Position numbers and translations under genes: made by a program. From Muribaculaceae bacterium (GTDB lineage Bacteria; Bacteroidota; Bacteroidia; Bacteroidales; Muribaculaceae): a DNA stretch of 39,882 nt. Of the stretch, positions 1-39,882 are shown piece after piece. The DNA is taken from the NCBI GenBank assembly GCA_017454355.1, contig JAFTDD010000061.1:1-39882 (forward strand), read 5' to 3'. How positions within the stretch are numbered: the first letter of the stretch is position 1; every line of letters begins with the position of its first letter. The notes under the pieces were generated by a model. The model had not been told where the DNA came from, did no database searches, and was given only the letters and a program-made list of their open reading frames with translations.

Positions 1-292
1 ACTGTCGCCCCTACGGGGCTGCGGTAACTTGTAGGGGCAGAACCTTTAGCTCGCGACCGAACGGGAGCAATTTATTCTGCCCATCATGTTTACGGGGGCT
101 AGCGCCCCCGCCTATGTGCTGTCGCCCCCTATCGGGGGCTCTTGGCCTCGCCTTGGCGAGGCCATAGAGTAAGCCCCGACAATGGCAAAGGCGCCTAAAT
201 TGCTATAATATAATCGATTATCTGAATGTTTATTTAATTTACCGTACAGTAATAATCTAAAAGTTAACATCTCACCGGCTTTGATGCTGTGG
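1..292. repeat. Intergenic cluster of small palindromes at the left edge
   Basis: No gene is supported here. The stretch holds several perfect short hairpins: GGGGGC/GCCCCC at 94-109, a GCCCCC-type stem at 124-139, and GGCCTCGCC/GGCGAGGCC at 144-163. CTGTCGCCCC near 2 and again near 119 marks two copies of one unit. Bases 29-42 and 71-83 are the two halves of a repeat that is contiguous at 2436-2461, here split by about 28 bases. It looks like REP-type filler downstream of the minus-strand esterase gene. Confidence 0.6.
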
Positions 293-1618
293 CTATCCTT
301 GGCCTTGGCTTGGGGGACGGACGCCGGGTGTGACGGGGCGGACGCGCAGCGCGCGGCGGTAATGGACGCGGTGAAGAGCGTCAATTTGCTTGCCGATGAT
401 GTCGATGTATCCCTCGCCTATAACAATCGAACGCGGCGCAATCATGCCGGCCGGATAGCGCAGGATGGCGCGCACACGGCCGTTCTGGTCACAGATTTGC
501 AGACCGGCGTCAGTGGCTGCCCACAGGTTGCCGGCGGCGTCAAACTCCATGTGGGTGACCATAATCCTCCTATTATAGTAGTGCAAATAGTAGAACCGCT
601 GCGCGTTCTCTATCGCGCCTTTCTCGCCGCGGATGCCCTGCCACAGGCAGTTGTCGGCATTATCCCACCACACCACGATGGTGCTGTCGGGGTAAAAGTC
701 TTTCAGATGCAAGAACTCTTCATCGTTGGCGATGTCCCACGGTTCCGCTTCGTGCCAGTCGTGGTCCTCGCCGTCGGGCAAGAGGGCTTGCAAGAAATCA
801 TTTGACGTGTGTCCCACGGTTGGAGGCTCGCTCCATAGCCATTCAAGGGCTTCGGGAAAGACTTCGGTGGCGCGCCGCACGTTGTGTCCGCCGTCGCTCC
901 AGTCGCAGTGCAACGCAACGCCGGCAAACTCCAGCGCTGTGGCCAACATACGGTTGCCCTCATACCAGTGGCCGAACAGCGGGTTCCACGCGTCGAGGGT
1001 GCCGTCCTGCAGATAGACGCGCAGCGGCAGTGGCTCGGTCTTGCGCACGAGCGCCTGCAGGTCGTTGCCGCCGCGCATGGCCACAAACGTGCCCACGCCG
1101 CTGAACACGCGCCCGAACAGGTCCGGCCTCTGGAACGCCGCGACCATGGCCGCGATGCCGCCGCTGCTGAGCCCCATTATCATGCGGTCGGCGGCGTTGT
1201 CGCTCAGCCGCACTTGGCGGCCGTCGGGCGTGCTCAGGCGCCCCACGGCGGGCAGCACCTCGGTGGCGAGGAAGTGGACGAAGCAGTCGTCGATGGCGTC
1301 AAACTCGTTGCTGCGGTTGTAGCGCAGCACGGTGCCATCAGCCGCTGTGATGCGGCCCGGCTGCAGCCACACGCCGATGGTCACCGGCAGGCGGCCGGCA
1401 GCCGTAAGGCTGTCGATAATTGCCGGCGCGTTGCACAGCGGGCCGTCGAGGCCCACCACAAGGGCGGCCGGCGCCGACGGGTCATAACTGTCAGGCACGG
1501 TCACCTCGAGGGTGTGCACCGTTCCGGGGTATATCTCGCACGTCGTCAGCGTGTCGCGCAGCGTCACGTGGCCGGCCGCGGAGGCTGCCAGAGGCATGAA
1601 AAGTAATAGTGCCAACAT
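293..1618 (-). CDS. Secreted esterase-like alpha/beta-hydrolase with C-terminal extension
   Basis: The protein is about 441 residues from the chosen start and opens with a signal peptide (MLALLLFMPLAASAAG). An esterase-D/Fes-like hydrolase domain follows. GLSSGG contains the likely nucleophile Ser at about residue 151, QDGTLDAWN probably supplies the acid, and GGHN the His. After about residue 285 comes a segment with beta-propeller-like phrases (FDAAGNLWAATDAGLQI) resembling SMP-30/gluconolactonase blades, too short for a complete propeller. The reading frame extends upstream to 1678, but those 20 residues are encoded by a GC-rich dispersed repeat (about 1619-1654) and would bury the signal peptide, so I prefer 1618. 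The substrate cannot be told. It is probably periplasmic or surface-located and involved in carbohydrate-ester or siderophore-type hydrolysis; that is inference. Confidence 0.75.
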   Translation of the reverse strand: MLALLLFMPLAASAAGHVTLRDTLTTCEIYPGTVHTLEVTVPDSYDPSAPAALVVGLDGPLCNAPAIIDSLTAAGRLPVTIGVWLQPGRITAADGTVLRYNRSNEFDAIDDCFVHFLATEVLPAVGRLSTPDGRQVRLSDNAADRMIMGLSSGGIAAMVAAFQRPDLFGRVFSGVGTFVAMRGGNDLQALVRKTEPLPLRVYLQDGTLDAWNPLFGHWYEGNRMLATALEFAGVALHCDWSDGGHNVRRATEVFPEALEWLWSEPPTVGHTSNDFLQALLPDGEDHDWHEAEPWDIANDEEFLHLKDFYPDSTIVVWWDNADNCLWQGIRGEKGAIENAQRFYYLHYYNRRIMVTHMEFDAAGNLWAATDAGLQICDQNGRVRAILRYPAGMIAPRSIVIGEGYIDIIGKQIDALHRVHYRRALRVRPVTPGVRPPSQGQG

Positions 1619-1770
1619 GCCTCCCCCCAGCCCCCTCCTGAAGGAGGGGGAGAGTGATGCTAAAGCGCTTGGTCTCATTGATGATTTCGATTATTCGATT
1701 GCTCGAGAGTTTTTCAGTTTAAACGCTTTCCTCCCTCTCTTTAGGAGGGGGAATTAATTGGGGAGGACAA
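1619..1770. repeat. Two copies of a GGAGGGGG palindromic repeat between esterase and aroK
   Basis: CCCCCTCCTGAAGGAGGGGG at about 1630-1649 is a near-perfect palindrome flanked by CCCC and GGGG tracts. A relative, CTCTTTAGGAGGGGG, lies at about 1736-1752 and ends in a GGGGAGG tract at 1760. The first copy abuts the esterase start. The second supplies the last codons and the stop of aroK. Between them are about 80 bases of AT-rich sequence with no gene. Confidence 0.6.
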
Positions 1771-2295
1771 GTCAGACAAGACGCCGGCGAGGGCGGCGGC
1801 AGTGGCGCGAGTGGCCTCGGCGGTCTCGATGTCGGTGCTGTCGAAGTGCAGCATCGCCTTGTCGTAGAATGGCGCGCGGCGCTCAAGTTCGGCGCCGACG
1901 TAGGCGGCAATCTCGTCGTCGCTTTTGCCGGCCAGCAGCGGGCGCTTGGCGCGTTGCTCCGGCAACAGCAGGCGGCGCATAATAACTTCGGGCGTAGTGG
2001 TGAGGTGGATAGTGAGGCCGCAGGCGTTCATCAGTTCGATGTTGCCCTGTCGCAGTGGAGTGCCGCCGCCGGTGGCCACCACCGCGTCGTCGCCGGCCAC
2101 GCGTCGCAGTGCCTCGCTCTCAATCTCGCGGAAACGCTCCTCACCCACTGTGGCAAAAATCTCGTTGATGGTAGCGCCGCACTGCTCCTCGATAAACTCG
2201 TCAAGGTCGATAAAGGGCATATCCATGCAACGGGCCAACTCAATGCCGAGCGTTGTCTTGCCGCTGCCCATAAATCCGATGAGAAATATCGTCAT
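1741..2295 (-). CDS. aroK: Shikimate kinase
   Basis: This 184-residue enzyme phosphorylates shikimate at the 3-hydroxyl with ATP, step five of the cytosolic chorismate pathway. The Walker A loop GFMGSGKT lies at residues 7-14. The shikimate-binding pair DLD is at 30-32, followed by the conserved FREIE, and ATGGG is at 74-78. A lid-type QRAKRPLL lies near 114-121. The frame continues upstream to 2355, but those codons come from a tandem TCAACC-type repeat (2296-2350) giving a Ser/Pro/Gln-rich run. Starting at MTIFLIGFMG places the beta1/P-loop at the normal position. The last residues (about SSPINSPS) and the stop are encoded by the GGAGGGGG repeat, so the natural C-terminus has probably been replaced or extended. 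aroA lies 14 kb away on the same strand. Confidence 0.93.
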   Translation of the reverse strand: MTIFLIGFMGSGKTTLGIELARCMDMPFIDLDEFIEEQCGATINEIFATVGEERFREIESEALRRVAGDDAVVATGGGTPLRQGNIELMNACGLTIHLTTTPEVIMRRLLLPEQRAKRPLLAGKSDDEIAAYVGAELERRAPFYDKAMLHFDSTDIETAEATRATAAALAGVLSDLSSPINSPS

Positions 2296-2352
2296 GAAAG
2301 GTTGAGGGGTTGATGGTTGAGAGGTTGATGGTTGAGAGGTTGATGGTTGAAC
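2296..2352. repeat. Tandem GGTTGATGGTTGAGA repeat upstream of aroK
   Basis: About three tandem units of the type GGTTGAGAGGTTGATGGTTGA cover the 57 bases before the aroK start. Related TCAACCCCTCAACCCTCAACC recurs at about 2472-2492. The repeat keeps the aroK frame open upstream but has no protein-like character. Confidence 0.7.
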
Positions 2353-2435
2353 CATTTGCTATCGCAAATGGTAATAAATGTAGGGCCTGGCCTTGGCCTG
2401 GCCGTTCCTGAGACAAATCCATTATCTCCGAGCGC

Positions 2436-2461
2436 TTGTAGGGGCAGAATTTATTCTGCCC
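2436..2461. repeat. Palindromic TGTAGGGGCAGAA repeat
   Basis: TTGTAGGGGCAGAA is joined to TTTATTCTGCCCA, so GGGCAGAA pairs with TTCTGCCC. Related copies lie at 29-83 (interrupted) and at 34957-34982 next to the alaS stop. A short mobile or REP-like element is the simplest reading. Confidence 0.6.
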
Positions 2462-2502
2462 ACCACGAGGCTCAACCCCTCAACCCTCAACCTCCGAACG
2501 GG

Positions 2503-2952
2503 TCAGTGGGGGCGGGGAGTGGGCGGGATTTTGCAGTAGGGGCGGCCGCCACGGCCCGGCAAAGAGGCCGGGGCGCTGTCGGGGGTCGCATCGTGGTCAC
2601 ACTGCTCACCCCGGCCGTGAGTGCAGTTGCCGCAAGAGGCGCCGCTCACTTCCACTTCACCGTCGACACTCGCCTTGAAGCGAAGCGCCTTGAAACCCTC
2701 GAGCAGGCTCTCGACGGTCTCGGTGCCGCGTTCATAGGTGACAGTGACTTTGTGGGTGGGTACGTCGGCCTCGATGCTGAAAATGCCGGGGCACACCTCG
2801 GGCAGGCCCGCCTCGAGGCGGTTCACACAGTTCTGGCAACGGATGTCGACGCTGAATGTAGTGCTGTCGAGTTTCAGTGCCGGCTTCATCGCGGTGAGAA
2901 CCGCCACAATAACTACCGCCACTACCATCGAAATAAAATAGTACTGCTTCAT
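2503..2952 (-). CDS. Membrane-anchored heavy-metal-associated (HMA) domain protein
   Basis: The 149-residue product has an N-terminal hydrophobic segment (about residues 4-21, a membrane anchor or uncleaved signal). An HMA-like ferredoxin fold follows, with the paired cysteines in DIRCQNC at about 45-48, where the family usually reads GMxCxxC. The C-terminal tail is rich in Cys and His (SCGNCTHGRGEQCDHD), suggesting a second metal site, then ends in a Pro/Arg-rich run. The frame is open to 3042, but MKQYYFIS at 2952 gives a sensible N-terminus and avoids an upstream palindrome. Binding or delivery of a soft metal such as copper in the periplasm is inferred from the family. No metal-export ATPase is adjacent. 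Confidence 0.7.
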   Translation of the reverse strand: MKQYYFISMVVAVVIVAVLTAMKPALKLDSTTFSVDIRCQNCVNRLEAGLPEVCPGIFSIEADVPTHKVTVTYERGTETVESLLEGFKALRFKASVDGEVEVSGASCGNCTHGRGEQCDHDATPDSAPASLPGRGGRPYCKIPPTPRPH

Positions 2953-2989
2953 ATCGTTGTTTTTAAAAATAATAATAGAAATAGTAGAA

Positions 2990-3069
2990 CCCGTGAAGTG
3001 GGTATTTGACCCATAGGCGAGGGTGAGCGAAGCGAACCCCACCTATAAACCAATCACCCGCTTCACGGG
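2990..3069. repeat. Inverted repeat between the HMA and barrel genes
   Basis: CCCGTGAAGTGGGT at 2990-3003 pairs with ACCCGCTTCACGGG at 3056-3069, with one mismatch in 14. It lies downstream of the barrel gene, so it could act as a REP element or as part of a terminator. No T-run follows on either strand. Confidence 0.6.
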
Positions 3070-3113
3070 TTGGTGTTGGAATAAAAAACAGGCTGCAATG
3101 TTCGCTTCTGATT

Positions 3114-3824
3114 TTATCGCAGGGTGGTGAAGAGGCCGGCGTAGGCCACGGTGAGGCCGAGGCAGGTGCCGCGGTAGGCCTGCGGCAGGCCGCCATGGAA
3201 ACGCAGTCCGGCCACCCAGGGTGAGATGCGCAGGCTGGACGTGTAGCGCGTTTTATCAACAAACTGGCCGTGCAACTTGATGTCAATATCGGCCTGGGCG
3301 CGCCATGACCAACTGCCGAGCGCCACATCTGTGGCGTTAATGACGGCAAACACGTCGCGTCCCGCCTCGTTCTTGCTCCACTCGATGTCGTTTACCGTCC
3401 ACGACAGGCGGCTGTAGTAAGCGCCGGCCAACGGCGTGACGACCACGCGGTCGCTCGCCTTGATGCGGTAGCCGGCCATAAGCGACACGGCGAAATTGCT
3501 CAAGTTGCGTGACTTGTTGAGTTGCAGGTCGCGGCCGTTCTCATCGAAGATGCCAAAGGGATTGTCGATGCGGATGGTTGGCTGCCCGTAGGTGAAGCCC
3601 ACCTTAAGGCGCAGGCCATCGTAACCGCCCTCGATGCCGGCACCAAAGTTGACGGTGGTCTTAATCAGGTCGGCGGCACCGCCAACGGGAGCCTGCAAGC
3701 CCACTCCGGCGTCAAAGCCGTAACTCCAGCCGCCGCAGTGGGCAGTGAACGCTGTTATCAAGGTACAAAGTACAAAGTACGAAGTACGAAGTGTGAGTCC
3801 ACTGCATAAAGTGAATAGTCTCAT
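3114..3824 (-). CDS. Predicted outer-membrane beta-barrel protein, unknown function
   Basis: About 236 residues from MRLFTLCSG. The N-terminus is a signal-peptide-like hydrophobic run ending near AFTAHC. The rest alternates polar and hydrophobic residues with many Gly and aromatic residues (GAGIEGGYDGLRLKVGFTYG, LRFHGGLPQAYRG), typical of a small outer-membrane barrel of the porin-family/OmpW-like size class. I do not recognise a specific family. Codons for about residues 12-21 of the signal peptide come from a GTACTTCGTACTT dispersed repeat (3757-3790). An alternative start at 3863 adds 13 residues (MNINGYLCKKTCG), which would be unusual before a signal peptide; the choice is not certain. 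Confidence 0.6.
   Translation of the reverse strand: MRLFTLCSGLTLRTSYFVLCTLITAFTAHCGGWSYGFDAGVGLQAPVGGAADLIKTTVNFGAGIEGGYDGLRLKVGFTYGQPTIRIDNPFGIFDENGRDLQLNKSRNLSNFAVSLMAGYRIKASDRVVVTPLAGAYYSRLSWTVNDIEWSKNEAGRDVFAVINATDVALGSWSWRAQADIDIKLHGQFVDKTRYTSSLRISPWVAGLRFHGGLPQAYRGTCLGLTVAYAGLFTTLR
3757..3791. repeat. GTACAAAGTACGAAGTAC repeat inside the barrel gene
   Basis: Tandem units of GTACAAA/GTACGAA run through this stretch. The same family in the other orientation forms 17297-17322, directly upstream of the HAD gene. Here it lies within the signal-peptide codons, an example of a repeat captured by a coding region. Confidence 0.6.
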
Positions 3825-3903
3825 ACCGCAAGTTTTTTTACATAAATATCCATTAATATTCATTAATCTTAGTCGCAGAGTTGTTGTTTTGAATAAATAT
3901 TAA

Positions 3904-3960
3904 TGGATAATTAATGGGTATTCGTGTTAAAATTAATCCGCGACTTTTTGCGGTAGACTC
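3904..3960 (-). repeat. 57-bp dispersed repeat, copy A, 3' of the first M6 protease
   Basis: Position-by-position comparison with 9139-9195 gives 48 identical bases of 57, without gaps. The most conserved part is CGCGACTTTTTGC followed by GTAGACTC. Both copies lie immediately beyond the stop codon of a minus-strand gene (17 bases and 1 base away), so the element would be in the 3' end of both transcripts. Confidence 0.75.
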
Positions 3961-3977
3961 AAGTGTTGAGTTTCGCA

Positions 3978-6236
3978 TTATTGATCGCTTGAGAGGATAG
4001 CGTCGAGGATGGTGTTCACGTCGCCAACGTCAACGCGGCCGTCGCCGTTCACGTCCAGTACCGCGTCCTTGTTGCCGGCGAGGATGGCGGCAAGGATGGC
4101 GTTCACGTCGCCCACGTCAACACGGCTGTCGCTGTTCACGTCCAGCGGGTCGCCCTCGTCATCGAGGCGCATCTCGCCGGTGTAGTACACCGTCAGGTCG
4201 TCGATAAAGGTGGCCGTGCGCATCGCCGTGGTGCCGCTGGTCATGTTCACGCGCAGCAGCACAGGCTCGCTGAAGTCGATGTTCCACGAGGCCGAGGTGC
4301 TCTCCTGTCCCGCAATGGTCACCGCGCCCTGGCTCACCCAGGTCACACCCTCGTCCACCGACGTGTATAGCACCAGTTTGGAGGCTGTGGCGGCGGTGTT
4401 GGTGGCGTGCAGCGACACGCGGTAGACGTAGTCGCAGTCGATTGGCTTGGCCATCTGCAACTGGCTGGGGCGAATCATTGCCACGGCATGGCTGCCGTTG
4501 CCCTGCTGTCCGTCCTCAATCTCGGTCACGGCGGCTTTGGTCAGGTTCCACGTTGCCCAGCGGCCCTTCACGCCGGTCACGCTCTGCTCGGTGGTCACGG
4601 GCATTGTCTCAAAGTCCTCCACCACGCTCTGCATCGAGTCGTCGCTAATGGCGTCAAACGTGATCACGCCGCCGCGTTCGGCGATATTTTGCAGCACAAT
4701 CGGGCTGGGCGACTGGTCCCACGTCAATAGGTTGGGAGTGGTGAAATTGTTGAGGCGCGTCACTCCCGACGTGCCCGGGAAGGCGTTGCCCGCGCCGATG
4801 TCTTCGCCGCCGTTGGCGTGCAGCAACTCATAGTAGTTGTGGCTGGCAGTGGCGTTGACCGTGTTGTCCTCCCACACGGCGTCCACGCTCTCGTCCACGC
4901 GCGCCACCAGCATGCCGTGGCCGGGCAGATAGGTGTCCCATCCGGTCTTCTGCCGGTTCTCAAAGAGGAAGTACTCCTTCTCGTTAGCCGTTGGCAGCAG
5001 GAAGCCCTCGCGGGTGCTCTGCAACTCGTTCAAAGTATAGGAACCCGCCTCGCTGAGCACCTGCGGCTCGGCAAAGCCCAGCGTGTACCGCTCCCAAATG
5101 GAGTAGCCCACCGGGGTGCGGCCCTCGTCGATGCCGCTACCGCCTGACATCACGTCCCACTCGCCCGGGTGAACGCTCTGGCCACCCTCGGCGTAGTTGG
5201 TGTCGTATAGGTCCGGCAAGCCCAGCACATGGCTGAACTCGTGGCACATCGTGCCGATGCCCAGAGGCACCGTGTGGCCGTAACTCTCCCAACCGTAAAT
5301 CTCGGTCGAGCAGGCGTAGCGCCAGAACGAGCAGCCGTCCAGGTCAAGCGTCTCGTAGCCGGTCTGCGTCCAGTTGATCAGGTAATAGGCGTGCGGCCAC
5401 AGGTAGCCCTGGTTGTTGCCGCCATAGTTGGCGCTGTAGCCGGCCGTGATGAAGTACACCATGTCGATGATGCCATCGCCGTTGGTGTCATACTGTGAGA
5501 AGTCCACCTCGTCGTCGAGCGCCTTCAGCGCGTCGGCAAAGATGTCAAACGTGTCGTCGGTGCCGTGAGGCTTGGTGCAGGGGTAGTCAACGTCCACCGG
5601 ACCGTAGATGTCAAACTGCGGCACAAAGGCGCCGTTGCTTTGGGCCTCAAAGTAGTCGCGCATCGAACCCACGCAGCGCTTGCGCTGGCCCGAGTGGGTG
5701 AAGCCGTTGTAGCCCTCGGTGTTGACCATCTCGTCGTAGAAGGCTTTGTCGCGCGTGAACTTCTTGTCGTTGTAGTTGATCAAGATGATCAGGCCGCGGA
5801 AGTTGCTGTAGTCAAAGTCGGCGCCGGGGATGCGGCGCGGTGCGCGCGCCGTCAGGCCCGTCGAGGGCAGCGCGCGGCTGTCGCGACGGGCGCGCATCTC
5901 ATGGGCGCGCGACACCATCGACTTGTCAATCAGCCGGTGGGGCAGCGCGGCAATGGTCGCCATTTCGCTCGCACGGCGCACGTCATGCGCCATTACGCCT
6001 GTCGACACCAGCCGCTCGCCATCGCGGCGCGCGTAGCAGTAGCCGTCCGCACCGGGCAGCAGGGTGTAGCCGTCGGTGGTGGTGTAGTAGTGATAGAACT
6101 CGTCGCCGTTGAGCACAACGGTCAGGCTGTCGCCGTCAGGCTGAGCCACACGCGACGGACGAGGGTCGGCGGGTATGGCGATTGCTGCTACGGCCGCGGT
6201 TGTGGCAACCAATGTTGCCAGCATTAATCTCTTCAT
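3978..6236 (-). CDS. Secreted M6-family metalloprotease with C-terminal dockerin (paralogue 1)
   Basis: 752 residues: signal peptide (about 1-20), propeptide-like N-terminal region, then a zinc-protease domain with HEFSHVLGLPD at about 332-342, matching the HExxHxxGxxD signature of the immune-inhibitor-A (M6) family. YDTNGDGIID near 249-258 looks like a calcium loop. A beta-sandwich-like region (about 545-690) follows the catalytic domain. The end (about 698-750) carries two dockerin calcium repeats, DVNSDSRVDVGDVN and DVNGDGRVDVGDVN, each followed by an ILxAIL-type helix. It is predicted to be exported and attached outside the cell. The gene follows its paralogue by 64 bases and is probably co-transcribed with it. 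A 57-bp repeat lies just 3' of the stop. Confidence 0.88.
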   Translation of the reverse strand: MKRLMLATLVATTAAVAAIAIPADPRPSRVAQPDGDSLTVVLNGDEFYHYYTTTDGYTLLPGADGYCYARRDGERLVSTGVMAHDVRRASEMATIAALPHRLIDKSMVSRAHEMRARRDSRALPSTGLTARAPRRIPGADFDYSNFRGLIILINYNDKKFTRDKAFYDEMVNTEGYNGFTHSGQRKRCVGSMRDYFEAQSNGAFVPQFDIYGPVDVDYPCTKPHGTDDTFDIFADALKALDDEVDFSQYDTNGDGIIDMVYFITAGYSANYGGNNQGYLWPHAYYLINWTQTGYETLDLDGCSFWRYACSTEIYGWESYGHTVPLGIGTMCHEFSHVLGLPDLYDTNYAEGGQSVHPGEWDVMSGGSGIDEGRTPVGYSIWERYTLGFAEPQVLSEAGSYTLNELQSTREGFLLPTANEKEYFLFENRQKTGWDTYLPGHGMLVARVDESVDAVWEDNTVNATASHNYYELLHANGGEDIGAGNAFPGTSGVTRLNNFTTPNLLTWDQSPSPIVLQNIAERGGVITFDAISDDSMQSVVEDFETMPVTTEQSVTGVKGRWATWNLTKAAVTEIEDGQQGNGSHAVAMIRPSQLQMAKPIDCDYVYRVSLHATNTAATASKLVLYTSVDEGVTWVSQGAVTIAGQESTSASWNIDFSEPVLLRVNMTSGTTAMRTATFIDDLTVYYTGEMRLDDEGDPLDVNSDSRVDVGDVNAILAAILAGNKDAVLDVNGDGRVDVGDVNTILDAILSSDQ

Positions 6237-6300
6237 TATTTTGGGTAGTTAGAAACTAGGATTTCTAGGATTTCTAGGATTTCTAGTGTTTCTAGGATTC
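6237..6300. repeat. Tandem TCTAGGATT repeat between the two M6 protease genes
   Basis: Five or so units of TAGGATTTC fill the 64-base gap. The upstream gene's TAG stop is itself part of a CTAGG unit. The same family (TCTAGGAAA, TAGGGATTC) recurs at about 11733-11780 at the 3' end of the cytidine deaminase gene. Confidence 0.7.
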
Positions 6301-8532
6301 CTAGGGTTGAGAATTGTTGTTTAGGATTATATCGAGGATGGTGTTCACGTCGCCAACGTCAACGCTGCCGTCATCGTTCACGTCATACTTGGTGTCGCTG
6401 TCGGCGGTGAGGATGGCGGCCAGCACGGCGTTCACGTCGCCCACGTCCACCACGCCATCGTTGTTGACGTCGCCCTTGAGCGAGGGCTCGGCTTCCTGCT
6501 TGCCGTTGTGATAGAGCCGCAGGTCGTCGATGTAGAGGCGCGACGTCTTCACCTTGCTGCCGGCCGTCATGTTGATGCGCAGGCGCACGGGCTTGTCGGT
6601 ATTCTCGTTGAGTTTCCACATCACCGTGCCGATGGCGCTGCCGGCAATGCTCACGGTGTGGTCGCTCGCCGGGTCCTTCCACGTCTTGCCGCCATCGTAA
6701 CTCACGTAGAGGCGCAACTTGGCCGCCGCGGCGCTGCTGTTGAACACGTTGGCGCGCACCATCGTCAGCCGGTAGTCGAGGTCGGTCTCCATCTGAATCA
6801 TGCTGGGCGTGTACATGCCCATGGATTGCGCGCCGTTGCACGTCACACCCTCCTCGCCGGCCATCACGTTGGCCTTGTTCAGCGTCCATGTGGCCCATCG
6901 GCCCTGCACGCCCTTGAGCGGCGTGGCCGCGTTGACCGGCATCTCCTCAAAGTCCTCGACGAGCACCTGCTGGTCAGCGGCCTTGATGACGCGGAACGTC
7001 ACCGCGCCGCCGGTCGTCTCGTCGATGTCGGTGATGACAAACGGGCTCTCGACACCGGCCCATGAGCACAGGTTCGCCACTCCGCTATTGTCAAGCATCA
7101 GCACACCGTCGGTGCCAGGGAAGGGGTCGCTGGTTTTGTCGCCCTCGGTGCTGCCGCCGGCGCGCAGCAACTCGTAGTAGTTGTGGTTGGGGTCGCAGTT
7201 GAGCGTGTTGTTGTTCCACACCGCCACGTTGGTGCTGTCAACCCTCACCACCACCATGCCGTGGCCGGGCAGCGCCGCGTCCCAGCGAGTGGCCTGCCGG
7301 TTCTCAATCAGGAAGAACTCGCGGCTGTCCTCGGCCGTGGGCAACTTGTAGCCGCTGTTGCCCGTCTGTAACGGCTCGATGGAGTACTCGCCGGCCTCGG
7401 TGATTACCTGCGGCGCGGCCCACTCAAACGTGTATCGCTCAAAGAGCGAATAGCCGGCCGGGGTGCGAGAGTAGTTGTTATAGCCGCCACTGGCCATAAT
7501 GTCCCATTTGCCCGGGTCATGGCTCTGGCCGCCGGTCTCGTAGTTGGTGTCGTAGAGGTCGGGGAAACCCAGCACGTGGGTGAACTCGTGGCAAATGGTG
7601 CCGATGCCGTCGGGCACTCCGCTGCCCTCCTGACCCATCAGCGCCGTCGAGCAGGCATACAGGTTGAAGCGCTTGCCGTCAAAGCGGTTGTTGGTCAGCC
7701 AGCCGCTCTTGTAGGGCCACAGCAGGCGGCTGTCGTTATTCTGAGTGTTGGAGCCGTAGCCGGCCACGATAAAATAGACCATGTCCACATAGCCGTCGCC
7801 GTCGGTGTCATACTGCGAATAGTCGATCTCGTTGTCGAGCAGGCGGATAGCCGTCTGGAAAATCGAGCGCGAACTGGCGTTGCCCTGTGTGGAGGCGTAG
7901 TTGGTCACGTCTACCGGGCCGTAGATGTCAAACTGTGGGTCGAAGTTGCCCATCGAGTTCTCGCGGTAGTAGTCACACACGCTGCCGGTGAACCGCCCAT
8001 ATACGTTCGACTGGTCGTAGCCGGTGTAGCCACGCTTGTTCACCATGTCCTCATAGATATCGGCGTGTTCAATCTTGATGTCGCTATAGTTGATGAGGAT
8101 AATCAAGCCGCGGAACTTGTCGTAGTCAAACTGCTTGATGCGGTTCAGGCCGCCCTGCTCGTCACGGGCACGGCGTGCGCGTGTGCCCTCGGTCGAGGCA
8201 ACGCGGTCGGTGACGTGCTTGCCGGTGATAGCCAGCAGCGACATCTCCGACGGAGTGCGCCGCGCCGCATCATGGGCTAGCACACCCGTCGACGACAGGC
8301 GCCCCGCGCCATCAAGGCGCGCGTACTCATAGGCACCGGTCGCGCTGTTGCGCAGCACGGTGTAGCCGTCGCTCGTGCAGTTGTAGTGGTAAAACTCGTC
8401 GCCCACCAGCCGCAGGGTCACGCTCGTGCCGTCGGGCTGCTGACACACTCCGGGCATCGGGTTGGCCGGTATCGCGTTGGCAACGGCAACGCTCGCCGCG
8501 GCCACCATCAATCCAATCAGTCTTTTCATCAT
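6301..8532 (-). CDS. Secreted M6-family metalloprotease with C-terminal dockerin (paralogue 2)
   Basis: 743 residues with the same plan as the next gene: signal peptide (about 1-20), the N-terminal GDEFYHY...DGYTVL pattern shared by both, a zinc site HEFTHVLGFPD at about 315-325, a calcium-type loop YDTDGDGYVD near 241-250, a beta-rich region, and a final double dockerin (DVNNDGVVDVGDVN, DVNDDGSVDVGDVN). Identity is obvious through the whole catalytic region (for example CHEF, PDLYDTNY, PGHGM), so the pair arose by tandem duplication. The start may be either of two adjacent ATGs (8532 or 8529). Differences in the region before the zinc site suggest diverged specificity; the substrates are unknown. 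Confidence 0.88.
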   Translation of the reverse strand: MMKRLIGLMVAAASVAVANAIPANPMPGVCQQPDGTSVTLRLVGDEFYHYNCTSDGYTVLRNSATGAYEYARLDGAGRLSSTGVLAHDAARRTPSEMSLLAITGKHVTDRVASTEGTRARRARDEQGGLNRIKQFDYDKFRGLIILINYSDIKIEHADIYEDMVNKRGYTGYDQSNVYGRFTGSVCDYYRENSMGNFDPQFDIYGPVDVTNYASTQGNASSRSIFQTAIRLLDNEIDYSQYDTDGDGYVDMVYFIVAGYGSNTQNNDSRLLWPYKSGWLTNNRFDGKRFNLYACSTALMGQEGSGVPDGIGTICHEFTHVLGFPDLYDTNYETGGQSHDPGKWDIMASGGYNNYSRTPAGYSLFERYTFEWAAPQVITEAGEYSIEPLQTGNSGYKLPTAEDSREFFLIENRQATRWDAALPGHGMVVVRVDSTNVAVWNNNTLNCDPNHNYYELLRAGGSTEGDKTSDPFPGTDGVLMLDNSGVANLCSWAGVESPFVITDIDETTGGAVTFRVIKAADQQVLVEDFEEMPVNAATPLKGVQGRWATWTLNKANVMAGEEGVTCNGAQSMGMYTPSMIQMETDLDYRLTMVRANVFNSSAAAAKLRLYVSYDGGKTWKDPASDHTVSIAGSAIGTVMWKLNENTDKPVRLRINMTAGSKVKTSRLYIDDLRLYHNGKQEAEPSLKGDVNNDGVVDVGDVNAVLAAILTADSDTKYDVNDDGSVDVGDVNTILDIILNNNSQP

Positions 8533-8737
8533 CGTTTGGTTTTATTATTAACATGAATTTCCATGAATTAATCACAAAGTTTATTATTGCGCGTGAGGCA
8601 ACAATTCATGAATAATTCATAATAATTCATGTTGAATATTATTAGGTTGCAAATTTCCGAAAAAAATCCCGTTCCCACAAATAAGGCGGCCTTTTGACAG
8701 GGAAAAACGCGTTTTTGTAATTTTTTTTAACAAAAAT
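8533..8737. other. Divergent intergenic region with ATTCATGAAT-type repeats
   Basis: AACATGAATTTCCATGAATTAAT at about 8550-8572 is partly complementary to ATTCATGAATAATTCAT and AATTCATGTT at about 8603-8633, giving an imperfect inverted repeat. It belongs with the loose GTGAATT/ATGAATT families elsewhere in the window. I found no convincing minus-strand TAnnTTTG promoter for the protease pair here. Confidence 0.45.
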
Positions 8738-8768
8738 TTTGCGGTTTCCGATTTTTGACGTAATTTTG
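8738..8768 (+). promoter_or_regulatory. Bacteroidales-type promoter for tRNA-Asp
   Basis: TTTG at 8738-8741 is followed after 19 bases by TAATTTTG at 8761-8768, an exact match to the Bacteroides -33/-7 consensus TTTG-N19-TAnnTTTG. The predicted start of transcription is a few bases before the mature tRNA end at 8788. Confidence 0.8.
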
Positions 8769-8787
8769 CAGCCGCAAACCAAACCAC

Positions 8788-8861
8788 GGTGCGTTAGTTC
8801 AGTTGGTTAGAATGCCTGCCTGTCACGCAGGAGGTCGCTGGTTCGAGTCCTGTACGCACCG
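8788..8861 (+). tRNA. tRNA-Asp (anticodon GTC)
   Basis: A 74-base cloverleaf. The acceptor GGTGCGT (8788-8794) pairs with ACGCACC (8854-8860), with discriminator G. The anticodon arm is CCTGCCTGTCACGCAGG with GTC in the loop. The D arm begins GTTCAGTTGGTTAGAA, and the T loop contains TTCGAGT. CCA is not encoded (GCA follows). The middle of the T stem has a T-T mismatch (GCTGG against CCTGT), which is unusual, but the other stems are intact. Confidence 0.95.
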
Positions 8862-8877
8862 CAAAAGGGCAAGGGGA

Positions 8878-8912
8878 GGCGCCGCGTGTCGAAAGACCGC
8901 GGCGCCTTTATT
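8878..8912 (+). terminator. Rho-independent terminator after tRNA-Asp
   Basis: GGCGCCGCG at 8878-8886 pairs perfectly with CGCGGCGCC at 8898-8906 around an 11-base loop, followed by TTTATT. It lies 17 bases beyond the tRNA end. Confidence 0.88.
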
Positions 8913-8956
8913 GTTGCTTTCTACCTCAAAATCCGTAAAACTCCCGAAAATAAAAT

Positions 8957-9022
8957 CCCGTGAATTATCGTGAATTTCCGTAAATATATTTTATTCACGA
9001 TAATTCACGATAATTCACGGGA
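8957..9022. repeat. Palindromic CCCGTGAATT repeat
   Basis: CCCGTGAATTATCGTGAATT is mirrored by AATTCACGATAATTCACGGG at the far end, with an AT-rich centre. It is one member of a family that recurs at 15781-15847, about 15916-15948, 32936-33090 and 39552-39638. Just beyond, at about 9094-9126, TTAAACTCATGTTCTC occurs twice in tandem with one base difference. Confidence 0.7.
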
Positions 9023-9138
9023 GACTTACGTCTTACGCAACAAAATTTTTAATCATAAATTCCCATAAATCAATCGTGTAGTGTTTAAGAAATTAAACTC
9101 ATGTTCTCTTAAAACTCATGTTCTCCTGTCTAAAAGTA

Positions 9139-9195
9139 TGGATAATTTATGGTAATTCGTATTTAAATTTGTTCGCGACTTTTTGCTGTAGACTC
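9139..9195 (-). repeat. 57-bp dispersed repeat, copy B, 3' of the pyrophosphatase gene
   Basis: This is the partner of 3904-3960 (48 of 57 bases identical). It ends one base before the stop codon of the pyrophosphatase gene. The conserved core CGCGACTTTTTGC-N-GTAGACTC is intact. Confidence 0.75.
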
Positions 9196-9196
9196 G

Positions 9197-11590
9197 TCAA
9201 CGCGACTGCATCTTGTAGAACGAGCGATAGACGAAGTAGAGCGCGATGGCCACAAAGGCGATGCCCACCCACGGCGCCACCTCACGGAAGTTCTCGCTGA
9301 TGGCAATCTCCATAGCCAACACGCCAAATAGGGTGGTGAACTTGATAATCGGGTTCAGAGCCACGCTCGACGTGTCCTTGAACGGGTCGCCAACCGTGTC
9401 GCCCACGACGCTGGCGTCGTGCAACTCGGTGCCCTTGGCCTTGAGGTCAACCTCAACAACCTTCTTGGCATTGTCCCACGCGCCACCGGCGTCAGCCATA
9501 AACACAGCCTGGAACAGACCGAACACGGCAATCGAAATCAGGTAACTCACAAAGAGGCACACCGCCGCGTTGCCGCCGATGCTCGCCGGCGACGACAGGC
9601 ACGCGAAGCCCAGCGCGAAGCAGAAGATGGCGATGAAGATGTTAATCATACCCTTCTGGGCATACTCGGTGCAGATGCGCACCACCTCCATGCTCTTGGC
9701 GGCGTCGGCCTTCTTGGGCGCGTTCAGGTCAAGGTTGATGTTGTCCTTGATAAACTCCACGGCGCGGTTGGCGCCGGTGGTGACGGCCTGCATCGACGAG
9801 CCGGTGAACCAGTAGATCACACAGCCGCCCAGGATAAAGCCCAGGATAGAGTAGGGGTTGAGCAGGTTGAGCACGCTCTCGGGCTGGATGCCCAGCGTGG
9901 ACTGGATGAGCAGGATGAGCGAGAAAATCATCGTGGTGGCGCCGGCCACAGCGGTGCCGATGAGCACCGGCTTGGCGGTAGCCTTAAAGGTGTTGCCCGC
10001 ACCGTCGTTGGCCTCGAGGTAATACTTCGCCTTCTCAAAGTCGGGCTTGAAGCCGAACTCTGCCTCAATCTCCTTGGAGGCCTTGTCGACATCGTCCTCG
10101 ATGAGCGACAACTCATAGACGCTCTGGGCGTTATCGGTCACCGGTCCGTAACTGTCCACAGCGATGGTCACCGGACCCATGCCCAGCATACCGAAGGCCA
10201 CCAGACCAAAGGCGAAGATGGCGGGGTAGTTGCCCAGCAGGGCACCCATATCATAGTAGGAACTGGCCATATAAGCCAGCAGCATCAGCGCGAAGAACAC
10301 AAAGCCGGTCCAAAACGAGCCGAAGTTACCGCTAACGAGGCCCGAGAGGATATTCAGCGAGGCGCCGCCCTGTTGCGACGTCTTGACCACTTCGCCCACG
10401 TGGGCGCTGGTGGGCGACGTGTAGAGTTTGGTGAACTCGGGGATGAGCGCGGCGCCCAGGGTGCCGCACGAGATAATGGTCGCCAAACCAATCCACCAGT
10501 TCTCGTCCGGCAGGTCCTTGAGCAGGAAGTAACTCGCGGCATAGGTGGCGACAATCGAGAGGATGCTGGTGATCCACACCAACGAGGTGAGCGGCTTCTC
10601 GAAGTCGAGGTCGTCGGCGCTGCTGTAGCGCGCCTTGCTGATAGCGCCGTTGATATAATAGGCCACCACGCTTGCCACCACGCCCAGGATGCGCATCACA
10701 AAGATCCACACCAGCAGGTCCACCTGGAACTGCTGCGGCACGGCGAGCAGGATGAACGACACCAGCGCCACGCCGGTCACACCGTAGGTCTCAAAACCGT
10801 CGGCGGTCGGGCCGATGCTGTCGCCGGCGTTGTCGCCGGTGCAGTCGGCAATTACACCCGGGTTGCGAGGGTCGTCCTCACCAATCTTGAACACAACCTT
10901 CATCAGGTCGCTGCCGATGTCGGCAATCTTGGTGAAGATGCCGCCGGCGATGCGCAGCGCGCTGGCACCCAGGCTCTCACCGATGGCAAAGCCGATAAAG
11001 CAACTGCCGGCCAAATCGCCCGGCATAAACATCAAGATGACAAGCATCAGCACCAACTCCACACAAATCAGCACAATGCCGATGCTCATGCCGGCCGTGA
11101 GCGGAATGTTGAGCAGGTCCAACGGGCGACGGCGCAGCGAGGCAAACGCCATGCGAGAGTTGGCATAGGTGTTCATGCGCACTCCAAACCATGCCACGCC
11201 GTAGGAGCCGAGCACGCCGATGACGGTCCAACCCAAAATCAGCGCTACCTTCCAGGCCTCCATTCCCTCGAGCAACCCGAAGTAGAGCACCACCGCGGCA
11301 CCGATAAAGAGGAAGAGCACGCCCAAGAACTTGCCCTGTTGCTTGAGATAGGTGGCGCACGTCTTGAAAATAACGTCACCTATCTCCAGCATGGACTTGT
11401 GGGCCTTGAGGCGACTCACTCGGTTAAACTGCCAAAAGCCGAACAGCAGGCCAAGCACGACCACGGCAAATCCCCAATAGAGCACTGTCGCCTTGTCGGC
11501 GAAGTCGGCGGGCATCTTCAGGTCGGCCTCGCTTGCCATCATTGCCAGCGGCGCGCAGCCTGCCAGCATTGTCATAATTAGTTTTCTCAT
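9197..11590 (-). CDS. hppA: Membrane-bound ion-translocating pyrophosphatase
   Basis: 797 residues with many membrane helices. The enzyme hydrolyses pyrophosphate and pumps H+ and/or Na+ across the inner membrane. The catalytic stretch includes GEDDPRNPGVIADCTGDNAGD (about 238-258) followed by a GPTADGFETYG variant, rather than the more familiar [18 protein letters not shown] wording. The second signature reads GAGNTFKATAKP. In this family Lys at that position, where K+-dependent members have Ala, is associated with K+ independence; the ion cannot be settled by reading alone. The frame continues to 11686, but a clear promoter at 11657-11687 lies within that extension, so MRKLIMTM at 11590 is the start. 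The length is at the long end for the family. Confidence 0.93.
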   Translation of the reverse strand: MRKLIMTMLAGCAPLAMMASEADLKMPADFADKATVLYWGFAVVVLGLLFGFWQFNRVSRLKAHKSMLEIGDVIFKTCATYLKQQGKFLGVLFLFIGAAVVLYFGLLEGMEAWKVALILGWTVIGVLGSYGVAWFGVRMNTYANSRMAFASLRRRPLDLLNIPLTAGMSIGIVLICVELVLMLVILMFMPGDLAGSCFIGFAIGESLGASALRIAGGIFTKIADIGSDLMKVVFKIGEDDPRNPGVIADCTGDNAGDSIGPTADGFETYGVTGVALVSFILLAVPQQFQVDLLVWIFVMRILGVVASVVAYYINGAISKARYSSADDLDFEKPLTSLVWITSILSIVATYAASYFLLKDLPDENWWIGLATIISCGTLGAALIPEFTKLYTSPTSAHVGEVVKTSQQGGASLNILSGLVSGNFGSFWTGFVFFALMLLAYMASSYYDMGALLGNYPAIFAFGLVAFGMLGMGPVTIAVDSYGPVTDNAQSVYELSLIEDDVDKASKEIEAEFGFKPDFEKAKYYLEANDGAGNTFKATAKPVLIGTAVAGATTMIFSLILLIQSTLGIQPESVLNLLNPYSILGFILGGCVIYWFTGSSMQAVTTGANRAVEFIKDNINLDLNAPKKADAAKSMEVVRICTEYAQKGMINIFIAIFCFALGFACLSSPASIGGNAAVCLFVSYLISIAVFGLFQAVFMADAGGAWDNAKKVVEVDLKAKGTELHDASVVGDTVGDPFKDTSSVALNPIIKFTTLFGVLAMEIAISENFREVAPWVGIAFVAIALYFVYRSFYKMQSR

Positions 11591-11656
11591 ATCGTATATT
11601 GTTGTTACAAAAATAATTAGCGTGATAAAGCCACCGGTTTCGGTATTTCCGGCGCA

Positions 11657-11687
11657 CAAAGGTAGGCATTTTAGCCCAAATAACAAA
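11657..11687 (-). promoter_or_regulatory. Promoter of the pyrophosphatase gene
   Basis: Read on the minus strand, TTTG (11684-11687) is followed after 19 bases by TACCTTTG (11657-11664), a perfect Bacteroidales promoter. The start codon lies about 67 bases downstream, at 11590. Confidence 0.82.
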
Positions 11688-11732
11688 ATTTAAGACTTTC
11701 GCGACGGCCTGCAACAAGCCCCCCTAGCGCAA

Positions 11733-11782
11733 CTAGTGTTTCTAGGAAATCTAGGAAATCTAGGGATTCTATGGTTTCTAGA
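11733..11782. repeat. TCTAGGAAA tandem repeat at the cytidine deaminase 3' end
   Basis: Four or five units of CTAGGAAAT/CTAGGGATT form this stretch, the same family as 6237-6300. The deaminase stop codon falls at its right edge. Confidence 0.6.
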
Positions 11783-12248
11783 ACTCGTCAAAGGCGAGCG
11801 GCAGCAGGTCGTGGCAACTGTCCAGGGCAAGCACGCGGTCGCGTCCCACGAGCAATACCTTCATCGGCTTGTGGCTCTTGGTCTCAAACTCGATCATCGC
11901 CTGGCGGCACACTCCGCACGGCGCGCAGGGCTCCGGCACGATGTCGCCGTTGTGGAAAGCGGTCACGGCGAGTTTAATCACTGCATTGTCGGGATAGTTG
12001 GCCGCCGCGTTATACAGCGCGCTGCGTTCGCCACAGGTGCCGGCGCCAAAGGCGGCATTCTCTTGATTGGCTCCCTTGATAATCTGGCCATTATCAAGCA
12101 ATAAAGCCACGCCCACGTGGAAGTGGCTATACGGCGCGTAGGAGCCGCGAGTCGCCTCGCGGGCTATCTCCACAAGTTGACGATCCTCGGCGTCAAGTTC
12201 ATCGTAGGCGTACTCGCGCACTCGAGTATTGATGGTTTTCTCGGTCAT
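11778..12248 (-). CDS. cdd: Cytidine deaminase
   Basis: 156 residues. The enzyme converts cytidine and deoxycytidine to uridine and deoxyuridine in pyrimidine salvage. The zinc site of the tetrameric class is complete: TCGERSA gives Cys and the catalytic Glu, and PCAPCGVCRQ gives the other two Cys. NQENAAFGAGTCGE carries the substrate-contact Asn and Glu. SYAPYSHFHVGVAL is the usual N-terminal pattern. A promoter lies 42 bases upstream. The gene stands alone between the pyrophosphatase promoter region and the divergent acyltransferase operon. Confidence 0.95.
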   Translation of the reverse strand: MTEKTINTRVREYAYDELDAEDRQLVEIAREATRGSYAPYSHFHVGVALLLDNGQIIKGANQENAAFGAGTCGERSALYNAAANYPDNAVIKLAVTAFHNGDIVPEPCAPCGVCRQAMIEFETKSHKPMKVLLVGRDRVLALDSCHDLLPLAFDEF

Positions 12249-12289
12249 AATAGGTACTGTTTTTTAAATTCGGTACACGATAAAGTGTG

Positions 12290-12321
12290 CAAAGGTAAAA
12301 AAAATATCGTTACCCTCCAAA
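12290..12321 (-). promoter_or_regulatory. Promoter of cdd
   Basis: On the minus strand TTTG (12318-12321), a 20-base spacer and TACCTTTG (12290-12297) match the Bacteroidales consensus. Transcription would begin around 12283, ahead of the ATG at 12248. Confidence 0.8.
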
Positions 12322-12381
12322 TTTTTGTAAATAATCTCGTTTAACATTTATTTTCAATTATCGCCACATACCACTTTTTTA

Positions 12382-12412
12382 TTTGCCATGTGCCGTATTT
12401 TTTGTAAATTTG
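12382..12412 (+). promoter_or_regulatory. Promoter of the acyltransferase / tubulin-like operon
   Basis: TTTG at 12382-12385 and TAAATTTG at 12405-12412 are separated by 19 bases, a perfect consensus. It is the only strong promoter I see before the three co-directional genes at 12439-15759. Confidence 0.82.
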
Positions 12413-12438
12413 CAACCTTATAGCAAAATAATGTTCAG

Positions 12439-13602
12439 ATGAGTGTTGAAATTCGACAGATAACCCCCACCAAGAGTGCGCTGACGCGCTTTGTGGAATA
12501 TCCCATCGACTACCTATACGCCGACAACGACCACTATGTGCCGGCACTGGTCATCGACGAGGTGGATACCCTGCGGCCCGACCGCAACCCGGCGTTTGAC
12601 TTCTGCGACAGCATCTACTTTATGGCCTACCGCGACGGGCAGCCCGTGGGGCGCATCGCCGGCATCGAGAACAAGGCCGTGAACGAGCGCACCGGCAAGC
12701 GCGAGGTGCGCTTCGGCTTTGTGGACTTTATCGACGACGATGAGGTGGTCGATGCCCTGTTCGGCGCCGTCGAGCAGTGGGCACGCGGACGCGGCCTCGA
12801 CACGATGGTGGGGCCGATGGGCTTCACCGACATGGACCGCGAGGGAATGCTCGTCGAGGGATTTGACTACGACGCGACGCAGGCCGAAATCTACAACCAC
12901 GCCTACTACCCGCGACACATGGAGCGGATGGGCTTTGAGAAAGACGCCGACTGGCTGGGTATGCTCATCTACGTCCCCGACGAAATTCCACCCAAGATGG
13001 TGCGCGTGGCCGACATCGTCAGGCGCCGCTACAACGTGGACAATGTCCACTTCACCAGCCGCAAGAAACTCGTCAAGCAATATGGCGACGCCATCTTCTC
13101 GCTCATTAACGAGGCCTACGACAGCCTGTTTGGCTATTCGCCGCTCACCAAACGCCAGATAGACCACTACATCGACATGTATCTGCCTTTCCTGCCGTTG
13201 GACGACATCTCGCTCATCGTCAGGCGCGACGAGGGGCATGACGGTGAACTGGTGGGAGTGGGTATCGCCATACCGTCGCTCAGCCGTGCCCTCATCAAGA
13301 GCCGCGGACGCCTGTTGCCTTTCGGGTGGTGGCACCTGCTGCGGGCGTTCAAGGGCGAGAACCCCGTGGTGGATCTGATGCTGGTGGCCATCAAACCGGA
13401 GTATCAGAGCAAGGGGGTGAACGCGCTGCTGTTCACCGACCTCATCCCCAGTTTCCAACGCCACGGTTATAAGGTGGCCGAGAGTAACCCCGAACTGGAG
13501 GCCAACAGCAAGGTGCTCACCCAGTGGGACTACTTCGAGACCAAGCCCACCAAGCGCCGCCGGGCCTACATCAAGCGTCTTGATGGCCAGAGCAAAGAGT
13601 AA
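12439..13602 (+). CDS. YghO/BcerS-like GNAT-fold acyltransferase, function unknown
   Basis: 387 residues without signal peptide or membrane segment. The pattern (FVEYPIDYLYADNDHYVP at the N-terminus, DRNPAFDF, GRIAGIENK, GFVDF near the first third, then VGPMGFTDMDREGMLVEGFD and a C-terminal half with LMLVAIKPEYQSKGVNALLF) matches the conserved GNAT-like family that includes E. coli YghO. The QSKGVNALLF phrase resembles the acetyl-CoA pyrophosphate loop. The substrate is not known for this family. The gene has its own strong promoter and leads a co-directional group: a four-helix membrane protein starts 67 bases after it and a tubulin-like gene follows. The family call rests on remembered sequence patterns. 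Confidence 0.72.
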   Translation: MSVEIRQITPTKSALTRFVEYPIDYLYADNDHYVPALVIDEVDTLRPDRNPAFDFCDSIYFMAYRDGQPVGRIAGIENKAVNERTGKREVRFGFVDFIDDDEVVDALFGAVEQWARGRGLDTMVGPMGFTDMDREGMLVEGFDYDATQAEIYNHAYYPRHMERMGFEKDADWLGMLIYVPDEIPPKMVRVADIVRRRYNVDNVHFTSRKKLVKQYGDAIFSLINEAYDSLFGYSPLTKRQIDHYIDMYLPFLPLDDISLIVRRDEGHDGELVGVGIAIPSLSRALIKSRGRLLPFGWWHLLRAFKGENPVVDLMLVAIKPEYQSKGVNALLFTDLIPSFQRHGYKVAESNPELEANSKVLTQWDYFETKPTKRRRAYIKRLDGQSKE

Positions 13603-13627
13603 AGAAGTTATATTAAAGGAGCCAGGT

Positions 13628-13650
13628 GCAAAACGGCCTCGACGTTTTGC
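13628..13650 (+). repeat. Short hairpin between the acyltransferase and membrane protein genes
   Basis: GCAAAACG (13628-13635) pairs with CGTTTTGC (13643-13650) around seven bases. No T-run follows, so it is unlikely to end the transcript; it may mark an mRNA stability or processing point. Confidence 0.5.
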
Positions 13651-13669
13651 CTCTCCAAACCTCAACTAA

Positions 13670-14125
13670 ATGAAACGATATATTTTTTTGACATTGGGCA
13701 TCGCGTTGAGCGTACTGTTTGTTGTGGCGGCTTATCTGGAGAGCGGCGGCCTCTACGAGGCGCTCTACTACCAGCGCGACTTCAGTCAGGAGATGTACGA
13801 ACTGGGGGTGTATCCCACTTTGGCGTTGCTCACCGTGGCCATCACCTGGGGCATCGCCGCCCTTTACTACTACGTCATCAACTCGGTGTACTTCGACCGG
13901 TGGTGGCACTGGGGGCTCATGCTCGTGGTGGCCGCCATAGCAACACCGGCGGCGTGCTACGCCGTGAGCGACGCGGCACTGGCGAGCGCCGGCGTCGACT
14001 ACGCCGTGCAACTCGGCCAATTTGAGATGCAACACGTCATCTGGGCCGCGCTGCTATTCATCGTCGCCTCCCTCTCGATGCGCTGGTGGAGCACCAACTG
14101 CCGCCACACCCCTTTCCCGCAATAA
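13670..14125 (+). CDS. Four-helix integral membrane protein, unknown family
   Basis: 151 residues with four evident hydrophobic segments (about 3-22, 48-70, 81-99, 119-138). Aromatic and charged residues in the first loop (YEALYYQRDFSQEMYE) suggest a periplasmic or cytosolic loop with a defined surface. I do not recognise the family. It lies between the YghO-like gene and the tubulin-like gene, with gaps of 67 and 101 bases and no intervening promoter or terminator, so a functional link with the tubulin-like protein, for example as its membrane anchor, is a reasonable inference. The start is the first ATG after a short leader; KRYIFLTLG gives a normal positive-inside N-terminus. Confidence 0.7.
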   Translation: MKRYIFLTLGIALSVLFVVAAYLESGGLYEALYYQRDFSQEMYELGVYPTLALLTVAITWGIAALYYYVINSVYFDRWWHWGLMLVVAAIATPAACYAVSDAALASAGVDYAVQLGQFEMQHVIWAALLFIVASLSMRWWSTNCRHTPFPQ

Positions 14126-14129
14126 ATAG

Positions 14130-14208
14130 AGCAAAAGGCGGTTATGCCGCTTGAACTGCTTCAATAACTAATAAATGAGTGCCGTGCAAGGCGGCCATGC
14201 CGCCTTGC
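14130..14208 (+). repeat. GGCGG-ATGCCGCC palindromes before the tubulin-like gene
   Basis: GCAAGGCGGC at 14186-14195 pairs perfectly with GCCGCCTTGC at 14199-14208 around CAT. A weaker relative, AAGGCGGTTATGCCGCTT, lies at about 14134-14152. Both resemble REP elements. The strong stem sits 18 bases before the start codon of the downstream gene, where it could limit translation. Confidence 0.65.
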
Positions 14209-14226
14209 CAACGACTAACGACTGAT

Positions 14227-15759
14227 ATGAGACTGTTTCTCTTTGCAATAGGCGGCACGGGGGCGCGCACCCTCAAGTCGCTCACGATGCTCGCCATGGC
14301 GGGCGTCAGACCTGTGTGCGACGACTGCACGCCGCTCAACGACTTTGAACTCGTGCCGGTGATTATTGACCCGCACCGCGCCGGCGAGGACATCAAGCGC
14401 ACCGAGGCCCTGCTTGCCGACTACCGCCAGACGCGTGAGGCCCTCTATGGCGACCGGCGCGACGCCGAGGGCTTCTTCGCAATGCGCATCAGCAGCCTGC
14501 GCGACATCGCCGGCACCGGCGTCGCCTCGCGCCTGCCGGCGGGCTACGCCATGAACCTCAGCGCCGTCGAGAACCGCCAGTTCAGCGACTTTATCGGCTA
14601 CGACACGATGAGCGAGCCAAATCAGGCCCTCACCGACCTGCTCTTCGCCCCCTATCAGAAGGCAAACAAGATGAACATCGGCTTCGTCGGCTCGCCCAAC
14701 ATCGGCGCTGTGGCCCTCAACGAAATTAAGGACACACCCGAGTTCAAGGCCTTTGCCGGTGTGTTCCGCCCGGGCGACCGCATCTTCTTTGTCAGTTCTA
14801 TCTTTGGAGGCACCGGCGCGGCCGGCTTCCCCATCATGGTGAAGAACATTCGGCAGGCGGCCTCGCTCGACGGCACCGACAATCGCGACGCCCTCGCCCG
14901 CGCGCCAATCGGCGGCCTCACCGTGCTGCCATACTTCACCCTTGAGCAAAGCAAGCAGGACGACCGCATCGCCACGGCCGACTTTGTGGTCAAGACCCAA
15001 AGTGCCCTCCACTACTATAACACGGCCCTCACGGGCGAGCGCGACAGTCAAGTGAACGCCATTTTCTATTTGGGCGACCAGGTGCGCTCGCTGCCTTACC
15101 GCTACGACCCGGGCGAGCATGGTCAACGCAATAACGCCCACCTCATCGAACTCGTGGGCGCGCTGGCCGTGTTGAAGTTCGCCGCTCTGCCCAATGACCG
15201 CCTGATGGATGCCGACGGCGAGCCATTGCCGCGCACCGCCGCCTTTGAGTATGCCCTCGAGCAGGATGCCAACATCATCCACTTCGCCCAACTGGTGGCT
15301 CCCACGCGGCGCTTGCTCTATAAGCCGCTCACGGCTCTTTACCACCTGCGCCTCTTCCTCCACGATGGCTTCGAGAGCCTTATCGGACAAGGCTTCACCC
15401 TAGACAAACCGCGCCTGACGGGCGACCTGATTGCCTCGCAGTTCTACCGCACCGTCAAGGGGCCGCTGCTCGACAGTTACGCCGAGTGGCTGGCCGAGAT
15501 GGACGACAACTCACGCAGCGTGCAACTATTTGCGCGCGACGTGCCGGAGGGTGATATGACCCACGCTGTGCGCGGCGTTGAGCCAAAGCGTGGCTTGCTG
15601 CGACCCAAGAGCGTCACCATCGCCACCTACAAGGCCGCTATGAACGCGCTCACCGTCAACCCTGACGCCTACGCCGCCGCCACCCCGGAACAAAAACTGA
15701 TGGACCTCTTCTACCGCGCCGCAATGCGCGTGATTGACTCCAACCTCGAGGCCACCTGA
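14227..15759 (+). CDS. Tubulin/FtsZ-superfamily-like GTPase (Tubulin_2/FtsZl type)
   Basis: 510 residues. The N-terminus FLFAIGGTGARTLKSL (about 4-18) looks like a Rossmann-type T1 loop. SSIFGGTGAAGFPIMV (about 190-205) matches the tubulin signature GGTGxxG for the GTP phosphates. The two loops are about 185 residues apart, longer than in FtsZ, as in the Tubulin_2/FtsZ-like families described for diverse bacteria in membrane-remodelling contexts. No membrane segment or signal is seen. The rest (IGGLTVLPYFTL, YLGDQVRSLPYRYDPG) has no motif I can name. Upstream codons from 14179 overlap a palindrome, so MRLFLFAIGG at 14227 is the start. It is not the cell-division FtsZ. Filament formation and membrane action are inferences. 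Confidence 0.68.
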   Translation: MRLFLFAIGGTGARTLKSLTMLAMAGVRPVCDDCTPLNDFELVPVIIDPHRAGEDIKRTEALLADYRQTREALYGDRRDAEGFFAMRISSLRDIAGTGVASRLPAGYAMNLSAVENRQFSDFIGYDTMSEPNQALTDLLFAPYQKANKMNIGFVGSPNIGAVALNEIKDTPEFKAFAGVFRPGDRIFFVSSIFGGTGAAGFPIMVKNIRQAASLDGTDNRDALARAPIGGLTVLPYFTLEQSKQDDRIATADFVVKTQSALHYYNTALTGERDSQVNAIFYLGDQVRSLPYRYDPGEHGQRNNAHLIELVGALAVLKFAALPNDRLMDADGEPLPRTAAFEYALEQDANIIHFAQLVAPTRRLLYKPLTALYHLRLFLHDGFESLIGQGFTLDKPRLTGDLIASQFYRTVKGPLLDSYAEWLAEMDDNSRSVQLFARDVPEGDMTHAVRGVEPKRGLLRPKSVTIATYKAAMNALTVNPDAYAAATPEQKLMDLFYRAAMRVIDSNLEAT

Positions 15760-15780
15760 TTTCCACAACCATTGATATGC

Positions 15781-15847
15781 TCACGAAAATTCACGAAAAT
15801 TCACGAAAATAATTATATCTCCCGTGAACTTCCGTGAATTTTCGTGA
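15781..15847. repeat. TTCACGAAAA palindrome downstream of the tubulin-like gene
   Basis: Three tandem TTCACGAAAA units (15781-15805) pair with CGTGAACTTCCGTGAATTTTCGTGA (spread over 15823-15847) at about 23 of 25 positions. It lies between two convergent genes and could act as a bidirectional terminator. A small perfect hairpin, CAAGACTTCGTCTTG, follows at about 15872-15886. Confidence 0.7.
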
Positions 15848-15915
15848 ATAAATAATCTTGATGATGAGTACAAGACTTCGTCTTGCAATACACAACCATT
15901 TTTTGTGAAATAAAA

Positions 15916-15953
15916 AATTCACGAAAATTCACGAAAATTCACGGGAGAATAAT
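15916..15953. repeat. TTCACGAAAA/TTCACGGGAGA repeat overlapping the aroA stop
   Basis: Three units of the GTGAATT-type family run from AT-rich spacer into the coding end of aroA, contributing its stop codon. Together with 15781-15847 it fills most of the 179-base gap between convergent genes. Confidence 0.65.
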
Positions 15954-17183
15954 GTTTGGGAAGGCCTCGGCCAGGTGTCGCCAGAAGTCGGGGTATGACT
16001 TCGTGACGACTTCGGCGCGCTCAATCACCGCCGGACCATGGGCCACGGCTGCCACTGCCATCGCCATGGCCATACGGTGGTCGTCGTGGGTGTCGATGCG
16101 CGGCAACGTCTCGGCCGGACAACGCTGCCCGTGCCACTCGATGCTGTCGGTGGTGGTGCGCAGCAGGTAGCCAAAGCGGGCCAACTCGGTGCGCAGAGCC
16201 TCGAGGCGGTCGGTCTCTTTAACGCGCAGCGTGTGCAGGCCGGTGATGCGGAATGCCCGCTCGAGCAGGCACAGCGTCACCACAATGGTTTGCGCCAGGT
16301 CGGGCACATCGGCCAGGTCGGCGTAGAAAGAGTGCGGACAACTGCAACAGAGCGGCGGCCGGCGGTGCCGCAGTGTTATCACTCCGCCATCAATATCGGT
16401 GGCTACGCCCAAGTCGCGCATGATGGCGGCGATGCGGCTGTCGCCCTGCAGACTGTCAGTTGTCAACCCCGGCAGACGCACCGTGAGAGTCGGCACAACG
16501 GCCGTGAGGGCATACCAGTAACTGGCCGCGCTCCAGTCGGCCTCGATGGCCATTGCCGCGGCACGATAAGGGTCACCGGCGACCGTCACGCGGTCGCTCG
16601 CCACCTCCACACGCGCGCCGTAGCGCTCCATCACCGCCGCCGTCATCTCGACATAGGGGAGCGAGGTGAGCGGCGTGGTCAGGCGGATAGTGCCGCCGCC
16701 ACAGAGTGGCGCTATCATCATCATCGCGCTAACAAACTGCGAACTCACGTCGCCACGCATCGCCACGTCAAACGGCTGTAACCGTCGCCCCTTGATCACC
16801 AGTGGCGGGAAGCCCTCCTCTCCGCCCCACGTGACGTCTGCGCCGGCCTGTAGCAGCGCGTCGACCAGCGGCGCAACGGGTCGCTGACGCATTCTTGCCG
16901 TGCCGTCGAGCGTGACGTTTGTGCCGGGCGTCGCGGCATAGTAGGCCGCGAGGAAGCGCATCGCCGTGCCGGCGGCGCCCACGTTCACCGCGCCGTTGCT
17001 CGTGGCCAGGCCGCGCCGCAGCGCGTCGGTGTCGTCACAGTCGGCCGCGCCGTCCACCAGTTGTGGGCAGCCGGCCATCGAGGCAACCAGCAGTGCCCGA
17101 GCGCTCAGGCTCTTGCTCGCCGGCAGTAGCACAGTGGCCACGCGCTCGCGACCATCCGCCACCCTCTCTATCCTTATATCCAT
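15939..17183 (-). CDS. aroA: 3-phosphoshikimate 1-carboxyvinyltransferase (EPSP synthase)
   Basis: 414 residues. The enzyme joins phosphoenolpyruvate to shikimate-3-phosphate in the chorismate pathway. Recognisable blocks are LLPASKSLSARALLVAS near the N-terminus (substrate-binding Lys/Ser), NVGAAGTAMRFLAAYYA, QRPVAPLVDAL, RGDVSSQFVSAMMM, ADWSAASYWYA, LRVKETDRLEAL (active-site Glu/Arg) and DTHDDHRMAMAMAVA (the conserved HDDHRMAM). The frame continues upstream to 17234, but MDIRIERVAD at 17183 is the usual type of start. The last residues (IILP) and the TGA stop are formed by a TTCACGGGAGA repeat (15916-15953), so the C-terminus has been shaped by repeat insertion. The gene is alone on its strand here; aroK is 14 kb away. 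Confidence 0.95.
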   Translation of the reverse strand: MDIRIERVADGRERVATVLLPASKSLSARALLVASMAGCPQLVDGAADCDDTDALRRGLATSNGAVNVGAAGTAMRFLAAYYAATPGTNVTLDGTARMRQRPVAPLVDALLQAGADVTWGGEEGFPPLVIKGRRLQPFDVAMRGDVSSQFVSAMMMIAPLCGGGTIRLTTPLTSLPYVEMTAAVMERYGARVEVASDRVTVAGDPYRAAAMAIEADWSAASYWYALTAVVPTLTVRLPGLTTDSLQGDSRIAAIMRDLGVATDIDGGVITLRHRRPPLCCSCPHSFYADLADVPDLAQTIVVTLCLLERAFRITGLHTLRVKETDRLEALRTELARFGYLLRTTTDSIEWHGQRCPAETLPRIDTHDDHRMAMAMAVAAVAHGPAVIERAEVVTKSYPDFWRHLAEAFPNIILP

Positions 17184-17296
17184 CTCATCATTAAAATAAT
17201 AACCTATATTAATATATATAACGATTAAAACCAAAATTTAGTTTCTTTACCATATCTTCTAATTTTCCCATCTTTTATTTCTCCAATAACATACTT

Positions 17297-17342
17297 CAAA
17301 CTTTGTACTTCGTACTTCGTACTTTTTTCGTATCTTTGCACC
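17297..17342 (+). promoter_or_regulatory. GTACTTC repeat and promoter -7 box ahead of the HAD gene
   Basis: GTACTTCGTACTTCGTACTT leads straight into TATCTTTG (17331-17338), a good -7 box. A canonical -33 TTTG at the right distance is absent; the nearest, 17302-17305, is 25 bases away. The box and its surroundings (ACTTTTTTCGTAYCTTTGCACCC in general form) are nearly identical to the lysS promoter at 37720-37742, which supports this as a real promoter module. Confidence 0.6.
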
Positions 17343-17365
17343 CGATATAGCGACGATATTTTTCA

Positions 17366-18223
17366 ATGGACAAAATCCGGACACTATACGTGAGTGACCT
17401 CGACGGCACACTGCTTGACGCCGACTCAACAATAAGCGACGAGAGCGCTCGTCTGCTCGACGACGCCATTCGCCACCGCGGCGCCCTGTTCACCATCGCC
17501 ACGGCGCGCACTCCGGCCACCGCGGCCCCCATCATGAGCCGTCTGCCGGCGGCTCACCTCCCGTTTGTGGTCATTGGCGGCACGGCCTGGTGGAACCCCG
17601 TGGCGCGTGACTACGCTTACGTTTGCCCCATCGATGCCGCAACCGTGGAGGCCATCGACACGGTGATGCGGCAACATGCGGTGCGCCCGTTCATCTACCG
17701 CCGTCACGGCAATTGGCTCCACACCTATCACTATGGCCCGATGAGCGACCAGGAGAAAACCTTTGTCGCGCAGCGCACCGGCCTGCAATACAAGACGTTC
17801 CACCTCGACAGGGCGGACTATCTCAACGCCGCCGACGGCGAGCAGACCCTCTTCATCTTCTCGATGAACCGCTACGACCGGCTGCGCGTCATCCGCGATG
17901 ACCTTAACGCCGCCGGCATCGCCTGCCAGGTGATGCTCTATCACGATATTGTCGACCCCGACAACGGCTACCTCGAAATCTCGGCCCACCGCTGCACCAA
18001 GGCCTCGTCGATCGCTTTGCTGGCCCGCGAGTTGAAGGCCGAGCGCGTTGTCGTCTTTGGCGACAACCGCAACGACATCGCCATGATGCGATCCGCGACG
18101 GTGAGCGTCGCGCCCGACAACGCCTTTGACGACGTCAAGGCAGTGGCCGATGTTGTCATCGGCCCCAACACCGCCTCAAGCGTGGCCCGGTGGATAGCCC
18201 GCGATTTAGATGTCAGATGTTAG
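17366..18223 (+). CDS. HAD-superfamily hydrolase (Cof-like, subclass IIB)
   Basis: 285 residues, cytosolic. The motifs are in order: VSDLDGTLL at about 8-16 with the nucleophile Asp and the acid/base Asp, TIATAR near 43 (motif II Thr), a cap domain through the middle, the conserved Lys in RCTKASSIALL, and VVFGDNRNDIAMM near 227 (motif IV). Cof-type enzymes dephosphorylate sugar phosphates, FMN or PLP; the substrate here is undetermined. The last codons and TAG stop run into a TTAGATGTTAG-type repeat (18208-18240). The histidine kinase gene follows after 50 bases. Confidence 0.9.
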   Translation: MDKIRTLYVSDLDGTLLDADSTISDESARLLDDAIRHRGALFTIATARTPATAAPIMSRLPAAHLPFVVIGGTAWWNPVARDYAYVCPIDAATVEAIDTVMRQHAVRPFIYRRHGNWLHTYHYGPMSDQEKTFVAQRTGLQYKTFHLDRADYLNAADGEQTLFIFSMNRYDRLRVIRDDLNAAGIACQVMLYHDIVDPDNGYLEISAHRCTKASSIALLARELKAERVVVFGDNRNDIAMMRSATVSVAPDNAFDDVKAVADVVIGPNTASSVARWIARDLDVRC

Positions 18224-18272
18224 ATTTTAGATGTTAGAGGATGCTCAATAATTGTGCATTGTGAATTAAGAT
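18208..18272. repeat. AGATGTTAGATTTTAGATGTTAG and ATTGTGCATTGTGAATT repeats
   Basis: Short tandem units of TTAGATG followed by TTGTGCATTGTGAATTA fill the gap between the HAD and histidine kinase genes and overlap the stop codon of the first. Nothing here looks like a promoter. Confidence 0.5.
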
Positions 18273-18273
18273 A

Positions 18274-19497
18274 ATGGCCGGTTTGAGTAACATATATGAC
18301 TCGCGACGAACCTATAAGGTCGCCTTTGTGGCGGTGTCGCTGGTGCTGGTGGCGGTGTTTCTGGTAATCAGCAACAACCTCGTGCGCGACCTTGCCGAGC
18401 AGGAACGCCTGCGCATGGAAATCTGGGCTAACGCCACCAAGGAACTCGCCTCGCCCACCGGCGAGGGAGACGTCGACTTCCTGCTCTCAATCATCGAGAG
18501 CAACCACAACATCCCCGTGCTGCTCGTGGACGGCGACGGCCAAATCCTGCTGCAACGCAACTTCCGCCTGCCGGAGCCTGTCGACAGCCTTAACCCGCTC
18601 GAGTTGAGTCCGGCAAATATCGACTTCCTCGACAATAAACTCGCCGCGTTGCGGTCGTCGCGCAACAAGATTGATATCGTTATCGACGAGCAAACAACCC
18701 AACACATCTACTACGAGGACTCAACGCTGCTCACCCGCCTGGCCTACTTCCCCTATGTGCAACTGGCCGTCGTGCTCATCTTTATCGCCATCGCCTACAC
18801 CGCCCTGATGAGCGTCAAGCGCGCCGAGCAGAACAAAGTGTGGGTGGGCCTGAGCAAAGAAACGGCCCACCAGTTGGGCACGCCCATCTCGTCGCTGATG
18901 GCTTGGGTGCAAATCCTCCCCACCATGGGCGTTGACGGCGAGGTGGTGGCCGATATGGACAAGGACGTGCAGCGCCTGTCGACCATCGCCGACCGCTTCT
19001 CCAAAATCGGCAGTATGCCCGACAAGGAGCCTCTGGCCATCGGATCCGCTGTGGAGAGTGCGTTGGGATATATGCGCGCCCGCATACCAAAGCGCGTCGC
19101 CCTCACCATCCATGCCGAGGCCGATGCCGCAACGGCCCGGGTGATGCTCTGCCAGTCGCTCTTTGAGTGGGTGATGGAAAACCTCACCAAAAACGCTGTT
19201 GACGCTATGGACGGCGAGGGGCGCCTCGACATCACCATCTCCATCACCACCACCCAAGCCGTAATTCTGGTAAAGGATACCGGCAAGGGCATCGCCCGCA
19301 AGAATTTCAAGAACGTGTTCACGCCGGGCTTCACCACCAAGAAGCGCGGCTGGGGCTTGGGGCTTACCCTTGTCAAGCGCATCATCGAGGAGTATCACGC
19401 CGGCCGCATCTATGTCAAGGACAGCGAGCGCGGCCGCGGCACCACCTTCTGCATCGAACTCCCACTGCTGTCCTCCCCCATCGAGACTGTATCATAA
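18274..19497 (+). CDS. Membrane sensor histidine kinase
   Basis: 407 residues. Membrane segments at about 15-34 and 160-180 frame a periplasmic sensor of about 125 residues. The kinase core starts with SKETAHQLGTPISSLMAW, giving the phosphoacceptor His at about 199 in the ETAHQLGTP wording common in Bacteroidota. The N box is ENLTKNAVDAM (about 302-312), G1 is DTGKGI (335-340), the F region FTPGFTTKKRGWG follows, and G2 is GWGLGLTL (359-366). All catalytic motifs are intact. No HAMP or PAS domain is obvious. No response regulator is adjacent, so it is an orphan kinase here. What it senses is unknown. Confidence 0.92.
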   Translation: MAGLSNIYDSRRTYKVAFVAVSLVLVAVFLVISNNLVRDLAEQERLRMEIWANATKELASPTGEGDVDFLLSIIESNHNIPVLLVDGDGQILLQRNFRLPEPVDSLNPLELSPANIDFLDNKLAALRSSRNKIDIVIDEQTTQHIYYEDSTLLTRLAYFPYVQLAVVLIFIAIAYTALMSVKRAEQNKVWVGLSKETAHQLGTPISSLMAWVQILPTMGVDGEVVADMDKDVQRLSTIADRFSKIGSMPDKEPLAIGSAVESALGYMRARIPKRVALTIHAEADAATARVMLCQSLFEWVMENLTKNAVDAMDGEGRLDITISITTTQAVILVKDTGKGIARKNFKNVFTPGFTTKKRGWGLGLTLVKRIIEEYHAGRIYVKDSERGRGTTFCIELPLLSSPIETVS

Positions 19498-19582
19498 TTG
19501 GCGCACGCGTTGCGTGCGGAAATCTTTCAAAAATCTTTCAAAATATCGTATCTATTAAATAATTATAAATAAGAAAATCAAT

Positions 19583-19757
19583 TATTTACTTTTATTTTAG
19601 ATTTTGAAAGATTTCCCGCCCGCTAGGGCGGCCTAATCCCAAAATCTGAATTATGTTACAGTTTCCTATATTTACTTTTATTTTAGATTTTGAAAGATTT
19701 CCCGCCCGTTAGGGCGGCCTAATCCCAAAATCTGAATTATCATACAGTTTCCTATAT
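19583..19757. repeat. 86-bp tandem duplication carrying a strong hairpin
   Basis: The unit 19583-19668 is repeated at 19669-19754 with three mismatches in 86 (CCCGCT/CCCGTT and GTTACA/CATACA); identity continues to 19757. Each unit holds AGATTTTG pairing with CAAAATCT and an inner CCGCCC/GGGCGG stem (19616-19631 in copy one). It lies between the histidine kinase and a 49-codon reading frame and could act as a double terminator or mRNA-processing element. Confidence 0.85.
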
Positions 19758-19767
19758 CCTCCCTGTC

Positions 19768-19917
19768 ATGAACTTCCTCCAATCAAAAAAGACCGCGGGC
19801 TCCGGCCGGCGACCCTTTGAGCCGCACACGGCGCTCGGGTGCCTCTGGCGCAGCGTCGTCGTCACCCTCGCCATCTTCCTGCTCTACATCATCGTCGGAT
19901 GGATAATAAGTGGATAA
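19768..19917 (+). CDS. Predicted 49-residue single-pass membrane protein
   Basis: This short reading frame runs from ATG at 19768 to TAA at 19917. The N-terminal 30 residues are polar and basic (MNFLQSKKTAGSGRRPFEPH), and the rest forms one membrane helix (SVVVTLAIFLLYIIVGWIIS). Codon choice is GC-ending, like the flanking genes. The frame starts 11 bases beyond the second 86-bp unit. It lies between a histidine kinase and argR in the same direction. I do not recognise the family. A C-tail-anchored topology with a cytosolic basic N-terminus is plausible. The evidence is composition, codon use and clean ends only. Confidence 0.55.
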   Translation: MNFLQSKKTAGSGRRPFEPHTALGCLWRSVVVTLAIFLLYIIVGWIISG

Positions 19918-20003
19918 ATAGCGTATAGAAATACCATTTTGTGAATATTTTTGCACTACAAGCGACTTTCTTTTCTTTTTTAATCAAAAAAAGTTATAAT
20001 TTG

Positions 20004-20035
20004 TTTGATTATTTGGGATTAATGTATTACTTTTG
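20004..20035 (+). promoter_or_regulatory. Promoter of argR
   Basis: TTTG at 20004-20007, a 20-base spacer and TACTTTTG at 20028-20035 match the Bacteroidales consensus. The start codon is 42 bases downstream. A further isolated TATTTTTG at 19946-19953 has no matching -33 box. I could not identify a convincing ARG-box palindrome. Confidence 0.78.
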
Positions 20036-20076
20036 CACAGTTCAACCAAATTTCAACCTCATAATTTTTCACGACG

Positions 20077-20532
20077 ATGAAAGAGAGAGACAACCGCTTG
20101 CAGCAAATCCGCGAGTTGATTGAGACATCTGACGTGTGTAGCCAGAACGAATTAGTAGAAAGATTGGCGCAAAAAGGGTGTGTTGTCACTCAGGCGACGC
20201 TCTCACGTGACCTGAGACGACTGCGCATCAACAAGGTTGCCACCGAAAACGGCTACCGATATATGTATGCCGGTCCCGAGTTGGTCACCGCTCGCGACGA
20301 CAGTAACGACGTGGCACACCACCGCGCCCCAATCAAGTCCATCGAGTTCTCCGGCAACTTCGTCGTCATCAAGACGCGCAACGGATATGCCACAGGTCTT
20401 GCCTACGACATCGACATGAGCCACTCGCCGCTCATCCTGGGCACCATCGCCGGCGCCGACACCGTCTTCGCCATCATGCGCGAGGATGCCGACCGCGACG
20501 ATGTCGCTGACTTCATCTCAGACTTTAAATGA
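20077..20532 (+). CDS. argR: Arginine repressor ArgR
   Basis: 151 residues. The N-terminal winged helix contains QATLSRDLRRLRI, the usual DNA-recognition helix with the Ser-Arg pair. The C-terminal hexamerisation and arginine-binding domain includes NFVVIKTRNGYATGLAYDID and GTIAGADTVFAIM. In E. coli ArgR this last motif is GTIAGDDT, where the two Asp contact arginine; here the first is Ala, so ligand affinity or specificity may differ. No arginine biosynthesis genes adjoin it; sbcD starts 76 bases after it. It may therefore act only at distant sites and on itself. Confidence 0.92.
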   Translation: MKERDNRLQQIRELIETSDVCSQNELVERLAQKGCVVTQATLSRDLRRLRINKVATENGYRYMYAGPELVTARDDSNDVAHHRAPIKSIEFSGNFVVIKTRNGYATGLAYDIDMSHSPLILGTIAGADTVFAIMREDADRDDVADFISDFK

Positions 20533-20608
20533 AAAATTAACCGCCCACTGTTGGCTATGCCGCGCGCCCACGCGCCGTCCATTAGATAAAAAGTGTTATA
20601 GAAAAAGG

Positions 20609-21772
20609 ATGAAATTTCTACATACCAGCGACTGGCATTTGGGACAGTCGCTTTACGGATACGACCGTTGCAGCGAGGGTGCCGATATGTTGCGCCAACT
20701 CGCTGCGATTGTTGCAGATGAGCAGCCCGATGCACTCGTTGTCGCCGGCGACGTGTTCCACACCGCTATGCCCTCGAGCCGTGCCCAGCACACCTATGTC
20801 AACGGGATGCTCGCCCTGCATGAGGCCTGCCCGGCCATGAGCATTGTTGTTATCGCCGGCAACCACGATAGCGCCGCGCGCCTGGCCGCCTACGGCAGCC
20901 TGTGGCGGCTGGCAGGCGTGACAATCGCCGCCACAGCGGCCGACGCCATGGCTGCTGTGGAAGTCCCCGGCGCGCTGATTGTGCCCGTGGCCTACCGCCA
21001 TCCCTCCACCCTGCGCGACACCGCCGCCGCTGCCATCGCCGCCGCACGCGACCGCGCGGGCAACCGGCCGGTGATTGCCGTGGCACACCAGGCAATCTCG
21101 GGTGCCGACTACAAGGGGCACTACCGCCAGCCTTACTTCGACGACGCCCTTTCGCTGGCCGCGGCTGGCCTCGATGGTGCCGACTACGTCGCTTTGGGCC
21201 ATATCCACCGGCCGCAACCCGTGGCCGGCAGCAGCGACCGAGCCTGTTACTGCGGCTCGCCGCTGCCCGTCCACTTTGATGAGGCGACCTACGTCCACGG
21301 CGTTGACATTGTCACCATCGATGGCGCCGGCGCTGTGCCCACCGTCACCCGGCGGCCTATCGCCGCCCCAGTGCCGCTACTCACCGTGCCTGACGACCCC
21401 GTTGCCATCGACGATGCCATCGAGGCAATGCGCGCTCTACCCAACGAGCCGTGCTACGTGCGCCTCAACGTCGCCACGAGCGAACGATGGCTGCCCGGCG
21501 ACGCCAAGACGAGAGCCGGCGACGTTGCGCGCGAGGCCGGAATCGATGACGACGGCCTGCCGATAAAGCGCTTCTGCGAGTTTGCCGTCACACACACCGG
21601 CGCCACCGCCGCTGCGCCGGCCGCCGTCACCACCTCCATCGCCAGCCTCACCACCATGGAACCCGTCGAGGCCGCACGCCGTTTTCTCGAGCACAAAGGC
21701 ATGGAGCCGCTCTCGCCCGACGAACTCGCCATCTTTCAATCTCTTAACATCGACAGCAACACCCACCAATGA
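20609..21772 (+). CDS. sbcD: Nuclease SbcCD subunit D (Mre11-like exonuclease)
   Basis: 387 residues. Calcineurin-type phosphoesterase motifs are in order: TSDWHLGQ at about 6-13, VVAGDVFHTAMPS near 48, IAGNHDSAARL near 82, AVAHQAISG near 155, and ALGHIHRPQ near 192. These are the two-metal ligands of the Mre11/SbcD family. With SbcC it forms the ATP-dependent nuclease that opens hairpins and processes blocked DNA ends. Upstream codons extend to 20486 but overlap argR; MKFLHTSDWHLG with GAAAAAGG before it is the start. The stop overlaps the start of sbcC by four bases, so the two are translationally coupled. Confidence 0.95.
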   Translation: MKFLHTSDWHLGQSLYGYDRCSEGADMLRQLAAIVADEQPDALVVAGDVFHTAMPSSRAQHTYVNGMLALHEACPAMSIVVIAGNHDSAARLAAYGSLWRLAGVTIAATAADAMAAVEVPGALIVPVAYRHPSTLRDTAAAAIAAARDRAGNRPVIAVAHQAISGADYKGHYRQPYFDDALSLAAAGLDGADYVALGHIHRPQPVAGSSDRACYCGSPLPVHFDEATYVHGVDIVTIDGAGAVPTVTRRPIAAPVPLLTVPDDPVAIDDAIEAMRALPNEPCYVRLNVATSERWLPGDAKTRAGDVAREAGIDDDGLPIKRFCEFAVTHTGATAAAPAAVTTSIASLTTMEPVEAARRFLEHKGMEPLSPDELAIFQSLNIDSNTHQ

Positions 21773-24429
21773 AAATCCTCAAGATAGATATCACCAACCT
21801 CGCCTCAATATCGCGCGCCACAATCGACTTGGCCGAAGGTCGGCTCGCCGGCGAGCCGCTCGTGCTCATCAGCGGGCCAACGGGTGCCGGCAAGTCTACG
21901 ATTCTTGATGCCGTGTGCCTTGCGCTCTACGGCAAGACGCCCAGGCTCGACGGACGCGGCAACGACGACAAGGTGCACCTTGACGGTGACGATGAGGTGT
22001 CGGTATTCAACGTGCGCAACATCGTCAGGCGCAGGTGCAACCACGGCGTGGCCGCCGTCACCATCGAGGGCAACGACGGCGAGCGATACATCGCCCAATA
22101 CACCATCCGCCAGACGCGCGGCATCAAGGGGAAGCCCGGCAGTTGGCAAAACGAGCGCAGCCTCACACGGTGTCGTGACGGAGAGGTGCTTTCGCGCACA
22201 GAGGCTGCCAACAAAATAAAGGAGGTGGTGGGCATGGACAGTGCGCAGTTCTTCCGCACCACCATGCTTGCCCAAGGCGACTTCACTGCCTTCCTGCGCA
22301 GCCGGACGGCCGACAAGGCGACAATGCTCGAGCGAGTGATTGGCGCCCACCATTTTGCCGAGGCCGGCAAAGCGATCTTCCAACTGCACAAGGACGCCGA
22401 GGACGGTGTGAAAAGTGCCGCGCAGCGCCTTGCCGCCATCGAGCAGTTGTGCCTCACCGACGGGCAGAAGCAGGAAATCAACGCCTCTCTTGCCGCGCTC
22501 GGTGAGACGGCCGCCTCGTTGGCCGCCGAGCACGCGCGGCTTGACGCCGCAATAAAGTGGCTCGACACCCGCGCCGAAATCACAAAGCGCGTCGATGCCC
22601 TCACCGCCCGTCTCGACGGGCAACTGCAACAAACCTATCATCGCTGCGCCGACCTCAAGCAACACCTCGACAATGAGTTGGCCTCGGGCGATGGAGTGAA
22701 GGTGCTCACCGAGCGCTTGGATCTGGCCCGGCAAGCCGTCGAGCGTAAGCGGCAGTCCATCGCCACGCTCACCGCCACATTCAACGCGATGGACCTCGAC
22801 GGCCGGCAGCGGCAACGCAAGGAGGCCATCGGCCGGAGCGACGCCCTGGGCAAACTGCTGGAGGCCATCGCCGGCCTCGAGCAGCAGCAGCAAAACGCCA
22901 CCACGCTTGCCACCGCCGCCGCCCAAGCCGTCGCCGACCACAACGCCGCCCTCAATAGCCTGCCGCAACTTGAACAAGCCATGCAGCAGGCCATCAATGA
23001 GTTAAAGCAGCAACAGGAAATCCTTGATAAACAGGAAATCGGCGTCGAGCAGGCCACACGCGACTTGCGCTCGAGGCTTGCCCCGGGCGATGAATGTCCC
23101 GTCTGCGGTCATCACATCGACACGTTGCTCGACGACAGCCACTTCGAGTCAATCCTGCGGCCGATGCGCGACCGCGTGAAAGAGTTGCGCGAGCGGCGCA
23201 CGCGCGCCGAGGCGGACCACAGTGCCGCTCTGACCGTTGCCAAGCAACTCAAGCGCGCCGCCGATGCCGCCGGGCGGCGTGCCGCCGATGCCGCCGAGGC
23301 CCTGGCGGCGACTCGCCGCCGGATTGCCGACGACGCCGCGCGACTGCAGGTGCAGCCCACGCGCGTCGACGCCGAGGCGGCGCGGGCCGTCATCAACCAA
23401 ACTATTTCACAACTCGATGGGCAAATCGCAAGTGCCATCAACGTGCAACAGCAACTCACCGCCGAGGGTGCCCTGCTGAACGAACTGGCCGATGCCGAGC
23501 GGCTTTGTGATGACGACCTCAAGAAACTGCGTCGCCGCATGAGCATAACGGACAATGTGGCCGATGCTCTGCTGCGCGTCACCACCGCCATGCCCGCATG
23601 GGCCGGCCATCGGCCGCAACCGGTGCTCGCCGTCGACCCCGAAGCCATCGAGCGTGACGCCAACATGCTTGCCGCCGACGTCAGTGCGGCAACCGGAGGT
23701 ATCGCCGCCGAGCGGCAAAACCTCGCCAACCATTTGGCCTCCATGCCACAGGGCGTCAATCCGCAAGCCGATGTTATCGGCCTGCGCGCAAGCCTGGCAA
23801 CGATTGCGGTTCAAGTCGCCGACAATCAGCGGCAAAGCGGTGCGCTGCAGCAACAACTGCAGACCGACGCCGCCAACTGCCGACTGCGCGACAACGCCGC
23901 CGCCGACGTTAACAAGGCCAACGCCAACCTAGCCCGCTACGCGCGGCTCAACCAATGCTTCGGCTCGGCCGGCGGCGACAAGTTCAAGACCATCGCTCTG
24001 GGCTTTATCCTCGACGACCTGCTGCATCGCGCCAATCATTACCTCCGTCGCTTTGACGACCACTATGAGTTGTGCAACGAGCCGGGCTCGCTCGTGATCA
24101 TGCTGCGCGACCGCACCATGGACAACGCCCGCAGCGCCAGCACCAACTTGAGCGGCGGCGAGACCTTCATGGTGAGCCTCGCTCTGGCCCTCGCCCTGGC
24201 CCAGGTGGGCGACAACTTCGTCACCGCCGACACGCTCTTTATCGACGAGGGCTTCGGCACCCTCGACGACGAGTCGCTCGAGCGCGTGATAGACGCCCTG
24301 GAGCAACTTCACCAGATGGGAGAACGCCGCGTGGTGCTAATCAGCCACGTCGACGCCCTGCAAGAACGCATCGCTGCCCGCGTTACCGTCACCGACGGCC
24401 TCGTCACCGTTGACCGAGCATGCTTATAA
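21769..24429 (+). CDS. sbcC: Nuclease SbcCD subunit C (Rad50-like SMC ATPase)
   Basis: 886 residues with the Rad50/SbcC layout. Walker A GPTGAGKSTILDAVCLALYG lies near 36-55, and a Q-loop region AQGDFTAFLRS near 169. Two long Ala/Gln-rich coiled coils flank the zinc hook CPVCGHH near 443-449. The ABC signature NLSGGETFMVSLALALALAQ lies near 793, Walker B DTLFIDEGFGTLDDES near 822, and the switch His in VVLISHVDALQ near 856. It is shorter than E. coli SbcC (about 1,050), consistent with shorter coiled coils. The last 12 codons before the stop (VTVTDGLVTVDR) are repeated in the DNA 72 bases downstream, suggesting a recent rearrangement of the C-terminus. Confidence 0.95.
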   Translation: MKILKIDITNLASISRATIDLAEGRLAGEPLVLISGPTGAGKSTILDAVCLALYGKTPRLDGRGNDDKVHLDGDDEVSVFNVRNIVRRRCNHGVAAVTIEGNDGERYIAQYTIRQTRGIKGKPGSWQNERSLTRCRDGEVLSRTEAANKIKEVVGMDSAQFFRTTMLAQGDFTAFLRSRTADKATMLERVIGAHHFAEAGKAIFQLHKDAEDGVKSAAQRLAAIEQLCLTDGQKQEINASLAALGETAASLAAEHARLDAAIKWLDTRAEITKRVDALTARLDGQLQQTYHRCADLKQHLDNELASGDGVKVLTERLDLARQAVERKRQSIATLTATFNAMDLDGRQRQRKEAIGRSDALGKLLEAIAGLEQQQQNATTLATAAAQAVADHNAALNSLPQLEQAMQQAINELKQQQEILDKQEIGVEQATRDLRSRLAPGDECPVCGHHIDTLLDDSHFESILRPMRDRVKELRERRTRAEADHSAALTVAKQLKRAADAAGRRAADAAEALAATRRRIADDAARLQVQPTRVDAEAARAVINQTISQLDGQIASAINVQQQLTAEGALLNELADAERLCDDDLKKLRRRMSITDNVADALLRVTTAMPAWAGHRPQPVLAVDPEAIERDANMLAADVSAATGGIAAERQNLANHLASMPQGVNPQADVIGLRASLATIAVQVADNQRQSGALQQQLQTDAANCRLRDNAAADVNKANANLARYARLNQCFGSAGGDKFKTIALGFILDDLLHRANHYLRRFDDHYELCNEPGSLVIMLRDRTMDNARSASTNLSGGETFMVSLALALALAQVGDNFVTADTLFIDEGFGTLDDESLERVIDALEQLHQMGERRVVLISHVDALQERIAARVTVTDGLVTVDRACL

Positions 24430-24488
24430 CTTGCTGCTTAGACTGTGAGGAGCGTTACCGTCACCGACGGCCTCGTCACCGTTGACCG
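24380..24488 (+). repeat. 37-bp direct repeat of the sbcC 3' end
   Basis: Bases 24380-24416 are repeated exactly at 24452-24488. The first copy is coding and is followed by GCATGCTTATAA (residues ACL and stop). The second lies outside the gene and, read in the equivalent frame, would give the same residues ending DR followed by TGA. The intervening 35 bases look like an insertion or the remains of a tandem duplication. Confidence 0.88.
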
Positions 24489-24535
24489 TTGACCGAAACA
24501 GAGTGGAACGGTCAACAGTCAACGGTCAACCTTTC
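24481..24535 (+). terminator. Possible terminator hairpin after sbcC
   Basis: GTTGACCGTTGACCG at 24481-24495 pairs with CGGTCAACAGTCAAC at 24509-24523 with one mismatch and a 13-base loop; CTTTCATTTATTT follows after a further GGTCAAC. The stem is built from a GTTGACC tandem unit that looks like another dispersed repeat family, so a terminator role is not certain. Confidence 0.5.
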
Positions 24536-24604
24536 ATTTATTTCCTATCTGATGAAAAATCAAAAAATTATTGGAAAAATTGCTCGGGATTGAAAAAAAA
24601 TTCA

Positions 24605-24612
24605 TACCTTTG
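24605..24612 (+). promoter_or_regulatory. Promoter -7 box of the dockerin-protein gene
   Basis: TACCTTTG fits the TAnnTTTG -7 box and lies 67 bases before the start codon. No canonical TTTG is found 19-20 bases upstream (ATTG at 24579-24582 is the nearest), so the -33 half is weak. The long A/T-rich leader and strongly biased codons of the gene suggest good expression. Confidence 0.55.
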
Positions 24613-24678
24613 TAAACTTTTAAGCACCTATAACGACGAAACAACATAAATTATTAACCTAATAAACTATTAATCAGC

Positions 24679-27285
24679 ATGAAGAAAATCTACAGCTTTC
24701 TCATGATGGCATTAATGGCCGGCTCCATGGCATTCGCCGAGGAGATTACGGTCGACTTCGCCGCGCTCTATGGCAACGCGAAAGTCCAGCCTGCCACAGA
24801 GGTTACTGCCGGTAGCCTCACAATCTCCTTCGCCAAAGGCAACTCGAGCACCGAGCCCGCCTACTTTGTGAGCGATGATGGAAAAACAATGGAGATGCGC
24901 CTTTACGGCGGCAGCGCCACTGCCACCGCCGGCAACACGATGACCATCACCTCGACGGCCAACATCACCGCCATCTCGATTGACGGCGCGTCGGCCAGCA
25001 AGCCCGGCACTCTCGCCGAACTCACCGCCGATGTGGGCACCATCAGCCTGGGTGCTGACCGCAACGCCACATGGAGCGGCAGCGCGAGCAGCGTGACCAT
25101 CACCGTGGTGCGTCCCAGCAGCGGCGCGGGTCAGTATCGCTTCAAGACGATGACCGTCACCACCGGCGGCAGCGGTGAGATCACCGTCGCCAAGCCTACC
25201 TTCAGCGTCGCCGCGGGCACCTACTACGCCCCGATCAACGTCGAGATGAAGTGCGGCACCGCCGGCGCGAGCATCTACTACACCACCAACGGCAGCACCC
25301 CAAGTGCCTCGAGCACCAAGTACAGCGCTCCCGTGACCATCAGCGCCAACACCACCCTGAAGGCCATCGCCGTGCTGAACGGCAAGCAGAGTGATGTGGC
25401 CGAGGCCGTCTATGAGTTCGGCACCGCCACGCCGGTCGCCAACATCGCCGCCTTCAACAAGGTCGCCGACGGCACCAAGGTTGTGTTCCAGAACCCTGTG
25501 ACTGTGCTCAAGCAGTACAACAAGAACATGTACGTGCAGGATGCCAGCGGCGCGATGCTCATCTACGGCACGCTTGGCCAGACCTACACTCTGGGCAACG
25601 TCATTCCCGCCGGCTTCACCGGTGAGAAGACCACCTATAACGGTATGCCCGAGTTGAGTTGCTATGAGACCGACAACTTCCAGGCCGCCAGCAGCACCGT
25701 CAATGTTGAGCCGGAACTGATTCAGGTTAACGATATGGGCGAGGACCTCTTCGGCCACTTTGTCCAGATTAAGGGCGCCACGCTGGGTGCCACCACGAGC
25801 GCTTCCGGCGCCAAGAACCTCGCCACCATCAGCGACGCCAGCGGTGAGGGCTCAGCCCACAATGGTCTAGGCTATACCGCCGCCGACCTCGTCTATGACA
25901 CGCCCGTTGATGTCTATGGTATCGTGGGTGCCTACAAGCCCAAGGATGCCGAGAGCATCACGTTCCAGTTCCTGCCGGTCAAGTATGAGGCCACCACTCC
26001 GGAGCCGCCGGTTGGCGACGGCATCACTGTTGCCGAGTTCTATCAGCTCGCCGACGATGCCGAGGCGACCCTGAAGAACGACCTCACCGTCATCGCCGTG
26101 GCCGGCACGAGCAACCTCTATGTGAAGGACGCCACCGGCTGCCTGCTCGTCTATGGCAGCACCGGCAAGACCTACAGCGTGGGTGACATCATCCCCGCCG
26201 GAGCCGGCGGTGTCAAGACCACCTACAACAATCTGGTTGAGATGAAGAGCCCGAAGAACTTCGCCGATAAGAAGGGCACGACAACCGTCACCCCCGAGGA
26301 GAAGGCCCTGAGCGCCATCAACGCCGACCTGGTCAGCCACCTCGTGATTGTGAAGGGTGTCACCTTCAGCGGCACCAACGTCACCGACGGCACCACCCCG
26401 CTGGCAACCTACAACAAGCCGTTCGGCATCGCTCTGCCCAGCGACGACCAGAAGTACAACATGACCGCCATCGTGTCCATCTTCAAGGAGAACATCCAGC
26501 TGCTGCCCGTCGAGATCAAGAGCGAGAGCGGCGGCGAGGTGGAGACCCCCGAGGTCGCCAGCATCGATGAACTCTACGGCAAGGACAAGGGCTCGACCTA
26601 CAAGATCACGAGCGACCTGGTCGCCATCTTCCAGAGCGGCAACTACCTCTATGTGAAGAATGAGGACACCTACGCCCTCGTCTATGGCAAGCTTGACGAG
26701 ACGTTCGCCAACGGCGACGTGATTAAGAACGCCGAGGCCAGCTGGACCGAGTACAACGGTGCCAAGCAGCTCACCCCGGTCGCCAGCACCATCGTCAAGG
26801 CCGGCACCACCAGCGCCGTGCAGCCCGAGGAGATGGCCTTTGAGGAGATCAGCACCGATATGGCTCACATGTACATCATCGCCAAGGGTGCCACCATCTA
26901 CAGCGAGACCGACGCGGCCGGCAAGACCACGACCTACATCAACGACGCCGACCAGACGATGCCCATCATCCTGTTTGAGCAGTTCTTCAAGGACGCCACC
27001 ATCATCCCGACTGAGACCGAGGGCAAGACCTACACGGTGAAGGGCTTTGTCGGCAACTTCAAGGGTACGCTCGAGATCTTCCCGATCGAGATCGTCGACG
27101 AGAGCGCTCCGCAGTTTGAGAAGGAGGATGTCAACCAGGACGGCAAAGTGGACGTCGGTGACGTCAACGCCGTGCTCGAGGCCATCCTCGCCAGCAACTC
27201 TGATGCCAAGTATGACGTCAACAACGACACCAAGGTTGACGTGGGCGATGTGAACACCATCCTCGATAAGATTCTTGCTCAGTAA
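24679..27285 (+). CDS. Secreted multidomain protein: chitobiase-like domain, three beta repeats, dockerin
   Basis: 868 residues. Signal peptide 1-20 (MALMAGSMAFA cleavage region), an N-terminal beta domain to about 165, then a chitobiase/beta-hexosaminidase C-terminal-type domain (about 170-248, with IYYTTNGSTPS). Three homologous units follow at about 253-435, 446-614 and 625-805. Each has a YVKD/YVQD-xxGxxLVYG strand pair, a (G/N)(D/N)VIxAG turn, a TTYN/EYNG phrase and an HLVIVKG-type strand, resembling OB-fold or DUF5689-like modules. The end (815-866) is a double dockerin (DVNQDGKVDVGDVN, then DVNNDTKVDVGDVN). No catalytic motif is seen, so ligand binding or scaffolding is more likely than enzyme activity. 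The dockerin is nearly the same as in the M6 proteases. Codon use is strongly biased, as in an abundant protein. Confidence 0.8.
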   Translation: MKKIYSFLMMALMAGSMAFAEEITVDFAALYGNAKVQPATEVTAGSLTISFAKGNSSTEPAYFVSDDGKTMEMRLYGGSATATAGNTMTITSTANITAISIDGASASKPGTLAELTADVGTISLGADRNATWSGSASSVTITVVRPSSGAGQYRFKTMTVTTGGSGEITVAKPTFSVAAGTYYAPINVEMKCGTAGASIYYTTNGSTPSASSTKYSAPVTISANTTLKAIAVLNGKQSDVAEAVYEFGTATPVANIAAFNKVADGTKVVFQNPVTVLKQYNKNMYVQDASGAMLIYGTLGQTYTLGNVIPAGFTGEKTTYNGMPELSCYETDNFQAASSTVNVEPELIQVNDMGEDLFGHFVQIKGATLGATTSASGAKNLATISDASGEGSAHNGLGYTAADLVYDTPVDVYGIVGAYKPKDAESITFQFLPVKYEATTPEPPVGDGITVAEFYQLADDAEATLKNDLTVIAVAGTSNLYVKDATGCLLVYGSTGKTYSVGDIIPAGAGGVKTTYNNLVEMKSPKNFADKKGTTTVTPEEKALSAINADLVSHLVIVKGVTFSGTNVTDGTTPLATYNKPFGIALPSDDQKYNMTAIVSIFKENIQLLPVEIKSESGGEVETPEVASIDELYGKDKGSTYKITSDLVAIFQSGNYLYVKNEDTYALVYGKLDETFANGDVIKNAEASWTEYNGAKQLTPVASTIVKAGTTSAVQPEEMAFEEISTDMAHMYIIAKGATIYSETDAAGKTTTYINDADQTMPIILFEQFFKDATIIPTETEGKTYTVKGFVGNFKGTLEIFPIEIVDESAPQFEKEDVNQDGKVDVGDVNAVLEAILASNSDAKYDVNNDTKVDVGDVNTILDKILAQ

Positions 27286-27613
27286 AAAAGTCATCTCCTT
27301 CCATTCGGGAGGAAGTGATTGACAATCAATAGTGACGGTTCTTCTGTTTCACCAATGAACAGAAGAACCGTCTTCACTTTCTGCCCGCCCAAAGATTAGC
27401 GCTGCGGCACGCGCCGGCGATGTCCGGTGCGTGCCGCAGCGTGTTAATCCTAACATTGACAGCAGCGCGTCACATCATACTTCTCTCAAAATTTGCGTAA
27501 TAAGTGGCTTCAACTCAACTAAAACATCTTCTACTATAAAACTATGTCTCAAAAGAACCTAACACTCTCCACTCTCCAAATGTTAATAAAAGTCTCAACC
27601 TAATCCGAGTTTT
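27286..27613. other. Intergenic region with two hairpins, left border of the R-M block
   Basis: GACGGTTCTTCTGTT (27334-27348) pairs perfectly with AACAGAAGAACCGTC (27358-27372), a REP-like element whose longer relative is at 34899-34951. Then CGCTGCGGCACGCGCCGG (27400-27417) pairs with CCGGTGCGTGCCGCAGCG (27424-27441) with two mismatches, and flanking GATTA/TTAATC extends it. The second could be a bidirectional terminator or a mobile palindrome. Bases 27450-27613 are AT-rich with no gene. Confidence 0.7.
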
Positions 27614-29347
27614 TTATGAGTTATCCTCCAAGATACTCTCTAATGAAGAGAAATTATAAGTTCTCCAGATATCAAGGCTTATAGGTTTATATTCATCGAA
27701 AATTCTACGAATGAACTTAAGTTCGAAGAAAATCCGGAAATCACTCTTTTTCGCTTTTTGATCCACTTCGCGCTTTGAGGCTACCCGTATTTTAGTTATT
27801 CTGTATAAATCCCGAATGCCTTTCCCTTTAATATATGGGATAAAAAGTTGAAGTTTCTGAAGAGAAATTGTTGACGGGAATTTACACCCCGTATAATAAA
27901 TCTCACCTTTACACTCATCAAAATCGTGTCTTAATTTGTCCGAAATTAACGAAATAAGTAGATTTTTCCAATTTGATTTATAAGTCTTTTTAGGTTCAGC
28001 GAGAATTCCATCTGGATACTGCTCAAACAAAGCAAATAGATTAAGTTGCAGTGGGCAAGAAGGCAACATTGATTTTGCTATCTCATTAATTTCTTCAAAA
28101 TTATACTTTTCGGGGCAAACATTATCTATATCATTCATCAGCCTGATAACAGCCCGCCCTATCGCGTAGGCTAAATTAACGGGAACCGCGTTTCCGATTT
28201 GTTTATATTGGTCAGCCATTTTTCCCATAAATTTCCAATTATCTGGGAATGTTTGAATTCGCGCGTACTCCCTAATATTGAGAGGACGTGTCTCAATTGG
28301 ATGGCATCTTTCGGTCTGCTTTTGAGCGGGAGAGCATACTAATGTTAGAGACGGCTCATCCATAGACAAACGTCGTGCCATGCCTGTCTTGCCTCCACCT
28401 AAATAAAAACTCCCTCCCATATAAGCCTTTTGTTGCTCAATTGGCAAGTCTCTCCAGTCTCCACCTTCGGGGACAAGTTCCATTACTTTCCTTTTTTTAT
28501 CGGGATAAAGTTGACCTTCCGATTTGGGTACATCTGTAGGGAAAAGTTCACCCTTGAAAAACGCGTCCCTGAGAGTCATTACCCTATGAAATGGCGATGG
28601 CCATTTGAAGGTGACTTTATCAGCGTAATCATTGCGAATTGCAATAAGTATAATTCTCTCACGTTTTTGAGGAACCTGATACATTATGGCCTTCAATACC
28701 CTTGGCTCCACGAGAGTATATCCCAGTTCTTTAATTGCGTTCCTGATGATTTCTAATGTCCTGCCGCCATCATGTGATTGTAGACCTTTAACATTTTCAC
28801 AAAGAAATACTTTTGGTCTGATTTCATTTACCGCTCGTGCCAATTCAAAGAAAAGTGTTCCTCGTGTATCATTGAGGCCTCCTTTCTTGCCTGCATATGA
28901 GAACGCTTGACAAGGGAAGCCACCTGACAACAAATCAATTTTGTCTCGTAGGGGAGTGAAATCTACATTATGAATATCACCCTCATATACATTCCAGTTT
29001 GGTCTATTAACTCGAAGTGTATTACATGCTTGCTCATCAAATTCATTTAATAGTACATGATGAAAACCGGCCATATCTAAACCCAAAGCCAAACCTCCCG
29101 CACCAGCAAATAACTCGACGGAAGTAAAAATTCGTTTGGGTTTTGATTGAAATTCCTTATACCATTCACCGTTATTCATATCCCTTATTGCTTCTATTTG
29201 CATTAGGTCTTGTGACATAAAGCCAACACGACCTTTTTCGTCTATCTGCAAAGGATAAATGCCACTATCGCCCCACTTTTGAACTGTAGCGACAGAAGTG
29301 CCTAAAATATCTGCTAACGTGTTTACTGAATAAAACGTAGACTCCAT
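27614..29347 (-). CDS. DNA (cytosine-5-)-methyltransferase with N-terminal HTH and C-terminal extension
   Basis: About 577 residues from MESTFYSV. Residues 1-50 resemble a MerR-type helix-turn-helix (LADILGTSVATVQKWGDSGIYP). The methyltransferase core follows: VELFAGAGGLALGLDMAG (motif I), GGFPCQAFSYAGKKGG (motif IV with catalytic Cys), FLCENVKGL (motif VI, ENV), QKRERIILIAIR (motif VIII) and IGNAVPVNLAYAIG (motif X). After about residue 425 comes an extension of about 150 residues with no motif I can name (QLNLFALFEQYPDG, then KSDFRIFFELKFIRRIF); it may be a target or partner domain. The upstream nuclease gene ends inside its 5' end (a 14-base overlap if the start is 29365), so the two are coupled. 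Base composition is far AT-richer than the neighbours. Confidence 0.9.
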   Translation of the reverse strand: MESTFYSVNTLADILGTSVATVQKWGDSGIYPLQIDEKGRVGFMSQDLMQIEAIRDMNNGEWYKEFQSKPKRIFTSVELFAGAGGLALGLDMAGFHHVLLNEFDEQACNTLRVNRPNWNVYEGDIHNVDFTPLRDKIDLLSGGFPCQAFSYAGKKGGLNDTRGTLFFELARAVNEIRPKVFLCENVKGLQSHDGGRTLEIIRNAIKELGYTLVEPRVLKAIMYQVPQKRERIILIAIRNDYADKVTFKWPSPFHRVMTLRDAFFKGELFPTDVPKSEGQLYPDKKRKVMELVPEGGDWRDLPIEQQKAYMGGSFYLGGGKTGMARRLSMDEPSLTLVCSPAQKQTERCHPIETRPLNIREYARIQTFPDNWKFMGKMADQYKQIGNAVPVNLAYAIGRAVIRLMNDIDNVCPEKYNFEEINEIAKSMLPSCPLQLNLFALFEQYPDGILAEPKKTYKSNWKNLLISLISDKLRHDFDECKGEIYYTGCKFPSTISLQKLQLFIPYIKGKGIRDLYRITKIRVASKREVDQKAKKSDFRIFFELKFIRRIFDEYKPISLDIWRTYNFSSLESILEDNS

Positions 29348-29351
29348 TGTT

Positions 29352-30071
29352 TTAAATCCCTCCATTATCCGATATCTCTTGAGCGATTTCTTCGACTTTT
29401 TGTTGAATTAATTGACTTCCATCAACACCCTCTTCTTCAACAACCTCCCCGAAAGCCTTTGAAAGTTTATGATAAAAGGTAGTATCTCCAGTTAGATGAG
29501 CCCAGAATTCAGAACCGCAGTAAACAGGAAAATATGCATCAATTGCCTTGTAGTTGCCGGACAACTCGCTTCTGTCACCATACAATACACCAACAATCAT
29601 GTCGTCAGTTTGAATGCCCATACGATCTAAGCGAGATTTATTCTGAAGATACTTGAAATGCCCAAGTATAGTCGCTATATCGTCCTTGTTTATAGTCTGT
29701 GGGCCTGCCTTGCATTGACAATATTTTCTTCTTCCATCTAATGCGTCGACAAATTCAATATCTATTCCAGTGATTCCAGACGCGTTTCCAATAACCTCCT
29801 TTAGATCACTTATGAATATTTGAATGTTTTGCCCAAAACTGGTATTAATGCTTGTTCCAAGCACTCGAGGATAAACCAACGCCTTAGCGAGTGATAATGG
29901 TTCAGTATCGCCGCATAGGAATGCGGCAAGATAATTAATTAAAAAAGGATTGATGTTGAAACTCTTTAAATTAAGTTTCCTCAAACCGGTTAGATGGTTT
30001 GGTATTATAATCTTTCTAAAATATTCCTTACCACTTGCGATAATTGAGAGTTTTTGGCTTTCTGTCATCAT
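29352..30071 (-). CDS. Type II restriction endonuclease, probably PmeII family
   Basis: About 239 residues from MMTESQKLS. The N-terminal stretch KLNLKSFNINPFLINYLAAFLCG, the ALVYPRVLGTSINTSFGQNIQ block and GIDIEFVDALDGRRKYCQCKAGP...TINKDD match my memory of PmeII-like enzymes. DIEF...QCK fits a PD-(D/E)xK nuclease core, with Asp and then a QxK variant. It would cut the site protected by the methyltransferase encoded just downstream. Longer starts to 30134 exist, but MTESQKL agrees better with the family's usual N-terminus. A -7-like TATCTTTG on the minus strand (30209-30216) may be the promoter. AT-rich, like its partner, so the pair was probably acquired together. Confidence 0.68.
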   Translation of the reverse strand: MMTESQKLSIIASGKEYFRKIIIPNHLTGLRKLNLKSFNINPFLINYLAAFLCGDTEPLSLAKALVYPRVLGTSINTSFGQNIQIFISDLKEVIGNASGITGIDIEFVDALDGRRKYCQCKAGPQTINKDDIATILGHFKYLQNKSRLDRMGIQTDDMIVGVLYGDRSELSGNYKAIDAYFPVYCGSEFWAHLTGDTTFYHKLSKAFGEVVEEEGVDGSQLIQQKVEEIAQEISDNGGI

Positions 30072-30329
30072 GTCCTGAAAAATTACAATCTCTCCCCACC
30101 GTAGTCCTGCGGGTCGACCATAGCCCATAACCACATGGGAGTTTGTTAGAATCGTTATTATTCGGTCTTTTTGCAGGAGAAAGCGAATAGAACTGCCTTC
30201 TTAAACGACAAAGATAATGATATTTTCTGATATGGAGTCGACTTGTGAAAAACTTTTTTACACAATTGCTGCAAAAATACATTGCCGCCGTAGGTCGGCT
30301 CTACCTTACAACGTGTCTGCATCTCAATA
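30072..30329. other. Divergent intergenic region between the R-M pair and the next operon
   Basis: No gene is supported. On the minus strand TATCTTTG at 30209-30216 is a possible -7 box for the R-M genes, without a clear -33 partner. The composition changes from AT-rich on the left to the host pattern on the right, so the right boundary of the acquired block probably lies here. I see no direct repeat or tRNA that would mark an attachment site. Confidence 0.4.
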
Positions 30330-30361
30330 TTTGCGGGGACACGATTTTTTTTGTATTTTTG
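30330..30361 (+). promoter_or_regulatory. Promoter of the small membrane protein / metG unit
   Basis: TTTG at 30330-30333, 20 bases, then TATTTTTG at 30354-30361 match the Bacteroidales consensus. It rules out the longer reading-frame start at 30351 for the following gene. Confidence 0.78.
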
Positions 30362-30383
30362 CAAATTAATTCCTCTAATTGTT

Positions 30384-30821
30384 ATGAAAACGATTTCAAA
30401 CATCATATTGGTGCTGGCATTGGTGTGCTACACCTTCCTCCCGTTCTATAATGTTGCCATCAAGGGCGACATCAGCGGTTTTGACTTCTCGGCCGGGCTG
30501 ATAACGGCCGTCGACAGTTGGCGCGGCGTGGTGCTGGCGCTCGTGCCTTACGTTGCCGGCTTTCTGGCCATCGCCTTCAACAGTATGCACAGCCGCCGCT
30601 GGCCGCTGGCCGCCATCGGCTGTATCATCGTGGCGCTGGTGTTCTACTTCCAAACGAGCAACGTCACAGAGGTGGGGCTGATGCACCAGCCGGAATTGGC
30701 GCCGGCCAACGATATGGGCGAGGGCTTCAACGTGCTCGGCCTCAAGGCCGGCTACTGGAGCAGCCTCGCGCTGTTTGCCGCCGCCCTCATCACGTGTATA
30801 ATTTCCTTGAAGAAGAAATAA
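30384..30821 (+). CDS. Small four-helix membrane protein, unknown function
   Basis: 145 residues from MKTISNII. Four hydrophobic segments are visible (about 3-22, 42-62, 70-88, 118-138), with a polar periplasmic-type loop ([25 protein letters not shown]) between the third and fourth. It ends in a basic KKK tail. The family is not recognised. The gene has a strong promoter 22 bases upstream, and metG starts 42 bases after its stop with no terminator, so it is probably the first gene of a metG transcript. Confidence 0.7.
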
Positions 30822-30862
30822 ACCCCATTTCTCCTATAACTCCTATTTCTCTTATTAAAATA

Positions 30863-32908
30863 ATGGAAAATAAAAAGTTCAAGCGAACCCTGGTCACCAC
30901 CGCGTTGCCCTACGCTAACGGCCCGGTGCACATCGGCCATCTGGCGGGGGTGTATGTCCCCGCCGACATATACACACGCTACCTGCGCTCTCGCGGCGAG
31001 GATGTAATCATGATTGGCGGCAGCGACGAGCACGGTGTGCCCATCACCATCAAGGCTCAGAAGGAGGGCGTCACGCCGCAGGATATCGTCGACCGCTACC
31101 ACAGCCTCATCAAGGAGTCGATGGAGGGTTTGGGTATCTCGTTTGACGTCTACTCGCGCACGACCAGCGAGATGCACCGTCAGACGGCCACCGAGTTCTT
31201 CCGCACGCTCTACGATAAGGGCGAGTTTATCGAGAAGACGACCACTCAACTCTACGACGAGCAGGCCGACCAGTGGCTTGCCGACCGCTATGTGACGGGT
31301 ACGTGTCCCCACTGCGGCAACGCCGGCGCCTACGGCGACCAATGTGAGAAATGCGGCACGAGTCTTAACGCCACCGACCTCATCGACCCCCATAGCGCCA
31401 TCACCGGCAATGTGCCCGTGCTGCGCGAGACCAAGCACTGGTATATGCCGCTCGACAAGTGGGAGCCGGCCCTGCGTGAATGGATCCTCGAGGGACACAA
31501 GGAGTGGCGGGCCAACGTCTACGGCCAGTGCAAGTCGTGGCTTGACGAGCACCTGCAGCCGCGCGCCGTCACGCGCGACCTCAACTGGGGCATCCCCGTG
31601 CCCATCGAGGGCGCCGAGGGCAAGGTGCTATACGTGTGGTTTGACGCGCCCATCGGCTACATCAGCAACACCAAGGAACTGCTGCCCGACACGTGGGAGC
31701 AGTATTGGAAGAGCCCCGACACGCGCATCATTAACTTCATCGGCAAGGACAACATCGTGTTCCACTGCCTCATCTTCCCCGCCATGCTCATGGCTCACGG
31801 CGGCTACCAGTTGCCCGAGAATGTGCCGGCCAACGAGTTTCTGAATCTCGAGGGCGAGAAAATCTCGACAAGCCGCAACTGGGCCGTGTGGCTCAACGAG
31901 TATTTGGCCGACTTCCCCGGCAAGCAGGACGTGCTGCGCTATGTGCTCACGGCCAACGCCCCCGAGACCAAGGACAACGACTTCACGTGGGACGACTTCC
32001 AGGCTCGCAACAATAACGAGCTGGTGGCCGTGTTGGGCAACTTTGTGAACCGCACTCTGGTGCTCACCAATAAATACTTCGGCGGCGAGACACCCTCGCG
32101 CGGCGAACTGCTCGATGTGGACCGCGCGGCACTCGACGAACTGGCCGGCTACGGCGAGCGCATCGGCTCGCAGATTGAGGGTTTCCACTTCCGCGAGGCG
32201 CTCAAGGAGCTGATGAACCTGGCGCGCCTGGGCAACAAATACCTTGCCGACACCGAGCCGTGGAAGGTGGCAAAGACCGACATGAGCCGCGTGGCCACCA
32301 TCATCAACATCTCGCTGCAAATCACGGCGGGTTTGGCGGCCGCCATGGAGCCGTTCCTGCCATTTGGCGCCGACAAGCTACGCGCGATGCTCAATATCGA
32401 CAAGCCGGCGTGGGACGCCGTGGGTCGTGACGACCTGCTGGCCGTCGGCCACAGAGTGACCGACGCTCCTGAAATTCTCTACAGCAAGGTGGAGGACGCC
32501 GAGATTGAGGCGCAGAAGGCGCGCCTGGAGCGCATCAAACAGGAGAACATCGTAGCGCTGTGGAAGCCGGCGCCGCAGGCCGCCGATGTGCCCTTCGACG
32601 ACTTCGCCAAACTCGACCTGCGTGTGGGCACCGTCACGGCTTGCCAGCGGGTCAAGAAGGCCGACAAACTGCTGCAACTCACCATCGACGATGGCCTGCA
32701 GGGGCGCACCATCGTTAGCGGCATCGCTCGCTACTATGAGCCGGAGGAACTCGTGGGCAAGCAGTTGTGCTTCATCGCCAACCTGCCGCCGCGCACCCTG
32801 CGCGGCATTGTCAGCCAGGGCATGATTCTCAGCGCCGAGGACGCCGACGGCCGCCTGATTGTTGTCGGCCCCACCGGCTCCGTGCGGCCCGGCGCCAGCG
32901 TCAAGTGA
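30863..32908 (+). CDS. metG: Methionyl-tRNA synthetase
   Basis: 681 residues, class I. HIGH lies at about 23-26 in [18 protein letters not shown] follows, and the zinc knuckle is [18 protein letters not shown] at about 147-165. The KMSKS loop is present as KISTS at about 332-336. [16 protein letters not shown] and [15 protein letters not shown] are typical of the MetG core. From about 578 the protein carries the C-terminal tRNA-binding (Trbp111/EMAP-II-like) domain, with [20 protein letters not shown] and [13 protein letters not shown], as in the long dimeric enzymes. Upstream codons in the same frame from 30518 overlap another gene and are rejected; [20 protein letters not shown] is the start. 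Confidence 0.97.
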
Positions 32909-33345
32909 CGGCACCGCAAGATCCCGGTTCCTCTACAACCTCTCGTCTATTTACGTCTATTTTTATCTTTATATCTCCCGTGAATTAACGTGAATTCCCG
33001 TGAATACTTTTATATTTCGAAATTGAGATTATTCACTGATTTTCATCATAAAAATATTTCACGAAAGTTCACGGAAATTCACGGGATGCAATATTTTACG
33101 AGAACGATTTTACAAATTTTACGTGAAAATAATAGACGAAAATAGACGAAAAAAGACGAGAGGAATTTTATTTTTGAGAGGCGAATAACAAGTTGCGGAT
33201 TTTAGGTTTACGATATTTTACGATAAGTTTTACGAATTTTACGTGATGGATTTTCGGTAATTGTCGTGAGGGACTATAAATAGAGTTACAGATTTCAGGT
33301 TGATATAATCAGCCACGGCGGGACTTTTGTCCATCCGTGGCTGAT
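32909..33345. repeat. Nested inverted repeats downstream of metG
   Basis: Outer arms made of TCGTCTATTTACGTCTATTT (from 32943) and their complement AATAGACGAAAATAGACGAA...GACGAGAGG (33131-33163) enclose inner arms CCCGTGAATTAACGTGAATT and AATTCACGGGA-type sequence (33055-33085). The first 77 bases (32936-33012) recur at 39552-39638 after lysS. Further on, ATCAGCCACGG (33308-33318) pairs exactly with CCGTGGCTGAT (33335-33345), followed by TTTTG, a possible terminator. TTTTACG units fill the rest. No gene is visible in the 590 bases. Confidence 0.72.
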
Positions 33346-33352
33346 TTTGTGT
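33308..33352 (+). terminator. Hairpin with short T-run upstream of the AAA ATPase gene
   Basis: A perfect 11-bp stem, ATCAGCCACGG/CCGTGGCTGAT, has a 16-base loop that itself contains GGAC/GTCC, and ends in TTTTG. It is about 400 bases after metG and 147 before the next start, so it may end a long untranslated tail of the metG transcript. It could equally be a REP-like palindrome. Confidence 0.5.
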
Positions 33353-33498
33353 ATTGCCGGTAGTTTTTCTCGACTCCTAAATATTTGGAAAATTTCGTAT
33401 TTTGCCATTTTATTTGTTTTGAAAAATTCGTATTTAGCCAATATATTTTTTAGGAAAATATTTTATTTCTATTTATGCACCCACAAACAGAACGAGTT

Positions 33499-34890
33499 AT
33501 GTATTATCCCAGAATTATCGATAGATACATGTCGCAATGGGCCACGGCCACCGACCACAAGCCACTATTGTTGCGCGGTGCCCGTCAAGTGGGAAAGTCG
33601 ACTGCCGTGCGCCATTTGGCGGAACAATTCGAGAGTTTCGTCGAGGTCAATTTTGAACGGCAGCCATTGTTCGGGCGCGTGTTTGACGAAGACCTTGACG
33701 TGAGCCGCATAGTGCCGGAACTGGCTGCCATTGCCGGACAGAGCATAGTGCCGGGTAGGACGTTATTGTTTTTGGACGAGATACAGGCTTGCCCACGTGC
33801 AATAATGTCGTTACGTTTCTTCCGCGAAGACTTGCCCTCACTTCATGTGGTGGCGGCCGGTTCTCTGCTGGAATTTGCGTTGCGTGACCTTCCCACTTTC
33901 GGTGTAGGGCGCATTCACTCAATGTTTGTCCAACCGATGTCATTCGATGAATTTCTGCAGGCCAACGGCGAGACGCAATTGATGTCGGTGCGAGGCGCTG
34001 CCACTGCCACATCACCACTATCGGCTCCATTGCATCAAAAATTAATCCGTTTATTCCGTACTTTTCTTCTTGTGGGTGGGATGCCCGAGGCTGTTTCCAA
34101 ATGGATTGAGACGCGAGACTATATCGCTTGCCGTCAGGTGCAGGACGACATAGTGCTCACTTATGAGGACGACTTTGCGAAATACGGCGCTAAAGTTGAC
34201 CCGACGTTGTTGCGTCAGACATTGCGCAGCGCGGCGGTGCAGGTCGGCAGCAAGTTTGTTCATTCGCGCGTGGGCATAGGCTATGGCGTTGCCCAGGTGC
34301 GCGAAGCATTAGAACTATTGATACTCGCGGGGATATTAATTCCCGTCACCCACACAAGCGCGAATGGCGTGCCGTTAGGAAGCGAAGCCGATAGCGCCTA
34401 CCGCAAAATGCTGGTGCTTGACACCGGACTGCTGCTGCGCTTGTTGGATATGGCAACCGCCAATGCTGCCTCACTGACGGAAGAGATACTCACCGGCGAT
34501 GTCACCCAATTAGTTAACAAAGGGGCGATTGCCGAAATGGTGGCTGGATTGGAACTGTTGCGCTATATGCCACCCAACCTGCGTCATGAACTGTTCTACT
34601 GGATTCGTGGCGCGAAAAATTCCCAGGCCGAACTTGACTATGTTGCCGCTTACAGGCAGACAGTGTTACCCATCGAGGTGAAAGCGGCAACGCGCGGCGG
34701 TATGAAGAGTTTGTGGCTTTTTATGCGCGAGAAACATCTCGGCCGGGCTGTGAGATGTTCGCTGGAAAATTTTCATATCACGACATATATCGACCACGAG
34801 GATGGCGACGCCGCGCGCCGTGTGATTGTCTGTCCGCTATATGCGTTATCCCGTCTGTTTGACCTGCTTCGCGATGATGACACCAAATAG
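33499..34890 (+). CDS. AAA_14 / DUF4143 family ATPase
   Basis: 463 residues. Walker A is RGARQVGKST near 27-36 and Walker B LLFLDEIQ near 91-98, followed by the sensor-type AAGSLLEFAL. The pattern FGVGRIHSMFVQPMSFDEFLQA is typical of AAA_14. The C-terminal DUF4143 region ends in a nuclease-like fold, with YWIRGAKNSQAELDYVAAY and LPIEVKAATRGGMKSL carrying an ExxD...ExK pattern seen in PD-(D/E)xK domains. Members are abundant in Bacteroidales and archaea, and their role is not established; mobile or defence links have been suggested. The frame opens at 33475, but MYYPRIIDRYM at 33499 is the family-like start. The coding sequence is somewhat less GC-rich than its neighbours. Confidence 0.88.
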   Translation: MYYPRIIDRYMSQWATATDHKPLLLRGARQVGKSTAVRHLAEQFESFVEVNFERQPLFGRVFDEDLDVSRIVPELAAIAGQSIVPGRTLLFLDEIQACPRAIMSLRFFREDLPSLHVVAAGSLLEFALRDLPTFGVGRIHSMFVQPMSFDEFLQANGETQLMSVRGAATATSPLSAPLHQKLIRLFRTFLLVGGMPEAVSKWIETRDYIACRQVQDDIVLTYEDDFAKYGAKVDPTLLRQTLRSAAVQVGSKFVHSRVGIGYGVAQVREALELLILAGILIPVTHTSANGVPLGSEADSAYRKMLVLDTGLLLRLLDMATANAASLTEEILTGDVTQLVNKGAIAEMVAGLELLRYMPPNLRHELFYWIRGAKNSQAELDYVAAYRQTVLPIEVKAATRGGMKSLWLFMREKHLGRAVRCSLENFHITTYIDHEDGDAARRVIVCPLYALSRLFDLLRDDDTK

Positions 34891-34898
34891 CGAAACGC

Positions 34899-34982
34899 GG
34901 GGACGGTTCTTCTGTTTCAGCAGCAGGCTGTGAAACAGAAGAACCGTCCCCTTATGCGGGCAGAATAAACTCTGACCCTACA
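34899..34982. repeat. REP-like 21-bp palindrome plus TGTAGGG...CTGCCC repeat
   Basis: A perfect 21-bp stem (34899-34919 with 34931-34951) contains GACGGTTCTTCTGTTTCA, the same family as 27334-27372 but longer. Next to it 34957-34982 is a copy of the repeat at 2436-2461. They lie between the ends of two convergent genes, where the hairpin could also stop transcription from both sides. Confidence 0.82.
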
Positions 34983-34984
34983 TT

Positions 34985-37603
34985 TTACTGGAAGGTGGCG
35001 AGCATGGCGTCGAGAGCAGCGCCGAGGCCACCGGCGTCACGTCCGCCGGCCTGTGCCATGCGGGGTTGTCCGCCACCGCCGCCCTTGATGTGGGCTGCCG
35101 CTGCGCGCACGATGTCACCGGCCTTGAGGCCTGCCTTGACCAGGTCGTCGCTCAGGGCGACGGTGAGCGTTGGCTTGCCCTCCTCCTGGGTGGCGGCGAC
35201 AAAGGCGGTGGCCTGCGGCTTATCGGCCAGCATAGCGTTGGCCACACCCTTGACGACCTCGCCCAGCACCGGTCCGCTGAGCACGAGCACGGTGGTGGTG
35301 CCCATCTGGCGGGCGTCGCGCTTGAGGTAGTCGTAAACTGTGGCGATGCGCTCACGCACAAACTGCTCGGCCTGCTGGCGCAGGGCGGCGTTGTCGGCCA
35401 GCGACTTACGCAGGGCCGTCATCACGTCGGGAGCGTTGCCAAGTAGCGCGCGCACGTCTTGCAGGGTGTCTTGCATTGCGTCGAGCGACAACTCCACGCG
35501 CTCGCCGGTGATGGCCTCGATGCGGCGCACTCCGGCGGCGATTGAACTCTCGCTGATGATGCGTATCATGCCAATCTGGCCCGTGTTGGCCACGTGGGTG
35601 CCGCCACACAGTTCGACGCTCTCGCCGTACTTGATCACGCGCACCGTGTCGCCATATTTCTCGCCAAAGAGGGCCATGGCGCCCATGGCGCGGGCCTCAG
35701 CGATGGGCATGTCGCGGTGCTCCTCGCGCGCGGTTGCCTCGCGCACCATGCGGTTGGCCAGATGCTCCACCTCGCGCAACTCCTCGGGCGTGACTTTCTT
35801 GAAGTGTGAGAAGTCGAAGCGCAAGCCGCGGGCGTCAACGAGCGAGCCCTTTTGCTCAACATGGTTGCCCAGCACGTGGCGCAGGGCGGCGTGCAGCAGG
35901 TGGGTGGCGGTGTGGTTGCAGGCGATGGCGTTGCGGTTCTCCACATCGATGGCGGCGGTGAACACGGCGTCCACATCCTCGGGCAACTGCTTGACAATGT
36001 GCACCGGCAGGTTGTTCTCGCGCTTGCAGTCGGTGACGGCCACGGCGCGTCCCTCGCCGTCGGTGAGGGTGCCGCGGTCGCCCACCTGTCCGCCCATTTC
36101 GGCATAGAACGGCGTGCGGTCGAGCACAATCTGGTAGATGGAATTGCCCTTCTGGGTCACCTTGCGGTAGCGCAGGATGCGTGCCTGGCAGGCCGTCAAG
36201 TCGTAGCCGACAAACTCGGTGACGCCCTCGCGCAGTTCCACCCAGTCGCCCGCCTCGACGGCGGCGGCGTTGCGTGCGCGCTGCTTCTGCTGCTGCATGC
36301 ACTCGTTGAAGGCGGCCTCGTCGACGCTCATGCCGTTCTCTCGCAGGATAAGTTCGGTGAGGTCGAGCGGGAAACCGAACGTGTCGTAGAGCAAGAACGC
36401 TTGGCTGCCCTCGACGACGGTCTTGCCGGCTGCCTTGGCCTCGGCGATAACGCCCTCGATGAGTTTCATGCCGGTCTCGAGGGTGCGCAGGAAAGCCTCC
36501 TCCTCCTCCTTGGTGACCTGCTTGATGATGGTCGCCTGGGCGGGCAGTTCGGGATAGGCCTCGCCCATGCTCTCGATGAGGGTGTCGATTAGATTGTGCA
36601 TAAATGCCTGCTTGAAGCCGAGGAAGGTGTAGCCGTAGCGTACGGCGCGGCGCAGGATGCGGCGGATGACGTATCCGGCCTTGGCGTTGGAGGGCAACTG
36701 TCCGTCGGCGATGGAGAAGGCGATGGTGCGCACGTGGTCGGCGATCACGCGCATTGCCACATCCACGTCGTTATTGTCGCCATAGCGCTTGCCGGCCATC
36801 TTGCCGATGGCCTGGATGAGCGGCTGGAAGACGTCGGTATCGTAGTTGCTTTGCTTGCCTTGCAGGGCCATGCACAGGCGCTCGAAGCCCATTCCGGTGT
36901 CAATCACGCGCTTGGGCAGCGGCTCGAGGCTGCTGTCGGCCTTGCGGTTATATTGCATGAACACGAGGTTCCAAATCTCAATCACCTGCGGGTCGTCCTT
37001 GTTGACGCGCTCGCGGCCTGACACAGCCTGCCGGGCGGCGTCGTCGCGCAGGTCGATGTGAATCTCGCTACACGGTCCGCAGGGTCCCGTGTCGCCCATT
37101 TCCCAGAAGTTGTCGTGCTTGTTGCCGTTGATGATATGGTCGGCCGGCAGATGCTTCTCCCAGATGGCGGCCGCCTCGTTGTCGCGCTCGAGGCCGTCAT
37201 CGGCGCTACCCTCAAATACGGTGGCGTAGAGGCGCTGCGGGTCTAACTTGAGCACGTCCACGAGGAACTCCCACGCCATGTCGATGGCGTCCTGCTTGAA
37301 GTAGTCGCCAAACGACCAGTTACCCAGCATCTCAAACATGGTGTGATGATAGGTGTCGTGACCCACCTCCTCGAGGTCGTTGTGCTTGCCGCTCACGCGC
37401 AGGCACTTCTGTGAGTCGGCCACGCGGGGCCACTGCACCGGTTTGTTGCCTAGAATGATGTCCTTAAACTGGTTCATACCGGCGTTGGTAAACATAAGTG
37501 TGGGGTCATCCTTGATGACCATGGGTGCCGAGGGCACGATGTGGTGTCCCTTGCCGGCCATAAAGTTCTTGAAAACTTCGCGAATCTCTTTTGCTGTCAG
37601 CAT
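34985..37603 (-). CDS. alaS: Alanyl-tRNA synthetase
   Basis: 872 residues, class II. The catalytic N-terminus begins [20 protein letters not shown] and includes [29 protein letters not shown] (motif 2 region) and GMGFERLCM (motif 3). The editing domain has the zinc site [16 protein letters not shown] and [10 protein letters not shown]. The C-terminal DHHA1/C-Ala part ends with [17 protein letters not shown]. All parts are present and the length is normal. The gene is divergent from lysS; the two starts lie 162 bases apart around a 23-bp inverted repeat carrying a -7 box for each gene. Its 3' end abuts a repeat copy. Confidence 0.97.
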
Positions 37604-37665
37604 ATTATATTGTTTTTCGTTTTTCGTTTTTTATTCTTCGCGCCATTGCGACCCGAAAAAATCAT

Positions 37666-37738
37666 GCAAAGGTACGAAAAAAGTGTGACGTACGGTGTAG
37701 AAAATACTAAGTAGTTCACACTTTTTTCGTACCTTTGC
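37666..37738. promoter_or_regulatory. Symmetrical divergent promoter region of alaS and lysS
   Basis: The arms 37666-37688 and 37716-37738 are perfect 23-bp inverted repeats with a 27-base spacer. Each arm ends in a -7 box: TACCTTTG at 37730-37737 for lysS, and the same box on the minus strand at 37667-37674 for alaS. Canonical TTTG -33 boxes are missing at the expected distance on both sides, so the arm sequence GTGTGA...TTTTTTCG may stand in for them or bind a regulator. Confidence 0.75.
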
Positions 37739-37765
37739 ACCCTAAAACTAAATCGACATTGAAAG

Positions 37766-39520
37766 ATGAATATACTGGAACTGCGCGAACAAGAGATAGT
37801 GCGCCGCAACTCGCTGGCGCAACTGCGGGAGCGCGGCATTGACCCGTATCCTGCCGCCGAATATGTGGTGACAGCCTATAGCGACGCGATATTGCGCGAT
37901 TTTGACGACAATGCCGCCGAGCCGTGGCGCGTGAGTATCGCCGGCCGCATGATGAACCGCCGCATCATGGGCAAGGCCTCGTTCTTTGAGTTGCTTGACA
38001 GCCGCGGACGTGTGCAAGTGTACGTCAGCCGCGATGCGTTGTGTCCCGACGAGGACAAGGATTTATATAACGTTGTATTCAAGAAACTGATGGATATGGG
38101 CGACATTGTGGGCGTCGAGGGCTATGTGTTCCGCACACAGACGGGCGAGATTAGCGTCCACGCCGAGCGGCTGACGATGCTCAGCAAGTCGCTGCGGCCG
38201 CTGCCGGTGGTGAAGGTGAAGGACGGTGTGACCTACGATTCGTTTGACGACCCGGAACTGCGTTACCGTCAGCGCTACGTCGATCTGATCGTGAACGACG
38301 GCGTGAAGGACACCTTCCTCAAGCGCGCCGTTGTGCTGCGCACGATGCGACAGGTGCTCGACGAGGCCGGCTACACCGAGGTGGAGACTCCCACCCTGCA
38401 GGCAATCGCCGGAGGCGCCAGCGCGCGGCCGTTCATCACCCACTTCAACGCCCTCAACATCGACATGTATATGCGCATCGCCACCGAGTTATACCTCAAG
38501 CGACTGATTGTTGGCGGCTTTGAGGGCGTCTATGAGATTGGCAAGAACTTCCGCAACGAGGGTATGGACCGCAACCACAACCCGGAGTTCACCTGCATGG
38601 AACTCTATGTGCAATACAAAGACTATAACTGGATGATGACCTTCACCGAGCAGTTGCTGGAGCGCATCTGCATCGCCGTCAACGGCAAGCCCGAGACGGT
38701 GGTCGACGGCAAGACGATCAGCCTCAAGGCACCGTTCCGCCGCCTGCCCATCCTCGATGCCATCAAGGAGAAAACCGGCTATGACCTCACCGGTATGGAC
38801 GAGGAGCAAATCCGTGATGTGGCACGCCGGCTGGGCATCGAGGTGGACGACACCATGGGCAAGGGCAAACTCATCGACGAGATTTTCGGCGAGACGTGTG
38901 AGGGCGACTTCATCCAGCCCACGTTTATTATCGACTATCCGGTGGAGATGTCGCCGCTCACCAAGATGCACCGCAGCAAGCCGGGCCTCACCGAGCGCTT
39001 TGAACTGATGGTGAACGGAAAGGAAATTGCCAACGCCTATAGCGAACTCAATGACCCGATTGACCAGGAGGAACGATTTGTGGAGCAGATGCGCCTGGCC
39101 GACAAGGGCGACGATGAGGCGATGATTATCGACCACGACTTCCTGCGCGCTCTCCAATACGGCATGCCGCCCACCAGCGGCATCGGCATCGGCATCGACC
39201 GCCTGGTGATGCTCATGACGGGCAACGCCTATATCCAGGACGTGCTCCTGTTCCCGCAGATGCGTCCCGAGAAGGTGGCGCGACGCGACAAGCCCGAGGC
39301 CTACGCCGCGCTGGGCGTGCCGGCCGAGTGGGTGCCGGTAATTCACAAGGCCGGATACCTCACCGTGGAGGCCCTGGGCGCCATCGACCGTCCGGGCAAA
39401 CTCTTCCAAGAGTTGCAAGACATCAACAAGAAGTACCACTTGGGCTACACGCTGCCCGTGATGGACGACGTCAAGCGCTGGGTGGAGGCCGCCGCGGCCC
39501 AAAGCGCGCCGCCCGCCTGA
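37766..39520 (+). CDS. lysS: Lysyl-tRNA synthetase, class II
   Basis: 584 residues. The N-terminal OB-fold anticodon domain (about 50-165) contains [22 protein letters not shown]. The catalytic core shows [39 protein letters not shown], motif 2 [20 protein letters not shown], and motif 3 [17 protein letters not shown] short C-terminal extension (about residues 520-584, [20 protein letters not shown]...) is typical of Bacteroidota enzymes. The start [11 protein letters not shown] is 29 bases after the promoter box. The gene faces away from alaS. Confidence 0.97.
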
Positions 39521-39551
39521 AAGGCCGGAGTCCACTCAATCCGCAACTCTC

Positions 39552-39638
39552 CAACCTCTCGTCTATTTACGCCTATTTACGTCTATTTTTATCTTTATAT
39601 CTCCCGTGGATTAACGTGAATTCCCGTGAATACTTTTA
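39552..39638 (+). repeat. Second copy of the metG-tail repeat, downstream of lysS
   Basis: 87 bases matching 32936-33012 except for one base change and one extra 10-base CTATTTACGC-type unit. The second half of the palindrome seen after metG is absent here; similarity ends abruptly at 39638, where unrelated sequence begins. Confidence 0.85.
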
Positions 39639-39725
39639 GCCCAACTACAACAAGCATTGTCTGCTATTTGGCTGTTCTATAGTGGATTCTCTTTTTTGGA
39701 TTTGGCCGTGGGTACTACAGATTTT
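39639..39725. other. Unassigned gap before the edge reading frame
   Basis: Between the truncated repeat and the partial minus-strand frame there are 87 bases with no recognisable site. If the partial frame belongs to an insertion sequence, its end would lie in this stretch; I see no clear terminal inverted repeat. Confidence 0.3.
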
Positions 39726-39882
39726 TCAGTCTGGAGGAGATGGCGGCTTGATGGTGTAGCGTTTGAATGGGATGTGGTTGTATTCGAGGGCTCTGTAGAT
39801 TACGGCGGCTTGGTCGGTGGGATCTGAGCATAGCCGTGTTTCCACTGTTTCGCCCAGAGCGTTCTCGGCCTCGGTGGTGATG
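39726..39882 (-). CDS. Partial reading frame cut by the window edge, unidentified
   Basis: The last 51 codons of a minus-strand frame end at TGA (39726-39728). The translated tail contains ENALGETVETRLCSDPTDQA and YRALEYNHIPFKRYTIKPPS. Codons are mixed and plausible as coding, and the frame is open to the edge. I cannot name the family. Its position just past a truncated repeat would fit the end of a transposase or another inserted gene, but this is a guess. Confidence 0.4.
   Translation of the reverse strand, partial: ITTEAENALGETVETRLCSDPTDQAAVIYRALEYNHIPFKRYTIKPPSPPD

Follow-up and report, generated by a model that had tools for sequence, protein, structure and literature searches.

The window, that is, the whole stretch of 39,882 nt that we analysed, is the forward strand of contig JAFTDD010000061.1 in the draft genome of a Muribaculaceae bacterium (GCA_017454355.1). 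It contains three genes on the same strand, separated by gaps of 67 and 101 bp, which we refer to as GNAT (387 aa), TM (151 aa) and TUB (Table 1). For TUB, the ATG at 14227 gives a protein of 510 aa, and the mechanical open reading frame begins at a GTG at 14179. The Bacteroidota promoter consensus is TTTG-N19..21-TAnnTTTG, and the exact match upstream of GNAT bears out the preliminary description, which had placed three co-directional genes behind one perfect promoter. The window has six sites of this type, whereas 100 shuffles averaged 0.13, and a sigma-70 scan of the same segment gave only a 9/12 match. Transcription from this promoter may read through TM and TUB as well.

Table 1. Features at the locus, with positions in the window
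Feature	Positions	Strand	Basis
Bacteroidota-type promoter, TTTG-N19-TAAATTTG	12382-12412	+	Exact consensus match, 5' of the GNAT gene
GNAT acyltransferase, 387 aa	12439-13602	+	Pfam PF00583, 22.8 bits (cut-off 20.7)
TM, small membrane protein, 151 aa, core member	13670-14125	+	Hydropathy; neighbourhood
TUB, tubulin-superfamily protein, 510 aa, core member	14227-15759	+	AlphaFold2 and Foldseek; glycine loops
T1-type glycine loop GGTGAR of TUB, residues 9-14	14251-14268	+	Invariant positions, 28 sequences
T4-type glycine loop FGGTGAAG of TUB, residues 193-200	14803-14826	+	Invariant positions, 28 sequences
Break point, where BIG begins in most relatives	15760-15938		aroA follows instead

The last gene had been taken for a relative of the FtsZ-like Tubulin_2 proteins on account of its two glycine loops, and this identification as a diverged member of the tubulin superfamily holds. 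Residues G9, G10, G12, R14 and F193-G197 are invariant in an alignment of 28 sequences, the most distant of which is 18% identical to the TUB of the window. Structure prediction, which had been suggested as a check, returned a tubulin/FtsZ fold: when the AlphaFold2 model (pLDDT 78.9, pTM 0.85) was compared with the PDB using Foldseek, the best 50 of 1,209 matches (E up to 10) were all FtsZ, TubZ, CetZ, tubulin, microtubule or gamma-tubulin complex entries, the complexes being taken as whole entries. The best E value was 8e-4, the one value below 1e-3 among the matches listed, the probability for FtsZ reached 1.00, and the TM-scores of the relevant matches were low (0.19-0.46, for both TUB and the partner protein BIG described below). 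The Tubulin_2 family (PF13809) scored 12.4 bits against the window's TUB, below its gathering cut-off of 27 bits, and this cut-off was passed by two relatives, G431 (28.4 bits) and L139 (30.8 bits), the latter from a locus with an identical gene order. A wide TUB alignment gave no significant match when compared with 12 FtsZ sequences by hhalign (E 0.21), and PDB searches with single sequences and profiles of TUB or BIG returned nothing significant or reliable; the tubulin assignment thus rests on the predicted structure, the loops and these intermediates. NCBIfam and PADLOC searches with the three window genes gave nothing useful. We rejected the possibility that TUB is the cell-division FtsZ, as the FtsZ model TIGR00065 scores above its cut-off on another contig (C84) of the same genome. 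No conserved acid was found in the stretch after the presumed helix H7 (T7), and this makes FtsZ-type GTP hydrolysis by TUB doubtful, as judged from the sequence.

The gene before TUB had been described as a four-helix membrane protein. Its membrane character stands, and four helices are plausible, since three hydrophobic segments exceed the threshold in the window's protein and four do so in a relative. The suggestion that this small protein is a partner of TUB was well founded: TM lies upstream of TUB in all 69 close loci that have at least 1 kb of flank.

Comparison of these loci indicates that the conserved unit is LIPO-TM-TUB-BIG, often accompanied by SEC and, in some lineages, by ZorA/ZorB-like genes. 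LIPO, the usual first gene, encodes a vWA-like lipoprotein, and SEC encodes a membrane-anchored protein. A LIPO with the motif [DE]xSGSM was found upstream of TUB in 64 of the 65 close loci whose flank reaches 2.5 kb or more; the motif is present in 65/65 LIPO proteins and a lipobox-like start in 60/65. Pfam gave nothing above its cut-offs for LIPO and SEC, and among 14 lipoproteins it matched a vWA family in only one, weakly (TerF-type vWA, E 0.009); the term vWA-like rests on the MIDAS-like motif. On the other side, 84 of the 90 TUB places in 297 genomes of the family have BIG no more than 1 kb downstream, and BIG also follows TUB in 41 of another 43 loci whose flank was long enough; it was absent from the stretch read in three loci. 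Because the BIG profile was built from the TUB neighbours of 25 loci, the contribution of these loci to the pairing count is partly circular.

BIG is a protein of about 1,140 residues with an Hsp70/MreB-type ATPase domain in its C-terminal half. The AlphaFold2 model of the sister species' protein (pLDDT 73.7, pTM 0.63) gave 18 Foldseek matches with E values of at most 1e-3, every one of them to an Hsp70-family protein or MreB. The ATP motifs are intact: D589, G591, N594, E770, D792, G794, G795, D799, G951 and G953 are invariant across 25 diverse sequences, and the phosphate-1, phosphate-2 and adenosine motifs fit the strict pattern in 61, 57 and 62 of 62 close homologues, respectively. Pfam returned only sub-threshold matches to FtsA, MreB or Ppx-GppA in some relatives, and none of these, even sub-threshold, for the BIG of the window's genome. 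The BIG profile also picks up two MreB proteins (2e-7 and 3e-10; 396 and 400 bits with Pfam MreB), one of which is encoded next to mreC. Two further matches, L228 (5e-10) and L231 (5e-9), matched no Pfam family and were dropped as Hsp70-like candidates. Immunoglobulin-like Foldseek matches of BIG (Fab chains and others, E above 2e-3) were attributed to the beta-rich region in its middle.

The set is widespread in bacteria and little studied. It was found in 90 of 91 genomes of the window's genus and in 10 of 296 genomes searched across the phylum Bacteroidota; TUB is present in 82 of the 297 family genomes, 40 of which belong to the window's genus, and strong BIG matches occur in all 82 and in one further genome. 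The TUB-BIG pair also occurs in Prevotella and on cyanobacterial plasmids, Picosynechococcus sp. PCC 7003 being one carrier of the plasmid form; in three such plasmid regions, BIG and the vWA-like gene are annotated as 'hypothetical' or 'unknown', as is TUB in two of them, the third TUB being a 'tubulin-like doman-containing protein'. Two loci of the set lie near a phage-type integrase (one recognised by Pfam, the other by its identical start) and another lies near a relaxase. A search for a phage origin of the set gave no match among 50,697 phage records.

In the window's genome, the set is spread over three contigs, with BIG on contig C97 and LIPO on contig C23, and the break point after TUB is followed by a reverse-strand aroA. 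The evidence for this three-way split comes from a draft assembly of 102 contigs and from the sister species. The preliminary description missed BIG and LIPO because both lie outside the window. The parts nevertheless remain intact, and dN/dS values of 0.04-0.13 for TM, TUB, BIG, SEC and LIPO between the window's species and its sister show purifying selection. Our main reading, to which, together with the mechanism proposed below, we give a probability of about 0.6, is that TM and TUB belong to a conserved multi-gene system whose members have become separated in this genome. We are highly confident of the identities of the parts themselves.

Among described systems, the set is related to two and differs from both. 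FtsZl1 systems (Tubulin_2, PF13809; Makarova and Koonin 2010, PMC2875224) likewise combine a diverged tubulin protein with vWA, membrane and sometimes OmpA-type proteins and have a proposed role at the membrane; the membrane remodelling attributed to these families in the preliminary description is a proposal of that literature. In contrast to FtsZl1, TUB proteins are short (about 460-590 aa), without the long coiled-coil C-terminal extension, and nearly always have an Hsp70/actin-like gene beside them; the words 'Hsp70' and 'MotB' are absent from the main text of PMC2875224. Five long PF13809 proteins (797-1058 aa) from the same taxonomic order were unmatched by the TUB profile, and BIG was absent from the stretch read near them, one contig being only 6.3 kb long. 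Kaur et al. 2020 (PMC7159879), in the sections on GTPase-centric conflict systems, name a class in which GTPases, tubulin homologues and an HSP70 occur together, with tubulin-domain and vWA proteins near the membrane, as in the set. The GAP1-N2 systems of those sections have TRAFAC GTPases at their centre and are found mainly in firmicutes and actinobacteria, and their tubulin and HSP70/GrpE themes are called non-overlapping, whereas the set, in Bacteroidota, has its tubulin gene directly beside the Hsp70-like one, and Pfam recognised no GTPase family in those conserved members that were scanned. No member type has a Walker A pattern in more than 4 of 108 proteins. Among the titles and abstract openings listed from open-licence literature, a collection without bioRxiv and with few subscription papers, none concerned a tubulin/Hsp70-like neighbour pair in Bacteroidota.

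From the predicted folds, the nucleotide loops of TUB and BIG, their near-constant pairing and the intact genes, we infer that the most likely arrangement is a membrane-tethered GTPase/ATPase pair that assembles at the inner membrane under a periplasmic vWA sensor. LIPO would sense a ligand or damage in the periplasm, and TM and SEC would relay the signal across the inner membrane. On the cytoplasmic face, BIG could control the assembly or disassembly of GTP-bound TUB through ATP-driven conformational cycling, in analogy to the tethering of FtsZ by the actin-like FtsA or to the action of Hsp70 on a client. The assembled complex might seal, remodel or de-energise the membrane in a stress or anti-invader response, and in loci that carry ZorA/ZorB-like genes, a second energy input or the effector could be the proton-motive force. 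That TUB and BIG act together at the membrane is probable, and their pairing makes this mutual action directly testable, while a stress or defence purpose has somewhat less than an even chance. More tentative still is the idea that the set is an undescribed machine built from two NTPases as obligate partners, one a GTPase of the tubulin family and the other a giant ATPase of the Hsp70/actin family. In this view, a periplasmic vWA sensor would position the two at the inner membrane, and the most complete sets would also be coupled to a proton channel of the MotA/MotB type. Filament and chaperone machines driven by nucleotides fall into two great families, one with the tubulin fold and the other with the actin/Hsp70 fold, and if this idea is true, one operon would unite both with proton-motive energy, on chromosomes as well as on plasmids and in two phyla or more.

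The strongest alternative, which we nevertheless consider rather unlikely, is a housekeeping envelope or cytoskeleton machine without a defence role, a second FtsZ/FtsA-like pair that would position or build envelope structures or partition material. The near-universal presence of the set in the genus fits this better than defence, and the strong constraint and the normal FtsZ in the same genome also speak for it. So does the fact that tubulin/actin gene pairs are classical for division, as in the ftsA-ftsZ pair of the dcw cluster, which, like the set, has adjacent actin-fold and tubulin-fold genes linked to the membrane. The set differs from that pair in its order, TUB then BIG, in the large extra regions of BIG and its matches to Hsp70/MreB, and in the lack of a convincing T7 motif in TUB. 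The patchy distribution outside the genus, the cyanobacterial plasmids and the loci near integrases and a relaxase argue against housekeeping.

It appears distinctly improbable that the set is an anti-phage system related to Zorya, with TUB and BIG in place of the usual effectors. This reading is favoured by ZorA/ZorB-like genes, a MotA/MotB-like pair as in Zorya, which lie downstream of BIG in 12 loci, 11 of them with both. PADLOC matched both in six of these (best E values of 9e-8 to 2e-5 for ZorA and 5e-14 to 1e-5 for ZorB), and our own profiles added five more and one with ZorA only. However, of 17 distant loci that extend 7.5 kb or more downstream, only 5 have both genes, and none of 71 genus-type loci does, though at most about 6 kb downstream is available in the latter. 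PADLOC matched neither the window's three proteins nor the LIPO, BIG and SEC of locus L034, and no ZorC, ZorD or ZorE turned up in the proteins that were scanned. Searching the window's genome for ZorB gave only OmpA-end matches on other contigs; in nine genomes, this family search matched every one, mostly through the OmpA-like end, and is thus unspecific.

Returning to the split multi-gene system as the preferred reading, the GNAT gene is judged to be a chance neighbour, separate from it. The protein had been described as a YghO-like acyltransferase, YghO being linked to bacterial ceramide synthase; its domain barely exceeds the Pfam cut-off, as a general GNAT match. Membership in the system was rejected, as GNAT adjoins TUB in only 2 of 12 genomes tested (the window's own and the sister species), its orthologues in the other ten lying on a different contig or hundreds of kb away, and conservation of the three-gene neighbourhood thus fails for GNAT. 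The originally proposed three-gene system, with a lipid- or protein-modifying acyltransferase, a membrane anchor and a tubulin GTPase, is therefore not confirmed and very improbable, despite the single strand, short gaps, single promoter and the arrangement common to the sister species, and gene lists of four regions with GNAT elsewhere contain no TM or TUB match. Among 71 named loci, GNAT stands beside TUB in one, that of the sister species. The case illustrates how genome rearrangement can make an unrelated gene resemble an operon partner.

The three genes that the preliminary description had joined into one operon, for a YghO-like acyltransferase (GNAT), a small membrane protein (TM) and a tubulin-superfamily protein (TUB), are real and co-directional, and the promoter ahead of the first of them exactly matches the Bacteroidota-type consensus (table). 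The window contains six exact sites where 0.13 would be expected; the other five lie at 8738-8768, 11657-11687, 12290-12321, 20004-20035 and 30330-30361, and the one at 12290-12321 (reverse strand) points at a divergent cytidine deaminase-like gene. A 720-residue open frame at 9419-11581 (forward strand), antisense to a large reverse-strand gene that by eye is probably a membrane pyrophosphatase, is probably a composition artefact.

The tubulin-type gene, its window neighbours and their promoter
Feature	Position	Strand	Remark
Promoter	12382-12412	+	Exact TTTG-N19-TAnnTTTG, precedes GNAT
GNAT gene	12439-13602	+	GNAT domain by Pfam, 22.8 bits (cut-off 20.7)
TM gene	13670-14125	+	Membrane protein upstream of TUB
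TUB gene	14227-15759	+	Loops GGTGAR (residues 9-14) and FGGTGAAG (residues 193-200)

Both glycine loops behind the tubulin assignment are present in TUB, and structure prediction supports the assignment. The AlphaFold2 model (input alignment of 27 sequences) has a pLDDT of 78.9 and a pTM of 0.85, and it gave 1,209 Foldseek matches in the PDB at E up to 10, one of them at E <1e-3; the 50 listed are all FtsZ, TubZ, CetZ, tubulin, microtubule or gamma-tubulin complex entries, large complexes being identified by entry and not by chain, and the FtsZ probability among them reaches 1.00. Pfam scores stay below threshold both for Tubulin_2 (12.4 bits against a cut-off of 27) and for Tubulin (12.1 bits against 33), profile searches of PDB sequences gave no significant TUB match, and hhalign against 12 FtsZ sequences was not significant (E 0.21), the T4 loops nevertheless being in register. 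Intermediates with the same gene order, at locus L139 (30.8 bits) and in genome G431 (28.4 bits), exceed the Tubulin_2 cut-off. We conclude that TUB is a diverged tubulin-superfamily member, near Tubulin_2 but outside it. Since no conserved acid was found after the presumed helix H7, FtsZ-style hydrolysis at its T7 loop seems doubtful. Second, sub-threshold FtsZ matches in two relatives, at G003:C69:8289-9299 and G002:C208:12514-13467, each with an internal TGA, are possible decaying FtsZ copies.

TUB was found in 90 of the 91 genomes of the genus, the miss (G020) being 74% complete. At 71 named loci, mostly from metagenome bins of Muribaculaceae type, some of which bear the name Candidatus Sodaliphilus, the proposed neighbourhood of tubulin gene and membrane protein holds, TM lying 5′ of TUB in 69/69 with enough flank, and a vWA-like lipoprotein of about 480 residues (LIPO) is likewise encoded 5′ of TUB in 64 of the 65 with enough flank. 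A protein of about 1,140 residues (BIG) starts within 1 kb 3′ of TUB in 64 of 69; it lies further off at L031 and L075, the contig ends at L076 and L081, and none occurs in 6 kb at L093. A further membrane-anchored protein (SEC) and one with a sub-threshold zinc-ribbon match often come after BIG. The acyltransferase, proposed as part of the system, is not a conserved neighbour: GNAT adjoins TUB at one of the 71 loci, that of the sister genome (L031), and 10 of the 12 genomes tested have it elsewhere. Two genomes from the genus carry an extra TUB set, and in them BIG is followed by another BIG-like protein that has both ATP motifs and runs past the end of the sequence read (L135:10511-13001, L136:12393-15001).

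Pfam matched nothing in BIG above any cut-off. AlphaFold2, given 31 sequences for the BIG of the sister species, produced a model (pLDDT 73.7, pTM 0.63) with 18 Foldseek matches at E up to 1e-3. All of these are either MreB or ATPase domains of the Hsp70 family, the best at 4e-7, and Ig-fold chains rank next. The sequence agrees with this predicted Hsp70/MreB-type fold: close homologues carry phosphate-1 (DFGTTN, 61/62), phosphate-2 (DIGGGTxD, 57/62) and adenosine (SGTGSK, 62/62) motifs, whose key residues are invariant across 25 diverse sequences, and the BIG profile matches two proteins (2e-7 and 3e-10) that are MreB by Pfam; two other matches have no Pfam family. LIPO has a lipobox-like start in 60 of 65 cases and a [DE]xSGSM MIDAS-like motif in all 65, with weak Pfam vWA support in one of 14 scanned (TerF-type, E 0.009).

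Within the family, the TUB profile matches 82 of 297 genomes. The BIG profile matches 207 at E up to 1e-3, the extra matches listed being short and weak and mostly in open frames some 340-360 residues long, similar to the two MreB examined; strong matches occur at 103 places in 83 genomes, namely all 82 with TUB and G288, where a contig opens with a fragment of BIG. At 84 of 90 TUB places, 25 of them not independent, BIG lies within 1 kb downstream on the same strand (median gap 42 bp), by a profile built partly from TUB neighbours. The exceptions are the window's own genome, its sister, G051 (2.7 kb), G005 and G332, where BIG sits on a different contig, and G227:C184 (no BIG found on TUB's contig). 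Of 45 additional loci, most of them distant, 43 have enough flank, and BIG comes after TUB in 41 of these (exceptions L150 and L151); TM (18/43) and LIPO (28/40) are detected less often at these loci, perhaps because their profiles were made from close relatives.

In the window's own genome, the set is split, with LIPO on contig C23 (4153-5418, reverse) and BIG (3797-7228) and a shortened SEC (7366-7956) on C97. In the sister G016, LIPO is also elsewhere, GNAT lies ahead of TM, and TUB and BIG are separated by an AAA-ATPase/PD-(D/E)XK gene; in G063, LIPO-TM-TUB are still adjacent. From this we infer a recent break-up of the set, with the GNAT neighbour as a by-product; the absence of BIG behind TUB is seen in only one draft assembly. 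Given low dN/dS between own and sister copies (TUB 0.042, GNAT 0.055, TM 0.070, BIG 0.070, SEC 0.105, LIPO 0.131) and no internal stops in any of the six, the split parts still look functional. The dS values differ sixfold among set members, from 0.18 (BIG) to 1.16 (LIPO), and thus these may not share one history, recombination being a possible cause. The intervening sister gene (L131:9473-11044) is AAA-ATPase_like/PDDEXK_9 by Pfam, and a gene at the end of C97 (L129:9167-9880) has a start that resembles it by eye; the operon may have come apart through repeated genes of this kind.

Of 296 genomes from across the phylum, 10 match the TUB profile, our own included, and BIG follows TUB in all seven of the nine others that were read, leaving out the two weakest (E 2e-10 and 3e-12, frames >1,600 residues). 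Among 72,556 plasmid records there are six matches: one of Prevotella sp. oral taxon 299, in the order LIPO-TM-TUB-BIG-SEC, and five from cyanobacterial plasmids. Three of these five were read; each has BIG directly 3′ of TUB (4e-42 to 1e-52) with a D[GA]SGSM protein close by, which one plasmid encodes on the opposite strand. Within the same taxonomic order, five long PF13809 proteins (797-1058 aa; L236-L239, L242) show no BIG in the surrounding sequence that was read, only 6.3 kb of contig at L242, and are not matched by the TUB profile; the compact TUB with its Hsp70-like partner therefore looks like a family of its own. Makarova and Koonin (2010, PMC2875224) described FtsZl1 together with OmpA proteins, vWA and a GTPase. 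Kaur et al. (2020, PMC7159879) name a class in which GTPases occur with tubulin homologues and an HSP70, and they call the tubulin and HSP70/GrpE themes non-overlapping within GAP1-N2 systems; PMC9871819 treats Tubulin_2 as a divergent, patchy group. Our set shares the vWA-tubulin idea with FtsZl1 and the GTPase-centric systems, but its tubulin is short and has an Hsp70/actin-like direct neighbour, and among the conserved members no GTPase was found.

The set combines predicted folds, intact nucleotide loops, near-constant pairing, and a membrane protein and a lipoprotein. LIPO could be a periplasmic sensor whose signal TM and SEC would relay, and BIG might spend ATP on placing TUB at the inner membrane, holding it there or removing it. 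We tentatively prefer a role in envelope stress or defence (probability roughly 0.4), which is suggested by the patchy spread, the plasmids, the integrase or relaxase neighbours and the ZorA/ZorB-like genes elsewhere, whereas near-universal presence in the genus suggests housekeeping; a purely structural role we consider somewhat less likely. Among all loci examined, ZorA-like genes lie downstream of BIG in 12 and ZorB-like genes in 11 of these, with PADLOC matches backing them at six; of the 17 distant loci that have 7.5 kb or more of downstream sequence, 5 carry them, and of the 71 genus-type loci none does.

In the most distant branch, TerD-domain proteins come after BIG (L163:575-1249 and L226:2856-3422, both reverse; 146 and 230 bits by Pfam), which may indicate a connection to Ter stress systems, and similar-looking proteins occur at L166, L167 and L227. 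Near two very different TUB sets, the genes L145:3847-5049, a phage-type integrase by Pfam, and L166:10645-11847 are identical in their first 45 residues, a sign of carriage on integrative elements.
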